Assembly (NCBI RefSeq): GCF_019396385.1
Contig: NZ_JAHKRN010000040.1
Span: forward strand, 1 to 64,000
Direction of reading: 5' to 3'
DNA from: Nonomuraea harbinensis
GTDB taxonomy: Bacteria; Actinomycetota; Actinomycetes; Streptosporangiales; Streptosporangiaceae
Length of the DNA stretch: 64,000 nucleotides
How positions within the stretch are numbered: position 1 is the stretch's first letter; each line of letters opens with the position of its first letter. A program made the translations under genes and the position numbers. Below are positions 1-64,000 of this stretch, piece by piece. Below the pieces are notes generated by a model, which saw only the letters and a program-made list of their open reading frames with translations, was not told the DNA's origin and did no database searches.

Positions 1-34
1 GGGGGGGGGGGGGGGGGCCCCCCCCGGCCCCCCC
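1..34. other. homopolymer G/C run at the window edge
   Basis: The first 34 bases are 17 G followed by C and G runs, with no coding or regulatory pattern. This is most simply a sequencing or contig-end artefact. Seven bases later the stop codon of the GlnH-like gene begins, so no gene is visibly affected. Confidence 0.7.
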
Positions 35-40
35 GTCGTG

Positions 41-847
41 TCACGAGCAGCCCTCGAACTGCGGCACCGCGACCGTGCCGAAGTCCAGGCCGGTGCCGCC
101 GAACCACTCGCGCAGCAGCTTGGCGGCGGTCCCGTCCTGGTACATGTCGGTGATCGCCCGGTTGACCTCTTCGCATCCGGCCACGTCTCCCCGGCGCATG
201 CCGATGCCGGTCCGCTGCTCGTTGAACTGGGCGTTGGCCAGGCGCAGCCCGCCGCCGTCCTGCTTGGCCAGCCCGGCCAGGATGACGTCGTTGGTGGTGA
301 TGGCGTCCACCTGGTTCTGCTTCAGCGCCACCATGCACGCCTGGTAGTCGGGGAACGGCTTGACCTCCGCCGCCACCCCGCGCTCCTCGACCACCCGCTG
401 GGCCGCGTTCGCGCCCTCCACCTCGCAGATGCGCCGGCCCCGCAGGTCGCGCACGTCCTTGATCCGGCTCTCGTCGGGCCGGATCAGGATGTCCTGGTAG
501 GAGATGTGGTACGGGCCCGCGAACAGCACCTTCTGCTTGCGGTCCTCACTGATCGTGTACGTGGCCACGACCAGGTCGGCCTCGCCGGAGAGCACCGCGT
601 CCTCACGCTCGGCGGCCAGCACCGGGATCAGCCGGTAGTCCTTGCCGAGCCGCTCGGCGACGTAGGCGGCCACGTCGACGTCGAAGCCCTCGAACCCGTT
701 GCCCTTCCTGAACCCCACCGACGGCAGGTCGGGCCGGACGCCGATGACGATCTCGTCCTTGTCGAGCATGGACTCGGGCGTTCCGGCGCCGCATCCGGCG
801 GCCACCAGCGCGACCGCCGCGAGCATCACGATCATCAGCCGCTTCAA
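41..847 (-). CDS. glnH: GlnH-like glutamate/aspartate-binding lipoprotein
   Basis: Extracytoplasmic solute-binding protein of family 3, 268 aa. A lipoprotein signal (lipobox LVAAGC, Cys19) anchors it outside the membrane. A single bilobed amino-acid-binding domain follows, with the typical opening IVIGVRPDLPSVGF and a GFDVDVAAYVAERLG segment. The TTG start at 847 overlaps the upstream TGA as TTGA and has a GAGGGAG ribosome-binding site, so it is preferred over a longer GTG-initiated frame. It is the last gene of a seven-gene kinase operon, directly after a GlnX-like gene, as in mycobacteria where GlnH, GlnX and PknG form an amino-acid sensing pathway. No ABC permease or ATPase lies nearby. 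A sensor role is therefore more likely than transport, though this is inference. Confidence 0.88.
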   Translation of the reverse strand: MKRLMIVMLAAVALVAAGCGAGTPESMLDKDEIVIGVRPDLPSVGFRKGNGFEGFDVDVAAYVAERLGKDYRLIPVLAAEREDAVLSGEADLVVATYTISEDRKQKVLFAGPYHISYQDILIRPDESRIKDVRDLRGRRICEVEGANAAQRVVEERGVAAEVKPFPDYQACMVALKQNQVDAITTNDVILAGLAKQDGGGLRLANAQFNEQRTGIGMRRGDVAGCEEVNRAITDMYQDGTAAKLLREWFGGTGLDFGTVAVPQFEGCS

Positions 848-2232
848 CGGTACTCCCTCAGTCGTGGCCACACGCCCAGGGCCAGCAGCACGCCGATGCC
901 GCCCATGGCGAACGGCAGCACGGTCCACAGCTCGTCCAGCGCCCGCTCGCCGCGGTCGACCGCCGAGGCGAAGACGCTCTGCTTGCGCTCGGCCACCTTC
1001 ACGAGCTCCTCGTCGTACGTCGCGAACGCCTGCCGCACCTCGCCGAGCCTGATCGCGACCGCCTCACCGGTGCGGCCCGTGGCCGCCCGCGCGCGCATCA
1101 GGCTGTCGGCCTCCTGGTAGCGGAGGTAGGCGTCGAGCACGGGCTCGGCGGTCGCGCCGGCGAGCTCGGGGCCCAGCATGCCCCGGAAGTCCTCGGCCCT
1201 CTGCACCGCGGTCTGGTACTTCGCCAGGCTCCCCGCCTCGACGTACATCAGCCGCTGCGACTTGTCCAGGAACCGGTGCTCGTAGGTGTCGGCCCGCTCC
1301 TTGTCCAGCAGGAAGCGGCTCTGGTCGCCCTGCATGCTGTTGCCGATGGCGCGGGCCCTGGCCAGCGTCACCACCGAGTCGAAGCCTTCGAACTTGGCCG
1401 TCCGCAGGAAGTCGATGTCCCGCTGGATCACGCTCAGCCCGGCCGCCATCGCGCCGGCGGTCGCCAGGGTGGCGCCGACGAGCGCGAGCCCGAGCACCCG
1501 GCGGAACCGCCGGGCCAGGTACACCTGCAGGTACAGCAGGCACCCGAGCGCGAGCAGCCCGGCCACGATCACCGCGGCCCGCACCAGCGGCAGCATCCCG
1601 GCCGTGTCGTCGTAGGTGCGGCGCACGATGGTGCCGCTCTCCAGCGTCAGGTTGTAGGCCTGCGGCAGCAGCACCTGGCGCATCAGGTCGGTGGCGTCCC
1701 GGTAGACCCCCAGGACCGAGGCCGGCGGGTCCCCGGCGGCGTGACTGGACTGGCTGTCGAGCAACAGCGCCCGCGCGACCAACTGCTCGTAGCGGCCCAG
1801 CCCGTCCAGCACGGACTGGATGGTACGGCGCTCCGCCTGGTCGTCGCCGGCCAGCTGGAACGCCTCCAGCAGCGCCAGGTTGGCGGCCGAGCGCTGCTGC
1901 TCGTACCGCGCGAGGGCCTTGGCCCTGAGTCCTCCGTCCTCGGGGCCCATCACCAGCACGTCGGCGATCAGCGCGTCCATGTCGCTCAGCCCGAAGTACA
2001 GGCCGGAGGTGGCGACCACCTGGGGGCCGGCGTCGCGGCCGATGACGCGCAGGCCGTCGCCCGCGGTGGTGCCGCCGGCGGCGACGGCGGCGAACAGCAG
2101 CGCGAGCGCCGCGGCCGCCACCCCGGTGAGCACCCGGACCCTGCCGGGCACGCTGCGCGCGGCCCGCCGCCTGACCGGAGGCGCGGCCTGGCGCGGGGCG
2201 GGCGGCGCGGGTGAGATCGGTGTCACCGTCAA
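844..2232 (-). CDS. glnX: GlnX-like four-helix membrane signalling protein
   Basis: Integral membrane protein of 462 aa. A proline-rich cytoplasmic N-terminus leads to TM1 (about residues 35-55). A long extracytoplasmic segment follows, then a central TM pair around LPLVRAAVIVAGLLALGCLL and VLGLALVGATLATAG, a second extracytoplasmic helical segment, and a last TM before a short Arg-rich tail. This resembles GlnX, which in mycobacteria relays the state of GlnH to PknG. The chosen TTG start (2232) overlaps the FHA gene stop as TTGA and follows GGGAGG. An in-frame GTG two codons later is an alternative. Four-base overlaps on both sides imply translational coupling with the FHA and glnH genes. 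Identity rests on topology plus context, because sequence conservation in this family is low. Confidence 0.8.
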   Translation of the reverse strand: MTVTPISPAPPAPRQAAPPVRRRAARSVPGRVRVLTGVAAAALALLFAAVAAGGTTAGDGLRVIGRDAGPQVVATSGLYFGLSDMDALIADVLVMGPEDGGLRAKALARYEQQRSAANLALLEAFQLAGDDQAERRTIQSVLDGLGRYEQLVARALLLDSQSSHAAGDPPASVLGVYRDATDLMRQVLLPQAYNLTLESGTIVRRTYDDTAGMLPLVRAAVIVAGLLALGCLLYLQVYLARRFRRVLGLALVGATLATAGAMAAGLSVIQRDIDFLRTAKFEGFDSVVTLARARAIGNSMQGDQSRFLLDKERADTYEHRFLDKSQRLMYVEAGSLAKYQTAVQRAEDFRGMLGPELAGATAEPVLDAYLRYQEADSLMRARAATGRTGEAVAIRLGEVRQAFATYDEELVKVAERKQSVFASAVDRGERALDELWTVLPFAMGGIGVLLALGVWPRLREYR

Positions 2233-2864
2233 GGCGTGCCCTCCCTGATCGTGATCACGGTCCACGCGCCGAGGTGGATGCGGTCGCCCGGCCCCACCGG
2301 GACCGGCACGTTCACCGTGACGGGCTTGCCGTTGACCTGGGTGCCGTTCGCCGAGCCCGGGTCGACCAGCATCCAGGTCCCGCCGGGCGTGGCCAGCAGC
2401 ACCGCGTGCAGGCCCGACACGCCCGGATCGGTCGGCGGCCCGGCCAGATCGATCTCGGGCGTCAGGTCACGGCCCCTGCGGCTGCGCCCGATGCGCACCT
2501 GCTCGCCGATGAGCGGGAACGAGCGTTCCGGGCAGTACGGGGGGAAGGCCATGGCTGCGGCGTCCGGGCCGTTCTGGGCGATGACCTGGTCGTAGTAGGC
2601 GCGGTCGGCGGCGGTCACCGCCTCCCAGCGGGCCCCGGCCACCGAGGTCTGCGCGGGCAGCGCGCCGCCGTCGAAGGAGTGGCCGCACACCTCGCAGAAC
2701 TGGCCGACGCGCGGGGTGGCGCAGATCGGGCAGCTCTCCGCCGGCCGCGACCCCTGGGGCTGGGACGGGGCCGGCTGCTGCGGGGCGGGCGCGGACATCT
2801 GCGTCCCGCACACGTCGCAGTAGTCGTCGGTGCTCGACGCGTGCCCCTGCGGGCAGGTCGCCAT
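2229..2864 (-). CDS. double zinc-ribbon FHA-domain protein
   Basis: Phosphothreonine reader of 211 aa. Two short zinc ribbons come first (C4...C16-x2-C19 and C45-x2-C48...C57-x2-C60), separated by a Pro/Gln linker. A C-terminal FHA domain (about 120-208) shows the hallmark residues R127 in IGRS, S150 and H153 in SGLHA, and N173-G174 in SANGTQVNG. It sits between the VWA gene (TGATG junction at 2864) and the glnX-like gene. In other actinobacteria PknG acts on the FHA proteins GarA/OdhI to control 2-oxoglutarate metabolism. This protein is not GarA: it lacks the short phosphorylatable N-terminus and carries zinc ribbons instead. It may be a PknG substrate or adaptor, which is inference. Confidence 0.88.
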   Translation of the reverse strand: MATCPQGHASSTDDYCDVCGTQMSAPAPQQPAPSQPQGSRPAESCPICATPRVGQFCEVCGHSFDGGALPAQTSVAGARWEAVTAADRAYYDQVIAQNGPDAAAMAFPPYCPERSFPLIGEQVRIGRSRRGRDLTPEIDLAGPPTDPGVSGLHAVLLATPGGTWMLVDPGSANGTQVNGKPVTVNVPVPVGPGDRIHLGAWTVITIREGTP

Positions 2865-4147
2865 CAGCTGCCCTCCGTCCTGCGGAGCCTGCTCGTGCGT
2901 ACGGAGCCGGTGTCCAGCTCCAGTTCGTCGGCCTTGTCGACGTTCGTGACCAGCCGGGCGGTGCCCTGGACGGGATCGACCTCGACCACCTTGTCCAGCA
3001 GCCGCGCGGTGTCCTCGCGGCCCGAGTCGGCGGCGATCTTCCTGGCCTTGGCCAGGCGGGCGGTGGCGGCCTCCACGTTGCCGGCCGCGCGGTCGCTCAG
3101 CCCGTCCTGGATCAGCTGGTGCAGCTCGGCCTGGCCGGTGTAGTGGATGACCTTGGGGTTGATCCGGGTGGACTGGGCCAGGTCGTCGGTCCACTGGGCG
3201 AGCACGTTGCCCGAGGCCAGCACCTCGTCCGTGTCGGGCCGCACCAGTTTCACCCATCCGGCCCTGATCTCCTGGCCGATCTGGCCGGGGGCGACCTCCA
3301 CGCACAGGTGGTACTCGCGCTCCTCCTGACCCCACGAGCCGGTCGGGTAGTCGCCGGTCATCGGGTTGACGTCGGCGCGCTTGCCGGTCAGGTCGAGCAG
3401 CGTGGGCGAGACCTGCTTGACGAACTTGAGCGTGGCGGTCTGCGGCACCCACACGCGCAGCGACAGGTCGGGCACGGTCTTGGCCATCGCCGTCTGGGTG
3501 ATCCGGCGGAAGAACTCGGCCAGCTCGTGCTGGTTCCTGACGAACTCGAAGCTGCCGAGCAGCGCCTCCGACACCATGCGGAGCTGGGCGGGCACCCAGT
3601 CCGCGCCGACGCCGAGGCTGTCGCAGACGAACTTGCCGCTCCAGGCCCGCAGCACCTGTTGGAACGTCTCCTCGCGCTCGTTGTTCTGGCCGTCGGTCAT
3701 GAGGAGGGCGTGCCGGACCGCGTTCGGATGCGCCGACAGCAGGTGGCCGGCCAGGTTGAGCCACTCGCCCATCGCGGTGCCGCCGCGCGCGGTCAGCCTG
3801 GAGATGGCCTGCTGCGCCTCGGCCCGGGTCGCCGGGGTGGCCCGGACCAGGCCGTGGCCGTGCGGGTAGACCACCTTGGCCGTCGAGGTGCCGGAGACCA
3901 CCGCGAAGTACGCTCCGTCGCGCAGCGTCTCCACGGCCGTGGCGGCGGCCGTCCGGGCGTCACGGATCTTGCTGCCGCTCATCGAGCCCGACGTGTCCAC
4001 GATGATCACTTCGGCGGCCTCGGCGGCGGTCTCCGCCACGGCCTGGCCGGTGGAGCCGATCGTGAGGATGGCGTGCACCTCCCGGCCGTCCACCGAGAGG
4101 AATTTGTTCTGGTCGATCTGCAAGGTGAAGGTGGGCTGGTCACCCAT
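2864..4147 (-). CDS. von Willebrand factor A domain protein
   Basis: Cytoplasmic VWA protein of 427 aa. The N-terminal half holds the VWA fold with an intact MIDAS metal site: D51-T-S53-G-S55, a GGTAMGEW loop and the MTDGQNN strand. A beta-rich middle (about 240-330) follows, then a C-terminal helical stretch with an acidic/basic alternation that resembles a TPR-like scaffold. No signal peptide or TM segment is visible. The ATG at 4147 overlaps the phosphatase stop by 8 bases, and its own TGA overlaps the FHA start as TGATG. VWA proteins usually mediate metal-dependent protein-protein contacts. Here it is likely a scaffold for the kinase, phosphatase and FHA proteins, but its partner is unknown. 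Confidence 0.88.
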   Translation of the reverse strand: MGDQPTFTLQIDQNKFLSVDGREVHAILTIGSTGQAVAETAAEAAEVIIVDTSGSMSGSKIRDARTAAATAVETLRDGAYFAVVSGTSTAKVVYPHGHGLVRATPATRAEAQQAISRLTARGGTAMGEWLNLAGHLLSAHPNAVRHALLMTDGQNNEREETFQQVLRAWSGKFVCDSLGVGADWVPAQLRMVSEALLGSFEFVRNQHELAEFFRRITQTAMAKTVPDLSLRVWVPQTATLKFVKQVSPTLLDLTGKRADVNPMTGDYPTGSWGQEEREYHLCVEVAPGQIGQEIRAGWVKLVRPDTDEVLASGNVLAQWTDDLAQSTRINPKVIHYTGQAELHQLIQDGLSDRAAGNVEAATARLAKARKIAADSGREDTARLLDKVVEVDPVQGTARLVTNVDKADELELDTGSVRTSRLRRTEGS

Positions 4148-5321
4148 GCGTGCCTCCTAGAGGGATCAAGGCGATGGTCACGTTGTCGTGGCCGCCGGAG
4201 TCGAGCGCGTGGCGCAGCATCTGGCGGGCCTGGTCGAGCGGGGTTCCCTCGGTGGGGAAGCGGTAGCCGGCGAGGTAGCGCCACAGCCCGTCGCTGCACA
4301 CCAGCAGCAGGCCGGGTCCCGGCGGCGTGAAGACGCGCGTACGGGGGCGCACGTCGGGGTAGTCGGCCCCGAGCCAGGCGGTGATCTCCCCGGTGGGCGC
4401 GACGTCGTCCTCGGTGAGCAGCGTCCCCTCCCGCCGCACGCCCCCGTCGGCGGGGACGTCGGCGAGCCAGTACGCGCGGGTGTCGCCCGCCCAGCAGAGC
4501 GTGATCTCGCCGGGGCGCGCCACCGCGGCCACGTACGTACAGGCCGGAGCATGGTCGGGGGAGCCGGCGAGCTTGCCGACCGCCAGGCCGGCCAGCCCGA
4601 ACGCCTCCTCATGCGGCCGCCCCTCCGCCAGCGCCGCCGCTGCCGCCGCCACAGCCGCTGCCGCCGCCTCATCAGCCCGCGGCGAACTCCCCACCCCATC
4701 ACAGACCACAGCGATCGTCCCCGAACCGACCGCCCCCAACGGGACCGCCCCACCTGCTGGAGTCACGCTGGGAGGAAACGTCCCTGACGGGACTGTCCCC
4801 GCCGCGCCGGAAGTGGCCGTGCCCGACGGGACCGGCCTGCCTGCTGAGGTCGCGCCGGGAGGAGGGAAAGTGTCCGCCGGGTCTGCCGGGGTCGCGCCGG
4901 GAGGCGTCCCTAGCGGGACAGCCCTCGCCGCGCGGGGAGGGGGTGTCTCTGGCGGGATTGTCCCGCCTGTTCGGGGCGGGCCGGGTGGGGGTGTTCTTGG
5001 GGCTGATGTGGTTACCGGGATGGTGGTCGCTTCTGGTGGGATCGGGTTCGGCGGGGGTGGGGTGAGCGTTAGCAGGGTTACCGCGTCCTCGTTGCGGGCG
5101 CGGCGCAGGCCGCGGTCCGTGACGGCGGCGGCGCCGTGGGGGAGGACGGACTCGGCATGGTCCCTGGCCGTGGGCTGGCGCACGCCGCAGCGTTCGCAGT
5201 AGCCCTCCGCGTCCACGGCGGCGGCGCCGCAGGACACGCAGGAGGGGGAGGCGAGCGGGTGGCCGCAGGCTTCGCAGAAGGAGTCGCCCCGGGCCACGGG
5301 CGCCTCGCACAGCGGGCACAT
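4140..5321 (-). CDS. zinc-ribbon PP2C-family Ser/Thr phosphatase with a large insertion
   Basis: PP2C/PPM phosphatase of 393 aa, presumably reversing the neighbouring kinase. Two zinc ribbons open the protein (C2-x2-C5...C16-x2-C19 and C28-x2-C31...C42-x2-C45). PP2C motif 1 is TDRGLRRARNEDA (68-80). Motif 2 is CDGVGS (207-212), then come WAGDTRAYW, LVCSDGLWRY and a C-terminal GGHDNVT, so the metal-binding Asp residues are present. Between motifs 1 and 2, where PP2C enzymes normally have some 15 residues, lies about 115 residues of Pro/Thr/Gly/Ala-rich sequence. It is built from degenerate repeats such as VPSGT and TPPGAT. The ATG at 5321 overlaps the kinase stop (TGATG). Confidence 0.9.
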   Translation of the reverse strand: MCPLCEAPVARGDSFCEACGHPLASPSCVSCGAAAVDAEGYCERCGVRQPTARDHAESVLPHGAAAVTDRGLRRARNEDAVTLLTLTPPPPNPIPPEATTIPVTTSAPRTPPPGPPRTGGTIPPETPPPRAARAVPLGTPPGATPADPADTFPPPGATSAGRPVPSGTATSGAAGTVPSGTFPPSVTPAGGAVPLGAVGSGTIAVVCDGVGSSPRADEAAAAAVAAAAAALAEGRPHEEAFGLAGLAVGKLAGSPDHAPACTYVAAVARPGEITLCWAGDTRAYWLADVPADGGVRREGTLLTEDDVAPTGEITAWLGADYPDVRPRTRVFTPPGPGLLLVCSDGLWRYLAGYRFPTEGTPLDQARQMLRHALDSGGHDNVTIALIPLGGTHG

Positions 5322-7507
5322 CACAGCCACGTCCGGGGCCGGACGGTGTTGGCCAGGTCGACCAGCGCGTACCGTTCCTGCCGCGAGGACGCCGCGCCGG
5401 CGAGCTCGCGGTAGATCGACTCCAGCCGCCCGCGCACGCCCCGCTCCGTGAAGGGGGTGTCCGCAACCCGCGCGCCGGGCGCCGGCTGGTTGCCGTCGAG
5501 CCAGGTGAGCGCGGCACGCAGGATCTCGGCCGTCAGTCGCTTGCGGCGGCGCGGGTCGAGGTCGGCCAGCTTGCCCAGGCGGTCGGCGGCGGCGGTCAGC
5601 TCGCTGGGGTGCAGCGCCCGCGGGTCCCGCCGGGCGGCGGCGGCCACCAGCGCGAGCTGCGCGGCCACCCGGTGACTGGAGGACGCCGGCACCTCGTCGA
5701 GCACCGCCGTCCGGCCCGTCCTGGCCAGCCCGAAGGCGGCGCTGACGTAGGCGTGGTCGGTCCGCCACACGCTCTCGTACCAGGGGACCGGATCGCGACC
5801 TGCGAGCTCCAGCGCGAAGCCGAGCGCGAGCTTGGGCGCCCGCTCTCCCGGCATCATCGACACGCACCGGTCGAACGACCTCACCGCGAGATCGGGGTCG
5901 CGGACGGCGAGCCCGGCCACGCCGCGGTACCAGGTGACGCGCCAGTCGCCCGGCAGTGCCCGGTCCAGGTCGTCGAGCATGTCCCGTACTCCCGCGAGGC
6001 CGTCCTCCGCCGCCAGTCTGGCCAGCGTCAGCCGGGTCTCCGGCGTCTCCGGCATGGCCCCCACCTGGGCGGCCAGCTCGTGCGGGTGGCTGCCGGCCAG
6101 CCCGGCCAGCGCCCCGGCCGCGGGGTCGGCGGGGTCGGCCAGCGGCACGGGCAGCGACGTCACCGCCGCCATCGGGTCCAGCGCGTCGAACACCCGCTGC
6201 GGGTCGTCGGACAGCGCCCTGCCCACCGCGTCCCGCTCGGGCCCGAACAGCGCGGACGGCGCCGGGTACGGCACGCCGTCCTCCAGCGCGGAGATCTCGC
6301 GCAGCACGCCGACGAGCTGCTCCTCCATCTCCTGCGCGCTGTGGAACCTGGCGGCCGGGTCCGGGTCGGTGGCGCGGCGCAGCAGCCGGGCGAACGACTC
6401 GTGGCCGCAGTCGTCCGGCAGCGGCGCGGCCACCCCGCCCCTGGTGGGGCTGAACCCGGGGACGGCCAGCGCCGCCAGGGTCCTGGCCACCGTGTAGAGG
6501 TCGGAGGCGACGGACGACGGCTGGGTGTCCAGCTCGGGCGCGTGGTAACCGGTCGTCACCCAGGAGGACCCGGGCGGCGAGCCGACGCGCTGCACCGCGC
6601 CCAGGTCGATGAGCTTGAGCCGCCTGCCGACCCGGATCACGTTGGCCGGCTTGAGATCGCAGTAGACCAGGTCGTGCTCGTGCAGGTAGGCGAACGCGCG
6701 CAGGATCTCACGCCCGTACATGAGCGTCTCCCGCAGCGGCAGCGGGCCCTGGCCGCGCAGCTCGTGCAGCGACTGGCCGCCGACGTACTCCATGACGATG
6801 TAGCCGAGGCCGCCGGAGCGCTGGAAGTTGAAGATCTTGACGATGTTCGGGTGGTCGACCATCGTCAGGAAGCGCCGCTCGGCCTCCGCCGCCGCGAGCG
6901 CCTCGGCGTCGGCGGTGTTGAGCAGGCCCTTCAGGACCATCCAGCGGCCGTCCAGGTTCTCGTCGGAGGCCAGGTAGATCCAGCCGAGGCCGCCGTGGGC
7001 CAGGCAGCCGAGCACCCGGTACTGGCCGCCCACCAGGTCGCCCTTGGCCAGCTTGGGAGAGAAGGAGTACGGCGTCCGGCAGTGCGGGCAGAACCCGTCG
7101 GTGCGGCCTGGCCGCCCGTCCACCGACCGGCCGACCGGCTTGCCGCAGTCGAGCTTGGCGCAGAACCGCTTGTTCTCCGGCACTTGAGGGTCGGACTGCA
7201 CCGCGGTCGCGGGGTCGCGGTACGGCACGGACGGCAGATCGGCGATCTCCGCGAGCACACCGGCGCGCGACCGGCCGCTGCTCATCGGCCCCGACACGCC
7301 CCTGCTGGAGGGCCCCGTCCCGCGTACGGGCCGGGTGACGCCGGCGGGCTGCGACACGGCCGGGTGCCCGGTCCACACCCCGACCGAGCCCTCCGCCGGG
7401 CCGCTCGCCTGCGCGGCCACCGGGGGTGAGACGGCGGCGTGACCGCACAGGTCGCAGTAACCCTCGTCGATCGTGCCCGTGCAGCCGGGCTGCGCGCACG
7501 ACGTCAT
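5321..7507 (-). CDS. pknG: PknG-type serine/threonine protein kinase
   Basis: Soluble kinase of 728 aa, close to the roughly 750 aa of mycobacterial PknG. An extra N-terminal zinc ribbon (C4, C9, C18, C21) is followed by a disordered region and a rubredoxin-like Cys pair (C116/C121 and C140/C143). The kinase domain spans about 155-420: Lys193 in MVLKGL, the PknG-type catalytic loop YCDLKPAN (D284, replacing HRD) and DLG (D301) instead of DFG. The C-terminal 300 residues are helical repeats like the TPR domain of PknG. The ATG at 7507 overlaps the upstream stop as ATGA, and the gene is followed immediately by the PP2C gene. In actinobacteria PknG links amino-acid availability to central metabolism through FHA proteins, and the FHA, glnX and glnH genes downstream fit that role. 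Confidence 0.93.
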   Translation of the reverse strand: MTSCAQPGCTGTIDEGYCDLCGHAAVSPPVAAQASGPAEGSVGVWTGHPAVSQPAGVTRPVRGTGPSSRGVSGPMSSGRSRAGVLAEIADLPSVPYRDPATAVQSDPQVPENKRFCAKLDCGKPVGRSVDGRPGRTDGFCPHCRTPYSFSPKLAKGDLVGGQYRVLGCLAHGGLGWIYLASDENLDGRWMVLKGLLNTADAEALAAAEAERRFLTMVDHPNIVKIFNFQRSGGLGYIVMEYVGGQSLHELRGQGPLPLRETLMYGREILRAFAYLHEHDLVYCDLKPANVIRVGRRLKLIDLGAVQRVGSPPGSSWVTTGYHAPELDTQPSSVASDLYTVARTLAALAVPGFSPTRGGVAAPLPDDCGHESFARLLRRATDPDPAARFHSAQEMEEQLVGVLREISALEDGVPYPAPSALFGPERDAVGRALSDDPQRVFDALDPMAAVTSLPVPLADPADPAAGALAGLAGSHPHELAAQVGAMPETPETRLTLARLAAEDGLAGVRDMLDDLDRALPGDWRVTWYRGVAGLAVRDPDLAVRSFDRCVSMMPGERAPKLALGFALELAGRDPVPWYESVWRTDHAYVSAAFGLARTGRTAVLDEVPASSSHRVAAQLALVAAAARRDPRALHPSELTAAADRLGKLADLDPRRRKRLTAEILRAALTWLDGNQPAPGARVADTPFTERGVRGRLESIYRELAGAASSRQERYALVDLANTVRPRTWL

Positions 7508-8691
7508 CGCCCACCTCCGTTGATGGCCCGCTTGTACTCGTCGACGGCCGCGGCCGCCCTCGTCAGGTCGCACGGCGAGCTCCACAGCAGCAGCCGCGCC
7601 CGCTCGTACAGCCGCATCGCGGCCGGATCCTCGACCATGCCGGTGCGCGCGGCCTTGGCCTGGCAGGCGCCGAGCAGGCCGCGCAGCTCGTCGCGCCTGT
7701 TCAGCAGCCCGCGCAGCGCCCGCGCTGCCGCCCCCGCCTTCGCCTCGGCCTCCTCGGCCTGTCGCTCCAGCACCGTGAGCCGTCTGGCCCGCTCCAGCCA
7801 CGAGCCGGCCGAGGCGTCCAACGCCGCCAGCGCGGCCTCCAGCTCCGGCACGCCGCTCCTGGGCTGCGCCTGCGGCGGCAGCGCTATCTTGACGACGACG
7901 GCGCCGTGCGCCAGCCGCGCCTCGCTCTCGGCCGCCCGTACGAGGTCGAGCGCCGCCTTCAGGTTCTCCCTGCGCGCGCCGTACTCGTCCTTGACCGTCA
8001 GCGCCTGCTCCAGGTCGGCGCGGACGTTCTCCAGGTGGCGGACCAGCGTGTCGAGCTCCTGCTTGACGTGTCCCGATCCGAGCGGGTCCGCCAGCACGGC
8101 GGCGCGCAGGCGGGTCAGGTCGGCGTCCTGGCGGGTCAGGTCGACCGGCTCGCCCAGCCGGCTGCCCAGCTCGCGCGCCCCGGCGAGCGCGGCGGCGGCC
8201 GAGTCCACCCGGGGGAGCAGCGCCGACCAGACGGAGTCGATCTCGGTGAGCGCGTCGGTGGCGAGCTGGAAGGCCGCGTCCATCCGCAGGACGGTCTCGT
8301 CCAGGGTCAGCCGCTCCTCCACCGGGGGAAGCAGGGAGCGCTGCTCGACGGGCTTGGCCGGCGCCTTCAGCAGCACCGACCGGCCCGACAGCAACGCGGT
8401 CAGCGCCTCCAGCTGCTCGCCGCCGAGCCGGGACCGCTCGGCCCTGACCTGCTCCGCGTCGCGCAGCACCCCCCGGTACGCGTCGTACAGGGACCAGAGC
8501 CTGGCCAGCGCGGCCTGCGCCTCCTCCCAGCGGAGCCGGGTCGCGTCGCGTAAGGAGGCGCCCTTGAGTAACTGGTAGGTCGTGTGCGACTCCAGATCGA
8601 GCAGGTCGCCCGAGATGCGGTCACGCTCGGCCGCCCTCGCGCGCAGCGCGTGCTCGGCGCCTTCTCTGCTCATGGGTGGGCCCTGGCTCAT
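7504..8691 (-). CDS. coiled-coil protein, first gene of the pknG operon
   Basis: Unrecognised 395-aa protein, predicted soluble and almost entirely alpha-helical, with Leu/Ala/Glu/Arg heptad patterns over most of its length (for example LERQAEEAEAKAGAAARALR). There is no signal peptide, zinc ribbon or enzymatic motif. The ATG at 8691 is preferred; GTG at 8694 and ATG at 8673 are alternatives. It heads the operon and overlaps pknG as ATGA, so it is made with the kinase. A structural or regulatory partner role is plausible, but nothing in the sequence proves it. Confidence 0.8.
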   Translation of the reverse strand: MSQGPPMSREGAEHALRARAAERDRISGDLLDLESHTTYQLLKGASLRDATRLRWEEAQAALARLWSLYDAYRGVLRDAEQVRAERSRLGGEQLEALTALLSGRSVLLKAPAKPVEQRSLLPPVEERLTLDETVLRMDAAFQLATDALTEIDSVWSALLPRVDSAAAALAGARELGSRLGEPVDLTRQDADLTRLRAAVLADPLGSGHVKQELDTLVRHLENVRADLEQALTVKDEYGARRENLKAALDLVRAAESEARLAHGAVVVKIALPPQAQPRSGVPELEAALAALDASAGSWLERARRLTVLERQAEEAEAKAGAAARALRGLLNRRDELRGLLGACQAKAARTGMVEDPAAMRLYERARLLLWSSPCDLTRAAAAVDEYKRAINGGGR

Positions 8692-8786
8692 CACGCTCCC
8701 GATGCCATAGGGGGGACCCTGACTTGTCCCTGATTGAACCCTGTCTTACCTGCAATCCGCTTAAAAGATCTCGTACCGTTCAAGTT

Positions 8787-8945
8787 ATGGGACGAATACT
8801 TCTGGTCATCGCAGCCATCATCGCGGCATTTATCCTGCTCGGGCCACTTGTCGGATTCATCTTCGACCTGCTCAAGTGGGCGCTCATCATCGGCGCCGTC
8901 GCGGCCGGCGTCATGCTGCTGACGAAGCGGAGCAGCGGGACGTAG
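8787..8945 (+). CDS. small hydrophobic membrane protein (52 aa)
   Basis: 52 residues starting MGRILLVIAAI, with two predicted transmembrane stretches (about 4-24 and 28-44) and a short basic C-terminus (TKRSSGT). It lies divergent from the pknG operon and just ahead of a glycosidase gene. The ribosome-binding site before the ATG is weak. The frame remains open upstream to 8676, but that extension covers the pknG-operon start region and has no membrane-protein character. Function unknown. Confidence 0.65.
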   Translation: MGRILLVIAAIIAAFILLGPLVGFIFDLLKWALIIGAVAAGVMLLTKRSSGT

Positions 8946-8977
8946 CGTCCTCGGGCTTACCGGCGCATAGTGGGTGG

Positions 8978-10273
8978 ATGGAAGCGCGGCCGGCGGTCGA
9001 CGACGCCGCGCTCGGGCGCGAAGCACTGTCCGTGCTCGAGGCGAACTGGACGGGAAGCGCCACCGTGCCCGCGCCCGGCCTCTACCCGCACCAATGGAGC
9101 TGGGACTCGGCGTTCGTCGCGATCGGCCTGGCCAGGCACCGCCCCGACCGGGCCCGCGCCGAGCTGCTCGGCCTGCTGGACGGGCAGTGGGCGACCGGGA
9201 TGATCCCGCACATCGTCTTCCACACGCCCGAGGCGTACTTCCCCGGCCCGGCCGTATGGCGCTCCGAGGACCACCCGGCGGCGCCCCGGGTGCTCACCTC
9301 GGGGCTGACCGCGCCGCCGCTGCACGGGCTGGCGCTGTGGTGGCTCTACCGGCACACCGGCGACGACGCCTTCGTCAGGCGGGCCTTCCCTGCCCTGGCC
9401 GCGCAGCACGCCTACCTCGCCGGCGCCCGCGACCTCGGCGGCGCGGGGCTGGCCGCGATCGTGCACCCCTGGGAGTCGGGCATGGACGACAGCCCGGCGT
9501 GGGACGGCGCGCTCGCCGCGCTCCCCGAGATCCGCTACGGCTACCGCAACGTCGACCTGGACGAGCGGCACCCCGACAGCGACCACGACCGGTACGTGTG
9601 GCTGGCGCTGCGCTACCGCAACGCCGGCTACCAGGCCGGATACCTGCGCGACGAGCACCCGTTCGCCATCGAGGACCCGCTGTTCAACGGCATCTGGCTC
9701 GCCTCGTGCCAGGCCCTGGCCGAGCTGGCCCCGATCGCGGGTGCCGACCCCGTGCCGCACGTCGAGCAGGCCGAGCGCATCAGGAGCGCCCTGCTCGACC
9801 GGCTGTGGGACGGCTGCTTCTACGCCCGCGACCTGCGCGACGAGCGTCTCGTCCGCATCTGCACCGTCGGCGGGTTCGGGCCGCTGCTCGACCCCGGGCT
9901 GCCCGCCCTGCAGGTGAACACGGCCGTCGAGGTGCTGGAGTCGGCCCGGTTCATGGGCGCCACCGGCTATCCGGTGCCCAGCTGCGAGATCCGCGCCGTC
10001 CAGTTCGACCGCACCCGTTACTGGCGGGGCCCGTCCTGGGTGAACACCAACTGGCTGCTGCGCCGCGCCGCCGCCGTGCACGGTCTGGAGTCGCTCGGCC
10101 GGCAGCTCACCAACGGCACGCTGCGCCTGGTCAGGCAGGCGGGGTTCCGCGAGTGCTTCGACCCGTTCGACGGCAGCGGCCGCGGCTGCCGGGACTTCTC
10201 CTGGAGCGCGGCGCTCACCCTGGACCTGCTCGCCGACACGACCGATGACACGGTGGATACGGTGGAGAGGTGA
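8978..10273 (+). CDS. GH63-like glycosidase, probable glucosylglycerate/mannosylglycerate hydrolase
   Basis: Cytosolic 431-aa (alpha/alpha)6-barrel enzyme. Features match the trehalase-like GH63 group: YPHQWSWDSAFVAIGLA near the N-terminus, GMIPHIVFH, HPWESGMDDSPAWD and a C-terminal YWRGPSWVNTNWLL. The Asp of GMDDSPAWD and a C-terminal Glu region are the expected catalytic positions. Actinobacterial members hydrolyse glucosylglycerate, a compatible solute, but substrate cannot be decided from sequence alone. The ATG at 8978 is the first credible start; upstream sequence in frame is Arg-rich shadow. It overlaps the next gene by 4 bases (GTGA). Confidence 0.82.
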   Translation: MEARPAVDDAALGREALSVLEANWTGSATVPAPGLYPHQWSWDSAFVAIGLARHRPDRARAELLGLLDGQWATGMIPHIVFHTPEAYFPGPAVWRSEDHPAAPRVLTSGLTAPPLHGLALWWLYRHTGDDAFVRRAFPALAAQHAYLAGARDLGGAGLAAIVHPWESGMDDSPAWDGALAALPEIRYGYRNVDLDERHPDSDHDRYVWLALRYRNAGYQAGYLRDEHPFAIEDPLFNGIWLASCQALAELAPIAGADPVPHVEQAERIRSALLDRLWDGCFYARDLRDERLVRICTVGGFGPLLDPGLPALQVNTAVEVLESARFMGATGYPVPSCEIRAVQFDRTRYWRGPSWVNTNWLLRRAAAVHGLESLGRQLTNGTLRLVRQAGFRECFDPFDGSGRGCRDFSWSAALTLDLLADTTDDTVDTVER

Positions 10274-10743
10274 AAGTCTTCCGTCGCCTGCCCGCTAGCG
10301 TCCGCGAGTCCCTGACCACCGAGCCGGGGGAGCGCGTGCTCGCCTTCACCCCGTCAGACGACGGCCACCTCGTGGCGACCACACTGGCGCTGTTCCTGCC
10401 CGACGGCACGAGAGTGCCGTACGAGACCATCGACAAGGCCTCGTGGGACGAGGACGGCCTGCGGCTGGTCACCGGCGACGGCACGATCCACGCCGTGCGG
10501 GTGGCAGAGCCGCGGCTGCTGCCCGAGACCCTGCGCGAGCGCGTCAACGCCACCATCGTGGTCAACAAGCACGTGGAGCTGCCCGGCCGCGGCGGGGTGC
10601 GCCTGGTGGCCAGGCGCAGACCCGGCGGCGAGGTCGTCGGCTGGAAGCTCGTGTTCGACGAGGGCCTCGACCCCGACGACCCGGGCCTTCGGGCCCAGGC
10701 CGAGCAGGCGCTCGAAGGGATGCGACGCAGCATGGGCGTGTGA
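10270..10743 (+). CDS. conserved hypothetical protein
   Basis: 157-aa soluble protein beginning MKVFRRLPASVRESL. Its GTG start overlaps the glycosidase stop as GTGA. The sequence looks like a beta-rich domain (strands around VLAFTPSDDG, LVATTLALFLPDG, GLRLVTGDGTIHAVRV, GWKLVFDEG) with a helical C-terminus (AEQALEGMRRSM). No known catalytic motif is visible. It is co-transcribed with the glycosidase, and its stop codon lies inside the terminator stem. Confidence 0.75.
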   Translation: MKVFRRLPASVRESLTTEPGERVLAFTPSDDGHLVATTLALFLPDGTRVPYETIDKASWDEDGLRLVTGDGTIHAVRVAEPRLLPETLRERVNATIVVNKHVELPGRGGVRLVARRRPGGEVVGWKLVFDEGLDPDDPGLRAQAEQALEGMRRSMGV

Positions 10744-10761
10744 CGAGTCACACGCCCATGC
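10730..10761. terminator. bidirectional terminator hairpin between convergent genes
   Basis: Perfect 14-bp inverted repeat GCATGGGCGTGTGA / TCACACGCCCATGC around a CGAG loop. The upstream gene's TGA is the last triplet of the left arm. It separates two convergent genes. No long T run follows, as is usual in high-GC actinomycetes. Confidence 0.8.
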
Positions 10762-10766
10762 TCCCG

Positions 10767-11081
10767 TCAGTAGGGAATCCCCGTCCGGTCGGCCGTGGCC
10801 GGCTCGGTGACCTTCTCGTCCGGCCACCCGGTGCCCTGGTCGGCCTTGTGCTTCTTGCCGAACGGCATCTTGTCCTGCATGGACCCGCTCATCTTCGACC
10901 GGGCCATCTCGCCTACCTTGGACGCCTTCGCGCCCATCACCCCCGCGGCCTCCTGGACCCGGGGGTCGTCGGCGACACGCTGGGCCGTTCTCTTGATCTG
11001 TTCGTACCGTTCACGTCCGGCCCGGCTGCCGAGCACGTACCCGACGGCCAGTCCCATAACGAATGGCATTCGATACCGCAT
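10767..11081 (-). CDS. YtxH-like small membrane-anchored protein
   Basis: 104 aa. A short hydrophobic N-terminus (MPFVMGLAVGYVLGSRAG) is followed by a basic, helical segment (RERYEQIKRTAQRVADDPRVQEAAG) and a polar tail. The GYVLGSRAGRERYEQI pattern is typical of actinobacterial proteins annotated as YtxH-domain or general stress proteins. The ATG start at 11081 is clear. Monocistronic, convergent with the previous gene. Function unknown. Confidence 0.78.
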   Translation of the reverse strand: MRYRMPFVMGLAVGYVLGSRAGRERYEQIKRTAQRVADDPRVQEAAGVMGAKASKVGEMARSKMSGSMQDKMPFGKKHKADQGTGWPDEKVTEPATADRTGIPY

Positions 11082-11207
11082 ATTGCACCTCCGCTCTCAC
11101 GGCACTACCCGGATCACGATGCGACACGCACTCCAGGAGTGCGCTAATCTATTCCTGCGCACGACGGGCGGCCCGACAGGCCCTCCGATCAGCGCGGATC
11201 CGATCGA

Positions 11208-11279
11208 TCCCGCGTAGCTCAACGGCAGAGCAGCCGGCTGTTAACCGGCAGGTTAGAGGTTCGAGTCCTCTCGCGGGAG
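11208..11279 (+). tRNA. tRNA-Asn (anticodon GTT)
   Basis: Full cloverleaf: acceptor TCCCGCG (11208-11214) pairs with CGCGGGA (11272-11278), with discriminator G at 11279. The D arm is GCTC-AACGGCA-GAGC, and the anticodon stem GCCGG/CCGGC encloses loop CTGTTAA with anticodon GTT (11240-11242). The T arm is AGAGG-TTCGAGT-CCTCT. CCA is not encoded. Confidence 0.97.
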
Positions 11280-11296
11280 CTTCGGCAAGACGCAGA

Positions 11297-11333
11297 TCAG
11301 GCCCCTCTCCTGGATCAAGGGAGAGGGGCCTGA
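11297..11333 (+). terminator. Rho-independent terminator after tRNA-Asn
   Basis: 14-bp perfect stem (TCAGGCCCCTCTCC / GGAGAGGGGCCTGA) with a 9-base loop, followed by GTTGTTT. It starts 18 bases after the tRNA. Confidence 0.85.
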
Positions 11334-11377
11334 GTTGTTTCCCGGAGCCGGTCAGGGATCACCGGCCCGAGGAGATC

Positions 11378-11403
11378 GGTGTTGGATCCGGGTGTTGGAT
11401 CCG
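11378..11403. repeat. perfect tandem repeat of 13 bp
   Basis: GGTGTTGGATCCG occurs twice in direct succession (11378-11390, 11391-11403), between the tRNA terminator and the end of the beta-helix gene. No function is evident; it could be a replication-slippage product. Confidence 0.75.
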
Positions 11404-11427
11404 TGCCGGTATGTCATTTTCCTCGGC

Positions 11428-12312
11428 TCAGGGCCTGCACCTGATGTTGAGGCACTGGGCCGGGTTGCCGTTGCCGCTGGCACGGTTGCCGCCACCGTCG
11501 GTGACCCCTCGTTCGGCTCGGATGCCGAAGTCGTCGTTGTTGCGTGCGCGGTTGTCCCTGATCACGGTGGCCGCATCGGTCGCGGTGACGTTGATGCCGC
11601 TTCCCCCGTCGTTGCCCTGGCCATTGCCGTTGGCGTCGTTGTCGTCGATGAGGGTGGCGGTCGAACTGACCGTGACGAAGATGCCCGTGCCCCTGTTGTT
11701 CACCACGCTGTTGCGGTGGAGCACGGTCCTTGTGCTCGCCGTGACGACGATTCCTTCATCGCTGCTGTTGAGGGCGGCGTTGCGCTCGACGCGTGCGTTG
11801 GTGACGGACTCGATAAAAATCCCAAAACGGGCGCTGTCGGTGGCGCTGTCACTGATATGCGGGCGATCCACGTCCCGGGCGACGATCCCGGCGCCGCCGT
11901 TGTCGGTGGCGAGAATGTTCCGGACGTGGTTGCGGTCAGCCCCATCCCCGAGACTGACCCCCGCCCCGAATTCGGTGACGGTGCCGTTCTTGATGGTCAC
12001 TCCGGAGTGACCGGTGCGGGACGATCCCTCCGGGGTGTTGTCGATCCCGCTGAAGGGCAGGGCGCTCCCGCTGCCGTCGATGGTGTGGCCGTTGAGATCG
12101 ATGGTGATGTTGCGCGCGCCGACTTCCAGCCCTATGCCGCGGCAGTCGTGCAGGTCGTTGGCCAGCTTGATGGATCTGGTGATGACCTGTCCGCAGGTCA
12201 CGGTGGTCTCGCCTCTGTGGTGGCCGTCCTGCGCCGCCCAAGCGGCCATCGGCAGGGCGCAGGCGAGCAGAATGCCCCCCAGGCCGCCGACGAGCAGAGT
12301 TTTTGCATACAT
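11428..12312 (-). CDS. secreted right-handed parallel beta-helix protein
   Basis: 294 aa with a Sec signal peptide (MYAKTLLVGGLGGILLACALPMAAWA, cleavage near AWA-AQ). The mature part is made of repeating coils with N-ladders and the PbH1/NosD pattern: NITIDLNGHTIDGSG, VTIKNGTVTEFGAGVSL, GAGIVARDV, FGIFIESVTNARVERN, GIFVTVSSTATLIDDN, GINVTATDAATVIRDN. Two Cys pairs flank the helix. Such folds are pectate-lyase-like, but no lyase active site is recognisable, so binding or surface roles are equally possible. The ATG at 12312 is chosen because GGGGGAA precedes it; a GTG 7 codons upstream lacks this. Stands alone, divergent from the NOS gene. Confidence 0.85.
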   Translation of the reverse strand: MYAKTLLVGGLGGILLACALPMAAWAAQDGHHRGETTVTCGQVITRSIKLANDLHDCRGIGLEVGARNITIDLNGHTIDGSGSALPFSGIDNTPEGSSRTGHSGVTIKNGTVTEFGAGVSLGDGADRNHVRNILATDNGGAGIVARDVDRPHISDSATDSARFGIFIESVTNARVERNAALNSSDEGIVVTASTRTVLHRNSVVNNRGTGIFVTVSSTATLIDDNDANGNGQGNDGGSGINVTATDAATVIRDNRARNNDDFGIRAERGVTDGGGNRASGNGNPAQCLNIRCRP

Positions 12313-12642
12313 GAGATTCCCCCATAAGGACACAGATTAGTTCTGTGGCACAAATATCCTCCCACTCGGGTGAAGGGCTCAAACTCTGGGTGAATTGCAC
12401 AGCATTACGAGCTAGAGGAACGTAACGGCTTTAATTATTACAATAGAGATAATGTACGCTATATCGCTTCTAACAGAACAAATAGGGCATATGCGCCTCA
12501 CGCTGCCCACTTTCCTGTTTTGCCGGACAGAACCGGTACCGACGGGTCAGGATGAAAGCTGCCGCGGACAAGCCGTCACGGCGGTGCGGAGAGGGCGCCG
12601 CCACCAGGACGTACTGCCGGCCCGGAACCGGCAGGGCGATCC
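12313..12642. other. AT-rich divergent intergenic region (330 bp)
   Basis: No convincing gene. It separates the beta-helix gene from the NOS gene and contains an island (about 12420-12500) with roughly two-thirds A+T over 12421-12480, striking in this GC-rich window. It should hold two divergent promoters. Close to the NOS start lies a small inverted repeat, TGCCGG / CCGGCA (12615-12620 and 12628-12633), which could fold over the ribosome-binding region. A 64-codon ORF within it overlaps the NOS start and is not supported. Confidence 0.6.
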
Positions 12643-13803
12643 GTGACCGGAAAAGTGCTGGTTACTGCGTTGCCTACCTGGATCAGAACGCTGCGACCCT
12701 TCGACGCCCTGCCCGTACCGACCCTCATCGAGCGCACCACCGACCATCGCGAGGCCGAGCGCTTCATCAGGCTCTTCCACGAGGAGCACCCGGAAGCCGG
12801 CGACCCGGCCGCGCGGCTGCGGGACGTGGCCAGGGAGATCGCCCGGCGCGGCTCGTACACGCACACCTCCGAGGAACTGGAGTTCGGCGCCCGGGTGGCC
12901 TGGCGCAACAGCAACCGCTGCATCGGCCGGCTGTACTGGAAGTCGCTGAAGGTGCGTGACCGCCGCCGGACCACCAGCGCCGAAGGGGTGGCCCTGGAGT
13001 GCGTGGAGCACCTGCGGGAGGCCACCAACGGCGGCAAGATCAGGCCGGTCATCACCGTGTTCCCGCCCGACCTGCCCGCCCGCAGGGCGCCCCGGGTGCT
13101 GAACGACCAGCTGATCCGCTACGCCGGATACCGCGAACCCGGCGGGTCCGTCGTCGGCGATCCCCGCCACGTCGGCCTCACCGAGCTGGCGACCTCGCTG
13201 GGCTGGCGGGGCGGGGGAGGCCGGTTCGACGTGCTGCCGCTGGTGATCCAGCCGGGGATGGGCGAGCCCCTGCTGTGCAACGTGCCGGGCGACGTGGTGC
13301 TGGAGGTGCCGATCGAGCATCCGGAGTTCCCGTGGTTCGCCGAGCTGGGGCTGCGCTGGCACGCCGTGCCGGCGATCTCCGGCATGTGCCTGGAGATCGG
13401 CGGCGTGTGCTACCCGTGCGCGCCGTTCAACGGCTGGTACATGGGGGCGGAGATCGGCGCCCGCAACCTGGCCGACGCCGACCGCTACGACCAGCTGCCC
13501 GTGGTGGCCGCGCGGCTCGGGCTGGACGTCTCGTCCGAGCGGTCGCTCTGGCGCGACCACGCGCTGGTGGAGCTGAACGTGGCCGTGCTGCACTCGTTCG
13601 AGAAGGCCGGGGTGACGATGACCGACCACCACACCGAGTCCCGCCGGTTCCTCACCCACCTGGCCAGGGAGGAGAAGGCGGGGCGGGTCTGCCCGGCCGA
13701 CTGGTCCTGGATCGTGCCGCCCATCTCGGGCGGCGTCACCCCCGTCTTCCACCGCTACTACGACAACCCCCTGCTCACGCCGAACTTCGTGGCTCGTCAC
13801 TGA
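12643..13803 (+). CDS. nos: bacterial nitric oxide synthase oxygenase
   Basis: 386-aa oxygenase-only NOS that oxidises L-arginine to citrulline and NO with electrons from a cellular reductase. The heme-thiolate Cys is C93 in WRNSNRCIGR. The arginine-anchoring Glu is E270 in FNGWYMGAEIGARN. The substrate/pterin region (GLRWHAVPAISGMCLEIGG, MTDHHTESRRF) and the C-terminal W-S-W-I-V-P-P segment are conserved. There is no reductase domain, as in other bacterial NOS. The GTG start at 12643 gives a length a little above the usual 350-370 aa; the first 20 or so residues may be extra. No thaxtomin or nitration genes are next to it, so it probably serves NO-based signalling or protection rather than secondary metabolism. 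Confidence 0.95.
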   Translation: MTGKVLVTALPTWIRTLRPFDALPVPTLIERTTDHREAERFIRLFHEEHPEAGDPAARLRDVAREIARRGSYTHTSEELEFGARVAWRNSNRCIGRLYWKSLKVRDRRRTTSAEGVALECVEHLREATNGGKIRPVITVFPPDLPARRAPRVLNDQLIRYAGYREPGGSVVGDPRHVGLTELATSLGWRGGGGRFDVLPLVIQPGMGEPLLCNVPGDVVLEVPIEHPEFPWFAELGLRWHAVPAISGMCLEIGGVCYPCAPFNGWYMGAEIGARNLADADRYDQLPVVAARLGLDVSSERSLWRDHALVELNVAVLHSFEKAGVTMTDHHTESRRFLTHLAREEKAGRVCPADWSWIVPPISGGVTPVFHRYYDNPLLTPNFVARH

Positions 13804-13822
13804 TGGGCGTTGCACCCCGCTC

Positions 13823-13836
13823 TAGAACATGTTTCT
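13823..13836. promoter_or_regulatory. KstR-like operator upstream of the crotonase gene
   Basis: TAGAACATGTTTCT fits the actinobacterial KstR consensus TnnAACnnGTTnnA at every defined position except the last. It lies between a TTGCAC -35-like hexamer (13810-13815) and the ATG at 13845, over a possible leaderless promoter. No repressor gene of this family is in the window. Confidence 0.45.
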
Positions 13837-13844
13837 GTTGGCCC

Positions 13845-14618
13845 ATGGCAGAACTCGTACTCTCCTCGCTCGACCGAGGCGTGCTCACGCTCACCTTCAA
13901 CCGCCCGGACCGGCTCAACGCCTGGACCGACGCCCTCGGCCGCCGCTACTTCGACCTGCTGGCGGAGGCGGAGAAGGATCCGCGGGTGCGCGCCGTCGTC
14001 GTCACGGGAGCCGGCCGGGGCTTCTGCGCGGGGGCCGACTTCGAGGCGCTGGCGTCGATCCAGCAGGGCACCTACGAAGGGGAGCCGGACCCGCGGCCCA
14101 ACACCTTCCCCGTCACGATCGCCAAGCCGGTGATCGCGGCGGTCAACGGCGCCTGCGCCGGGCTCGGGCTGGTCCACGCGCTCATGTGCGACCTGGTGTT
14201 CACCGCCGAGGACGCCAAGTGGACCACCGCCTTCGCGCGCCGCGGCCTGGTCGCCGAGTACGGGCTGGGATGGGTGCTGCCGCGCATCATGGGACAGCAG
14301 CGGGCCATGGACGTGCTGCTGTCGGGCCGGACGTTCACCGGGCGCGAGGCGTGCGAGATGGGCCTGGCCCTGCGGGCGGTGCCCGGGGACCGGCTGCTGG
14401 AGGAGGCGCGGGCGTACGCGGGGGAGCTGGCCGCCCTCAGCTCCCCGGCCTCGATGGCGGTGATCAAACGGCAGGTGTGGGGCGACTGGGTGGCGACGCT
14501 GGACGAGTCGTACCAGCGGGCGACGGAGGAGATGCTGGCGTCGTTCGGCCGTCCGGACTTCGCCGAGGGCGTCGCCAGCTTCGTGGAGCGCCGCGACCCC
14601 GACTTCCCCTCCCTCTGA
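13845..14618 (+). CDS. enoyl-CoA hydratase/isomerase (crotonase) family protein
   Basis: 257-aa crotonase-fold protein acting on a CoA thioester. Oxyanion-hole segments are GRGFCAGADFEAL (57-69) and NGACAGLGLVHALMCDL (101-117). The two Glu residues of classical hydratases are not evident: the GGGCE Glu aligns with the AGLGLV stretch and the PEI Glu with AFARRG. A Glu in VAEYGLGW (about 138) suggests an isomerase-type or other crotonase reaction. The ATG at 13845 has no Shine-Dalgarno but sits about one promoter length from a TTGCAC hexamer, so a leaderless message is possible. The KstR-like box points to lipid or sterol catabolism. Confidence 0.88.
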   Translation: MAELVLSSLDRGVLTLTFNRPDRLNAWTDALGRRYFDLLAEAEKDPRVRAVVVTGAGRGFCAGADFEALASIQQGTYEGEPDPRPNTFPVTIAKPVIAAVNGACAGLGLVHALMCDLVFTAEDAKWTTAFARRGLVAEYGLGWVLPRIMGQQRAMDVLLSGRTFTGREACEMGLALRAVPGDRLLEEARAYAGELAALSSPASMAVIKRQVWGDWVATLDESYQRATEEMLASFGRPDFAEGVASFVERRDPDFPSL

Positions 14619-14645
14619 CCCGGCGCGCCCCGGGGGCCCGCGGCG

Positions 14646-15761
14646 TCAGGTGAGGGGGTGGGCGCCGGGGGCCGGGGTGGCGGGCAGGAAGCGGGGCGGC
14701 TGCCAGGAACGCTCCTCGTAGGCCGAGGACACCGCCTGCCGGACCGTGTCCAGCCGGTCCTCGGCCACCAGGGCGATGGCCGAGCCGCCGAAGCCGCCGC
14801 CCGTCATGCGGGCGCCCCGCGCCCCGCCGCGCACGGCCGCCTCCACCGCGACGTCCAGCTCGGGCGACGACACCTCGTACTTGTCGCGCAGCGACAGGTG
14901 GGAGGCGTTGAGCAGGGCGCCGATCTCCGCGGGCCGGCCGGCGCGCAGCAGGCCCACGACCGCCTCCACCCGGTGGCTCTCGGTCACCACGTGCTCGACC
15001 CGCTTGCGCTCCTCGCCCCGCAGCCGGGCCAGCGCCGCGCCCAGGTCGGTCACGTCCCGCAGCGCGTCGACGCCGAGCGCGCGGGCGGCGGACTCGCACT
15101 CGGCCCGCCGCTTGGCGTACTCGCCGCCCGCGTGCTCGTGGTGCACCCGGGTGTCGATGATCAGGATGCGCAGCCCGTGGGCGGCCAGGTCGAGCGGGAC
15201 GTTGCGGGAGCCGAGGGTGCGGCAGTCGAGGAACAGCGCGTGGCCCTCCCGGCACAGCGCCGAGGCGGCCTGGTCCATGATGCCGCACGGCATGCCGACG
15301 AAGTCGTTCTCGGCCCGCTGGCCGAGCAGCGCCACCTCCATCGGGCTCATGCCGAGGCCGTGCAGCTCGTTGAGCGCGGAGGCCACCGACACCTCCAGCG
15401 CGGCGCTGGAGCTGAGCCCGGCGCCCTGGGGGACGTCCCCGTCGACGGCGATGTCGGCGCCGCGCACCCGGTCGCCCAGCATGGCGAGGACGCCGACCAC
15501 GTAGCGGGTCCAGCCGCGGGCGTCGTCGCGGGCCGCGAGGACCACGGGCTCGGGCGAGGACGCCTGCAGCGACAGCAGGCGGATCGTCTGGTCGTCGCGC
15601 GGGCTGACCGCCGCGGTGACGCCCCACGGGACCGCGAACGGCAGCACGAAGCCGTCGTTGTAGTCGGTGTGCTCGCCGATCAGGTTGACCCGGCCGGGCG
15701 CGCGCCAGACGGTCGCCGGCTCGGCGCCGAAAGCGGCACGGAAAGCTTCAACAACCCGCAT
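14646..15761 (-). CDS. galK: galactokinase
   Basis: 371-aa GHMP kinase that phosphorylates galactose at C1 in the Leloir pathway. The galactokinase signature GRVNLIGEHTDYNDG is at 23-37. The ATP loop is DVPQGAGLSSSAALEVS, MPCGIMDQAASAL carries the catalytic Asp, and GARMTGGGFGGSAIAL is motif 3. The ATG at 15761 immediately precedes the conserved core, and the upstream frame is shadow. It stands alone here, convergent with the crotonase, without galT or galE. It could feed on galactose released by the GH42 enzyme at 28.6-30.7 kb. Confidence 0.95.
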   Translation of the reverse strand: MRVVEAFRAAFGAEPATVWRAPGRVNLIGEHTDYNDGFVLPFAVPWGVTAAVSPRDDQTIRLLSLQASSPEPVVLAARDDARGWTRYVVGVLAMLGDRVRGADIAVDGDVPQGAGLSSSAALEVSVASALNELHGLGMSPMEVALLGQRAENDFVGMPCGIMDQAASALCREGHALFLDCRTLGSRNVPLDLAAHGLRILIIDTRVHHEHAGGEYAKRRAECESAARALGVDALRDVTDLGAALARLRGEERKRVEHVVTESHRVEAVVGLLRAGRPAEIGALLNASHLSLRDKYEVSSPELDVAVEAAVRGGARGARMTGGGFGGSAIALVAEDRLDTVRQAVSSAYEERSWQPPRFLPATPAPGAHPLT

Positions 15762-15834
15762 ATTCCAACACCCTTCAACAAGGACCCGACCGTAGACTAG
15801 CGGCACGAGCGGTACGAGCGGCACCAGGAGGAGC

Positions 15835-16671
15835 GTGGAGGAGCTGCTGGATCCCGCGCTCGGTTCGGTGCGGGTCTTTCTCATGCACGACGACAACAAG
15901 GCGCGCAAGCTCCGCCACAACCTGGGCCACCCGCGCGTGCTCACCTTCGGCGGCGCCTACTCCAACCACATCAGGGCGGTGGCGGCCGCCGGGCACCGCC
16001 ACGGGTTCAAGACCGTCGGCGTGATCCGCGGCGAGGAGCGACTCCCGCTGAACCCGTCACTGGCCTACGCCGTCGCCTGCGGGATGCGGCTCGACTACCT
16101 CGACCGCGACTCGTACCGGCGCAAGGACACCCCCGAGGTGGTGGCGCGGCTGCGCGAGCGCTGGGGCGACGTGGCGATCCTGCCCGAGGGCGGCAGCAAC
16201 GCCGCCGCCGTCCGCGGCTGCGCCGAGCTGCCCGCCGACATCCCGGTCCCGTACGACGTGGTCTGCTGCCCGGTCGGGACCGGGGGCACGCTCGCCGGCA
16301 TCGCGGCCGGGCTGCCCGAGGGCAAGCGGGCCCTCGGGTTCGCCGTGCTCAAGGGGGCCGCGTTCCTCGCCGGCGAGGTGGCGAGGCTGCAGCGCGAGGC
16401 GTACGGGCGAGTATGGGACAACTGGGCGATCGACCTCGGCCACCACTTCGGCGGCTACGCCCGCACCACGCCGGAGCTCACCGCGTTCGCCGCCGAGCAC
16501 CGGGTGGAGCGGGTCTACGTCGCCAAGATGCTGCTCGGCATCGTCGGCCTGGCCCGCCGCGGCGTCTTCCCCGCCGGCGCCCGCGTCGTCGCCGTGGTCA
16601 CCGGTCAGCCCTCGACGCCGGTGGCCGCGTGGGGCGCGCCGACCGGCTTCGACTCGGGCGAGCCGCGCTGA
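15835..16671 (+). CDS. PLP-dependent ACC deaminase/D-cysteine desulfhydrase family protein
   Basis: 278-aa fold-type II PLP enzyme. The PLP lysine lies in NKARKLRHNLG (near residue 22-25), and a conserved FGGAYSNHIRAVAAAG follows. The phosphate-binding loop is CPVGTGGTLAGIA. The protein is shorter than the 320-340 aa of many ACC deaminases because it lacks the N-terminal PTPL strand, as in a short bacterial subfamily. Substrate (1-aminocyclopropane-1-carboxylate, D-cysteine or other) is not decidable. GTG start with GGAGGA just upstream. Its 3' end overlaps the convergent DUF6766 gene by 67 bases. Confidence 0.83.
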   Translation: MEELLDPALGSVRVFLMHDDNKARKLRHNLGHPRVLTFGGAYSNHIRAVAAAGHRHGFKTVGVIRGEERLPLNPSLAYAVACGMRLDYLDRDSYRRKDTPEVVARLRERWGDVAILPEGGSNAAAVRGCAELPADIPVPYDVVCCPVGTGGTLAGIAAGLPEGKRALGFAVLKGAAFLAGEVARLQREAYGRVWDNWAIDLGHHFGGYARTTPELTAFAAEHRVERVYVAKMLLGIVGLARRGVFPAGARVVAVVTGQPSTPVAAWGAPTGFDSGEPR

Positions 16672-17288
16672 CGCAGGTAGATCGAGAGCACCACCATCGA
16701 CAGCACGGCGAGCAGCTCCGACTGCCAGTTCTGCAGGCTGCGGTTCCAGAAGTCGGGCGAGGTCACGTACGAGCCCCAGCCGACCGGGTCGCGCAGGTCG
16801 GTCAGCCGCTCGGCGTTGTACGACGCCAGTCCCGCCACCGACTGCGCCCCCCACGACAGCAGGAAGATCGAGCCCATCACCAGGCCCAGCGAGTTGCTGT
16901 AGAGCCACAGGCGCGCCCCCTTCGCCCTGGCCCAGGCGGGCGAGCCGGGACCGGCGTATCGGCCGATCAGCTGCTGCTCGTCGGACTCGGCGCCCGCCTG
17001 GCCCGGCTCCTTCGACTCAGGCGAGCCCCGCTGGACCAGCCAGACGGTGAGCATGATGAACATGAAGAACTGCAGGTACTCCGACTGCCAGTTCTCCGCG
17101 ACGTCCACCGCGTAGTCGGAGGAGAACACGTACCGCAGGAAGGAGACCGGCTCGCCGCCGTCGACGAGCTGCCGCTCGTTGTAGTCCAGCATCCCGGCCA
17201 GGGCCTGCCCGGCCAGGCAGACGAGGAACAGGACGAGGAAGGCCGCGGACAGCGCGTTGTCCTTGAACCGCCTCAAAGGTGGGACCAT
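16605..17288 (-). CDS. DUF6766 family membrane protein with internal duplication
   Basis: 227-aa membrane protein with four predicted TM helices, arranged as two similar halves. Each half ends NWQSE-x2-...-RGSPESK, evidence of an old tandem duplication. The start is uncertain: ATG at 17288, or TTG at 17276, which overlaps the preceding small ORF's stop as TTGA and gives an N-terminus (RRFKDNALS) like family members. Last gene of a three-gene group (lipoprotein, 27-aa peptide, DUF6766). Its 3' end is antisense to the PLP gene. Function unknown. Confidence 0.82.
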   Translation of the reverse strand: MVPPLRRFKDNALSAAFLVLFLVCLAGQALAGMLDYNERQLVDGGEPVSFLRYVFSSDYAVDVAENWQSEYLQFFMFIMLTVWLVQRGSPESKEPGQAGAESDEQQLIGRYAGPGSPAWARAKGARLWLYSNSLGLVMGSIFLLSWGAQSVAGLASYNAERLTDLRDPVGWGSYVTSPDFWNRSLQNWQSELLAVLSMVVLSIYLRQRGSPESKPVGAPHAATGVEG

Positions 17289-17356
17289 CCGATCGCGTAG
17301 AAGAAGGCCAGCCCGGACCCGATGACGAGCAGGGTGAGCGTGAACATCACCTTCAT
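17273..17356 (-). CDS. 27-residue single-pass membrane peptide
   Basis: Short ORF MKVMFTLTLLVIGSGLAFFY... ending AIGWSHL, essentially one transmembrane helix. Its ATG overlaps the lipoprotein stop as TGATG, and its TGA lies inside the start region of the DUF6766 gene. This tight nesting is the main support, since the ORF is too short for compositional tests. It might be a real micro-protein or a translational-coupling leader. Confidence 0.5.
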   Translation of the reverse strand: MKVMFTLTLLVIGSGLAFFYAIGWSHL

Positions 17357-17733
17357 CAGTTCTCCACCTCGCACTCGTACGGGAAGTCGCGGACCGGCGC
17401 GCAGCCCGCGGCGACGACCCGCCAGCCGTCGGCGAAGTGGTGCAGGAACAGGGTGTCGCCCTCCAGGCGCACCTGCGCCTCGTCACCCCAGACGCTCACC
17501 TCGATGACGCCGCCGCCCGGCCCGAGCGCCAGCTCGCGCAGCGCGTCGGCGCACGTCTGACCGGGATCGGGCAGCTTGTCGGCCGTCTTGGGGGCGAGCA
17601 TGCCGCAGGCCGCCTCCAGTTGGCGGTCGGCGAGTGCGGCGTGGAAGCGCTCCGCGGCCCTGGAGGGCCCGGCGGTGTCGGCGACACAGCCGGTGGCGAG
17701 CACCGCGAGCATCACACTCACGACGAGTCTCAT
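17356..17733 (-). CDS. small lipoprotein
   Basis: 125 aa with a lipobox (MRLVVSVMLAVLATGC, Cys16). The mature part starts with a helical AAERFHAALADRQLEAACGML segment, a pattern common in NTF2-like or accumulation-type secreted domains. A beta-strand C-terminus follows (VIEVSVWGDEAQVRLEGDTLFLHHFADGWRVVAAGC). Probable extracellular lipoprotein of unknown role. ATG at 17733. Translationally coupled to the 27-aa membrane peptide. Confidence 0.8.
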   Translation of the reverse strand: MRLVVSVMLAVLATGCVADTAGPSRAAERFHAALADRQLEAACGMLAPKTADKLPDPGQTCADALRELALGPGGGVIEVSVWGDEAQVRLEGDTLFLHHFADGWRVVAAGCAPVRDFPYECEVEN

Positions 17734-17767
17734 GACCGTGGGCTACCCGGAAGACCATCCGGCATGC

Positions 17768-18316
17768 TCAGGGGCCGAGCTGCTCCAGGATCGGCGCGAC
17801 CAGCGCGTTCAGCTCTCGGGCGAGCACCGTCACGGCCCGCCGGGCGCTCTGCTCCACCTCGTCGTGCGGGCCCTCGGGCTCCGGCGGCAGGTCGTCGAGC
17901 GGCACCGGCGCCTCGACGAGCAGGCTCGCCCGCAGGAACGGGTGGCGGGCCAGGTCGGACTGCGAGGGCTCGACGTACTGGCCGAACGTCTCCTGCCAGC
18001 CGAGCCAGCCGCGGTCGCGCCACCAGGCGCGCGAGCGGGTCAGCTCCGCGGGCGGCGGCGAGGCGAGCCTGATGCGCGCGTTGAGCGTGCCGTCCCAGGT
18101 GTTGCGGACGCAGGCCGCCTCCAGCACCCGCCGGTCCCAGCGTACGTAGCCGGGCGACAGCGACGGCGGCGTGGCCAGCTCCCAGGCCGCGCACGCGAAG
18201 CGCACCGGCGCGATGTCGCCCCACTCGAACGCGTCGAGGTTCTTGCGCACGTGCACGGCGTAGCGCCCGTCACGGTCCCTGTCGAACTCCTGGTCGATCC
18301 AGAACGCCTTGCCCAT
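17768..18316 (-). CDS. hypothetical protein
   Basis: 182-aa soluble acidic protein, MGKAFWIDQEFDRDRDGRYA..., rich in Trp, Arg and Pro. No family recognised. Segments such as VRWDRRVLEAACVRNTWDGTLNARIRLASPP suggest a compact alpha/beta domain. ATG at 18316. It is next to, but not overlapping, the lipoprotein group. Confidence 0.7.
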   Translation of the reverse strand: MGKAFWIDQEFDRDRDGRYAVHVRKNLDAFEWGDIAPVRFACAAWELATPPSLSPGYVRWDRRVLEAACVRNTWDGTLNARIRLASPPPAELTRSRAWWRDRGWLGWQETFGQYVEPSQSDLARHPFLRASLLVEAPVPLDDLPPEPEGPHDEVEQSARRAVTVLARELNALVAPILEQLGP

Positions 18317-18424
18317 GAGCTCTACCGTACGGCGCGGGCCGGGCGCCGAGTATCACCGAATGGCCTGTGACGCAGGTGACAGATGTGTAGTTTTTTCACT
18401 TCAGTGGTTAAACAGGGAGCGTAA

Positions 18425-21400
18425 ATGACGTCAGAACAGCTCGGGCCGGCCATGGACCGCTGGGAAGCGGGAGATCTCGAAGGGGCCGCCGCGCTGTTCA
18501 GGGAGGTGGCCGCGACCGGGGACGCCCAGGCGTCGCACCTGCTGGCGTGCCTGCTGGAGGAGCAGGGTGACCTGGACGGCGCCGAGGCCGCGCACCGCGC
18601 GGTGATCCAGTCGGGCGACCCGGTGTACGGGCAGCGCTCGGCGATGGCCATGGGCATGATGCTGATCAACGCCAGGGAGTGGCCCGCGGCGCACCGGGTG
18701 CTGTCCATCGCGGCCGACGGGGCCGACTTCGAGGTGGCCGCTCTCGCCGAGACGGCGATGGTGCTGGTCTGCACAGAGCTGGGCGACGAGGCGGGCGCCG
18801 GCCAGGCGCTGGACCGGGCGCGCCGCTCCGGCAGCCCCGCGGTGGCCGAGCTCGCGGCCCGGCTGCGGCTGCCGGACTTCCCGCCGGCCGGCTCCGCCAG
18901 GGAGCTGTACGAGCAGGCGCGGGACGAGGACGACTACCGGGAGCTGCTCACCGGCGGCGACCCCGAGGTGGTGTCGCTGTCGGCGTTCCGGCTCTACCGG
19001 CAGTACGCGGACGAGGAGCGGTTCGAGGAGGCCAGGGCCGTCTGCGAGCACGCCGTCGCCGCCGGTCACCCCGACCACCTGTCCATGGCGTACAAGCTGC
19101 TCGGCGCCGTCCTGGTGGACCTGGGCGAGTACGCCGAGTCGGTGGCCGCCTACGCCCGCGCCGCCGAGGACCCGCGGCCGGAGATGCGGCTGCCCGCGCT
19201 GCTGGAGCAGGCCAAGGTCATCGGCCATCTCGGAGACGAGGACCGGACCAAGGCGATCTTCCGCCGGGTGATCGCCAGCGGGCAGCGCGAGTACGCGCTG
19301 GAGGCGCAGGCCTGCCTGGCCCAGCTGCATACCGAGGCCGGCGAGGTGGCCGAGGCGCTGGACGCGCTGCGGGTCGTGCTCACGGCGGGGGAGAGCGAGT
19401 GGGCCTCGGTGTCGGTGACGCTCCTCGCCATGCTGCTCGAACGGCACGCGGAGGCGTACGAGGAGATCATGGAGCTGGTGTGCGCGGCCTCCCGCCACCC
19501 CGACCCCGACGCCGCCTTCAAGGCGGCGCTGCTGCTCGACCACGACGCGCGGCGGGAGCCGCTGTCGGACCCCGTCGAGGAGCAGGCGCTGCAGGACGCC
19601 GACGAGGGGCTGGCCCAGCTGCGCGCCGGAGACCTGGCTGAGGCCAGGCGGCTGCTGCGGCGGGCCGCCGACTCCGGCGCGGGCGCCCAGGCGGTGCGGG
19701 CCATGATGGCGCTCGCCGAGCTGGAGCTGGGCGAGGGCGACCGGGAGCAGGCGGACGAGCTGCTCACCTACGTCGCCGAGGGTGAGGACGTGCCGCAGGG
19801 CTTCACCGCGGCGTTCCTGCTGTGCCTCCTGGAGCGCTCCGGCGACGAGCCGCACCCGGTGCTGCGGGCGGTCGTCGCCCATCAGCGGCTGGGGCGGGAG
19901 GAGGGGCTGGCCCGCTACCGGGAGGCCATGGACGCCGCCGACCCTGGCGTGGCGGCCGTCGGGACCGCCGTGTTCGCGCAGGTGGCGGGCTCGCTCGGGC
20001 TCGACCTGTCGGAGGCGGCCGGGCTGCTGCGGCGGGCCGCCGGCTCCGGCGACCCGCTGGCGCTGTCGTACGCGGCGGTGATCGGCAGGGACGTGCTGCG
20101 GGAGCGGGACGAGGCCGCGGACCTGCTGCGCCGCGCCCGGCTCGGCGGGCATCCCGCGCTGGCGCCGTGGGTCGCGCACGCGCTCGCGGGCATGACCGAC
20201 GAGCTGGCCCTGGCCCGTGAGGCGTACACCGAGGCCCTGTCGTCCACGCACGAAGGGCTGCGGCGGGAGGCGGCGGCGGGGCTGGCGCGGGTGTACGAGG
20301 AGCAGGGTGACCTGCTCGCGGCCTGCCGTCTGCACGAGCGGGTCATCGCGCACGGCGGCCGGGACGCCGTCCGCGCCGCCTGGCTCCTGGGCCTCACCCG
20401 GGTGCGGCTGGACGACCTGGAGGGGGCACGGGCCGCCTTCGAACTGGTGCCGGACGGGGCGGGTGACCGTGCGTCCGGGGGTCGGGTCGCGTCCGAGGGC
20501 CAGACTGCGTCCGAGAGTCGCTCCACGTCCGGAGATCGGTCCGCGTCCGACAGTCGGTCCGTGTCCGACGTTCCGTCCGTGTCCGAGAGTCGGGTCGCGT
20601 CCGGGATGGTTTCGGAGGGGCGGGACTCGTACGGGGAACTGGGGTCGGACGCGGCTGAAGATCGGGCCGTCGGGTTCGAGGGGGCTGCTGCGTCTGGGGT
20701 GGTCTCGGACGGGCGGGACTCGTACGGGGAGTTCGGGCGGTACGGGAGGGCGCTGCTCGATCGGGAGTTCTCGGCGGCGGGGCGGGCGCTTGGCGGGATC
20801 GGCGGGGAGGTGCGTGGGCTCGCGGCGATGCTGGCGATGCAGAGCGCGCACGCCTGGCAGCGGCGTGGCGACCGTGAGGCGGCCGACAGTGCGCTGACGC
20901 TGGCGCTGGACTCCGGGCACGCCGGGGTCGTCCAGGAGGCGGCCTGCTATCTGGGGGCGCTCCGCCAGGAGTCCGGCGACCTGGCGGGGGCCGCCTCGGC
21001 ATGGGAACTTGCCGCCGAAGGTGACGACGACAGGCTGGCCGCGATGGCGCTGCGCCACCTGGGCGCCGTGCGGCAGTCCGCCGGTCGCCACGACGACGCG
21101 GCCTCGGCGTACCGGCGCGCGCTCGACCGTGACCCCGCCGACGTCCGTGCGGCCACCCGCCTCGCGGACGCCCTGGTAGCCGCGGGCCGCCTGCCCGAGG
21201 CCCACGCCCTCCTGCCGGCGCACTCCCCGCACGACGCCGCCCTCCACCTCGCGCGCTCCCTCCGCACCCACGGCCACCTCACCGAAGCCATCACCACCCT
21301 CCAAGCCGCCCGTGCCCGAGGCGCCCAGCCGGACATCCCACTGGGTGCAGCGTCCGGGGAGGTGGGCACCGCTCTCGGCGGTGAGGACCCCACCCCAGGC

Positions 21401-23761
21401 GAGCACGTCGGCGCCGTTGGGGAGGCGGCCCCCGGCGAGCGCGCCGCCATCGTCGGTGAGGGGCGCACCGGTCTCGGGGGTGACCACGCCTTCGGTGAGC
21501 GCGCTGCCGTCGTTGGGGTGCTTGGGGGTGAGGGGGAGTTGTTGCTGGGGGAATTGCTGGCTCAGGGTGGGGACTCTCGGGGGGCGTGGGAGGCGTTCGA
21601 GCGGGCTGCCGGGGGTGCGGACGAGAGGGCGGCGGCGGTGGCCAGGGCTCGGCTGGGGAGGGCGAGTGCGGAGGAGTTGCCGTGGGCGCTGGCCGCGCTG
21701 GGGGAGCGGGAGGCGGCGTTGACGGCGCTGGCCGGGGTCGCCGGGTCGGCGGAGATGGCGGAGCTGCTGCTGGCGCTGCATGAGGACGACGTCGCCGAGG
21801 TGCGGCACCTGCTGGTGGAGCGGCCGGCCGCGGAGTCGTACGACGAGGTGCTGGCGGCGGCGCGGGGGCTGGACGGTGAGGAGCCCGCGGAGGAGCTGTA
21901 CCGGATGCTGGTGGAGCTCGGCGAGCCGAGGGTGTCCGCGCAGGCGAGGCTGGGGCTGGGCGGGGTGCTGGCCGGGCGGGGCGAGCATTGCCGCGCCGAG
22001 CTGTGCCTGTTGCCCGCCACCGGGGACGAGGACGCCGCCGCCCACGCCTGGGAGGGCATCGGCCGGGCCAGGCGCGCCAGAGGTGACCTGGACGGCGCCG
22101 CCGAGGCGCTGCACGCCGCCATGCCGGGCTCCGCCGTACAGCTCGCCGAGCTGCGGCGGGAACGCGGCGACGGGGAGGGGGCGCGTGCGGCGCTCGCCGC
22201 CGGGGTCGCGGCCGGTGACCTGGAGAGCCTGCGCCACCTGCTCGTGGTGCTGCTGGAGCAGCAGGCGTACGAGGAAGTCAAGGAGCAGGCGGAGCGCGCG
22301 GCCGGCACCGGCGACCAGGAGACCGTCACGATGGGCTACTGGGCGTGGGGCGAGGCCTGCCGGAGCGGCGGCGACCTGGCGGGCGCGGTGCTGATGCTGC
22401 GCAAGGCCGTCGAGGCCGGATACCGGCGCGCCGTGCCCGCCGTCCGCGGCGACCTGGCCAGGGCGCTGCGCGCGCTCGGCGACGCGGCGGGCGCCGCCGA
22501 GGAGGCCCGGCTGGCGATCGAGTCCGAGGACGCGGACGCGGCCGCGCAGGCGGCCCTCGACCTGGGCTGCTGGCTGCACGAGGACGGCGACCCGCTGGGC
22601 GCGGCCGACGCGTTCGCCGTCGCCGTGGGGGCGGGCGGCGGGTCCGAGGCCGCCCGGCCCCACGGCGACGGGGCGGGCGGCGGGTCCGAGGCCGCCCGGC
22701 TGGCCGTCGGCAACCTGACCGTGCTGGCGCGGCAGGCGTGCGGCCGCGGCGAGCACCGGCTCGCCCTCCAGGTGCTGTCGCGGATGGGGGAGCACGCCGC
22801 CGCGGCCGGCCGGGAGATCGGCGAGGAGTGCGAGGACCCGGAGGCCGTGCGCGCCTACTACGCGCTGGCGGGCGACCCGTTCGCCGAGCTGGAGGCGGCC
22901 GCGCGGCTGGCCGCGCTGGGGGAGACCGGGCAGGCCAGGGAGGTCTACGAGCGGCTGAACGAGGACGACGACCCCGAGGTGCGGTTCGTGGCCGGGAGCA
23001 GGCTGCTGGAACTGCTCGACGCCCAGGGCGACGCCGACGCCTTCTACCGGCTGGCCGAACGGCGGGCGGGCGACGCGGACAGCCCGGCGCGGCCGGTGTT
23101 CGGCAGCCTGCTCGGCATGCTGCAGGAACGGCAGGGCGACACCGAGACGTCGCTGCGCACGCTGCGGGAGGCGGCGGAGAGCGGCGAGCCGACGGCGCTG
23201 ACCGTGTACGCGCAGGCCCTGGTCGCCGCCGGCAAGGAGGCCGAAGGGCGGGCGGCCTACCGGCGGGTGCTGGAGGCCGGCGACCCCGAGGCGGCGGCGC
23301 GGGCGATGGTGGCGCTCGGCAACACCTACCACGACGAGGACGAGGCGGCCGCCCGTGCCTGGTACGTGCAGGCGGTGCACGCCACCGAGGGGCACGTGAG
23401 CGCGCTCGGCGCGATGTACCTGGGCGCGCTGGCCAAGCGGCGGCGCGACTTCCCCGAGGCGCTCGGCTGGTACCAGCGGGTGATCGACGCCGGCGATCCC
23501 GAGGCGGGGATGGCCGCGGCGCATCTGGGCGAGCTGGCGTACTGGCTGGGCGACCGCGACGGGACCGTGCGGTACTACGAGCTGACCCTGACGCTGACGG
23601 ACCGGCCGGAGCTGGTGGCCGAGGCCGCCTGCCGGCTCGGCGAGGTCCGCATGGCCGACGGCGACCCGGACGCCGCCCGCCGCCTGCTGGAGCGGGCCGT
23701 GGCGAGCGGCGACGAGACGTTCACGCTGGAGGCCAAGACCTTGCTCGCCAAACTCCCCTAA
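18425..23761 (+). CDS. giant tetratricopeptide-repeat protein (1778 aa)
   Basis: Cytoplasmic helical-repeat protein with dozens of TPR/Sel1-like units of about 34 residues. Recurring cores include GDLEGAAALFREVAATGDAQA, GDLDGAEAAHRAVIQSGDP and GDPEAAARAMVALGNTYHDE. No signal peptide, TM segment or enzymatic domain is seen. Two low-complexity insertions interrupt the repeats: Ser/Arg/Gly/Asp-rich (about residues 679-780, with two copies of an SDGRDSYGE-like 16-mer) and Gly/Glu/Ala-rich (about 968-1040). A good GGGAG ribosome-binding site lies 5 bases before the ATG. It probably acts as a protein-interaction scaffold; partners are unknown. Monocistronic as far as can be seen. Confidence 0.9.
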   Translation: MTSEQLGPAMDRWEAGDLEGAAALFREVAATGDAQASHLLACLLEEQGDLDGAEAAHRAVIQSGDPVYGQRSAMAMGMMLINAREWPAAHRVLSIAADGADFEVAALAETAMVLVCTELGDEAGAGQALDRARRSGSPAVAELAARLRLPDFPPAGSARELYEQARDEDDYRELLTGGDPEVVSLSAFRLYRQYADEERFEEARAVCEHAVAAGHPDHLSMAYKLLGAVLVDLGEYAESVAAYARAAEDPRPEMRLPALLEQAKVIGHLGDEDRTKAIFRRVIASGQREYALEAQACLAQLHTEAGEVAEALDALRVVLTAGESEWASVSVTLLAMLLERHAEAYEEIMELVCAASRHPDPDAAFKAALLLDHDARREPLSDPVEEQALQDADEGLAQLRAGDLAEARRLLRRAADSGAGAQAVRAMMALAELELGEGDREQADELLTYVAEGEDVPQGFTAAFLLCLLERSGDEPHPVLRAVVAHQRLGREEGLARYREAMDAADPGVAAVGTAVFAQVAGSLGLDLSEAAGLLRRAAGSGDPLALSYAAVIGRDVLRERDEAADLLRRARLGGHPALAPWVAHALAGMTDELALAREAYTEALSSTHEGLRREAAAGLARVYEEQGDLLAACRLHERVIAHGGRDAVRAAWLLGLTRVRLDDLEGARAAFELVPDGAGDRASGGRVASEGQTASESRSTSGDRSASDSRSVSDVPSVSESRVASGMVSEGRDSYGELGSDAAEDRAVGFEGAAASGVVSDGRDSYGEFGRYGRALLDREFSAAGRALGGIGGEVRGLAAMLAMQSAHAWQRRGDREAADSALTLALDSGHAGVVQEAACYLGALRQESGDLAGAASAWELAAEGDDDRLAAMALRHLGAVRQSAGRHDDAASAYRRALDRDPADVRAATRLADALVAAGRLPEAHALLPAHSPHDAALHLARSLRTHGHLTEAITTLQAARARGAQPDIPLGAASGEVGTALGGEDPTPGEHVGAVGEAAPGERAAIVGEGRTGLGGDHAFGERAAVVGVLGGEGELLLGELLAQGGDSRGAWEAFERAAGGADERAAAVARARLGRASAEELPWALAALGEREAALTALAGVAGSAEMAELLLALHEDDVAEVRHLLVERPAAESYDEVLAAARGLDGEEPAEELYRMLVELGEPRVSAQARLGLGGVLAGRGEHCRAELCLLPATGDEDAAAHAWEGIGRARRARGDLDGAAEALHAAMPGSAVQLAELRRERGDGEGARAALAAGVAAGDLESLRHLLVVLLEQQAYEEVKEQAERAAGTGDQETVTMGYWAWGEACRSGGDLAGAVLMLRKAVEAGYRRAVPAVRGDLARALRALGDAAGAAEEARLAIESEDADAAAQAALDLGCWLHEDGDPLGAADAFAVAVGAGGGSEAARPHGDGAGGGSEAARLAVGNLTVLARQACGRGEHRLALQVLSRMGEHAAAAGREIGEECEDPEAVRAYYALAGDPFAELEAAARLAALGETGQAREVYERLNEDDDPEVRFVAGSRLLELLDAQGDADAFYRLAERRAGDADSPARPVFGSLLGMLQERQGDTETSLRTLREAAESGEPTALTVYAQALVAAGKEAEGRAAYRRVLEAGDPEAAARAMVALGNTYHDEDEAAARAWYVQAVHATEGHVSALGAMYLGALAKRRRDFPEALGWYQRVIDAGDPEAGMAAAHLGELAYWLGDRDGTVRYYELTLTLTDRPELVAEAACRLGEVRMADGDPDAARRLLERAVASGDETFTLEAKTLLAKLP

Positions 23762-23806
23762 AAACCGACATTTCGCCGTACGAGAGGAAACTTGTGGTGA
23801 ATAAAA

Positions 23807-23830
23807 TGACCGGATAAGCTCATCTGGTCA
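23807..23830. promoter_or_regulatory. palindromic TetR operator candidate
   Basis: Inverted repeat TGACCGGA-N8-TCTGGTCA (7 of 8 bases paired), ending 17 bases before the tetR start codon. Position and size fit autoregulation by the adjacent TetR-family protein. Confidence 0.6.
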
Positions 23831-23847
23831 AACATTTGGGGGAACGG

Positions 23848-24576
23848 ATGGCCAGACCAGGACGGCCGCCGCAGGACCCGGCCCGCCAGCTGGAGCGGGC
23901 GCACCGGATCCTCGACGCCGCCGCCGAGCTGATCCTGCGCTGGGGGTACGACAAGACGACCATCGAGGACGTGGCCCGCGCGGCGGGTGTCGCCAAGGGC
24001 ACGATCTACCTGCACTGGAAGACCCGCGACGCGCTCTTCGTCGCGCTGCTCCGCCGCGACCGGGTGCGCATGGTGCGGCAGGTGCGCGCGGCGGCGCCCG
24101 GCACCCTGCCCGAGCTGATCGGCGCGCTGACCACGGCGCTGCTGCGCCGGCCGCTGACGCGGGCGGCCGTGGTCGGCGACTCCCAGATGCTCGGCAAGCT
24201 GACCCGGCAGAAGCTGGAGAGCGGCGGCGCCACCGAGGGCGCCGCCGCCTTCGACCGTTACCTGGACGAGCTGGCCGCGCTCGGCGCCGTCCGCTCCGAC
24301 CTCGGCGCCGACGAAGGGCTCGCCCTGGTCACGGCGCTGTTGTACGGGTTCCTGGTCCCCCAGGGGATGCGGCCTGAGGAGTGGCGGCTGCCGGACGAGC
24401 GCGTCGCCGAGCTGGTCGCCGACGCCGTCGGCCGGACGCTCGGCACCGGCGCGCCTCCGGATCCGGGCGTCGCCCGCGCCACCCGCGCCTGCCTCGACGC
24501 CATCGAGGAGATCGCCTGCCGCAAGCTCGCCGGCTCCCTCGGCGTCGCGGCCCTCCCCGAGCCGAAGGAGACGTGA
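23848..24576 (+). CDS. TetR/AcrR family transcriptional regulator
   Basis: 242 aa. The N-terminal HTH (about 20-66) includes RILDAAAELILRWGYDKTTIEDVARAAGVAKGTIYLHWKTRDALF, a strong TetR match. The C-terminal ligand/dimerisation domain is divergent. The ATG at 23848 has GGGGGA upstream; a TTG 4 codons earlier is in frame but unlikely. Its stop overlaps the next ORF as TGATG, so it is coupled to the dikinase operon that it presumably controls through the palindrome upstream. Confidence 0.92.
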   Translation: MARPGRPPQDPARQLERAHRILDAAAELILRWGYDKTTIEDVARAAGVAKGTIYLHWKTRDALFVALLRRDRVRMVRQVRAAAPGTLPELIGALTTALLRRPLTRAAVVGDSQMLGKLTRQKLESGGATEGAAAFDRYLDELAALGAVRSDLGADEGLALVTALLYGFLVPQGMRPEEWRLPDERVAELVADAVGRTLGTGAPPDPGVARATRACLDAIEEIACRKLAGSLGVAALPEPKET

Positions 24577-24671
24577 TGAAGAAGACCGCCCGTCGCGGAC
24601 TGACTGGCGCGGCCCTTCCCGAGCTGGCGAAGACCGCCCGGCGCGGGCTTCCTGAACCCAAGGAGGCGTGA
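24576..24671 (+). CDS. 31-residue ORF between tetR and the dikinase gene
   Basis: Short basic ORF (MKKTARRGLTGAALPELAKT...) overlapping both neighbours as TGATG. It is internally duplicated: KTARRGL occurs twice, and its end LPEPKEA copies the last residues of TetR (LPEPKET) together with the AAGGAG ribosome-binding site and GTGATGAA start context. It may be a small protein, or a by-product of a local duplication that kept the reading of ribosomes coupled. Confidence 0.45.
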   Translation: MKKTARRGLTGAALPELAKTARRGLPEPKEA

Positions 24672-27151
24672 TGAAGGCTGTTATCCCGCTCGACGCCGCG
24701 GGTGATCTCGCCACGGCCGGGGGCAAGGGCGCCTCGCTGGCGCGGCTGGCCGGGGCGGGGCTGCCGGTGCCCGGCGGGTTCGTCGTCACCACAGAGGCCT
24801 ACCGCGCGTTCACCGCCGGCTTCCGGGACGAGATCCTCGAAGCCGCCGAGGCCGGCGACGCCGAGCGCATCGCCGGACTGTTCGCCGCCCGGGACGTGCC
24901 GGGCGACCTGGCCGCCGAGATCCTGGCCGCCTACGAGGCGGTCGGGGCCCCGGTGGCGGTGCGCTCGTCGGCCACCGCCGAGGACCTGCCGGACATGTCG
25001 TTCGCCGGCCAGCAGGACACGTACCTGAACGTCCGGGCCGACACGCTCCTCGACGCGGTCAGGCGCTGCTGGGCTTCCCTCTGGAACGCCCGCGCCATCG
25101 CCTACCGCGACCACAACCGGGTCCCGCACGCCGAGGTGGCGCTCGCCGTGGTGGTGCAGGAGCTGGTGGACGCCGACGCGGCGGGCGTGATGTTCACCGC
25201 CGACCCCGTCACCGGGGCCCGGGACGAGACCGTGATCGACGCCGCCTGGGGTCTCGGCGAGGCGGTCGTCGGCGGCCAGGTCACCCCCGACACGGTGGTG
25301 GTCTCGCAGGGGCGGGTCACGCGCTCCCGTACCGGTGACAAGGCCGTCATGACCGTGCGCACCGGGGACGGCACCCGCGAGCGGCCCGTCCCCGCGGAGC
25401 TGCGCCGCGCGCCCGTGCTGGACGAGCGGCAGGCGGTCGAGCTCGCCGCGCTCGGCGCGCGCGTCGAGGAGTTGTACGGGACGCCGATGGACGTGGAGTG
25501 GGCCAGGCGCGACGGCGCGTTCGCCATCCTCCAGGCGCGCCCGATCACCGCGCTCGGGCAGCGCTACGAGGAGTGGAACGACGCGGCCGAGGGCGGCCAC
25601 TTGTGGAGCGGGGGCAACCTGGGGGAGGCCATTCCCGACGTGATGACGCCCGCCACCTGGTCGTTCGTGCGGCTCTTCATCCGCGAGGCCATGTACGCGT
25701 CCACGCTGCCCGGGTTCCGCCTGGTGGGCAACATCGGCGGCCGGTTCTACATGAACCTGAGCATCGCCTACTCCGTGGCCCACGCCTTCGGGCTCCAGTC
25801 CCGGCTCAGCGCGCTGGAGGAGGTGTTCGGCAAGGTCCCGGCCGGGCTGGACGTGCCGTTGCTCGACGTGTCCCGCTGGGAGCTGTTCAGGCGGGTCCTG
25901 CCGGTGGCCGTCGAGGTGCGCAGGCGGGTGCGCCGCAACCTCAAGGGCATGCGGGCGTTCCTGGCCGAGGCGCCGGAGCGCGCCGGCGAGCTGCGCGCCC
26001 GGATCGCCGCCGTCGATTCCGGGCCCGAGCTGGCGGAGCTGGGGGAGCGCGAGATCCTGCCGTACCTCGTCACCGCCTGCCGGATGCTGGAGGCCGCCGG
26101 GCGGCAGGGCGGCGCGGCGCTGGTGCTCACCCGCGTGCGGCTGCGCAAGCTGGCGGGCGAGGTGGACGCCGACGCCATGCTCACCGGCGTGAACGCCGAC
26201 GGCGAGCTGGCCAGCCTCGGCCTGCTCACCGGGCTCGGCAAGGTCGCCAGAGGCGAGATCACCCGCGAGGAGTTCGCCCGCCGCCACGGGCATCGGGGCC
26301 CGCACGAGTTCGAGATCTCGATGCCGCGTCCGGGCGAGGACCCGGCCTGGCTCGACGCCCAGCTCGCCGGGCTGCGCGACCTGCCCGAGGACACCGGGAC
26401 GCTGCTGGAGCGCCAGCGCGAGGCGGCCGGCGCGGCGTGGGCCAGGTTCGCCCGGAGTCACCCGCGCAAGGTCGCCGGGATGTGGGAGAAGGTGCGGCGC
26501 TGGAACGCGGTGGTGCGCGACCGGGAGACCGCCCGCTCGGAGGTCGTCCGCGCGTTCTGGGTGGTGCGCGCGTACGTGCTGCGCGCCGGGGAGCTGACCG
26601 GGCGCGGCGACGAGCTGTTCTTCCTGGACCGGGAGGAGATCGCCGCGGTGCTGCGCGGCGACACCGGCCCGCTGGCCGAGGTGCCCGTGCGGCGCGCCAC
26701 CTACGAGCGCTACGCCGCGCTGCCCGCCTACCCGGCGCTGATCGTCGGCCCGTTCGACCCGGTGCGCTGGGCAGCCGGCCCCGACCGGCGCGCCGACCTG
26801 TTCGACGCGCGCGGCGGCGTCCCGCCCCAGGACACGGTCACCGGCTTCCCCGGCGCCCCCGGGGTGGTCGAGGGCGTGGCCCGGCTGATCGGCGGGCCGG
26901 AGGACGGCGACCGGCTCAGGCCGGGCGAGATCCTGGTGACGACGCTGACCAACGTGGGCTGGACGCCGCTGTTCCCGAGGGCGGCGGCGGTGGTGACGGA
27001 CATGGGGGCGCCGCTGTCGCACGCCTCGATCGTGGCCAGGGAGCTGGGCATCCCCGCCGTGGTGGGCACGGGCAACGCCACGATGCGGCTGCGCGACGGC
27101 GACCGCGTCCGCGTGGACGGCGAGCGCGGCACCGTCGAGGTCCTGACCTGA
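24671..27151 (+). CDS. rifampin-phosphotransferase-like dikinase (PEP-utilising family)
   Basis: 826 aa. Domain order is an N-terminal PPDK/PEP-synthase ATP-grasp domain (about 1-300, with GGKGASLARLAGAGLPVPGGFVVT and the RSSATAEDLPDMSFAGQQDTYLNV loop), a long helical middle region, and a C-terminal swivelling phosphohistidine domain. That last domain holds the conserved GAPLSHASIVARELGIPAVVGTG. The C-terminal PEP/pyruvate barrel of true PEP synthase is absent. This ATP-grasp / substrate / His order is that of rifampin phosphotransferase, which moves the beta-phosphate of ATP onto an antibiotic. Many relatives have unknown substrates, so antibiotic resistance is only a possibility. ATG at 24671, coupled to the 31-aa ORF; TetR control is likely. 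Confidence 0.83.
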   Translation: MKAVIPLDAAGDLATAGGKGASLARLAGAGLPVPGGFVVTTEAYRAFTAGFRDEILEAAEAGDAERIAGLFAARDVPGDLAAEILAAYEAVGAPVAVRSSATAEDLPDMSFAGQQDTYLNVRADTLLDAVRRCWASLWNARAIAYRDHNRVPHAEVALAVVVQELVDADAAGVMFTADPVTGARDETVIDAAWGLGEAVVGGQVTPDTVVVSQGRVTRSRTGDKAVMTVRTGDGTRERPVPAELRRAPVLDERQAVELAALGARVEELYGTPMDVEWARRDGAFAILQARPITALGQRYEEWNDAAEGGHLWSGGNLGEAIPDVMTPATWSFVRLFIREAMYASTLPGFRLVGNIGGRFYMNLSIAYSVAHAFGLQSRLSALEEVFGKVPAGLDVPLLDVSRWELFRRVLPVAVEVRRRVRRNLKGMRAFLAEAPERAGELRARIAAVDSGPELAELGEREILPYLVTACRMLEAAGRQGGAALVLTRVRLRKLAGEVDADAMLTGVNADGELASLGLLTGLGKVARGEITREEFARRHGHRGPHEFEISMPRPGEDPAWLDAQLAGLRDLPEDTGTLLERQREAAGAAWARFARSHPRKVAGMWEKVRRWNAVVRDRETARSEVVRAFWVVRAYVLRAGELTGRGDELFFLDREEIAAVLRGDTGPLAEVPVRRATYERYAALPAYPALIVGPFDPVRWAAGPDRRADLFDARGGVPPQDTVTGFPGAPGVVEGVARLIGGPEDGDRLRPGEILVTTLTNVGWTPLFPRAAAVVTDMGAPLSHASIVARELGIPAVVGTGNATMRLRDGDRVRVDGERGTVEVLT

Positions 27152-27160
27152 CGGCCCGGC

Positions 27161-27196
27161 CCGCCGCGTCGCGGGAGCGCTCCCGCGACGCGGCGG
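27161..27196. terminator. 36-bp perfect palindrome, bidirectional terminator
   Basis: Each 18-base arm starts CCGCCGCGTCGCGGG, with no unpaired centre beyond the minimal loop. It lies between the convergent dikinase and GH1 genes. No T tract, as usual in this clade. Confidence 0.8.
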
Positions 27197-27218
27197 CCGA
27201 TGCCCTTGCTGATAGTGC

Positions 27219-30650
<3,432 letters not shown>

Positions 30651-30654
<4 letters not shown>

Positions 30655-31682
30655 CGCGCGGCCCCGCTCCCGCGCGGCGGCGCCGAGCTGTCGCCGATCA
30701 CCAGCCGGCACGGCACCAGGCGCTGCGCCGGCGGCGAGCCGGGGGACTCCAGCCGGTCGATGAGCATGCGGGCGCCCAGCCTGCCCAGCTCGGCCCCGGG
30801 CGGCTCCAGCGTGGTCAGCCGGGGCCGGAACATCTCCGCCACCCGGGCCGAGGCGCTGGCCAGCAGGAGCGACAGGTCACCGGGGACGCGCCAGCCGCGC
30901 TCCTCGACCGCCTGGAGCACGCCGACCGCCGCCTGGTCGCTCATCGCGGCCACCGCCGTCACCTCGGGGTGCTCGGCCATCAGCCGCTCGAAGGCGAGCC
31001 GGCCCTCGCCGGCCGTGTCGGCGCGCACGTCGCCCGCGTACCACAGGCCGGCCTCGCGCGCCGCGGCCGCGAACTCCTCGCCGGCCCGGACGGCGGGCCC
31101 GTACCCGGGGGAGTAGGCGCCGGTGGAGTGGTTCAGCAAGGCGATGGCCCGGTGGCCCAGCCCGGCCAGGTGCGCGACGGCGTCCCTGGCGGTGCGGGCG
31201 AAGTCGATGTCGGCGTAGTCGAGTGAGCCGGGCTCCCGGGTACGGCCGATCATGGCGAACGGCGTGCCCGACTCCAGCAGGAAGTCCGTCCGCTCGTCGG
31301 CCAGCCGGACCTCCATCAGCAGCACCCCGTCGACCAGGCCCATCCCGGTCAGGTAGCGCAGCTCCTCCACCGGGTCGGCGCTCTCGGGCGACAGCAGCAG
31401 GTGGTAGCCCAGCTCGGCGGCGGCCTCGGCGGCTCCGGTCGCGAACTGCATCTCGGTCAGCCCGAACCCGCTGCCGGGCGGGGGGAACAGCAGTGCCAGG
31501 ATGCGGGTCCGCTTGGACACCAGGCCGCGGGCCAGCAGGTTGGGCCGGTAGCCCAGCTCGGCCGCGGCCCGCTCGATGCGGCGCTTGGTCTCCGCCTTCA
31601 CCGGACGGGTCCCGTTGAGCGCGGCGGAGACCGTGCTGACGGCCACCTGGGCGCGCTCGGCCACGTCGCGCAACGAGGTCAT
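30651..31682 (-). CDS. LacI-family repressor of the GH42-GH1 operon
   Basis: 343 aa. LacI HTH and hinge helix at 1-60 (TSLRDVAERAQVAVSTVSAALNG, then RPNLLARGLVSKRT) are followed by a periplasmic-binding-type effector domain. ATG at 31682 with GGAGGGGC upstream. First gene of the operon, so it is autoregulated if it binds the palindrome at 31711-31722. The effector is likely a galactoside or galactose. Confidence 0.93.
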
Positions 31683-31710
31683 GCCCCTCCGGTTCCTGCA
31701 GGACGCGGAT

Positions 31711-31722
31711 CGAAACGTTTCG
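31711..31722. promoter_or_regulatory. LacI operator CGAAACGTTTCG
   Basis: Perfect 12-bp palindrome with the central CpG typical of LacI-family operators. It sits at the expected transcription start of the promoter at 31726-31755 and 28 bases before the lacI start codon. Confidence 0.75.
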
Positions 31723-31725
31723 CAA

Positions 31726-31755
31726 AACGTATGGGGCGGTTTGTCGGGATGTCAA
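31726..31755 (-). promoter_or_regulatory. promoter of the LacI-GH42-GH1 operon
   Basis: On the minus strand TTGACA (31755-31750), an 18-base spacer and TACGTT (31731-31726) form a near-consensus vegetative promoter. The operator lies just downstream. Confidence 0.65.
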
Positions 31756-31766
31756 CGGGCGGGAGC

Positions 31767-32414
31767 TCAGGGCTCTATGAGACCCGCTCTTATCGCGTAC
31801 CGGGTCAGCTCCAGCCGGTCGCGCATGCCCAGTTTGGCCAGCACGTTGGCGCGGTGCCGGTCGACCGTCTTGATGCTGATCACCAGCATGTCCGCTATCG
31901 CTTTGGACGAGTGGCCCTCGGCTATGAGCTTGACGATCTCCTCCTCGCGCGGCGTGAGCAGGCTCCCCGGCAGCTCCTCGCCCCGGGTGTCGCGCTGCAG
32001 GAAGTCGCGGATGAGCGCGGTCACCGCGCCCGGGTAGAGAAAGGGCTCGCCGCGCATCGCCGCGCGGCACGCCTCCAACAGGTCGCGGTCGGCCACCGAC
32101 TTGAGCACGTAGCCGGACGCCCCGGCCTTCAGCGACTCGAACAGGTACTGCTCGTTGTCGTACATGGACAGCATCAGCAGGCGCACCTCGGGGGCGCGCC
32201 GGGAGATCTCGCGCGCCGCCTGGATGCCGGTCATGCGCGGCATGGCGATGTCGAGGATGGCCAGGTCGACTCCCTCGCCGGCCAGCTCGACGGCCTCCGC
32301 GCCGTTGCCGGCCTCGGCGACCACGACGAGGTCGGGCTCGGCGTCCAGGATCATCCGCAGCCCACGCCGTACGAGGGCGTGGTCGTCGGCGAGCAGGATG
32401 CGGGTCCGTTCCAA
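31767..32414 (-). CDS. NarL/FixJ-family response regulator
   Basis: 215 aa. The receiver domain has D55 (LAILDIAMPR) as phosphoacceptor, acidic DD at 10-11 and the conserved Lys in GYVLKSV. The C-terminal LuxR HTH reads LTPREEEIVKLIAEGHSSKAIADMLVISIKTVDRHRANVLAKLGM. The start is TTG at 32414, 5 bases after the kinase stop. Forms a two-component pair with the upstream histidine kinase; the divergent cation transporter operon is the nearest possible target. Confidence 0.93.
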   Translation of the reverse strand: MERTRILLADDHALVRRGLRMILDAEPDLVVVAEAGNGAEAVELAGEGVDLAILDIAMPRMTGIQAAREISRRAPEVRLLMLSMYDNEQYLFESLKAGASGYVLKSVADRDLLEACRAAMRGEPFLYPGAVTALIRDFLQRDTRGEELPGSLLTPREEEIVKLIAEGHSSKAIADMLVISIKTVDRHRANVLAKLGMRDRLELTRYAIRAGLIEP

Positions 32415-32419
32415 CCTGA

Positions 32420-33409
32420 TCAGTTCCTTTCCGGCCGGACCGGTATGGCCAGCCGCACGGTCGTTCCGCCGCCCGGTGGGCTGGTGATGGTCAAGCGGGC
32501 GCCGATCAGCAGCGCGCGCTCACGCATGCCGCGTACGCCCGTGCCCTCGGTCATCGGGCCGCCCCGGCCGTTGTCGGCGATCTTCAGCACCACGCCGTCC
32601 GGCCGGCGGCAGAGCGAGAGCTCGACCTTGGTCGCCCTGGCGTGCCTGGCCACGTTGGTCAGCCCCTCCTGCGCGATGCGGTAGACCACCAGCTCGGCCT
32701 CCTCGCCCAGCTCCGGCAGGTGCGACTCCAGGCGGCGGGTGACGTGGGCGTCGGACATCTCGCCGAAGTCGGCGGCCAGCGCGTTCAGCGAGGCGATCAG
32801 CCCCAGGTCCTCCAGCATCCCCGGGCGCAGCCGCCTGGCGACCTGGCGCACCTCGTCCAGGCTGCCCCGTACCGTCTCCTGGATGTTGTGCAGCTCCTCG
32901 CGCAGCTCCTCCGGCGCGAGGTCGACGGCGCGCTTGAGGCCGAGCAGCACCACCGTCAGGCTCTGGCCGATCTCGTCGTGCAGCTCGCGGGCGATGCGCT
33001 GCCGCTCGCCCTCCTGGGCGGCCAGCGCGTGCGCGGCGGCGGTGCTGCGCTCGGCCTCCAGCCGGTCCAGCATCGCGTTGAAGGTCGCCACCACGTCGGT
33101 CAGGTCGCCGTTGCCGCTCTCGGCGAGCCGGTCGCGGGAGCGCAGCAGGTCGACCCGCTGCATGAGCGCGGTGAGCGCCACCAGCGGGGCCAGGCTGCGG
33201 CGCAGCAGCACCGCGTTGGCGCTCAGCATCAGCGCCAGGCCGATCGTCAGCACCGGGATCTCGGTGAGCAGCACCGGCGCGGACACCGTGGCGGGTGACA
33301 CCGCCAGGACCAGCGTGCCGACCGTGAACACCAGGCCGTTGATCACGATGAGCCGCCGGAACAGCGCCTGCGCAGGTGAGCGGGCGGATACCGGACGTCG
33401 CTCTTTCAT
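32420..33409 (-). CDS. NarL-type sensor histidine kinase
   Basis: 329 aa. Two TM helices (about 18-40 and 46-68) enclose only a very short external loop, so the signal is likely sensed in or near the membrane. A HAMP-like region follows, then the HisKA_3 phosphoacceptor H144 in RIARELHDEIGQ and the ATPase motifs VYRIAQEGLTNVARHARA and DNGRGG. ATG at 33409. Cotranscribed with the response regulator and divergent from the ion transport operon. Confidence 0.93.
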   Translation of the reverse strand: MKERRPVSARSPAQALFRRLIVINGLVFTVGTLVLAVSPATVSAPVLLTEIPVLTIGLALMLSANAVLLRRSLAPLVALTALMQRVDLLRSRDRLAESGNGDLTDVVATFNAMLDRLEAERSTAAAHALAAQEGERQRIARELHDEIGQSLTVVLLGLKRAVDLAPEELREELHNIQETVRGSLDEVRQVARRLRPGMLEDLGLIASLNALAADFGEMSDAHVTRRLESHLPELGEEAELVVYRIAQEGLTNVARHARATKVELSLCRRPDGVVLKIADNGRGGPMTEGTGVRGMRERALLIGARLTITSPPGGGTTVRLAIPVRPERN

Positions 33410-33633
33410 ATCCTCAGAGTCGCCGCCGGACGGCGTGCGTGTCCATCCGTAGCAGCACCCATCTCCTTGTGCGTGCCTACATGGTTTCCCCCACCGGAGA
33501 TGGGTGTCAGACCCGATGGCGTGGTTACCGGTCCGTTACCGAAACTGGAAACCATGAGACATCCCGCCATATCTGCACCGTATCTGTTGCCCGTTTGCCG
33601 TCCGGCTCGCACCGGCCCGCCGGGGCACGCCCG
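33410..33633 (+). promoter_or_regulatory. structured intergenic leader with a potential pseudoknot
   Basis: 224 bp between the divergent kinase and transporter genes, no ORF supported. An 11-bp perfect stem CACCCATCTCC / GGAGATGGGTG (33456-33466 and 33496-33506) has a 29-base loop. Within that loop ATGGTTTCC (33481-33489) is perfectly complementary to GGAAACCAT downstream (33547-33555), giving an H-type pseudoknot geometry. A direct repeat GTTACCG lies between. It could be a cis-acting RNA of the ion transporter operon. I do not recognise a known riboswitch class. Confidence 0.5.
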
Positions 33634-34920
33634 ATGAGCGGTGTCATCGCCCTGACCGTCTTCGTGGTGGCCTACTACTTCATCGCCACCGAGAAGGTGA
33701 ACAAGGTCAAGGTGGTGCTCGTGGCCGCCGGCATCATGGCGGTGCTCGGGCTGATCCCCGGCGCGGAAGTCTTCTACTCCGAGCATGAGGGCATCGACTG
33801 GAACGTCATCTTCCTGCTGCTCGGCATGATGATCATCGTGGGGATCATCAAACAGACGGGACTTTTCGACTTCCTGGCCATCTGGGCCGCGAAGAAGTCG
33901 CAGGGGAAGCCCTACCGGCTGATGGTGATGCTCATGGCCATCACCGCGATCGCCTCCCCCTTCCTTGACAACGTCACCACGATCATGCTGGTCGTGCCGG
34001 TGACGTTGATGGTGTGTGAACGTCTTGACATCCCAGCCCAGCCCTACATCATCGCCGAGGTGCTCGCCTCCAACATCGGCGGCGCGGCCACCCTCATCGG
34101 CGACCCGCCGAACATCATCATCGGCAGCCGCGCGGGCCTGACCTTCAACGACTTCCTCGTGCACATGTCGCCCATCGTCGTGGTGGTCTTCGTGGCCTTC
34201 CTGCTGCTGACGCGGGTGATGTTCAGGAAGTCGTTCCAGTACAACCCCGACCGGGTCGCCGAAGTGATGAAGCTGCAGGAGAAGCGGGCCATCACGGACC
34301 CGAAGCTCCTGGTCCGGTGCATGATCGTACTCGCCCTGGTGATCGTCGGGTTCGGGCTGCACGCCATCGTGCACGTCGAGCCGTCCATCGTGGCGCTGGT
34401 CGGCGCGGGCGTGATGATGCTGGTGGCGCGGGCCGAGACGTCCGAGGTCATGGCCGAGGTCGAGTGGCCGACGCTGGTCTTCTTCATCGGCCTGTTCGTC
34501 ATGGTCGCCGGGCTCGTGCACACCGGGGTCATCGAGACCATCGGCGTCTGGGCGGTCGAGGCTGTCGGCGACAACTTCTTCGGCGCGGCGACCGCGCTGG
34601 TCTGGGGTTCGGCGATCCTCGGCGCGTTCTTCGACAACATCCCCTATGTGGCCACCATGGCACCTATCGTGGAAGGGCTGGTCGCGCAGGCTCCCGATCC
34701 TGACACCGGGCAGGCGTTGTGGTGGGCGTTCGCGCTGGGCGCGGACTTCGGCGGCAACGGCACCGCGGTGGCGGCCAGCGCGAACGTGGTCGCCATCGGC
34801 CTGGCTGCCCGCTCCGGCCACAAGATCACGTTCTGGCAGTTCACCAAGTACGGCATCCTCGTCACGGCGATCAGCACAGCAATGGCCTGGCTCTACGTCT
34901 GGCTGCGCTATTTCGTCTGA
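33634..34920 (+). CDS. ArsB/NhaD-like ion transporter (IT superfamily)
   Basis: 428-aa polytopic membrane protein with about 11-12 TM helices and the internal repeat of the IT superfamily. Typical motifs are SPFLDNVTTIMLVVPVTL and ASNIGGAATLIGDPPNIIIGSRAGLTFNDF in the first half and FFDNIPYVATMAPIVEGL plus GADFGGNGTAVAASANVVAIGLA in the second. Relatives move Na+/H+, arsenite or organic anions. The next two genes (K+/H+ antiporter and KhtT-like protein) favour a cation role. The ATG at 33634 begins just before the first TM helix; a much longer upstream frame exists but covers the structured leader. Confidence 0.88.
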   Translation: MSGVIALTVFVVAYYFIATEKVNKVKVVLVAAGIMAVLGLIPGAEVFYSEHEGIDWNVIFLLLGMMIIVGIIKQTGLFDFLAIWAAKKSQGKPYRLMVMLMAITAIASPFLDNVTTIMLVVPVTLMVCERLDIPAQPYIIAEVLASNIGGAATLIGDPPNIIIGSRAGLTFNDFLVHMSPIVVVVFVAFLLLTRVMFRKSFQYNPDRVAEVMKLQEKRAITDPKLLVRCMIVLALVIVGFGLHAIVHVEPSIVALVGAGVMMLVARAETSEVMAEVEWPTLVFFIGLFVMVAGLVHTGVIETIGVWAVEAVGDNFFGAATALVWGSAILGAFFDNIPYVATMAPIVEGLVAQAPDPDTGQALWWAFALGADFGGNGTAVAASANVVAIGLAARSGHKITFWQFTKYGILVTAISTAMAWLYVWLRYFV

Positions 34921-34936
34921 GTGAGGAGGGGCGACG

Positions 34937-36586
34937 ATGACGTTGCCGCAGCTGTACATGGTGTTGCTGGTGGGCGGCCTGGTGCTGCTCGCCAGCATCG
35001 CCGCGGCGCGCACCGCAGCCCGCCTCGGCCTGCCCAGCCTCCTGCTGTTCCTCGGGCTGGGCGTCCTGGTCGGGGAGGACGTGCTGGGCATCCCCTTCGA
35101 CGACGCCCAGCTCGCCCAGACCCTGGGAACGACGGCGCTGGCCGTCATCCTGGTCGAGGGCGGGCTGAGCACCCGGTGGGCCGACGTCCGCCGGCTGCTC
35201 GCCCCCTCGGCCATGCTGGCCACCGCCGGCGTGGTCATCAGCGTGCTCGTGACCGCCACGGGCGCGCACTACCTGCTGGGCATGGACTGGCAGCTCGCGC
35301 TGCTGCTCGGCGCCATCGTGTCGTCCACCGACGCGGCGGCGGTCTTCGCCGTGCTGCGGTCGCTGCCGCTGCCGCGCAAGCTGGCCAGCATGGTCGAGGC
35401 CGAGTCCGGCTTCAACGACGCGCCCACCGTGATCCTGGTGCTGGTCTTCAGCGCCTCCGGTGGACTGCCCGGCCCGTTCGCCATCGGCGGGCAGATGGTC
35501 TACCAGATCACCACGGGCGCGCTCATCGGTCTGGGCGTGGCCCTGGTCGGCGTGGTGACGCTGCGCTACGTGGCGCTGCCCGCCACCGGGCTGTACCCGC
35601 TGGCCTCCTTCGGTTTCGGCATCTGCGCCTTCGCCGCGGCGGGCGCGGCCAACGCCTCCGGCATCATCGCCGCCTACCTGTCGGGGATCGTGCTCGGCAA
35701 CGCCGTGCTGCCGCACCGGGCCGCCACCCGGTCCTTCGCCGAGGGCGCGGGCTGGCTCGCGCAGATCGGGCTGTTCGTCATGCTCGGCCTGCTGGTCGAC
35801 CCGAGCGAGCTGCTCCACGCGCTGCTGCCGGCGCTCGTCATCGGCGCCTTCCTGCTGCTGGTGGCCCGGCCGGTCTCGGTGCTCCTGTGCCTGGTGCCGT
35901 TCCGGGTGCCCTGGCGCGAGCAGGCGTTCATCTCCTGGGCGGGGCTGCGCGGGGCGGTGCCGATCGTGCTGACGACGTTCCCGATCGTGGCCCAGGTGCC
36001 CGGCGCGCTCGACCTGCTGCACATCGTCTTCGTGCTGGTCGTGGTGTTCACCCTGATCCAGGGGCCCGCCCTGCTCGGGATCACCCGCCTGCTCGGCCTG
36101 GTCAGGCCGGAGGAGGCCCGGGAGGTGGACATCGAGTCGGCGCCGCTCGACGTGCTCGACGCCGAGCTGCTCACGGTCTCCGTCCCCGAAGGATCGATGC
36201 TGCACGGGGTGGAGGTGTCGGAGCTGCGTCTGCCCCGTCCGGCGGTCATCAGCCTGGTCATCCGCGGCAGCTCCGCGCTCGTGCCCCTTCCAGAGTCCCG
36301 GCTGTACGAGGGCGACCAGCTGCTGATCGTCGCCACCTCCCGCACCCGCGACGAGGTCGAGCGGCGCCTGCGAGCCGTCGGCCGCCGCGGCCGGCTGGCC
36401 CGCTGGCACGGCGAGAGCGGCGATCCGGACCCCAGACCCGACCGACCCCACAAGAACAACGGAGGCAGAGGGAGATGGAGATCACACCGGCGACGGTCCC
36501 CGGAACCGGCCACATTTACCAGATCAGAACCAGAAGAGGTGACCGGCTCGCCTTCATCGATTACCACGACGGCCGACGCGCGCTGA
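34937..36586 (+). CDS. CPA1-type K+/H+ antiporter with TrkA-C domain
   Basis: 549 aa. Twelve or so TM helices (1-385) form the antiporter core with SSTDAAAVFAVLRS and AESGFNDAPTVILV, the paired Asp region of NhaP2/CvrA enzymes. A cytoplasmic TrkA_C ligand-binding domain follows (about 405-490). The last 37 or so residues, Arg/Ser/Pro-rich and without homology features, overlap the 5' end of the next gene in another frame. The C-terminus may therefore be a recent read-through or a frameshift product. ATG with GAGGAGGGG upstream, 16 bases after the preceding gene. Confidence 0.9.
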   Translation: MTLPQLYMVLLVGGLVLLASIAAARTAARLGLPSLLLFLGLGVLVGEDVLGIPFDDAQLAQTLGTTALAVILVEGGLSTRWADVRRLLAPSAMLATAGVVISVLVTATGAHYLLGMDWQLALLLGAIVSSTDAAAVFAVLRSLPLPRKLASMVEAESGFNDAPTVILVLVFSASGGLPGPFAIGGQMVYQITTGALIGLGVALVGVVTLRYVALPATGLYPLASFGFGICAFAAAGAANASGIIAAYLSGIVLGNAVLPHRAATRSFAEGAGWLAQIGLFVMLGLLVDPSELLHALLPALVIGAFLLLVARPVSVLLCLVPFRVPWREQAFISWAGLRGAVPIVLTTFPIVAQVPGALDLLHIVFVLVVVFTLIQGPALLGITRLLGLVRPEEAREVDIESAPLDVLDAELLTVSVPEGSMLHGVEVSELRLPRPAVISLVIRGSSALVPLPESRLYEGDQLLIVATSRTRDEVERRLRAVGRRGRLARWHGESGDPDPRPDRPHKNNGGRGRWRSHRRRSPEPATFTRSEPEEVTGSPSSITTTADAR

Positions 36587-36744
36587 CCTTCTACGGCGAG
36601 AACGACTCCGACGACGTCGGCCGCACGGCCGAGCTGGAGCCCGACGAAGCCGACCGGCTCGCCGAGCTGCTGCACAGCCGGTCGCTCGACGACCGGCTGG
36701 CCGCGATCGAGCGCCGCCTGGCGGAGCTGGCCGCCGGCCGTTGA
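36475..36744 (+). CDS. KhtT N-domain-like antiporter regulatory protein
   Basis: 89 aa, MEITPATVPGTGHIYQIRTRRGDRLAFIDYHDGRRALTFY..., matching the N-terminal half of KhtT-like regulators of K+/H+ antiporters. A C-terminal helix follows (DDRLAAIERRLAELAAG). The usual RCK_C half is missing, but the antiporter itself carries a TrkA_C domain, so the two parts look redistributed. Strong ribosome-binding sequence GGAGGCAGAGGGAG before the ATG. Overlaps the antiporter by 112 bases in a different frame. Confidence 0.82.
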   Translation: MEITPATVPGTGHIYQIRTRRGDRLAFIDYHDGRRALTFYGENDSDDVGRTAELEPDEADRLAELLHSRSLDDRLAAIERRLAELAAGR

Positions 36745-36756
36745 CGGCGGCCGGTC

Positions 36757-36795
36757 CGGCCGGGAGGGCCCGGGTCAGGCGGGCCCTCCCGGCCG
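36757..36795. terminator. bidirectional terminator hairpin
   Basis: 16-bp perfect stem CGGCCGGGAGGGCCCG / CGGGCCCTCCCGGCCG with a 7-base loop, between the convergent KhtT-like and pectinase genes. Confidence 0.85.
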
Positions 36796-36841
36796 CGCAT
36801 CCGCTGCGCGGCCGGTCACGCAGACCAGCGCGTGGCAGGTT

Positions 36842-39106
36842 TCAGCGGATGCGTCCCGCGCCCGCACCGGCGGGAACCAGGGCGCGCAGCGCCCGCGGCG
36901 GGTGGACGCGGGTGTACAGGGCCGGCGTCCAGCCGGCGTCACCGCCGAGGCTCGCGCCGGCGGCGGCGTTGTGGGCGGCGACCAGATCGACCGGCCGGCC
37001 GTCGACCAGGTTGTCCTTCGCGGTGATGGCGGTGCCCTTGAACACGGTCAGCACCTTCTCGGCGGCGATGCCGTCGAACGCGTTGGCGTTCGCGTACACC
37101 TGCGACTGGAAGCCGACGCCGATGCTGTACACGTACGGGCCGCCACCCGTGAAGTAGTTGTTGTAGACGTGCACCTGGCCGAAGCGCACCCGCGGGGTCC
37201 GCTGGCCGAGCCCTTCGAAGTAGTTGTGGTGCACGGTCACCTTCAGCTTGTCCGCCTCCTGGTACGAAGCGGGGTTGTCGGTGTTGCCGATCAGCGTCAC
37301 CTTGTCGTGGTCGCTCAGGTGGTTCCACGACAGGGTCACGTAGTTCGAGCCGCGCACCACGTCGAGCAGCCCGTCGTGCACCTGGTACGGCCGGCCGAAG
37401 TACAGCGGCTGGTTCGCGTCCGGGTTGTCGCCGTCGTTCAGCGTGTTGTGGTCCAGCCACACGTGGGTCGAGCCGGAGATCTCGACGTTGTCGAAGGAGG
37501 CGTTCCAGTTGCCCTCCTCGCCGTCCGTCGGGTCCCATTGCGGGAAGCAGTCGGCCGTGTCGCTGATCGTGAGGTTGCGCACGATCACGTTGTCGGCGTT
37601 CCTGATCCGCAGGCCGAAGCTCTTCAGCGCGGCGTCGCGCCCCAGGCCGGCCAGGGTGACGTTGGAGCCGACCGCGATGCTCACGTACTCGCTCATGGCG
37701 TTGTACGAGGCGCGGCGCGCGTCCTCCAGCGGCCCTGACGGCGGGCTGGAGCGGCCCCACACGGCCGGGTCGTAGGCGGCCAGGTACGCCTCCAGGCTGT
37801 AGCCGCCGACGGCGTAGTCCGCACAGGTCAGCGGGTTGCCCGCGGCGTCGGTGTCGGCGTCTATCGCGCCCTTCACGTACACGATCCGCGGCCGGTTGTC
37901 GGCCGGCGCGCCGAGCGCGGCGATCAGCCCGGCCCTGGTGGAGACGACGTGCACGTCCTCCGGGCGGGCGGCGGAACCGCCCGTGGTGCCGGTGCCGGCC
38001 GCCGCCCAGCCGTCCTTCTCGCCGAGCGTCTCGCGGCCCAGCCGGTACGGGTCGGGCCGGTCGTGGTGGTGGCGGACGGGGTTCCAGCCGTCGCGGCCCC
38101 TCAGGTAGTGGTGAGGAGTGAGGCGGGCGGCGTCCCGGGTGGAGAGCTGCGGCCGGTCCTCGCCGGCGGTGGCGCCGGGGCCGTGGTTGCGGTACTCGGA
38201 CAGGCGCGCGTCCCGCCAGCTCAGGCCCGACATGTCGGTCCACGGGGCGTCCTTGAACTGCTGGCCCAGCCACGACTCGCGGACGAGCACCTGCCCGCGC
38301 GCCGTCGGCGACCCGCCCGCCGGCCACGGCCGGCCCAGGTGGTACGTCCCGGCGGGGGCGTCGCTGACCAGGTGGCTGCGGTGGATCAGGAACCCGTACG
38401 GGTTGGCCACCTCGGTGCTCGCGGCGGTGACGTAGCCGTTGTTGGCGGCGTCGCCCCGGTCCAGTGCCTTGATGACGCACCGGTCGAAGACGGCGGTGGC
38501 CCGGCCGAAGATGAAGTCCACGTCGCCTTCCACGTAGCAGTCGTGGAAGTACTGCCGGGCGGTCGCGCCCGCGCTCTCGGTGTTGGCGTAGAGCGTGTCC
38601 TGGTTGCCGATGAACCGGACGTTGTCGTACACCTGCCGGTCGCCGGTGGTGCGGACGGCGACGGCCTGGCTGGGGCCGTGCGCGGCCTCGTCGTAGGAGT
38701 TCTCGAACGTGAGGTCGCGGGCGGTGAAGTCGGGCGCGCTGATCACGTACGAGGCGCTGCCCGAGGTGCCGTACGGCCCGGAGCCGTCGGGCCGCTGGAT
38801 CGTGGCGGCGGCGTCGAAGGTCAGCACCACCTTGGCGGGGTCGTCGGTGTCTCCTGCGAGGGTGATGTGCGGCTTGTCGGCGGGGATGACGACCTGCTGC
38901 TTGTAGGTGCCCTCGCGGACGAGGACGGTCACCGGCCTGGCGTTGCCGGAGGGCACGGCGTCCACGGCGTCCTGCACGGTGGTGTGGTCGCCGGAGCCGT
39001 CGGCGGCGACCACGATGACGCTCCTGGGCGGGGGAGCGGCGGCGGCGGGGGCGGCCGCCGCGATGATCATGACGGCGATCACCGGGGGGAGTGACAGAAG
39101 TCGCAT
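36842..39106 (-). CDS. secreted pectinesterase (CE8)-pectate lyase (PL1) fusion
   Basis: 754 aa with a Sec signal peptide (to about AAAAPAAAA). Residues about 30-340 are a CE8 pectin methylesterase: FIGNQDTLYA, YVEGDVDFIFGRATAVFDRC (catalytic Asp pair) and YHLGRPW. A linker (about 345-385) joins to a PL1 pectate lyase (about 390-750): HVWLDHNTLNDGDN and LSDHDKVTLIGN supply the calcium ligands, and VTVHHNYFEGLGQRTPRVRFGQVHVYNNYF holds the catalytic Arg region. De-esterification and cleavage are normally separate enzymes, so the fusion couples consecutive steps. The ATG at 39106 follows GAGAGG; TTG two codons upstream is less likely. Operators upstream suggest repression. Confidence 0.93.
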   Translation of the reverse strand: MRLLSLPPVIAVMIIAAAAPAAAAPPPRSVIVVAADGSGDHTTVQDAVDAVPSGNARPVTVLVREGTYKQQVVIPADKPHITLAGDTDDPAKVVLTFDAAATIQRPDGSGPYGTSGSASYVISAPDFTARDLTFENSYDEAAHGPSQAVAVRTTGDRQVYDNVRFIGNQDTLYANTESAGATARQYFHDCYVEGDVDFIFGRATAVFDRCVIKALDRGDAANNGYVTAASTEVANPYGFLIHRSHLVSDAPAGTYHLGRPWPAGGSPTARGQVLVRESWLGQQFKDAPWTDMSGLSWRDARLSEYRNHGPGATAGEDRPQLSTRDAARLTPHHYLRGRDGWNPVRHHHDRPDPYRLGRETLGEKDGWAAAGTGTTGGSAARPEDVHVVSTRAGLIAALGAPADNRPRIVYVKGAIDADTDAAGNPLTCADYAVGGYSLEAYLAAYDPAVWGRSSPPSGPLEDARRASYNAMSEYVSIAVGSNVTLAGLGRDAALKSFGLRIRNADNVIVRNLTISDTADCFPQWDPTDGEEGNWNASFDNVEISGSTHVWLDHNTLNDGDNPDANQPLYFGRPYQVHDGLLDVVRGSNYVTLSWNHLSDHDKVTLIGNTDNPASYQEADKLKVTVHHNYFEGLGQRTPRVRFGQVHVYNNYFTGGGPYVYSIGVGFQSQVYANANAFDGIAAEKVLTVFKGTAITAKDNLVDGRPVDLVAAHNAAAGASLGGDAGWTPALYTRVHPPRALRALVPAGAGAGRIR

Positions 39107-39126
39107 GCGCAACCTCTCGTGAGGGT

Positions 39127-39140
39127 GGCAATCGGTTGCA
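39127..39140. promoter_or_regulatory. operator copy 1 at the pectinase promoter
   Basis: GGCAATCGGTTGCA, an imperfect palindrome just downstream of the predicted -10. A second copy lies 77 bp away (39204-39217). Confidence 0.6.
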
Positions 39141-39144
39141 CGAA

Positions 39145-39173
39145 ACGTTGACGTAGCTCTCCTGAAACGTCAA
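39145..39173 (-). promoter_or_regulatory. pectinase promoter
   Basis: Minus-strand TTGACG (39173-39168), 17-base spacer, CAACGT (39150-39145). Flanked by the two operator copies. An inverted repeat TTGACGT / ACGTCAA (39148-39154, 39167-39173) overlaps both hexamers. Confidence 0.5.
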
Positions 39174-39203
39174 TGGTTCCTAGTAAAACTGCACTGTTGC
39201 TGC

Positions 39204-39217
39204 GGCAAGCGGTTGCA
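39204..39217. promoter_or_regulatory. operator copy 2 at the pectinase promoter
   Basis: GGCAAGCGGTTGCA, 13 of 14 bases identical to copy 1, about 30 bases upstream of the -35. Two copies about seven helical turns apart could permit repression by looping. Confidence 0.6.
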
Positions 39218-39233
39218 GTCAAGGCGCGACAAA

Positions 39234-39255
39234 GCCCCCGCGCGGACGCGGGGGC
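39234..39255 (-). terminator. terminator of the IclR gene
   Basis: 9-bp perfect stem GCCCCCGCG / CGCGGGGGC with a 4-base loop, followed on the minus strand by TTTG; 8 bases after the iclR stop. Confidence 0.75.
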
Positions 39256-39263
39256 CGGTGACG

Positions 39264-40049
39264 CTAGGGCCGCGGGTAACCGAGGGCGGCGGACAGCTCC
39301 TGGGCCGACTCCGCCACCACCTTGCCCATCTCCTCCAGGCGCGACTCCGGGGGCACGCGGGTCAGCGACATGCTGATGGCCGCGACGATGAGGCGGCGGT
39401 GGTCGCGCACCGGGGCCGTGATGCCCCCGGGGAGGTCGTCCAGCTCGACCGCGCTCACCACGTACCCGAACTCCCGGACGTGCGCCAGGTCGGCGAGCCA
39501 CTGCTCCTCGTCGGCGATCGCCGAGTCCAGGCCGCCCGGCAGGGAGGCGTGCAGCAGCTCGCGCACGTGGTCCTGGTGCCAGTCGGCGAGCAGCGCCCGC
39601 CCCGCGCCCGCCATGAGAACCGGCACCGCGACGCCTTCCCAGACCCGGTGGTACGCCCGTGACGAGGGGGCCGACAACAGGGTGAGCACCTGCTCGCCGC
39701 GGAGCACGCACAGGTGGGTGTCCTCGTCGAAGGTGGACGCCAGCCGCCGCAGGCACGGCGCCGCCATCTGTGCCAGCCGGGCCTGCTGGGTGCGGGCCGC
39801 GAGCGCGAACAGCCGCCAGCCGAGCCGGTAGCGACGGGTCAGCGGGTCGCGTTCGACCATGCCCTCGGCCTCCAGTGCGCGCAGCGCCCGTGACACCTGG
39901 CTCTTCTCCCGCCCCAGGCGTTGCGCGATCCAGCTCACGCCGAATCCCTCGGCGTCACGTTCAGCGCCGTGACCAGCGAGAACGTCAAGGATCTCCAGGT
40001 CTCGGCGGAGACCCGCCGACGACACTGCCGGCCTCTCGGTCATGCTCAT
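39264..40049 (-). CDS. IclR-family transcriptional regulator
   Basis: 261 aa. The winged HTH at about 10-70 (LEILDVLAGHGAERDAEGFGVSWIAQRLGREKSQVSRALRALEAEGMVERD) is followed by the IclR effector domain with HLCVLRGEQVLTLL, AGAGRALLA and FGYVVSAVELDDLPGGITAPVRD. The ATG at 40049 or 40043 is the start; the upstream frame reads into the operator region. Divergent from the OpuC-type transporter, the likely target. The pectinase gene downstream is a second candidate. Confidence 0.9.
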   Translation of the reverse strand: MSMTERPAVSSAGLRRDLEILDVLAGHGAERDAEGFGVSWIAQRLGREKSQVSRALRALEAEGMVERDPLTRRYRLGWRLFALAARTQQARLAQMAAPCLRRLASTFDEDTHLCVLRGEQVLTLLSAPSSRAYHRVWEGVAVPVLMAGAGRALLADWHQDHVRELLHASLPGGLDSAIADEEQWLADLAHVREFGYVVSAVELDDLPGGITAPVRDHRRLIVAAISMSLTRVPPESRLEEMGKVVAESAQELSAALGYPRP

Positions 40050-40065
40050 CCGTTCATAACAATGG

Positions 40066-40084
40066 TGTTGCGCTAAGTGCAACA
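40066..40084. promoter_or_regulatory. IclR operator candidate
   Basis: Inverted repeat TGTTGC-N7-GCAACA, placed between iclR and the opuC promoter. Further TTGC/GCAA half-sites follow at 40089-40104. Fits IclR binding in a divergent control region. Confidence 0.55.
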
Positions 40085-40088
40085 GATT

Positions 40089-40117
40089 TTGCAATCACCG
40101 CAACACGGTCATACGTT
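40089..40117 (+). promoter_or_regulatory. promoter of the opuC-type operon
   Basis: TTGCAA (40089-40094), 17-base spacer, TACGTT (40112-40117), about 39 bases before the first permease start. Immediately downstream of the IclR-type inverted repeat. Confidence 0.6.
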
Positions 40118-40155
40118 TACATGCCAGTGCAAGAGTAAGCGAAGGCGGTTCTTTC

Positions 40156-40795
40156 ATGACTTTCGGCGAGTACGTGGTCTCTCGATGGGGGACTCTCTCG
40201 CTGGCCGCTGCCGAACACGCCCTGGTCGTCGCCATCGCGATCGGCATCGCGACCGTGGTGGGCGTCGGCATCGGACTCCTCGGTTTCCAGGCGCCCAAGG
40301 TGCGCGGAGCCTCGCTGGCGCTGTCCGCGGGCATCCTCACCATCCCCTCGCTGGCACTGCTCACTCTGCTCATCCCGATCACCGGACTCGGCTGGGGGCC
40401 CACGCTCGTCGCGCTCACCGGGTACGCCTTCCTGCCGATCATCAGGAACACGGTGACCGGGCTGGACGGCGTCGACGCCGCCACCGTCGAGGCGGGCCGC
40501 GGGATGGGCCTGAGCGCCGCGAGGGTGCTGCTGAAGGTGCGGCTCCCGCTGGCCTGGCCGCTGATCCTGACCGGCGTCCGGGTCTCGGCCCAGATGCTCA
40601 TCGGCATCGCGGCCATCGCCGCCTACGTCGACGGCCCCGGCCTCGGCACCCAGATCTTCGAAGGACTGGCCAGGCTCGGCTCGGTGAACTCGCTGAACGC
40701 GACGCTCGCCGGAACGCTCGGCATCGTGGTCATCGCGGTGCTCTTCGACGCGTTCTTCTTCGCCGTCCGCCAGCTGACCACCCCTAGGGGGCTTC

Positions 40796-40809
<14 letters not shown>
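40156..40809 (+). CDS. glycine betaine/choline ABC permease (OpuCB/ProW type)
   Basis: 217-aa inner-membrane permease with 5-6 TM helices and the EAA loop AATVEAGRGMGLSAARVLLKVRLPLAWPLI. First gene of a four-gene osmoprotectant import operon in the order permease, ATPase, permease, binding protein. ATG at 40156. Its 3' end overlaps the ATPase gene by 14 bases. Confidence 0.9.
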
Positions 40810-41789
<980 letters not shown>

Positions 41790-41800
<11 letters not shown>

Positions 41801-42557
41801 CACGATCGCCATCGGCCGGTCCGGCGCGCCCGTCCGCGCCTCCGGACTGCGCCACGTGCTCACCCCGGCCGCGATCGCCGTCGTCCTGGTCGCCCTCTAC
41901 GCCTGGGTGAGCACGCTGGAGCTCGACTCCATCGAGCGCCGCAGCCTCAACCGCGAGGTGATCGTCGCCAAGGTGGTCGAGCACCTGCAGATGACCGTGG
42001 CGGCCACCGCCCTCGTGGTGATCATCGCGGTCCCGCTGGGCATCGTCGCCTCGCGCTCCAGGAACCGGTTCATCACCCCGGTGATCCTCACCGCGGGCAA
42101 CCTCGGGCAGGCCGTGCCGTGCATCGGGCTGCTCGTGCTGGCCACGTTCGTGCTGGGCGTGGGCTTCCAGACGGCGCTGGTCGGCCTGGTCATCTACGCC
42201 GTGCTGCCGGTGCTGCGCAACACCATGGTCGGGCTGCAGCAGATCGACCCCGCGCTCGTCGAGTCCGCCCGCGGCATGGGCATGACCAAGGGCCAGGTGC
42301 TGCGCCGGGTCGAGCTCAAGCTCGCCGTGCCCGCCATCCTCGCCGGTCTGCGCACCGCCCTGGTGCTGACCGTCGGCGTCGCCACGCTCGGCGCCTTCGT
42401 GGCCGCGGGCGGGCTGGGCGAACTGATCATCAACGGGCTCAAGCTCAACCGGATGCCCGTCACCATCGTCGGCGGCGTGCTGACCGCGTGCATCGCCTTC
42501 TTCATCGACTGGCTGGGCAGCCTCGCCGAGAAGCTGCTCAAGCCCCGGGGCATGTGA
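41790..42557 (+). CDS. glycine betaine/choline ABC permease (OpuCD/ProW type)
   Basis: 255 aa with 6 TM helices and the EAA loop LVESARGMGMTKGQVLRRVELKLAVPAIL. It has a longer N-terminal arm than the first permease, so the two probably form a heterodimer. GTG at 41790 inside the ATPase 3' end. Third gene of the operon. Confidence 0.9.
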
Positions 42558-42625
42558 CCCCGCCGACTTCCCATCCCTCGAATCCCGATTTTTCGTAAGG
42601 CCCCCACCGCGAGAGGTGTTTTCAC

Positions 42626-43600
42626 GTGTTTTCCCGCCCCGTCCGCCGTAAGTTCGCCGTGCTAGCAGCAGCGGCCCTGACCCTGACAGCGGCCGCCGGG
42701 TGCGGTGGCGGCGGAAGCGCCGTCGAGGCGTCCAGCGCAGGCACCGAGCTGGAGGGCGCCTCGTTCGTCGTCGGCTCCAAGGACTTCACCGAGAACATCG
42801 TGCTCGGCAAGATCGCCGTGCAGCTGCTCAAGGCGCACGGCGCCGAGGTCGAGGACAAGACCAACCTGGGCGGCACGGTCACCAACCGCAAGGCGCTGCA
42901 GGCCGGTGAGATCGACCTCTACTGGGAGTACTCCGGCACCGGCTGGATCGAGCACCTGAAGAAGACCGAGCCGATCCAGGACTCCGCCGAGCAGTTCAAG
43001 GCCACCGCGGAGGCCGACCTGGAGCAGAACCAGATCCGCTGGATCGGCCCGACGCCGCTCAACAACACCTACGCCCTGGCCATCCGCTCGGAGAAGGCGC
43101 AGGAGCTGGGCGTCAAGACGGTCTCCGACGTGGCCGAGCTGGCGAAGACCAAGCCGGAGGAGGTCACGATGTGCATCGAGACCGAGTTCTCCACCCGCGA
43201 CGACGGCCTGCCCGGCCTGACCAAGAAGTACGACTTCGAGATGCCCAAGGACCGGATCGCGCTGCTGGACACCGGCGTCGTCTACACCGAGACGGACAAG
43301 GGCGAGACATGTAACTTCGGCGAGGTGTTCACCACCGACGGCCGGATCGCCGCGCTCGACCTGACCGTGCTGGAGGACGACAAGAACTTCTTCCCGATCT
43401 ACAACGCCGCGGTCACCGTCAAGGACGACCTGTACAAGAAGCACCCGGCCCTGGAGCAGGTGCTGAACCCGGTCATCGCCAAGCTGGACGACGCCACCAT
43501 GCAGGCGCTCAACGCCCAGGTCGACGTGGACGGCAAGGAGCCCGGCACGGTCACCGCCGAATGGCTGGAGCAGAACGGCTTCCTGGGCAGCAGCAGCTGA
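42626..43600 (+). CDS. glycine betaine/choline-binding lipoprotein (OpuCC/ProX type)
   Basis: 324 aa. A lipoprotein signal ends in LTAAAGC. The mature protein shows the OpuAC fold: FVVGSKDFTENIVLGKIAVQLLKAHGAEVEDKTNLGG, LYWEYSGTGWIEHL and GPTPLNNTYALAI. Aromatic residues in these segments form the quaternary-ammonium cage in the family. GTG at 42626 after GAGAGG. Last gene of the operon. Confidence 0.93.
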   Translation: MFSRPVRRKFAVLAAAALTLTAAAGCGGGGSAVEASSAGTELEGASFVVGSKDFTENIVLGKIAVQLLKAHGAEVEDKTNLGGTVTNRKALQAGEIDLYWEYSGTGWIEHLKKTEPIQDSAEQFKATAEADLEQNQIRWIGPTPLNNTYALAIRSEKAQELGVKTVSDVAELAKTKPEEVTMCIETEFSTRDDGLPGLTKKYDFEMPKDRIALLDTGVVYTETDKGETCNFGEVFTTDGRIAALDLTVLEDDKNFFPIYNAAVTVKDDLYKKHPALEQVLNPVIAKLDDATMQALNAQVDVDGKEPGTVTAEWLEQNGFLGSSS

Positions 43601-43657
43601 CCGGCCGACCGCACCGGACGTGAGCCGGGGCGGTCGTACGAGTGATCGTCTCACCGT

Positions 43658-43688
43658 GAAGGGCCCGGGCGCGCGCGTCCGGGCCTTC
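43658..43688 (+). terminator. terminator of the opuC-type operon
   Basis: 10-bp GC-rich stem (GAAGG-CCCGG against CCGGGCCTTC with one bulged G), beginning 58 bases after the binding-protein stop. Confidence 0.65.
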
Positions 43689-43700
43689 GGCGTTCCCTCC

Positions 43701-43723
43701 CGGCTCCGAAAGTTTCGGAGCCG
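43701..43723. promoter_or_regulatory. 23-bp palindromic operator upstream of a LacI gene
   Basis: CGGCTCCGAAA and its exact complement surround a single central G, giving a CGAAA-G-TTTCG core. Such cores bind LacI-family regulators of glycoside metabolism in Streptomyces. It lies 112 bases before the LacI start. It could also form a hairpin, but no T tract follows. Confidence 0.6.
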
Positions 43724-43742
43724 CGGCGCATCCCTTACCCTC

Positions 43743-43821
43743 GTGAGTCGGCGTCGCGGAAGAGCCGGCCCGCATGGGCGTCGGCTCCGGCCGCGCCGCC
43801 GTGAGTCGGCGTCGCGGAAGA
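43743..43821. repeat. 21-bp direct repeat in the LacI leader
   Basis: A 21-base sequence beginning GTGAGTCGGCGTCGCG is present perfectly at 43743-43763 and 43801-43821. Each copy is followed by a CCGGCC-like end. The second copy ends just before the AAGGGAG ribosome-binding site of the LacI gene. Probably a local duplication of the leader. Confidence 0.85.
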
Positions 43822-43835
43822 AGGGAGCCGGCCGA

Positions 43836-44855
43836 ATGCCTCACGCGGCGAGACGTACGGTCACGCTGCGCGACGTGGCGGCGGCCGCCGGGGTCTCGGT
43901 GGCGACCGCGTCACGGGTGCTGGGCGGCAGCTCGCGCGCCGTCGCCCCTGAGTACGAGCGGCGTGTCCTGGCCGCGGCGGAGGCCCTGCGCTACACCGCC
44001 GACGCGGCGGCGCGCGCCATGCGGCGGGGGAGCGAGGCCATCACCCTCGTCACCGACGACCTGACCACCCCCGCCATGGGCGTCGTCGTGTCCGCGATGG
44101 AGCGCCAGGCCAGGATGACCGGCGTGTTCGTGACCGTCTCCGCCACCCACGGCGCCCTGGAGCGGCAGCTCGAAACGGTGCGCCTGCTGCGCGCGCTGCG
44201 GCCGCGCGCGCTCGTGCTGACCTCCTCCCGGTTCCGCGCGAACGCGCTCGGCGACCGCCTGACGGACGAGTTGCGCGCGTACGAGCGAGCGGGCGGACGG
44301 GTGGTGATCGTCGGCGTGACGGACCGGGCGTTCGACTCGATCGCCTTCGACGACCACGGCGCGGGCCGGGTGATGGGGACCCACCTGGCCATGACCGGCC
44401 ACCGGCGGGTGGCGATCCTGGCCGGCCCCGAGGACCGGGCGAACTTCGCAGCCCGGGTCGCGGGCTGCGCCGAGGGCCTGCGCCGGGGCGGGGTGCCCGC
44501 CCGCCAGGTGCGCGTCGTGCCCTGCGAGGCCGGCAGGGACGGCGGGTACGCGGCGGTCCGGCGGCTGATCAGGAGCGGGCCGCCGGATGCGGTCGCGGCG
44601 GTCAGCGACGTCCTCGCGATCGGCGCCCTGGCGGCCCTCCGCGAGGCCGGGGTGCCCGTCCCCGCCGAGGTGTCGGTGGCGGGCATCGACGACATCCAGC
44701 TCGCGGAGGACGTGACGCCGAGGCTGACGACGGTCGCGCTCCCGCTGGCCCACGTCGGCGCCGAAGCCATCCGCCTGGCGCTCAGGGAGACCCCCGAACC
44801 CGAACACCTGACGGTCCAGGGCACTCTCGTCATCCGCGGAACCACCCGCCCCTGA
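43836..44855 (+). CDS. LacI-family transcriptional regulator (upstream of the Gfo operon)
   Basis: 339 aa. N-terminal HTH TLRDVAAAAGVSVATASRVLGG and hinge region (about 8-62), then the effector domain with MGTHLAMTGHRRVAILAGPEDR and VSVAGIDDIQLAEDVTPRLTTV. ATG at 43836 with AAGGGAG upstream. Probably autoregulated through the 23-bp palindrome and a candidate regulator of the following oxidoreductase operon. Confidence 0.92.
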   Translation: MPHAARRTVTLRDVAAAAGVSVATASRVLGGSSRAVAPEYERRVLAAAEALRYTADAAARAMRRGSEAITLVTDDLTTPAMGVVVSAMERQARMTGVFVTVSATHGALERQLETVRLLRALRPRALVLTSSRFRANALGDRLTDELRAYERAGGRVVIVGVTDRAFDSIAFDDHGAGRVMGTHLAMTGHRRVAILAGPEDRANFAARVAGCAEGLRRGGVPARQVRVVPCEAGRDGGYAAVRRLIRSGPPDAVAAVSDVLAIGALAALREAGVPVPAEVSVAGIDDIQLAEDVTPRLTTVALPLAHVGAEAIRLALRETPEPEHLTVQGTLVIRGTTRP

Positions 44856-44860
44856 CCCGC

Positions 44861-44873
44861 GGGAACCGTTCCC
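44861..44873. promoter_or_regulatory. small palindrome between LacI gene and Gfo operon
   Basis: GGGAACCGTTCCC, a 13-bp palindrome 55 bases upstream of the operon's -35. It could be a LacI-type operator or part of the intergenic terminator region. Confidence 0.4.
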
Positions 44874-44887
44874 CGCCGAGGCTTCCA

Positions 44888-44903
44888 CCCGCCCCGAGGC
44901 GGG
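44888..44903 (+). terminator. short hairpin after the LacI gene
   Basis: 6-bp stem CCCGCC / GGCGGG with a CCGA loop, 32 bases after the stop codon. Weak without a T tract. Confidence 0.4.
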
Positions 44904-44927
44904 CGTCGCCGTCCGGCTGAAAGCCCC

Positions 44928-44956
44928 TTGACGGTGAAGTCCGGGAAAGGCAGACT
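44928..44956 (+). promoter_or_regulatory. promoter of the Gfo/Idh/MocA operon
   Basis: TTGACG (44928-44933), 17-base spacer, CAGACT (44951-44956), a common actinomycete vegetative pattern, 48 bases before the ATG at 45005. Confidence 0.6.
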
Positions 44957-45004
44957 GCGGAATGCGTTTTCCCGGCGCGCGCCCCCACGCCCCCGAAGGG
45001 TCAC

Positions 45005-46105
45005 ATGTCTCAACGCAGCTACCGGTCCGCGATCGTCGGCACCGGCGGGATCGCCACCGCCCACGCACAGGCCGTCGCCGGGTCCGGCGGGCGGGCCCGC
45101 CTCGTCGCGGCCGTCGACGTCGACCTCGGCAGGGCCGAGACCTTCGCCGCCACCTGGCAGGTTCCCCGCACCTTCACGACTCTGACCGAGCTGCTCCGCG
45201 AGGAGCGGGTCGATCTGGTCCACCTCTGCACCCCGCCCCTCCTGCACGCCCCGCTCGCGCTCGAATGCCTCGAAGCGGGCGTCACGGTGCTCGTCGAGAA
45301 GCCGCCCACCCTCTCCCTGGCGGAGCTCGACACGCTCGCCGAGGCCGAGAGCCGCTCGACGGCCCACATGGCGACCGTCTTCCAGCACCGCTTCGGCCCC
45401 GGCGCGGCCCGGCTGCGCCGCATGCTGGCCGGCGGCGAACTGGGCCGCCCGCTGCTCGCCACCTGCCTGACCCAGTGGTACCGCGGCGACGCCTACTTCG
45501 AGGTCCCCTGGCGCGGCACCTGGGCCTCGGAAGGCGGCGGCCCCACCATGGGCCACGGCATCCACCAGTTCGACCTGCTGTTCTCGGTGCTCGGCCCGTG
45601 GCGCGAGGTCAGCGGCCTGGCCGTCCGCCAGGCGCGCGACACCGAGACCGAGGACGTGTCGATGGCCATGGTCACGTTCGAGAGCGGCGCGGTCGCCTCG
45701 GTGGTCAACTCGGTGCTGTCGCCGCGCGAGACGTCCGTGCTCCGCTTCGACTTCGAGCGCGCCACCGTCGAGCTGGAGCACCTGTACGGCTACACCGACG
45801 CCGACTGGAGCGTCACCCCCGCCCCCGGCTGCGAGGACGTGGCCAAGCGCTGGTCGGCCGAGGGCCGCAGCGCCGATTCCAGCGGCCACCACGGCCAGCT
45901 CGCGGCGGTGCTCGACGCGCTCGACCGGGACGAGGCGCCGCCGGTCACGCTGGCGGACGCCCGCGTGACGATGGAGTTCGTGGCCGCCCTGTACGCCTCC
46001 GCCTTCACCGGCGAGCGGATCACGCGCGGGCAGGTCGGCCCCGGCAGCCCGTTCGCCCGGCGCATGGACGGCACCGGCGCCCCCTGGGAAGGAACGGACG
46101 GATGA
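45005..46105 (+). CDS. Gfo/Idh/MocA-family oxidoreductase
   Basis: 366-aa NAD(P)-dependent sugar/inositol-type dehydrogenase. Rossmann motif VGTGGIATAHAQ (11-22), EKPPTLSL containing the family Lys, and the C-terminal alpha/beta domain with GGGPTMGHGIHQFDLLFSVLGP. ATG at 45005. Its stop overlaps the DUF6807 gene as ATGA. It probably oxidises a sugar or sugar-acid intermediate; the substrate is unknown. Confidence 0.9.
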   Translation: MSQRSYRSAIVGTGGIATAHAQAVAGSGGRARLVAAVDVDLGRAETFAATWQVPRTFTTLTELLREERVDLVHLCTPPLLHAPLALECLEAGVTVLVEKPPTLSLAELDTLAEAESRSTAHMATVFQHRFGPGAARLRRMLAGGELGRPLLATCLTQWYRGDAYFEVPWRGTWASEGGGPTMGHGIHQFDLLFSVLGPWREVSGLAVRQARDTETEDVSMAMVTFESGAVASVVNSVLSPRETSVLRFDFERATVELEHLYGYTDADWSVTPAPGCEDVAKRWSAEGRSADSSGHHGQLAAVLDALDRDEAPPVTLADARVTMEFVAALYASAFTGERITRGQVGPGSPFARRMDGTGAPWEGTDG

Positions 46106-47076
46106 CCACCCTCCAGGCCGTCCACACGCTGGGCCGGTCCGTCGCCGTCACGGCCGGGGACGTCGAGCTGTTCGCCTACGTCTACCGTCCCGACACGCCC
46201 GTCCTGGAGTCGCCCAAGCCCTACCTGCACCCGGTGCGCACCCTGGGCGGCGACGTGGTCTCGCTCTACCGGCCGCACGACCACGTCTGGCACAAGGGCA
46301 TCGCCTGGTCGCTGCCGCACGTGGGCGAGCACAACTTCTGGGGCGGGCCCACGTACGAACGCGGGCGCGGCTACGTACAGCTCGACAACAACGGCAGCGC
46401 CGTGCACCGCGAGATGACCGCGCTCGGCGCGGACGGCGGGCGCGCCGGCCTGGCGCACCGGCTCGACTGGATCTCCCAGGAGGGGCGGCCGGTGATCGAG
46501 GAGCGGCGCTCGCTCACGGCCACCGTGCTGGACGAGACGGCCTGGGCGCTGGTGTTCGGTACGGCCATGACGAACGTGTCAGGCGGGCCGCTCGACTTCG
46601 GCTCCCCGACCACCAAGGGACGCGAGAACGCCGGTTACGGCGGGCTGTTCTGGCGCGGCCCGCGCTCGTTCACCGGCGGGATCATCCAGTCGCCGTCCGG
46701 GGCGGGCGGCGACGAGCTGCGGGGGACGCGGGCCGAGTGGTTCGGCTTCCGCGGGCGTCACGACGAGACCGGCGGCTGGTCCACGATCGTCATGGTGGAC
46801 GACGCGGCCAACCCTCAGCACCCGCCGCGGTGGTTCGCCCGCAGCGAGATGTTCGCCTGCCTGTGCCCGGCGCCGTTCTTCGACGAGGAACTGCGGGTGG
46901 AGCACGGCCGCACGCTCGGCTTCCGGTACGCGGTCGTGATCGCCGACGGAGACCGGGGCGACGAGGGCAGCGCGCTGCTGGCCGAGCGGGGCCGCGCGGT
47001 GCTGGCCGACGTGCCGGCCGACGTGCCGGCCGACGTGTCCGCCGCCTTGGCGCCGCCGGGCGGGGCCGTCGCATGA
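46102..47076 (+). CDS. DUF6807/PmoA family protein
   Basis: 324-aa cytosolic beta-rich protein. Conserved HDHVWHKGIAWSLPHVGEHNFWGG places it in the PmoA-like DUF6807 family, often found next to Gfo/Idh/MocA dehydrogenases. Three His in that segment might bind a metal. The C-terminus contains a tiny tandem repeat (ADVPADVPADV). ATG at 46102, coupled to both neighbours by 4-base overlaps. Function unproven. Confidence 0.87.
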   Translation: MTTLQAVHTLGRSVAVTAGDVELFAYVYRPDTPVLESPKPYLHPVRTLGGDVVSLYRPHDHVWHKGIAWSLPHVGEHNFWGGPTYERGRGYVQLDNNGSAVHREMTALGADGGRAGLAHRLDWISQEGRPVIEERRSLTATVLDETAWALVFGTAMTNVSGGPLDFGSPTTKGRENAGYGGLFWRGPRSFTGGIIQSPSGAGGDELRGTRAEWFGFRGRHDETGGWSTIVMVDDAANPQHPPRWFARSEMFACLCPAPFFDEELRVEHGRTLGFRYAVVIADGDRGDEGSALLAERGRAVLADVPADVPADVSAALAPPGGAVA

Positions 47077-47825
47077 CGGCGTTCCCCGGCGGCACCTCCG
47101 TCTCCCGGTTGTCGGTCTACACCGGCGCGTGCGCCGACGGGCTCGAAGGCGGCACCCCTCACTTGCACACCGCCTCCACCGAGGCCTACGTCGTCACCGG
47201 CGGGCGCGGCGCGCTGCAGACGCTCGACATGAACGGCCTGCGCGAAACGGAGCTGACCGCGGGGACGACCGTGTGGTTCACGCCGGGCACCATCCACCGG
47301 GCCGTCAACCGGGGCGGCCTGGAGGTGGTCGTCGTCATGCAGAACGCCGGGCTGCCCGAGGCGGGCGACGCCGTCATGACGTTCCCGCCGGAGGTGGTGT
47401 CCGACCGGGACGCCTACCAGGAGGCGGCCGGGCTGCCCGCTGGCGGGGAGGAAGCGGCCGTGGCGCGGCGGCGTGACCTCGCCGTCGAGGGGTTCCTCCG
47501 GCTGGCCGAGAGCGCCCGCGCGGGCGACTACGGGCCGCTGCTGCGCTTCTACGACAGCGCCGTCGCCCTGGTCCGGCCCAAGGTCGCGGGGTGGCGGCGC
47601 ATCTGGGAGACCACGGTCGCCGCGGGGACCCGCGACACCGCCGAGGTGCTCGACGCCCTCGGCCGCGGCGACGGCATCCACCTGCGGCACGCCATGCTCC
47701 TGGAGGCGCCGCCGCAGGAACGCTGGGGCATGTGCGGCCACCTGCGCGCCCACGACGTCACCCGCCCCATCGTCCACGCCCCCGTCTCTCCCTCCGCGCG
47801 CCCGGCGTCCGGCCGTGATGCCTGA
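47073..47825 (+). CDS. cupin-domain protein
   Basis: 250 aa. N-terminal cupin barrel with metal-binding pattern PHLHTASTEAYVVTGG and a second motif WFTPGTIHRAVN (His). The C-terminal 130 residues are helical, with no recognised domain. The ATG at 47073 overlaps the DUF6807 stop as ATGA, and its end overlaps the LacI start by 8 bases. It could be a sugar isomerase or epimerase of the pathway. Confidence 0.85.
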   Translation: MTAFPGGTSVSRLSVYTGACADGLEGGTPHLHTASTEAYVVTGGRGALQTLDMNGLRETELTAGTTVWFTPGTIHRAVNRGGLEVVVVMQNAGLPEAGDAVMTFPPEVVSDRDAYQEAAGLPAGGEEAAVARRRDLAVEGFLRLAESARAGDYGPLLRFYDSAVALVRPKVAGWRRIWETTVAAGTRDTAEVLDALGRGDGIHLRHAMLLEAPPQERWGMCGHLRAHDVTRPIVHAPVSPSARPASGRDA

Positions 47826-48867
47826 CGGGGCCGAGGGGCCGGGCGCGGTGACCCTGCATGACGTGGCGCGGGAGGCGGGGGTCTCCGTCGCCACCGCGTC
47901 CCGCGCGCTCAACGGCAGCGCGCGCAACGTCCGCACCGAGAACGCCTCCCGGGTCCGGGCCGCCGCGGCCAAGCTCAACTACCGGCCGCACCTGTCGGCG
48001 CAGGCCATCGCCAGGGGCCAGACCAGGACCGCGGCCCTGGTCGTGGGCGACGTGGCCGACCCGTACTTCTCCGCCATCGCCGCCGGCGTCACCGAGGCCG
48101 CGGAGGCGGCCGGGCTGATCGTCACCATGGCGGTGGCCGGCCGTTCACCCGAACGCGAGCTGGAGATCATCCGCACGCTGCGCGGCCAGCGCCCCCGCCT
48201 GATCGCCGTCGCGGGCAGCCGCATCGACGGCGCCGCGACCAGGGCCGCGCTCTCCGGCGAGCTGGAGGCGTACCGGTCCGCCGGCGGCCGGGTCGTCATG
48301 ATCAGCCAGCGCGACCTGCCGTTCGACACGGTGACCATCGACAACGCGGGCGGCGCGTACCAGCTCGCCCGCGCGCTGGCGGCGGCCGGTTACCGGCGGT
48401 TCGCGCTGTTCCGCGCGCCCGTCACCGTGCGCACCTCGCGTGACCGGTGCGCCGGCTTCCTGGCGGGACTGCGCGAGCTGGGCCTGGCCGTCGAGGACCG
48501 GTTCGTGGTCGAGACCGAGTTCACCCGCGCCGGCGGCTACGAGGCCGCGCGCCGCCTCGCCGAGCGCGGCCTGGACGGGGTGGAGGTGGTCTTCGCCGTC
48601 ACCGACGTGATGGCGATCGGCGCCATGTCCGCCTTCCGCGACGCCGGCCTCGTCCCCGGCAGGGACATCGGCGTCGCGGGTTTCGACGACATCGACTCCG
48701 CCGTGGACGTGACGCCCGCGCTCACCACCGTGGCCGTGCCGCTGCGCGAGGTGGGGCTCACCGCGATGCGGGTCGCCCTGTCGGACGACCCGGGGCCGGT
48801 GAGCGTGCAGACCTCGACGACGGTGCTGCTCCGCGAGAGCACCCCGTTACGCCCCCGGACCCGCTGA
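47818..48867 (+). CDS. LacI-family regulator, last gene of the Gfo operon
   Basis: 349 aa. HTH VTLHDVAREAGVSVATASRALNG and hinge RPHLSAQAIARGQ, then the periplasmic-binding fold ending IGVAGFDDIDSAVDVTPALTTVAVPLREVG. ATG at 47818 (GTG at 47815 possible). It is the second LacI gene flanking the same three enzymes and is about as similar to the one at 43836 as to other family members. Confidence 0.92.
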   Translation: MPDGAEGPGAVTLHDVAREAGVSVATASRALNGSARNVRTENASRVRAAAAKLNYRPHLSAQAIARGQTRTAALVVGDVADPYFSAIAAGVTEAAEAAGLIVTMAVAGRSPERELEIIRTLRGQRPRLIAVAGSRIDGAATRAALSGELEAYRSAGGRVVMISQRDLPFDTVTIDNAGGAYQLARALAAAGYRRFALFRAPVTVRTSRDRCAGFLAGLRELGLAVEDRFVVETEFTRAGGYEAARRLAERGLDGVEVVFAVTDVMAIGAMSAFRDAGLVPGRDIGVAGFDDIDSAVDVTPALTTVAVPLREVGLTAMRVALSDDPGPVSVQTSTTVLLRESTPLRPRTR

Positions 48868-48928
48868 CGTCTCCGGCCGTGCTGCGAGAAATTGGGTACG
48901 GTGCCCTGACGGTGGCAGAAAGGCAGAC

Positions 48929-49588
48929 ATGCGGAAATTCGTGATCATGGGGGTGCAGGGGAGCGGTAAGGGGACGCAGGCGGCGATGCTCTGCGACGAT
49001 CTCGACCTCGTGCACATCAACGTGGGCAACATCTTCCGCTGGCACGTCAAGAACCACACCAAGATCGGCGCCCAGGTCCGCCGCCTCGTCGCGGCCGGTG
49101 AGCTGGTCGGCGACGACCTGGTGGAGGACGTCGTGCGCGAGCGGCTCCAGCAGCACGACTGGAACTTCGGCTTCGTCGTCGACGGCTTCCCGCGCAACCG
49201 GCGGCAGACCGAGTTCTTCCTGGAGAGCTACGACATCGACGGCGTCATCCTGCTCGACCTGCCGGACGACGAGGTGCGCCGCCGGGTGCTGGCCCGCCGC
49301 CTGTGCTCGCGCTGCGGCATGGACTACAACCTCATCGCGCACCGCCCCGAGACCGAGGGCCGGTGCGACGTGTGCGGCGGCGAGCTGGTCACCCGAGCCG
49401 ACGACACGCCGGAGGCCCTGGCCAGGCGGCTGCGCGACTACCACGGCAAGACCGACCCGGTGATCGACCTGTTCCGCCGTAAGGAGTACGTGGTGGTGGT
49501 CGACGCGCGCGACGACCAGGCGACGGTCCAGCAGACGATCAGGGACCGCCTCGGGCTGCCCGCCTACCGCGCCGGTTCGAGGACCTGA
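48929..49588 (+). CDS. adk: adenylate kinase, zinc-LID type
   Basis: 219 aa. P-loop GVQGSGKGTQ (8-17), NMP-binding GFVVDGFPRNRRQTEFF, and a long LID with four Cys (CSRCGMDYN...CDVCGG) that would bind zinc. It converts AMP and ATP to 2 ADP. It stands outside a ribosomal-protein operon, the usual place of the housekeeping adk, so it may be a paralogue. ATG at 48929 after AAAGG. Confidence 0.9.
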   Translation: MRKFVIMGVQGSGKGTQAAMLCDDLDLVHINVGNIFRWHVKNHTKIGAQVRRLVAAGELVGDDLVEDVVRERLQQHDWNFGFVVDGFPRNRRQTEFFLESYDIDGVILLDLPDDEVRRRVLARRLCSRCGMDYNLIAHRPETEGRCDVCGGELVTRADDTPEALARRLRDYHGKTDPVIDLFRRKEYVVVVDARDDQATVQQTIRDRLGLPAYRAGSRT

Positions 49589-49601
49589 GCCGGGAACGTC
49601 A

Positions 49602-50057
49602 TCAGGTGGCCGCGCCGGGCGCGCTCTCGTGCCCCGGGAGGCCGCGGGTGCGGCGGCGGGCCTTCATCTCGGCCTCGTAGACGTGCGTGCGCCCGCCCAC
49701 CAGCCGGTCGCGGGCCTCCGCCTCCAGCCGCTGGAACGTCGCGTAGTAGCCGGCGTCGTACTCCTCGACGACCTGGAACGTCCACCGGCCTTCCAGCACG
49801 TTCAGCCCGATCAGCTCCCGTTCGATCCGCCCGGCCAGCTCGCCGTGCCCGGCGCCGCGCAGCAGCTCGGCCACCTCGTCGAGGGCGTTGTCGGCGCCGC
49901 CGGTGAGCTGGTGGAAGGCGTAGAGGTGGCCACGCGCCCGGTGGATCTTCTCCAGGGCCTCGCTGAACAGGCCGAGCGCCTCGACGACCTCGTCGGTCAC
50001 GCCCGGCGGCCGCCGGTGCGCGGGGTCGGGATCTCCGCTGACGTGCTGATCTGCCAT
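49602..50057 (-). CDS. hypothetical helical protein
   Basis: 151 aa, mainly helical: VTDEVVEALGLFSEALEKIHRARGHLYAFHQLTGGADNALDEVAELLRGAGH, then ELIGLNVLEGRWTFQVVEEYDAGYYATFQRLEAEARDRLV. No family recognised, no signal peptide. ATG at 50057. Downstream of, and in the same direction as, the phosphodiesterase gene, 16 bases apart, so possibly cotranscribed. Confidence 0.75.
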   Translation of the reverse strand: MADQHVSGDPDPAHRRPPGVTDEVVEALGLFSEALEKIHRARGHLYAFHQLTGGADNALDEVAELLRGAGHGELAGRIERELIGLNVLEGRWTFQVVEEYDAGYYATFQRLEAEARDRLVGGRTHVYEAEMKARRRTRGLPGHESAPGAAT

Positions 50058-50073
50058 GTCCTGGCGCTACCCG

Positions 50074-50910
50074 CTAGAGGCCCGCCAGCACGTCCGGCCG
50101 GTTGGTGATGATGCCGTCCACCCGGTACGAGACGAGCCGCCGCATGATCTCCGGGTCGTCCACCGTCCAGGTGAAGACCTGCATGCCGAGCTCCTGGACC
50201 GCCTCCACGTAGCCGGGGGTGAGGTCCCGGTACGGCGGGTTGACCTGGCCGGCGAACTCGGCGAGCCCCGCCAGCTCGTCTGCCGTGGGCGTGCCGAGCA
50301 GGCCGACCGGCACGTCCGGCATCAGCCGGTGGAAGGTCCGCATCGAGTCCCAGTCGAACGACTCCACCACCACCGGGCCCGGCCACGAGCGGCGCAGCTC
50401 CAGCACCGTGCGGCGCTCGATGCCGGGATAGAGCTCCGGGGCCTTGATCTCCAGCAGCAGGCCGAGGCCGGTGCGGTTCATCGCCTTCAGCGCCTGCCGG
50501 AGGGTCGGCACCCGCGTGCCCGCGAACGAGGGACCGAACCACGAGCCGGCGTCCAGCCGGCGGATCTCGGCCAGGGTGAAGTCGCCCACCCGCCACGGCG
50601 ACCGGTCGGGGAACACGGATTCCACGTCGGTGGTGCGGGTGAGCGTGGTGTCGTGCATGAGGATCAGCGCGCGGTCCTTGGTCTCCTGGACGTCGAGCTC
50701 GAACATGTCGGCGCCCTGCCGGGCAGCCAGCTTGAGAGCGCCGATCGTGTTCTCGGGAGCGTAGGCGGAGGCCCCGCGGTGGGCGACGTTGGAGACCCCG
50801 GCGGGCGGCGCGGCCCCGGCCGGGACGGTGAACGGGCTGGTGACCAGGCTGGTGACCATGGCCAGGGCCACCAGGACGGTCATGAGGACGGTGCGTGTGC
50901 TTCGGGACAT
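50074..50910 (-). CDS. secreted glycerophosphodiester phosphodiesterase
   Basis: 278 aa with a Sec signal peptide ending near VPAGAA. GDPD motifs: NVAHRGASAYAPENTIGAL, FELDVQETKD, LMHDTTLTRTT and LGLLLEIKAPELYPG, and the C-terminal FTWTVDDPEIMRRLVSYRVDGIITNRPD. It hydrolyses glycerophosphodiesters to glycerol-3-phosphate and an alcohol, for phosphate or carbon scavenging. The ATG at 50910 follows GAGGAG and is preferred to an upstream alternative. Confidence 0.92.
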   Translation of the reverse strand: MSRSTRTVLMTVLVALAMVTSLVTSPFTVPAGAAPPAGVSNVAHRGASAYAPENTIGALKLAARQGADMFELDVQETKDRALILMHDTTLTRTTDVESVFPDRSPWRVGDFTLAEIRRLDAGSWFGPSFAGTRVPTLRQALKAMNRTGLGLLLEIKAPELYPGIERRTVLELRRSWPGPVVVESFDWDSMRTFHRLMPDVPVGLLGTPTADELAGLAEFAGQVNPPYRDLTPGYVEAVQELGMQVFTWTVDDPEIMRRLVSYRVDGIITNRPDVLAGL

Positions 50911-51009
50911 GGGTCTCCTCGATAGCGGGGAGTCGCCTACGCACCGAACCTGACGTGCCGTCATGACGAAGTGTTGACGCGGAAGTGGACGTCCGATGGA
51001 CCTTGCGGA

Positions 51010-51699
51010 TCAGCTCTCCGTCAAGAGCGACCGCACCACGTACCTCATCGTGGCCCAGACCACGTACAGCAGGGGCGCGAGCGCCAGCAGCAGGCCGAGC
51101 ACCGGCTTGAGCAGCACCACCGCGACCGCGAGCGCGAGCACCGCGAGCGTCGGCGCCGTCAGGTACCAGCGGCGGGCCACCAGGTACAGGCACGGCCGCA
51201 CCAGCTCGCGCACCCGGCGCGGCGACTCCGCCACCACCACCAGCACCGCCACCGTCACGGCCACGACCAGCGCGGCCCCGGTGGCGAAGAACGGCACCAG
51301 GGCCGCACCCCACGAGGTGCCGGCGACCACCACCGCGTCGAGCGCGAGCACGCTCACCGCTACCGTGCCCGCCAGCCACGCGGCCAGCGCGCGCGTCGCG
51401 GCCCGCCGGTAGCCGGACCAGAAGGCGCGCAGCACCGCCGTCGAGCCGTCGTCCAGCAGGGCGAAGCACCGGAACGCGCCCGCCAGCGCCGGCGCGCACA
51501 CCGCCGACAGCACCGCGAAGAACGGCCACGACAGCAGCGGGTCGCGCACCAGCGCCAGCGCGGCCAGCAGCGGCGCGCACGACAGCGCCAGCAGCACGTT
51601 CGTCATCAGCCCGACGTAGACGGTGCCGAAGACCTTCTCGTACGTCTCCTGCCGAGCCGGACGCAGCAGGCTGGTCCGATCAAGGCGCACCGCGCTCAT
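51010..51699 (-). CDS. DUF624/YesL-like membrane protein
   Basis: 229-aa protein with five to six TM helices, beginning with the typical ETYEKVFGTVYVGLMTNVLLAL segment. DUF624 proteins regularly accompany sugar ABC importers for pectin- or uronate-type oligosaccharides; their role is unknown. ATG at 51699, overlapping the permease stop as ATGA. Last gene of the importer operon. Confidence 0.85.
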   Translation of the reverse strand: MSAVRLDRTSLLRPARQETYEKVFGTVYVGLMTNVLLALSCAPLLAALALVRDPLLSWPFFAVLSAVCAPALAGAFRCFALLDDGSTAVLRAFWSGYRRAATRALAAWLAGTVAVSVLALDAVVVAGTSWGAALVPFFATGAALVVAVTVAVLVVVAESPRRVRELVRPCLYLVARRWYLTAPTLAVLALAVAVVLLKPVLGLLLALAPLLYVVWATMRYVVRSLLTES

Positions 51700-52586
51700 C
51701 CCTTCAGCCCGCTCGTCGCGATGCCCTGGATGAAGTAGCGCTGCCCGAACAGGAAGATGACCATGACCGGCAGCACCGACAGCACCGCGCCCGTCATGAT
51801 CATGGCGTAGTCGGCCTGGTACTGCCCGACGAAGGAGCGCAGGCCGAGCTGCACGGTCCACAGCTCGTTGCTCGTCAGGTAGATGAACGGCCCCATGTAG
51901 TCGTTCCAGGTGCTGACGAACGTGAGCAGGGCCAGGCTCGCCAGCGCCGGCTTGGAGAGCGGCAGGATGATCCGCCGGTAGATGCCGTACTCGCTGAGCC
52001 CGTCGATCCGCGCGGCCTGGCACAGCTCGTCCGGGATCGACATGTAGTACTGCCGCATCAGGAAGACGCCGAACGCGCCGAACGCCTGCAGCAGGATGAT
52101 CGACAGGTGCGTGTTGATCAGGTCGGCCCGCTGCATCATGATGTACTGCGGCACCATGTAGGCCTGCCACGGCACCGCGATCGTGGCGATGTAGGCCAGG
52201 AAGAGCCCGTCCCGGCAGGGGAAGCTCACCTTGGAGAAGCCGTAGGCGGCGAAGCTGCCGGTCAGCACCTGAAGGAACGTGATGACGACCGACAGGTAGA
52301 GCGAGTTGCCCAGGTAGGTCGCCATCGGGATCTGCTCCCAGATCTCCACGTAGTTCGACCAGCGGAACTCCCGCGGGATCCACTCGATGGGGATCGTGAA
52401 GACCTCGTTGTTCCGCTTCAGCGACGAGGTGACCATCCACCCGAGCGGCAGCAGCACCAGCAGCGTCACCGCGACGAGCGACACGTACGCCAGCGTCCTG
52501 CGGAAGATCCGGGGCCCGCGCGGCGGCGGGCCGGCCTGGCTCGGGCCGGGGCCGGCGGCCGGGGGAGCCTCGCGCAGCGTGGTCAT
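51696..52586 (-). CDS. sugar ABC permease (MalG type)
   Basis: 296 aa with six TM helices and the EAA loop ELCQAARIDGLSEYGIYRRIILPLSKPAL. The N-terminal cytoplasmic arm is Pro-rich. ATG at 52586, overlapping the first permease stop as TGATG. Pairs with the MalF-type permease; no ATPase gene is in the cluster, so a shared MsiK-like ATPase would be needed. Confidence 0.92.
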   Translation of the reverse strand: MTTLREAPPAAGPGPSQAGPPPRGPRIFRRTLAYVSLVAVTLLVLLPLGWMVTSSLKRNNEVFTIPIEWIPREFRWSNYVEIWEQIPMATYLGNSLYLSVVITFLQVLTGSFAAYGFSKVSFPCRDGLFLAYIATIAVPWQAYMVPQYIMMQRADLINTHLSIILLQAFGAFGVFLMRQYYMSIPDELCQAARIDGLSEYGIYRRIILPLSKPALASLALLTFVSTWNDYMGPFIYLTSNELWTVQLGLRSFVGQYQADYAMIMTGAVLSVLPVMVIFLFGQRYFIQGIATSGLKG

Positions 52587-53509
52587 CAGGAGCTCCTCCG
52601 TTCGTTGATGCGGAACTGGACGACGGTCACGGTGAACACCAGGAGGAACAGCACCAGCGCGATCGCCGAGGAGTAGCCGAACTCGCCCTCCCTGATGCCC
52701 TCCCGGAAGATGAGCTGGGCCAGCACCAGCGTGCTGCGGCCCGGCCCGCCGTCGGTCATGACCACGATCAGGTCGAGCACCTTGAAGCTCTGGATGGTCA
52801 GCATGACCAGCACGAAGAACGTGGTCGGCCGCAGCGACGGGATCGTGATGCGCCAGAACCGCTGCCAGGCGTTGGCCCCGTCGACCATGGCGGCCTCGTA
52901 GTACTCCTTGGGGATCGTCTGCAGACCGGCCAGATAGAGCACCATGTAGTAGCCCATGTCACGCCACACGCTGGTGGCGATGACCGCGGGCATCGCCCAG
53001 TCGGTGCTCGCGACCCAGCGCGGCGGGTCCTGGACGCCGATCGCCTCCAGGAACAGGTTGACCGGCCCCGCCGTGGGGTTGAACAGCATGTTCCAGACCA
53101 CGGCCACCGCGACCAGCGAGGTGACGTACGGGAAGAACGCCGCGGTGCGGAAGAACTCGACGCCGCGCAGCCTGCGGTTCAGCGCCATGGCCAGCCCGAG
53201 GGCGGCGGCGAGGGTCAGCGGGATGTGTCCGGCCGAGTAGTAGATGGTGTTGCGGAGCGCCACGTGGAAGTTCTCGTCGTTCCACAGCCGCGCGAAGTTC
53301 TCCAGCCCCACCCACTCGGGGTCGTTGGCGGAGTCCCATTCCATGAACGCCAGCGCGAACGCGGCGAGCACCGGGACGAGCGTGAACAGGGCGAAACCCA
53401 GGAAGTTCGGCAGGATGAAGCTCCACCCGATCAGGGTGTCGCGCCAGGCCCGCCGGCGGCGGGGCGTCTGCGATCCGCCCGGCGCCGGGTGCGTCATTAC
53501 GTGCGCCAT
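52586..53509 (-). CDS. sugar ABC permease (MalF type)
   Basis: 307 aa with six TM helices and the EAA loop EYYEAAMVDGANAWQRFWRITIPSLRPTTFF. ATG at 53509. Separated from the binding-protein gene by 90 bases that contain two palindromes, which may lower permease expression relative to the binding protein. Confidence 0.92.
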   Translation of the reverse strand: MAHVMTHPAPGGSQTPRRRRAWRDTLIGWSFILPNFLGFALFTLVPVLAAFALAFMEWDSANDPEWVGLENFARLWNDENFHVALRNTIYYSAGHIPLTLAAALGLAMALNRRLRGVEFFRTAAFFPYVTSLVAVAVVWNMLFNPTAGPVNLFLEAIGVQDPPRWVASTDWAMPAVIATSVWRDMGYYMVLYLAGLQTIPKEYYEAAMVDGANAWQRFWRITIPSLRPTTFFVLVMLTIQSFKVLDLIVVMTDGGPGRSTLVLAQLIFREGIREGEFGYSSAIALVLFLLVFTVTVVQFRINERRSS

Positions 53510-53527
53510 GGTGTCCCTCTGTGAATC

Positions 53528-53539
53528 CTTTCGCGAAAG
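53528..53539. promoter_or_regulatory. palindrome before the permease gene
   Basis: CTTTCGCGAAAG, perfect 12-bp palindrome, 18 bases upstream of the permease start. Could be an operator or an mRNA hairpin affecting translation. Confidence 0.45.
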
Positions 53540-53565
53540 ACTCCTCGCGAACCTGATGCGGGAGC

Positions 53566-53589
53566 GGCGGGCGCCCCCCTGCGCCCGCC
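53566..53589 (-). terminator. intercistronic hairpin after the binding-protein gene
   Basis: 9-bp stem GGCGGGCGC / GCGCCCGCC, loop of 6 bases, 10 bases after the binding-protein stop. Typical partial terminator or RNA-stabilising hairpin in importer operons. Confidence 0.6.
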
Positions 53590-53599
53590 ACGGCGTCCC

Positions 53600-54904
53600 T
53601 TAGTTGAGGACTTCGCTCTTGACGCGGTCGCTCATCGACTTGATCCCCTCGGTCACCGACTTGTCGCCGACCATGATCAGCTGGTGCTCCTCGTTGAGGA
53701 TGGTGTCGACGTCGGAGGTCTTGTCGCTCACCGGCATCTCCAGCACGACCTTGTCCGGCTCGAACGCCTTCTTCGACAGGTCGTCGGCCGGCATGCCCTT
53801 GAGGCCGAAGTACGCCTCGGTGATCGCCGGGTCCTGCAGCGCGGGCACCACGCCCACCTTGGTGATCGCCTCCGCGCCGGCCTTGCTCGCGGCGAACTGG
53901 ACGAACTTCCTGGCCAGGTCGGCGTTCTCGCTCCGCTTGTTCACCGCGAACGCCGTCGGCGAGCCGAACGTGGTGACGTCGGTGGCGCCCGGCCGCTGCG
54001 GCATCGGGGCCAGCGCCCAGTCGACCTGGCTCTCGCCCTTCTCCTTGGCCTCGAGGATGCCGGAGATGTACCAGGTGCCCATGGGCATCATGGCCGTCGC
54101 GGCGGTCTCGAACATGGTCCGGTAGTCGGCCTGCTGGGCCGTCGCGGTGCCGAAGTCCAGCGCGTTGCCGCCCTTCTGCAGCCCCAGCGCCATGTTGTAC
54201 TGGTCGGCGAAGAAGTTGTAGTCGCCGCTGAGCTGGTCGCCGCCGGTCTGGGCCGCCGAGATCGCCTGGATCACCGACCGCCAGGTGTGGTGGTAGGTGC
54301 CGTAGACCTTCTGGTTGCCGTCGCCCTGGCTGAGCTGCTGGGCGTACTTGGCGTAGTCGTCCCAGGTGATGGGGCCGTCGAGCTTGATGTTCGCCTTGTC
54401 GAACATGGCCTTGTTGTAGTAGAGCAGCCAGAAGTCCTGGCGGTACGGCAGCGCGAAGTAGCTGTCGTTGACGTTGAAGGCGTCCAGGCCGGCGAGCTTG
54501 GAGGTGTCGGTCGACTTGACCATGTCCGTGATGTCGAGGAGCTGCCCGCGGGCGGAGTAGCGCGAGTAGTCCGTCACGTTCTTCATGGTGATCACATCGG
54601 TCTTGTCGCCACCGGCCAGCATCGTGGTGACCTTCTCGGGATAGTCGTCCGCGAGAATGTCGGCCGGCTTCACCGTGACCCCGGGGTTCGCCTTCTCGAA
54701 GGCGTCGAACAGGGCGGTGAACTCCGGCGTCTTGGCGAGGTTCCACACGGTGATCGTGAGGGTGGTGCTCCCGCCGCCTTCGGCGGTCTCACCGGAGCCG
54801 CCGCCACCGCACGCGGCGACCGCGAGGGCGAGCGCGGCGGCCACTCCCGCGGTCTTCACAAGATGGCGGCGCACTCTGGCCTTGGGGGGGTTCGAAGGGA
54901 TCAT
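53600..54904 (-). CDS. sugar-binding lipoprotein of the ABC importer
   Basis: 434-aa family-1 solute-binding protein. Lipobox LAVAAC in the signal peptide. Mature part with TLTITVWNLAKTPEFTALFDAFEKANPGVTVK and FGSPTAFAVNKRSENADLARKFVQFAAS. ATG at 54904. Cotranscribed with the 2-hydroxyacid dehydrogenase upstream (29-base gap). Substrate is probably an oligosaccharide from the neighbouring lyase or hydrolase reactions. Confidence 0.92.
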   Translation of the reverse strand: MIPSNPPKARVRRHLVKTAGVAAALALAVAACGGGGSGETAEGGGSTTLTITVWNLAKTPEFTALFDAFEKANPGVTVKPADILADDYPEKVTTMLAGGDKTDVITMKNVTDYSRYSARGQLLDITDMVKSTDTSKLAGLDAFNVNDSYFALPYRQDFWLLYYNKAMFDKANIKLDGPITWDDYAKYAQQLSQGDGNQKVYGTYHHTWRSVIQAISAAQTGGDQLSGDYNFFADQYNMALGLQKGGNALDFGTATAQQADYRTMFETAATAMMPMGTWYISGILEAKEKGESQVDWALAPMPQRPGATDVTTFGSPTAFAVNKRSENADLARKFVQFAASKAGAEAITKVGVVPALQDPAITEAYFGLKGMPADDLSKKAFEPDKVVLEMPVSDKTSDVDTILNEEHQLIMVGDKSVTEGIKSMSDRVKSEVLN

Positions 54905-54933
54905 TGATCCGGTCTCCTTCCATGAAGCCGGGC

Positions 54934-55950
54934 TCAGGCGCTCACGCTGATCTCGTCGGCTGTGACCGGCGCCCGTGGCGGCAGGCCGGACAGGTAGCGT
55001 TCGAGCTCGTCGAGGGCGCTCTCACTCATCCGCCGGGTCTCTGATCCCAGAGATCCGGCGACGTGGGGGGTGATCATGACGTTGTGCAGGTCGTACAACG
55101 GCGAGTCGGCGGGCAGCGGCTCCGGGTCGGTCACGTCGAGGATCGCGTCGAGCCGCCCCGTCACGCACTCGCTCTCCAGAGCGGCGGTGTCGAGCACGGA
55201 CCCACGCGCCGTGTTGATGACGGTCGCGCCGTCCCTCAGCAGGGCGAGCTCCGCCGCCCCGATCAGGTGACGCGTCTCGGGCAGCGCGGGCACGTGCAGG
55301 GTGAGCACGTCGCAGCGCCGCAGCAGGTCGGGCAGCTCGACCAGCCTGCCGCCGGCCGCGCGCACCTCGGCCGGGTCGGCGTACGGGTCGGCCACCAGGA
55401 TGTCGACCTCCAGGCCGCGCAGCCTTTCGGTGACCCTGCGGCCCACCCGCGAGAAGCCGACGACACCGATCGTGCGCCCGCGGTTGGACAGCTCGCCGCG
55501 CCCGGCCGCGTAGGACCAGTCGTCGCGATGTTTGCGCGCGTCGTGGGCCAGGAACGGGGCCTTCTTGCCCGCGAAGATGATCGCGGCGAGGGTGAACTCG
55601 GCGACCGGTATCGCGTTCTCGTCGGCGGCGTTGGTCACGAGTATCCCGCGCCGCCATACCTCGTCGGTGACGAAGGAGCGTACCGTGCCCGCGCAATGGA
55701 AGATCGCCCGGAGCTCCGGCGCACCGGCCAGCAGCTCCTTCGTCAGCGGGGGGCAGCCCCACGAGGTGACGAGCACCTCGACCTCGCGCAGCCTGCGCCG
55801 TACGAGCGGGTCGTCGAAGTTCATGGTCGAGATAGGATCGGTGAGTTCGACGAGTTCGTGCAACCGTCGTAACTGCGGCTCCTGAAACTGCACCCCGAAG
55901 TGCGCAGGATCCATGACCAGCAGGGCCTGTGGTCGACGACGGTCTCTCAC
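54934..55950 (-). CDS. D-isomer-specific 2-hydroxyacid dehydrogenase
   Basis: 338 aa. NAD-binding motif VVGFSRVGRRV (the second Gly of the usual GxGxxG is Ser), catalytic Arg in NTARGSVLDTAAL, Glu in DVTDPEPLP and His in TPHVAGS. GTG at 55950. First gene of the importer operon. It might reduce or oxidise a uronate-derived keto or hydroxy acid, consistent with the heparinase-family lyase nearby. The substrate is inferred. Confidence 0.9.
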   Translation of the reverse strand: MRDRRRPQALLVMDPAHFGVQFQEPQLRRLHELVELTDPISTMNFDDPLVRRRLREVEVLVTSWGCPPLTKELLAGAPELRAIFHCAGTVRSFVTDEVWRRGILVTNAADENAIPVAEFTLAAIIFAGKKAPFLAHDARKHRDDWSYAAGRGELSNRGRTIGVVGFSRVGRRVTERLRGLEVDILVADPYADPAEVRAAGGRLVELPDLLRRCDVLTLHVPALPETRHLIGAAELALLRDGATVINTARGSVLDTAALESECVTGRLDAILDVTDPEPLPADSPLYDLHNVMITPHVAGSLGSETRRMSESALDELERYLSGLPPRAPVTADEISVSA

Positions 55951-55966
55951 CCGGATCCTTTCGGCA

Positions 55967-55978
55967 GCAAGCGCTTAC
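55967..55978. promoter_or_regulatory. LacI-type operator GCAAGCGCTTAC
   Basis: Near-perfect palindrome around AAGCGCTT, at the predicted transcription start of the importer operon. Confidence 0.6.
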
Positions 55979-55979
55979 C

Positions 55980-56009
55980 AGTGTCGCTGATCATGTCCGA
56001 TCATTTCAA
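55980..56009 (-). promoter_or_regulatory. promoter of the dehydrogenase-importer operon with YGATC boxes in the spacer
   Basis: Minus-strand TTGAAA (56009-56004), 18-base spacer, GACACT (55985-55980). Two 10-bp-spaced boxes, TGATCATGTC (55988-55997) and CGATCATTTC (55998-56007), occupy the spacer and part of the -35. Confidence 0.5.
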
Positions 56010-56038
56010 TCACGTCAAGATCTCTTTAGGGCGCTATA

Positions 56039-56117
56039 CGATCGTTATCGATCGTCAAGGTCAGGATTGGCGGCGCATTTCGGCGTGAAGGCTGATCGAA
56101 GTGAGCGCTTTTGATCA
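56039..56117. promoter_or_regulatory. additional YGATC boxes in the divergent region
   Basis: CGATCGTTAT and CGATCGTCAA are adjacent 10-mers (56039-56058). Further on, TGATCGAA (56093-56100) and TTTTGATCA (56109-56117) form an inverted pair just upstream of the DUF2264 promoter. Likely sites for the cluster regulator. Confidence 0.5.
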
Positions 56118-56125
56118 GTCTTTGC

Positions 56126-56154
56126 TTGACGTGTTCGCTCGGTGATGCCAGCAT
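56126..56154 (+). promoter_or_regulatory. promoter of the DUF2264 gene
   Basis: TTGACG (56126-56131), 17-base spacer, CAGCAT (56149-56154). Transcription would start near 56161, after the GTG at 56142 but before the ATG at 56187, which supports the latter as the start codon. Confidence 0.5.
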
Positions 56155-56186
56155 CGCCTGAACTCATCGCTGACTGGGGAGGCCCG

Positions 56187-58061
56187 ATGCGCTGGCTGCG
56201 GGAGCTGGACGACCGGAAACTCTCGCCCCACACCGGCTGGACCCGCGACCACTGGGCGGCGCTGGCCGACCATCTCCTGCTGTCGGCGCGGCGCCACGCG
56301 TCCCCCTCGCACGCGCGGATCTCCTTCCCCGGCGAGCCGGGCGGCTACGGCCCCGACGTGGACGGGCTGGAAGGCTTCGCGCGCACGTTCCTGGCCGCCG
56401 GGTTCCGGGTGGCCGGCGAGGGCGGCCGCGACCCGCACGGCCACCTGGAGTGGTACGCGCGCGGCCTGGCCGCCGGCACCGACCCGGGCTCTCCCGAGCG
56501 GTGGGTGCGGCTGGACGAGCACGACCAGGCCAAGGTCGAGGCCGCCTCCATCGCGCTGGTGCTCCACCTGACCAGGCCGTGGCTGTGGGACCGGCTCGAC
56601 GAGGGCGTCCGGGAGCGGGTGGTCGCCTATCTGGCCCCGGCGATCGGGTCCTGGTATCCGCCGATCAACTGGGTGTGGTTCCAGATCGTGGTCGAGCAGT
56701 TCCTCGCCTCCGTCGGCGGGCCGTGCTCTCCCTCCGACATCGAGGCCGGGCTCGCGCTCACCGACGGGTTCGCCCGCGAGCAGGGCTGGTACGCCGACGG
56801 CGACAAGCGCGCCTACGACCACTACGTCGGCTGGGCGCTGCACTTCTACCCGCTGCTGTGGACCGAGATGGCCGCCGGCGACCCGGCCGCCGACACCCGC
56901 CGCCCCGCCTACCTGTCCAGGCTGGAGCGCTTCCTGCGCGACGCCGTCCACCTCGTCGGCGCCGACGGGTCGCCGCTCATCCAGGGCCGCAGCCTCACCT
57001 ACCGGTTCGCCGCCGCCGCCCCGTTCTGGGCGGGCGCCAGGGCCGGGGTCGGGTCGCCCGGCCTGCTGCGCCGCGCCGCCTCCGGCATCGTCCGCCACTT
57101 CGCCGAGCGCGGCGCCCCCGATGACGACGGCCTGCTGACGCTCGGCTGGCACGGCCCGTGGCGGTCGATCGCGCAGTCCTACTCCGGCACCGGCTCGCCC
57201 TACTGGGCCGCCAAGGGCCTGTACGGCCTGGCGCTGCCCGCCGACCACCCCGTGTGGACCGCCGTCGAGGAGCCGCTGCCGGTGGAGGAGGGCGACTTCC
57301 AGCTCGCGATCCGGTCACCCGGCTGGCTGGTCTCCGGCACCCGCGCCGACGGGGTCGTCCGCGTCGTCAACCACGGCACCGACCACGCGCTGCCCGGCGA
57401 CCAGCTGTCCGACTCCCCGCTCTACGCCCGCCTGGGTTACTCCACCGCCACCTCGCCCGTCCTGGCCGGCCCGCACGCCGCCGACCCGCTCGACCAGTCG
57501 GTCACCCTCCTCGACCCGTCGGGCCGGCCCAGCCACCGCACCGGCTTCGACGCCCTCCTCGCCGACACCCTCCCCACCGGCACCGCGCTCGGCGCCTCCC
57601 GCTGGCGGGCCCACTGGGTCGAGCCCGGCCTGGACGCCCCCGACCACGGCTCGGGCCGCGCCGGCGCCGTCACCCCCGGCCCGACGCTCACAGTCGTGTC
57701 CGCGCTGCGCGGCCCCTGGGAGGTCCGGCTCGTCCAGGTGGCCGCCCCCTGCTCGTCCCCTCTGCGGATCGGCGGCTGGCCGGTCTCGTCGGCCTCCGAC
57801 TCCCTGATCGTCCCCGGCCCCGGCCTCGACCTGGCGGACGTCACCCGCGCCGAGGACGCCACCCCGCTGTCCCCGGAGACCTTCATCCCCTGGTGCGGCA
57901 CCACCGCCGCCGCCGAGCCCGGCCGCTGGTACGTCGCCGGCGTCCACCTCGGCACGGCCGCCTCCCCGGCCCCCGAGATCGCCTGGACCGCCACCACCGC
58001 CCGCATCACCTGGCCGGACGGCGTCACCGACACCCTCGACCTTCCCGCCCTCCTCCGCTGA
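56187..58061 (+). CDS. DUF2264 family protein, probable glycoside-active enzyme
   Basis: 624 aa. The N-terminal (alpha/alpha) barrel has the DUF2264 hallmarks GWTRDHWAALADHLLLSARRHASPSHARI, DGLEGFARTFLAAGF and NWVWFQIVVEQFLASVGG, with acidic residues in DGWYADG-like and HYVGWALHFY segments. A C-terminal beta-sandwich follows (about 370-620). No signal peptide. The ATG at 56187 follows GGGGAGG and fits the promoter. The family is found in uronate-polysaccharide loci, and glycosidase activity on unsaturated or uronic-acid ends is plausible. Divergent from the importer operon. Confidence 0.87.
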   Translation: MRWLRELDDRKLSPHTGWTRDHWAALADHLLLSARRHASPSHARISFPGEPGGYGPDVDGLEGFARTFLAAGFRVAGEGGRDPHGHLEWYARGLAAGTDPGSPERWVRLDEHDQAKVEAASIALVLHLTRPWLWDRLDEGVRERVVAYLAPAIGSWYPPINWVWFQIVVEQFLASVGGPCSPSDIEAGLALTDGFAREQGWYADGDKRAYDHYVGWALHFYPLLWTEMAAGDPAADTRRPAYLSRLERFLRDAVHLVGADGSPLIQGRSLTYRFAAAAPFWAGARAGVGSPGLLRRAASGIVRHFAERGAPDDDGLLTLGWHGPWRSIAQSYSGTGSPYWAAKGLYGLALPADHPVWTAVEEPLPVEEGDFQLAIRSPGWLVSGTRADGVVRVVNHGTDHALPGDQLSDSPLYARLGYSTATSPVLAGPHAADPLDQSVTLLDPSGRPSHRTGFDALLADTLPTGTALGASRWRAHWVEPGLDAPDHGSGRAGAVTPGPTLTVVSALRGPWEVRLVQVAAPCSSPLRIGGWPVSSASDSLIVPGPGLDLADVTRAEDATPLSPETFIPWCGTTAAAEPGRWYVAGVHLGTAASPAPEIAWTATTARITWPDGVTDTLDLPALLR

Positions 58062-58072
58062 CGGGACGGCGG

Positions 58073-59194
58073 TCAGGCGGAGGAGGAACGCACGATCAGC
58101 CGGGGCTCGACGACCACGCGGTGGGCCGGGCGGTGCGGGTCCCGGTCGGCCAGGCGGGCCGCCAGCAGCGCGAACGCCGCGCGCCCGATGGCCGCCTTCG
58201 GCGGACGCACCGCCGACAGCGGCGGGTCGCACAGCTCGGCCACCTCGTCGTCGTACGTGACCACCCCCAGGTCTCCTGGCACCCGCAGGCCGCGTTCCTG
58301 GCAGCGCTCGACCAGGCCGATCGCCTCCGGATCCGGATGGACGAGCAGCGCCGTGGTGCCCGTGGCGAGGCAGGCGTCGAGGATCTGGTCCAGGGCCGCC
58401 GTCCAGCCGGGGTCGCGCCGGTCGACCACGGTCAGGTCGGGGGCGCCCTCCAGGCCGAGCTCCTCGCTCGCCTGCCGCCACCCGCGCCGCACGTGCGGCG
58501 CCGTCGGGCTCTGCTCGGTGGTGATGACGCCGATCCGGCGGTGCCCGAGCGCGGCCAGGTGGCGCACGGCCATCGCGGCCCCGAGCGCGTGGTCGCTGAC
58601 GACGGACTCCATGGCCTCCTGGTAGGGACCGATGGTGGCGGCGCGTTCGACGAGCACGACCGGGACGGGCGCCTGGCGCAGCCACCGCACCAGCTCCTCG
58701 CCGTCGTCGCCGGTGGTCGTGGGCGCGACGAGCAGCCCGTCCACGCCTACGAACTCCACCAGCCACGACAGCTGCCGCCGCTCGTCGGCCGCCTGGTAGG
58801 AGGCGCCGCGCAGGACGATCCTGGCCCCGGCCGCCGCCGCGGCCTGCCGGACGCCGCGGATCACGTCGGGCCAGTAGTAGTCGAGCGACGGCACGACCAT
58901 CCCGATCGTGAGCCGCCGCGCCTCGCCGCCGTTCTCCTCGGGGACGGGCTGCGGCGGCGCGGCCCCTTCCGGCTCGCCGACGAGCGCGCCGCCGTGCAGC
59001 ACGGCCCCGCCGCGCACCCGCCGGATCACCCCCTGGGAGGCGAGCAGCGCGATGTCGCGGCGGATGGTGATGGCGGAGACGTCCAGCTCCTCGGCCAGGT
59101 CGGTGACGCGCACCACGCCGCGCTGCCGCAGCAGCTCGACCACCTGGGCGCGGCGCTCGTCCGGCAGCGGCGCCGGCGAACCGGTCCCGGTCAT
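58073..59194 (-). CDS. DeoR-HTH/LacI-sensor hybrid regulator
   Basis: 373 aa. Residues 13-70 are a DeoR-type winged HTH (RRAQVVELLRQRGVVRVTDLAEELDVSAITIRRDIALLASQGVIRRVRGGA). The rest is a LacI-type sugar-binding domain (LTIGMVVPSLDYYWPDVIRGVRQAA, GHRRIGVITTEQSP, GDLGVVTYDDEVAELCDPPLSAV). The ATG at 59194 overlaps the heparinase stop as ATGA, so it is coexpressed with the lyase. Likely the cluster regulator binding the YGATC boxes. Position between the two divergent enzymes supports this. Confidence 0.88.
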   Translation of the reverse strand: MTGTGSPAPLPDERRAQVVELLRQRGVVRVTDLAEELDVSAITIRRDIALLASQGVIRRVRGGAVLHGGALVGEPEGAAPPQPVPEENGGEARRLTIGMVVPSLDYYWPDVIRGVRQAAAAAGARIVLRGASYQAADERRQLSWLVEFVGVDGLLVAPTTTGDDGEELVRWLRQAPVPVVLVERAATIGPYQEAMESVVSDHALGAAMAVRHLAALGHRRIGVITTEQSPTAPHVRRGWRQASEELGLEGAPDLTVVDRRDPGWTAALDQILDACLATGTTALLVHPDPEAIGLVERCQERGLRVPGDLGVVTYDDEVAELCDPPLSAVRPPKAAIGRAAFALLAARLADRDPHRPAHRVVVEPRLIVRSSSA

Positions 59195-61104
59195 CCCCGC
59201 ACCCCCACCCGCACCAGGACCGACCCTTCGGCGGTGCCGGGCAGGGCCAGCTCCAGCCGGGTCAGCCGGTCGCCCCACACCGAGGTGAGCATCGGGTCGT
59301 CCAGCTCGCGCACGGTCAGCGAACCGGCCGCCCGCTCCGGGTCCCACGTGAGGACCGCGGCCCGCCCGCCGCCGGGCGGCCGCACCTCCACCTCCCCGGG
59401 CCTGTCCTGCCGCACCTCGCCGGCCAGCAGGAACCGCAGCGCGCTCGGCTCCCCGTCGCCGGTGAAGCGCCAGGCGTCCTCGATCGTCACCTCGCCGGAC
59501 GACCGGTCGAGGAGCGCCGTCCGCCACCACCGCTCCAGCCCGCCGACCGGGTAGGCGGCCGCGAGGTCCAGCCGTACCCGGAAGAGGCCGGGCTCGTCGG
59601 CCACCTCGACGTCCCTGGCCCGGTAGGACGCGCCCGCACGCTGCGGCGTGCCGCGGACCTCGGGCACGTTGTGCCAGTCACCGCGCATCGTCCAGATCGC
59701 GTAGCGGTCGGGCCCGAACGTCCGCGCCGTGTACGTGGGCCGCCCCGCGTCGACCACGGCCGGCACCCCGTCGACGGCCACGATCACGGAGCCGACGTCG
59801 TTGTGGTTGTGGTTCTCCGCGTTGTGCCCGCCCTTGACCACGAGCGCGAGCCCCCGGTCGGTGCCGCCGGCCGCGCGCGCGACGCCCACCTGGGTGCCCG
59901 GCAGCCACGCGGAGGCGACCAGCGGCGGCCCGGCGGCCTCGGCCTCCAGCCACGCCGGGTCGCCCAGCGCGGTCATGACCCGCCCCAGCTCGGCGGCGGG
60001 GGAGACGGCGGCGGCGCGCTGGGCGGCGGCGTGACGGACGCCGTCGGGATCGCCGACCCGCCGCGCCCACCGGTGGAGCACGTCCCAGGGCTGGCCGGCG
60101 GGCGGCCGCGCGCGGGCGTCGGCGACGTTCACGTACCACCCGCCGCCCAGATGCATCAGGTACGGGAAGCGCACGGTCGCGCGGACCACCGGCGCCCCGG
60201 CCGCGTCGAGCACCCCCGAGGTGGCGTGCGCCAGCACGTCGAGCGCCTCCAGCGCGCGGCAGGCGCCGTTCCACCAGTATTCGTAGCCCTCGTCCACCGA
60301 CCCGTCGGGAGGCAGCGCCGCCAGATAGCGGTCGACGCCCTCGACGGCCAGCGCGACCTGCAGCGCCCGCTCTTCGCCCGGCTCGGCCAGGCGCAGCGCG
60401 GCGACCAGCACGTTGCCGCAGATCCACGGGCACCAGTTGTGGACCTGACCGTCGAGTCCGAGCCAGTGCCAGTCGCGCCGCCGGGTGAACGGCTCCAGCA
60501 CCCGCGCCCGCACCTCGGCGCGCACCCGCTCGCGCACGCCGGGGAAGCGCTCGTCCAGCCGCTCGCCGATCGCCTGGTCGGCCCAGGCGAGCTGGGCGGC
60601 CACGTCGCCGGCGCCGAGGTCGAGGCAGGGGGCGGCCGGGTCCGGCAGCACGGCGCCGCGCGGCCGGCAGGACTCCTCGTGCGCCGGCCAGCACCACGAG
60701 CTCTGCTCGCACAGCAGCACGATCCCGTCGGCGGCCTCGGCCAGCCACCCGTCGTCGCCGGTGGCCGCCGCCATGAGCACGGCCCGGGTCAGCCGGTCCT
60801 GGCGTTCGAACACGTTGCGCTCGTAGACCGTGCGGTCGCCGTCCTGGAAGTAGCGCGCGTACTGCGAGGCGAGCGGTTGCGGCCACGGAGAGCCGCGCTC
60901 GGCCTCCGCCCGCTCGCGCACCGGCTCCAGCGCCCGCCGCGCCGGCTCGCCCGCCAGGTCGGGGGCGGGCAGCGCGCGGCCGGGATCCAGCAGGACGCGG
61001 GCCAGCGCGCCCGGAGAGGCGGCCGCTCCCCAGAGGCTGAGCAGTGGGCCGGGACGGGCGGTCTCCGCGGCCCGGAGGGGCGGGCCGGTCGCCGTGTTCG
61101 TCAT
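59191..61104 (-). CDS. heparinase II/III family polysaccharide lyase
   Basis: 637 aa. N-terminal (alpha/alpha) toroid (about 60-370, with HNWCPWICGNVLVAAL and DEGYEYWWNGACRALEALD) and C-terminal beta-sandwich. The family fingerprint GGHNAENHNHNDVGSVIVAVDG (about 425-446) supplies the active-site His/Asn and metal ligands. No signal peptide, so it acts on imported oligosaccharides with uronic acid residues. The ATG at 61104 follows GAGGAGGGACT. Coupled to the regulator gene by ATGA. Confidence 0.9.
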   Translation of the reverse strand: MTNTATGPPLRAAETARPGPLLSLWGAAASPGALARVLLDPGRALPAPDLAGEPARRALEPVRERAEAERGSPWPQPLASQYARYFQDGDRTVYERNVFERQDRLTRAVLMAAATGDDGWLAEAADGIVLLCEQSSWCWPAHEESCRPRGAVLPDPAAPCLDLGAGDVAAQLAWADQAIGERLDERFPGVRERVRAEVRARVLEPFTRRRDWHWLGLDGQVHNWCPWICGNVLVAALRLAEPGEERALQVALAVEGVDRYLAALPPDGSVDEGYEYWWNGACRALEALDVLAHATSGVLDAAGAPVVRATVRFPYLMHLGGGWYVNVADARARPPAGQPWDVLHRWARRVGDPDGVRHAAAQRAAAVSPAAELGRVMTALGDPAWLEAEAAGPPLVASAWLPGTQVGVARAAGGTDRGLALVVKGGHNAENHNHNDVGSVIVAVDGVPAVVDAGRPTYTARTFGPDRYAIWTMRGDWHNVPEVRGTPQRAGASYRARDVEVADEPGLFRVRLDLAAAYPVGGLERWWRTALLDRSSGEVTIEDAWRFTGDGEPSALRFLLAGEVRQDRPGEVEVRPPGGGRAAVLTWDPERAAGSLTVRELDDPMLTSVWGDRLTRLELALPGTAEGSVLVRVGVRG

Positions 61105-61127
61105 AGTCCCTCCTCGGGAGCCACCTC

Positions 61128-61192
61128 ATAGTACCGATCGAACCTGATCGAAGATGATTCACCCGCGAACCTCCATGGAGCAAGTGATCGAA
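61128..61192 (-). promoter_or_regulatory. heparinase promoter region with three YGATCGAA boxes
   Basis: A minus-strand -10 TACTAT lies at 61133-61128. CGATCGAA (61135-61142), TGATCGAA (61145-61152) and TGATCGAA (61185-61192) are direct repeats at spacings of 10 and 40 bp, so all lie on one face of the helix. The third also sits upstream of the deacetylase gene. Confidence 0.55.
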
Positions 61193-61212
61193 CCCTTACA
61201 CTCCTCTGGATC

Positions 61213-61911
61213 ATGAAAAGAAAACTGTGGGCCGCCGTGGCGGCGCTCGTCCTCGTAGCCGCGTGGGGCTGCTACGAGCTGGTCAACGCACGCACGTTCC
61301 AGCTCGCGGGGAAGCTGGTCGACCGGGTGGAGACGGCGGAGAAGGTCGTCGCGCTCACCTTCGACGACGGTCCCGACGAGCACACGCGGGAGATCATCGA
61401 CGTGCTCGCGAAGGAGCGGGTGCGTGCCACGTTCTTCGTCGTCGGATCGGAGCTGCGCGCCCGCCCCGGGCACGCGGCCGCGCTGGTGCGGGCCGGCCAC
61501 CAGCTCGGCAACCACACGTTCACGCACCGCAGGATGGTGTTCGTGTCCGGCTCGACCGTGGCCGAAGAGGTGGAGCCGACCGACGCGCTCATCCGCGCCG
61601 CCGGGCAGCGCGGCGACATCCCGTTCCGGCCGCCCACCGGCAAGAAGCTGCTCGCGCTCCCTCTCTACCTGGCCGAACGGGAGCGGGTCACGGTGATGTG
61701 GGACGTCGAGCCCGACTCGGGCCGCACCCCCAGCGCGGAGCGGATCGTGGCCGAGGTCCGCGAGCAGGTGCGGCCGGGCTCGATCGTGCTGCTCCATCCC
61801 TGGTACGAGAGCGGCGCCCGGACCCGCGAGGCCATCGGCGGCGTCGTCTCCGGGCTGCGGGCCGACGGGTACCGGTTCGTGACCGTGGCCGAACTGCTCG
61901 GCCAGGAGTGA
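61213..61911 (+). CDS. polysaccharide deacetylase (NodB domain, CE4)
   Basis: 232 aa. One N-terminal hydrophobic segment (5-19) serves as signal or anchor. NodB motifs: TFDDGPD (D51-D52), the metal ligands H101 and H105 in GNHTFTHRRM, the RPPTGKK loop and IVLLHPWYESG. Removes N- or O-acetyl groups from a cell-wall or substrate polysaccharide. ATG at 61213, divergent from the heparinase gene and sharing its box-containing promoter region. Confidence 0.9.
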   Translation: MKRKLWAAVAALVLVAAWGCYELVNARTFQLAGKLVDRVETAEKVVALTFDDGPDEHTREIIDVLAKERVRATFFVVGSELRARPGHAAALVRAGHQLGNHTFTHRRMVFVSGSTVAEEVEPTDALIRAAGQRGDIPFRPPTGKKLLALPLYLAERERVTVMWDVEPDSGRTPSAERIVAEVREQVRPGSIVLLHPWYESGARTREAIGGVVSGLRADGYRFVTVAELLGQE

Positions 61912-61959
61912 AAACCGGGACCGAGGGGCAGAGGAGAGCCTTCGCGGACGGGAGGCCGG

Positions 61960-63579
61960 ATGGGGACGAGCGCCGAGCGGCGGGTGGAACAGGTGGCCAG
62001 GGAGGCTCTCGGGCTGGACGAGCTGCGGCCAGGCCAGCCCGAGGCGATGGCGGCGCTGGCGGAGGGCCGCGACACGCTCGTGGTCATGCCGACGGGAGGC
62101 GGCAAGTCGGCCGTCTACCAGGTCCCCGCGCTGCTGCTGGACGGGCCGACGCTGGTGGTGTCGCCGCTGATCGCGCTCCAGCGCGACCAGGTGGAGGCGC
62201 TGCGCGAGCGTGACGAGCAGGCGGTCAGGCTGGACGCCGGCACCTCGAAGGGCGAGCGTGAGTCGTCGTTCGAGTCGCTGCGCGCGGGCGAGACCGAGTT
62301 CCTGTTCTGCGCGCCCGAGCAGCTCGCCAGGCCCGACGTGGTGCGCGAGCTGGCCGCGGCGAAGCCGTCCCTGCTGGTGGTGGACGAGGCCCACTGCGTC
62401 TCGGCCTGGGGCCACGACTTCCGGCCCGACTACCTGCGGCTGGGCGCCGTCGCCGACGCTCTCGGCCGGCCCGTCGTGGCCGCGCTGACCGCGACGGCCG
62501 CGCCCCCGGTGCGGGCCGAGATCGTCGAACGGCTCCGCATGCGCGACCCGCTGGAGGTGGTGTGCGGCTTCGACCGCCCCAACATCAGCCTGGAGGTACG
62601 GGGGACCACCGGCGACGGCGAGGACGTGGCCGAGGCCGTCGAGGCGCTGGCCAAGCCCGGACTCGTCTACACCGCCACCCGCAAGCGGGCCGCCGAGCTG
62701 GCCGGACGGCTGGGCGAGCGGGGCGTGCGGGCGGCCGCCTACCACGCCGGGATGCGGCGGGCCGACCGCGACGCCGTCCAGGAGGCGTTCATGGCCGGGG
62801 AACTCGACGTGGTGGTGGCCACCAACGCGTTCGGCATGGGCATCGACAAGCCGGACGTCCGGTTCGTGGTGCACGCCCAGGTGCCCGGCTCGCTGGACTC
62901 GTACTACCAGGAGATCGGCAGGGCGGGCCGGGACGGCGAGCCCGCCGCGGCGGTGCTCTTCTACCGGGCGGAGGATCTGGGGATGCAGCGGTTCTTCACC
63001 GGCGGGCTGCCGGACGAGGAGGCGCTGGCCGTGGTCGCCCGCGCCATCGGCGAGGAGGGCGGGCGGACCGACCGCAAGCATCTGCGCGAACGGCTCGGCA
63101 TCACCGCGCGCCGCGTCACGTCGCTGCTGAACCTGCTGGAAAAGGCGGGCGCGGTCCGGCTCGGCACCCGCTCCGTCGCCGCCGCCGAGGACGCGCCCGC
63201 CCCGGAGGAGGCGGCACGGGCCGCTCGCGAGGTCGCCGAGCGGCACCGGGAGGTGGAGCGCACCCGGCTGGAGATGATGCGCCGTTACGCCGAGACCCGC
63301 GACTGCCGCCGCGGCTTCCTGCTCGGCTACTTCGGCGAGCGGCTGCCCGGCCCGTGCGGCGCCTGCGACACCTGCCTGGCCGGCACCGCGTCCGACCCGG
63401 AGCCGGCCGGCGACGTCCGGTTCCCGATGCACGCCCGCGTCGAGCACGTCGAGTGGGGGCCGGGCGAGGTCATCCGCCGTGAGGAGGACCGGCTGACCGT
63501 GCTGTTCCACGAGGGCGGCTACCGCGAGCTGCTGCTGTCGGCCGTCACAGAGGAGGGCCTGCTGCGCGAGGCCGGGTGA
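61960..63579 (+). CDS. recQ: RecQ-family ATP-dependent DNA helicase
   Basis: 539 aa. Walker A MPTGGGKS, DEAH-box VVDEAHC, ALTATAAPP, and in RecA-2 TNAFGMGIDKPDVRFVVH and QEIGRAGRDG. A zinc-binding region CRRGFLLGYFGERLPGPCGACDTC follows. No HRDC domain; instead a C-terminal small beta domain (FPMHARVEHVEWGPGEVIRREEDRLTVLFHEGGYREL) like DUF3553. ATG at 61960, 48 bases after the deacetylase gene. Genome maintenance gene, unrelated to the sugar locus. Confidence 0.93.
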   Translation: MGTSAERRVEQVAREALGLDELRPGQPEAMAALAEGRDTLVVMPTGGGKSAVYQVPALLLDGPTLVVSPLIALQRDQVEALRERDEQAVRLDAGTSKGERESSFESLRAGETEFLFCAPEQLARPDVVRELAAAKPSLLVVDEAHCVSAWGHDFRPDYLRLGAVADALGRPVVAALTATAAPPVRAEIVERLRMRDPLEVVCGFDRPNISLEVRGTTGDGEDVAEAVEALAKPGLVYTATRKRAAELAGRLGERGVRAAAYHAGMRRADRDAVQEAFMAGELDVVVATNAFGMGIDKPDVRFVVHAQVPGSLDSYYQEIGRAGRDGEPAAAVLFYRAEDLGMQRFFTGGLPDEEALAVVARAIGEEGGRTDRKHLRERLGITARRVTSLLNLLEKAGAVRLGTRSVAAAEDAPAPEEAARAAREVAERHREVERTRLEMMRRYAETRDCRRGFLLGYFGERLPGPCGACDTCLAGTASDPEPAGDVRFPMHARVEHVEWGPGEVIRREEDRLTVLFHEGGYRELLLSAVTEEGLLREAG

Positions 63580-63613
63580 CCGGGCATCCCGCCCGGTCGT
63601 GCACCATGGAGAC

Positions 63614-64000
63614 GTGACCGTAGCAGAAGGCACCGCGCTCGGCCGGCTGGCCGGGCTGGTGGAGTGCGGCGGGGTGGTGGTGCTCAGCGGGGCGGGCCTG
63701 TCCACCGAGTCGGGCATCCCCGACTACCGCGGCCCGACCGGCCGGTCCCGCAACGCCCAGCCGATGACCTACCAGCGCTTCGTCGGCAGCGAGCAGGCGC
63801 GCCGCCGCTACTGGGCGCGCAGCCACGTCGGCTGGCGGCAGATCGGCGCCGCCCTCCCCAACGCCGGGCACCGGGCGGTCGCCGCGCTGGAGCGGCGCGG
63901 CCTCCTGTCAGGCATCGTCACCCAGAACGTCGACGGGCTCCACCAGGCGGCCGGGGCGCGGCAGGTGATCGAGCTGCACGGCGGCCTGGACCGGGTGGTC
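63614..64000 (+). CDS. Sir2-family NAD-dependent protein deacetylase (3' end outside window)
   Basis: First 129 codons of a sirtuin. VVVLSGAGLSTESGIPDYRGP is the NAD-binding GAGxSxxSGIPDFR motif; TQNVDGLHQAAGARQVIELHGGL holds the TQNxD loop and the catalytic His. GTG at 63614 after GGAGA. The zinc-ribbon Cys pairs and C-terminus would lie beyond base 64000. Confidence 0.9.
   Translation, partial: MTVAEGTALGRLAGLVECGGVVVLSGAGLSTESGIPDYRGPTGRSRNAQPMTYQRFVGSEQARRRYWARSHVGWRQIGAALPNAGHRAVAALERRGLLSGIVTQNVDGLHQAAGARQVIELHGGLDRVV

Follow-up and report, generated by a model that had tools for sequence, protein, structure and literature searches.

The protein kinase PknG belongs to the PknG-GlnX-GlnH-GarA/OdhI pathway of mycobacteria and corynebacteria (PMC6069109, PMC9769921, PMC8546545), and in the portions of the literature reached it has been studied there through GarA/OdhI. 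The locus analyzed here, from Nonomuraea harbinensis, raises the question of whether PknG acts through this target only, or also through the genes with which it is encoded. Within the window (the whole stretch of 64,000 nucleotides that was analyzed), positions 8691-41 of the minus strand carry seven overlapping genes, in the order coiled-coil, PknG, PP2C, VWA, zinc-ribbon FHA, GlnX and GlnH (Table 1). The initial annotation had described seven joined minus-strand genes, and a check of the sequence agreed with it at all six junctions. The coiled-coil stop (7504) and PknG ATG (7507) overlap as ATGA; the PknG stop and PP2C ATG (both 5321) as TGATG; the PP2C stop (4140) and VWA ATG (4147) by 8 bases; the VWA stop and FHA ATG (both 2864) as TGATG; and the FHA stop (2229) and GlnX TTG (2232), like the GlnX stop (844) and GlnH TTG (847), as TTGA. 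These overlaps suggest that the seven genes are produced from a single mRNA. Base 1 of the contig is also the first base of the window, so nothing beyond glnH is visible.

Table 1. Features of the PknG cassette, in gene order, with positions in the window.
Feature	Position	Strand	Basis
Coiled-coil (all-helical) protein, 395 aa; start 8673 possible (389 aa)	7504..8691	-	ORF, homologue lengths, predicted model
PknG: N-terminal zinc ribbon, rubredoxin domain, kinase, TPR	5321..7507	-	Domain profiles, structure match, catalytic residues
PknG residues 1-22, zinc-ribbon-like Cys motif	7442..7507	-	Pattern search across loci
PP2C phosphatase, N-terminal double zinc ribbon	4140..5321	-	PF13672, PF12773; motifs RNED, DGVG, SDG, HDN
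VWA protein, ArnB-like: vWA, beta-sandwich, helical C-terminal domain	2864..4147	-	Domain profiles, predicted model
VWA tail residues 409-420 (LELDTGSVRTSR), proposed phospho-acceptor, Thr413 and Thr418	2888..2923	-	Tail conservation
FHA protein: two N-terminal zinc ribbons, C-terminal FHA domain at 2268-2495	2229..2864	-	Domain profile, Cys motifs
GlnX-family membrane protein, four hydrophobic segments	844..2232	-	NF058618 match, 246.2 bits (cut-off 250)
GlnH-like solute-binding protein, N-terminal hydrophobic signal	41..847	-	SBP_bac_3

The kinase itself was authenticated. Its PknG_rubred (PF16919), Pkinase (PF00069) and PknG_TPR (PF16918) domains all scored above cut-off in the profile search, it matched structure 2pzi at 6e-145, and the catalytic Lys193, Asp284 and Asp301 were conserved in all 93 other rows compared. 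This architecture of rubredoxin, kinase and PknG-type TPR is that of the kinase of the known pathway, with which the cassette also shares genes for GlnX-like and GlnH-like proteins, the genome carrying GarA as well. The cassette differs in adding the PP2C, VWA, zinc-ribbon FHA and coiled-coil genes, and in an extra N-terminal ribbon on PknG that is absent in all 14 copies of family f4. When searched by pattern, the N-terminal Cys motif was found in 55 of the 57 loci with both VWA and FHA, in 0/14 loci of family f4, and in 17 of the 32 remaining loci. The linkers of the cassette PknG proteins are rich in Ser, Thr and Arg. The PP2C protein joins a double zinc ribbon (PF12773) to a PP2C_2 domain (PF13672) in which the motifs RNED, DGVG, SDG and HDN are all present. 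N-terminal Cys motifs are thus common to PknG, PP2C and the FHA protein, and from architecture one might guess that these ribbons are docking parts. The coiled-coil protein had no Pfam match in the profile search; its predicted model (pLDDT 90.7) is helical throughout and had no significant match in the PDB, the best being EzrA at E 0.084, so that a scaffold role, likewise suggested by architecture, is a guess. Most of its listed homologues are 388-389 aa, and its start may therefore be at 8673 rather than 8691.

On the sensor side, the GlnX protein matched family NF058618 over its full length (6.8e-73), just below the cut-off, and scored far below that of the equivalog NF041460 (37 against 780). 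In the GlnH protein, an SBP_bac_3 domain by profile search, the ligand-site residues Arg147, Thr162 and Arg169 are kept, with Ser164 changed to Thr, Trp232 to Tyr and Asp250 to Asn. The GarA of this genome lies elsewhere (G000:C119:201342-201851) and keeps DTTST, including the threonine targeted by PknG, which leaves the route to GarA open here. The FHA protein of the operon was itself considered as GarA and ruled out, since it carries zinc ribbons, lacks the [DE]T.S[TV] motif, and GarA is located elsewhere.

The VWA protein has VWA_3 and VWA_3_C domains by profile search, and its predicted model matched archaeal ArnB over the full three-domain length, i.e., the vWA domain with its MIDAS, the beta-sandwich and the C-terminal helical domain. 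The FHA protein has an FHA domain by profile, with the pThr-pocket residues kept and two N-terminal ribbons, and its gene adjoins that of VWA, so that the zinc-domain and FHA neighbor of the ArnA-ArnB module recurs. In Sulfolobus, the kinase ArnC and the phosphatase PP2A control binding of the ArnA FHA domain to the phosphorylated, threonine-bearing ArnB C-terminus, and pairwise Thr-to-Ala mutants of ArnB had no motility phenotype (PMC6509490, PMC7472852, PMC12852372), although two such pairs showed weaker FHA binding after short phosphorylation (PMC12852372). The two systems share the three-domain vWA protein next to a zinc-domain FHA protein, the threonine-bearing C-terminus, the kinase and phosphatase partners, and a link to nutrients. 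They differ in that the ArnB sites are IETT motifs on helices of the bundle, whereas the cassette site lies in a tail after the bundle; that ArnA has one zinc finger and the cassette protein two ribbons; and that kinase, phosphatase and sensor are here in the same operon. The domain plan of the FHA protein is that of ArnA, but its sequence is not specifically so, the FHA profile scores being 3e-5 to 4e-5 for ArnA and 1e-5 to 5e-5 for GarA and OdhI. The initial annotation had counted scaffold proteins among the members of the circuit; for the VWA and FHA proteins a loose scaffold is not an apt description, since the likeness of the VWA model to ArnB over the whole length points to a specific vWA/FHA switch.

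A full-length relative of the VWA protein, the Catenulispora acidiphila vWA protein 4FX5 (TM 0.93, 48% identity), has Val at the position aligned with Thr413; its structure has been public since 2012, and the texts consulted assign it no function. A 2026 paper on ArnB-type proteins lists the Catenulispora protein as one of the structural orthologues and holds that multi-phosphorylation mostly does not involve proteins of this type (PMC12852372). The relative described here contrasts with that statement, its gene being neighbor to genes for a kinase, a phosphatase and a zinc-FHA protein.

The VWA tail carries a conserved motif, L-[DE]-T-x-S-[TV]-x-T. For the tail counts, two weak hits (L095, L099) were excluded from the 66 loci with a VWA hit, and 46 of the other 64 loci make up the set kept below 85% identity. 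The last threonine of the motif (Thr418) was found in 50/50 loci with FHA and PP2C, against 5/8 where both are absent; Thr413 is Ala in seven and Met in one of the same 50. The tail resembles the ETTS site of GarA, although an earlier view of it as a strict copy was softened, as Thr413 varies and Thr418 is constant. Across the seven cassette proteins [DE]T.S[TV] occurs once, in this tail, with a chance of 0.0022 in 25 residues drawn from the VWA protein, the motif having been noticed before testing. A text search for a published phosphopeptide of the tail (STKTVR, TRSTKT, ETRSTK) returned unrelated papers only.

A gene-neighborhood comparison of 103 PknG loci, of the kind suggested in the initial annotation, bore out the operon of PknG, GlnX and GlnH with a phosphatase, FHA and further partners: synteny is conserved in relatives, whereas its absence would have counted against the initial annotation. 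In 39 of these loci pknG has the complete set of six partners around it, in more than one gene order; these final counts come from rebuilt partner profiles, the first-pass ones having been contaminated, and the genome sets compared may overlap in species. Single partners are absent in individual genomes, with the provisos that PP2C hits lying within pknG but in a different frame were removed by position, that a split PP2C may be missed (G412 in f79), and that L020 was scored without FHA only because N interrupts its FHA gene. Before the class count, three weak VWA_3_C matches were set aside. In the family taken for Mycobacteriaceae, only glnX-glnH-pknG is kept. Five genomes of a cyanobacterial phylum have four or five of the six partners, never GlnH, with the order permuted once, and in that phylum PknG and VWA_3_C occur in the same 5/244 genomes. 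The rearranged order in other lineages and this match of presence and absence in another phylum place the grouping far above chance.

We propose, with a probability of roughly 55%, that the cassette is a phosphorylation switch complete in itself. GlnH would bind an amino acid outside the cell, and the signal would pass through the membrane protein GlnX to PknG; PknG would likely phosphorylate the VWA protein at its threonine-bearing C-terminal tail, which the zinc-ribbon FHA protein would then bind and the PP2C phosphatase would reset. All of the phosphorylation, binding and reset steps are modeled on the archaeal ArnA-ArnB precedent, and the GlnH-GlnX-PknG input on mycobacteria and corynebacteria. 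The proposal is based on the gene set, the wide and partly rearranged synteny, the retention of catalytic residues and of those in the pThr pocket, the predicted ArnB-like fold of the VWA protein and the tail motif. The points against it are the variable Thr413, the DTTST kept in GarA here, the occurrence of FHA without VWA in three genomes, the GlnX score below cut-off, two differing GlnH ligand residues, the FHA profile not specific for ArnA, the unaltered motility of the pairwise ArnB mutants, and the alternative that FHA binds autophosphorylated PknG in the manner of mycobacterial GarA.

It is unlikely, by comparison, that PknG simply acts on GarA as in mycobacteria, with the roles of PP2C, VWA, FHA and the coiled-coil protein confined to tuning, localizing or stabilizing the kinase. 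GarA was indeed found in 79/79 actinobacterial genomes tested, and its first threonine is kept in this genome, in 12/12 f3 and in 9/21 f1 genomes; however, it is replaced by Gln in 18/18 f79 and by Val in 7/21 f1 genomes. Moreover, the five cyanobacterial-phylum cassette genomes had no match to GarA, and four of them lack 2-oxoglutarate dehydrogenase E1, so that GarA cannot be the only output. A slightly less likely scheme makes FHA an adaptor that binds the autophosphorylated N-terminal linker of PknG, with VWA a metal-site effector rather than a substrate and its tail motif an unphosphorylated contact. In mycobacteria PknG autophosphorylates its N-terminus, to which the FHA domain of GarA is recruited (PMC8546545), the cassette linkers have the composition noted above, and three f1 genomes (G345, G429, G437) retain PP2C and FHA with VWA_3_C not found anywhere, such that FHA must have another partner there. 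Nonetheless, the tail threonine is constant with FHA and PP2C and less so without them, and ArnA-ArnB operates via a threonine-bearing C-terminus of this kind. That the genes are mere neighbors with no shared mechanism is very improbable: synteny alone never proves interaction and partners do go missing, but membership is kept though order is rearranged, and presence and absence agree in a second phylum. Under the preferred phosphorylation switch, GarA would probably be a second target wherever its first threonine survives, as in this genome.

The direction of evolution was also examined, in a midpoint-rooted PknG tree of 71 of the 103 rows (at least 450 aa with the glycine-loop pattern, a filter that removed the second f3 copies altogether and the majority of the primary ones of f79). 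The three-gene clade nests among cassette-bearing rows, and as the larger set is widespread, reduction fits better than expansion, the root being a midpoint one. The operon with its phosphatase, FHA protein and further partners stands as initially annotated, whereas its description as an expanded version probably reverses the course of events. A tentative extension, which we would sooner doubt than accept, is that the founding job of PknG was not GarA control but a nutrient-gated, ArnA-ArnB-like vWA/FHA phospho-switch, with kinase, phosphatase, substrate, reader and membrane sensor in one cassette across two bacterial phyla; mycobacterial GlnX-GlnH-PknG-GarA would then be a reduced descendant in which the switch was lost and GarA retained.

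The threonine phosphorylation pathway of type VI secretion comprises a kinase, a phosphatase, an FHA reader, a vWA domain and envelope sensors, the vWA domain being fused to the kinase and the output a secretion machine. Its parts list is similar to that of the cassette. PpkA carries a vWA domain (PMC1262709). Within the open literature library searched, neither the seven-gene set nor a link between PknG and ArnB was found to be described.

In many other actinobacterial genomes, then, PknG sits in a larger conserved cassette, the further members of which are not mentioned in the portions of the PknG literature reached. Since a largely similar set of genes is found again in many actinobacteria and a few genomes of the cyanobacterial group, it is likely that the kinase acts through its cassette partners in addition to GarA, its textbook target. 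Should the tail of the VWA protein be a substrate, PknG would have a second output independent of both GarA and 2-oxoglutarate dehydrogenase, with substrate, reader and eraser encoded together in one operon.

The initial annotation described seven minus-strand genes joined without a gap, and this arrangement was indeed confirmed, with all junctions as described. Besides PknG, this cassette comprises six partners: the coiled-coil, PP2C, VWA, FHA, GlnX and GlnH proteins. Just past glnH, the window stops at the contig's first base. The closest named relatives were from Nonomuraea, the VWA protein being 98% identical to that of N. ferruginea and the coiled-coil protein matching Nonomuraea species. 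The window also carries a bacterial nitric oxide synthase oxygenase a few kb from the cassette (12643-13803, plus strand; NO_synthase, E 6.1e-152) and a probable right-handed beta-helix protein (11428-12333, minus strand; Beta_helix 7.8e-23, NosD-like 3.5e-13).

Genes of the PknG cassette in the window, with domain or family matches
Protein	Position	Strand	Match
Coiled-coil protein	8691-7504	-	none in the Pfam search
PknG	7507-5321	-	PknG_rubred, Pkinase, PknG_TPR (Pfam/NCBIfam)
PP2C	5321-4140	-	double zinc ribbon, PP2C_2
VWA protein	4147-2864	-	VWA_3 with VWA_3_C
FHA protein	2864-2229	-	FHA domain
GlnX	2232-844	-	GlnX family, 246.2 bits (cut-off 250)
GlnH	847-41	-	SBP_bac_3

As for the input proteins, four hydrophobic segments were seen in GlnX and a single N-terminal one in GlnH, with a lipobox-like LVAAGC recognized by eye. 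When GlnH was compared with the ligand residues of the M. tuberculosis protein, as listed in PMC6069109, Arg147, Thr162 and Arg169 were found to be kept, and Ser164, Trp232 and Asp250 were replaced by Thr, Tyr and Asn, respectively. Its ligand is thus likely an amino acid, with specificity for aspartate uncertain.

In the phylum, PknG_TPR exceeded its cut-off in 28 of 296 genomes, and in the class it matched at E 1e-20 in 87 of 246. In total, 103 loci were compared, namely the window, 14 found by PknG similarity, 84 PknG_TPR stretches selected from the phylum and class matches, and four from the cyanobacterial phylum; partners were called with rebuilt profiles, the first round having been contaminated, and a positional filter. 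All six partners were present at 39 loci, and VWA and FHA together at 57. In family f3, presumed to be Streptomyces-type genomes, the 13 complete loci (of 22) were all the primary copies sampled; the nine second copies had VWA in five cases and no other partner. The VWA C-terminus at those five has a zinc-ribbon-like Cys pattern, with no adjoining FHA gene. The window's family, f1, was complete at 8/18 loci, several others being short of one gene and two interrupted by contig ends. Family f79, Frankia-like at a guess, was complete at 7/21; at five of its loci, PknG is of another, long-branched type, accompanied by oppositely oriented glnX-glnH and by none of the other partners. No f8 locus was complete, the coiled-coil gene being the sole missing member in 4/4. 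Nor was any locus complete in f4, presumably Mycobacteriaceae (0/14), where 12 loci had glnX-glnH-pknG alone and two lacked glnX and glnH. Among named loci, the complement was found in six of seven Nonomuraea (a contig end cuts the seventh) and in the single loci of Pseudonocardia, Actinoplanes and Paractinoplanes, and was not found in those of Frankia, Actinomadura and a contig titled Nocardia aurea. The latter contig, of 3294 bases, encodes a PknG 72% identical to that of the window that groups with Nonomuraea, and may be a contaminant. Genome G169, outside the class, had all six partners, as did one of five loci in four further genomes. The glnX-glnH pair lies at the end of the cassette in f1, whereas f3 and f79 have it at the start and Pseudonocardia has it on the other strand.

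A quick, midpoint-rooted tree was built from 71 PknG proteins. All 13 sequences of f4 formed a single supported clade beside Pseudonocardia, within cassette-bearing lineages; the tree program warned that this join involves long branches. At least 11 changes of cassette state are required on the tree, and under this root, origin of the three-gene f4 form by reduction is favoured.

A relative in a MAG titled Synechococcales prompted a search of its phylum, the cyanobacterial one. PknG was found in 5 of 244 genomes, four of which had it with coiled-coil, PP2C, VWA, FHA and GlnX; PP2C was not detected in the fifth (G608), and GlnH was found at none of the five cassettes. One locus (L153) has identical membership in permuted order. 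VWA_3_C occurred in exactly these five genomes (Fisher 1.4e-10, related genomes being treated as independent). In the class, it matched at <=1e-5 in 59 of 246 genomes, three weaker matches having been dropped, and 57 of the 59, again taken as independent, also had PknG. Of the other two, G308 has no PknG_TPR match, and in G295 PknG_TPR matched less strongly (1.2e-12), about 3 kb from the VWA match. Kinship ignored, VWA_3_C was present in 57/66 PknG genomes outside f4 and 0/21 within it.

GarA, the textbook PknG target, matched in 12/12 actinobacterial genomes against 0/5 cyanobacterial-phylum cassette genomes, and the 2-oxoglutarate dehydrogenase E1 (PF16870) in 12/12 against 1/5. GarA could possibly be missed in one of the five, whose completeness is not given, but this is unlikely for all. 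Therefore, GarA cannot be the whole PknG output. GarA also matched in 67/67 further actinobacterial genomes, of which nine lacked any match to PknG. Among 79 extracted GarA proteins, the first position was Thr in 13/13 f4 and 12/12 f3, Gln in 18/18 f79, and Thr (9), Val (7) or Ser (5) in the 21 of f1. The window genome's own GarA carries DTTST, and is thus still a plausible PknG target by its motif. An N-terminal GarA zinc ribbon, paralleling that of PknG, was seen in 21/21 f1, 12/12 f3, 18/18 f79 and 0/13 f4.

A candidate additional target is the conserved VWA C-terminal stretch, which reads LELDTGSVRTSR in the window, commonly MTLETRSTKTVR in f3, and MALETRSTKTTR at four of the five cyanobacterial-phylum loci. 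At 50 loci with FHA and PP2C, which are related and hence not independent, Leu411, Asp/Glu412 and Thr418 were invariant, Ser415 was kept in 49 and Thr413 in 42. Thr413 and Thr418 were kept in 2/5 and 5/5 where FHA was present and PP2C undetected, and in 0/8 and 5/8 where neither was found; at L020, where FHA was undetected and that gene has an N-gap, both were kept. The pattern [DE]T.S[TV] was absent from the rest of all seven cassette proteins. As a short motif, the tail resembles ETTSV/ETTST of GarA and LIETT/SIETT of ArnB.

In the predicted phosphorylation switch, GlnH/GlnX would signal to PknG, which would phosphorylate the VWA tail; the FHA protein would read the tail and PP2C reset it. 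We assign this mechanism a probability of roughly 0.55. Three f1 genomes (G345, G429, G437) count against it, because they keep FHA and PP2C at loci where VWA is missing, VWA_3_C matches nowhere in these genomes, and their GarA has Val at the first position. The FHA domain could, by analogy with GarA, bind PknG itself. Also counted against the tail switch are the pairwise ArnB Thr mutants, which reportedly had no motility phenotype, although according to PMC12852372 FHA bound less well to two such double mutants when phosphorylation was brief.

Zinc-ribbon-type Cys motifs open PknG, PP2C and the FHA protein. Ahead of the rubredoxin domain of PknG, this pattern was found at 55/57 VWA plus FHA loci, 0/14 f4 copies and 17/32 remaining loci, and thus accompanies the cassette, but not exclusively. 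The ribbons are proposed to serve as docking parts between cassette proteins; PMC12852372 reports that, when ArnAB is unphosphorylated, its interaction is promoted by the zinc finger on its own. Overall, the cassette is a real, widely conserved signalling unit, undescribed to date as far as literature searches show, and it is a variant of the PknG system that appears to join PknG to an ArnA-ArnB-like switch.
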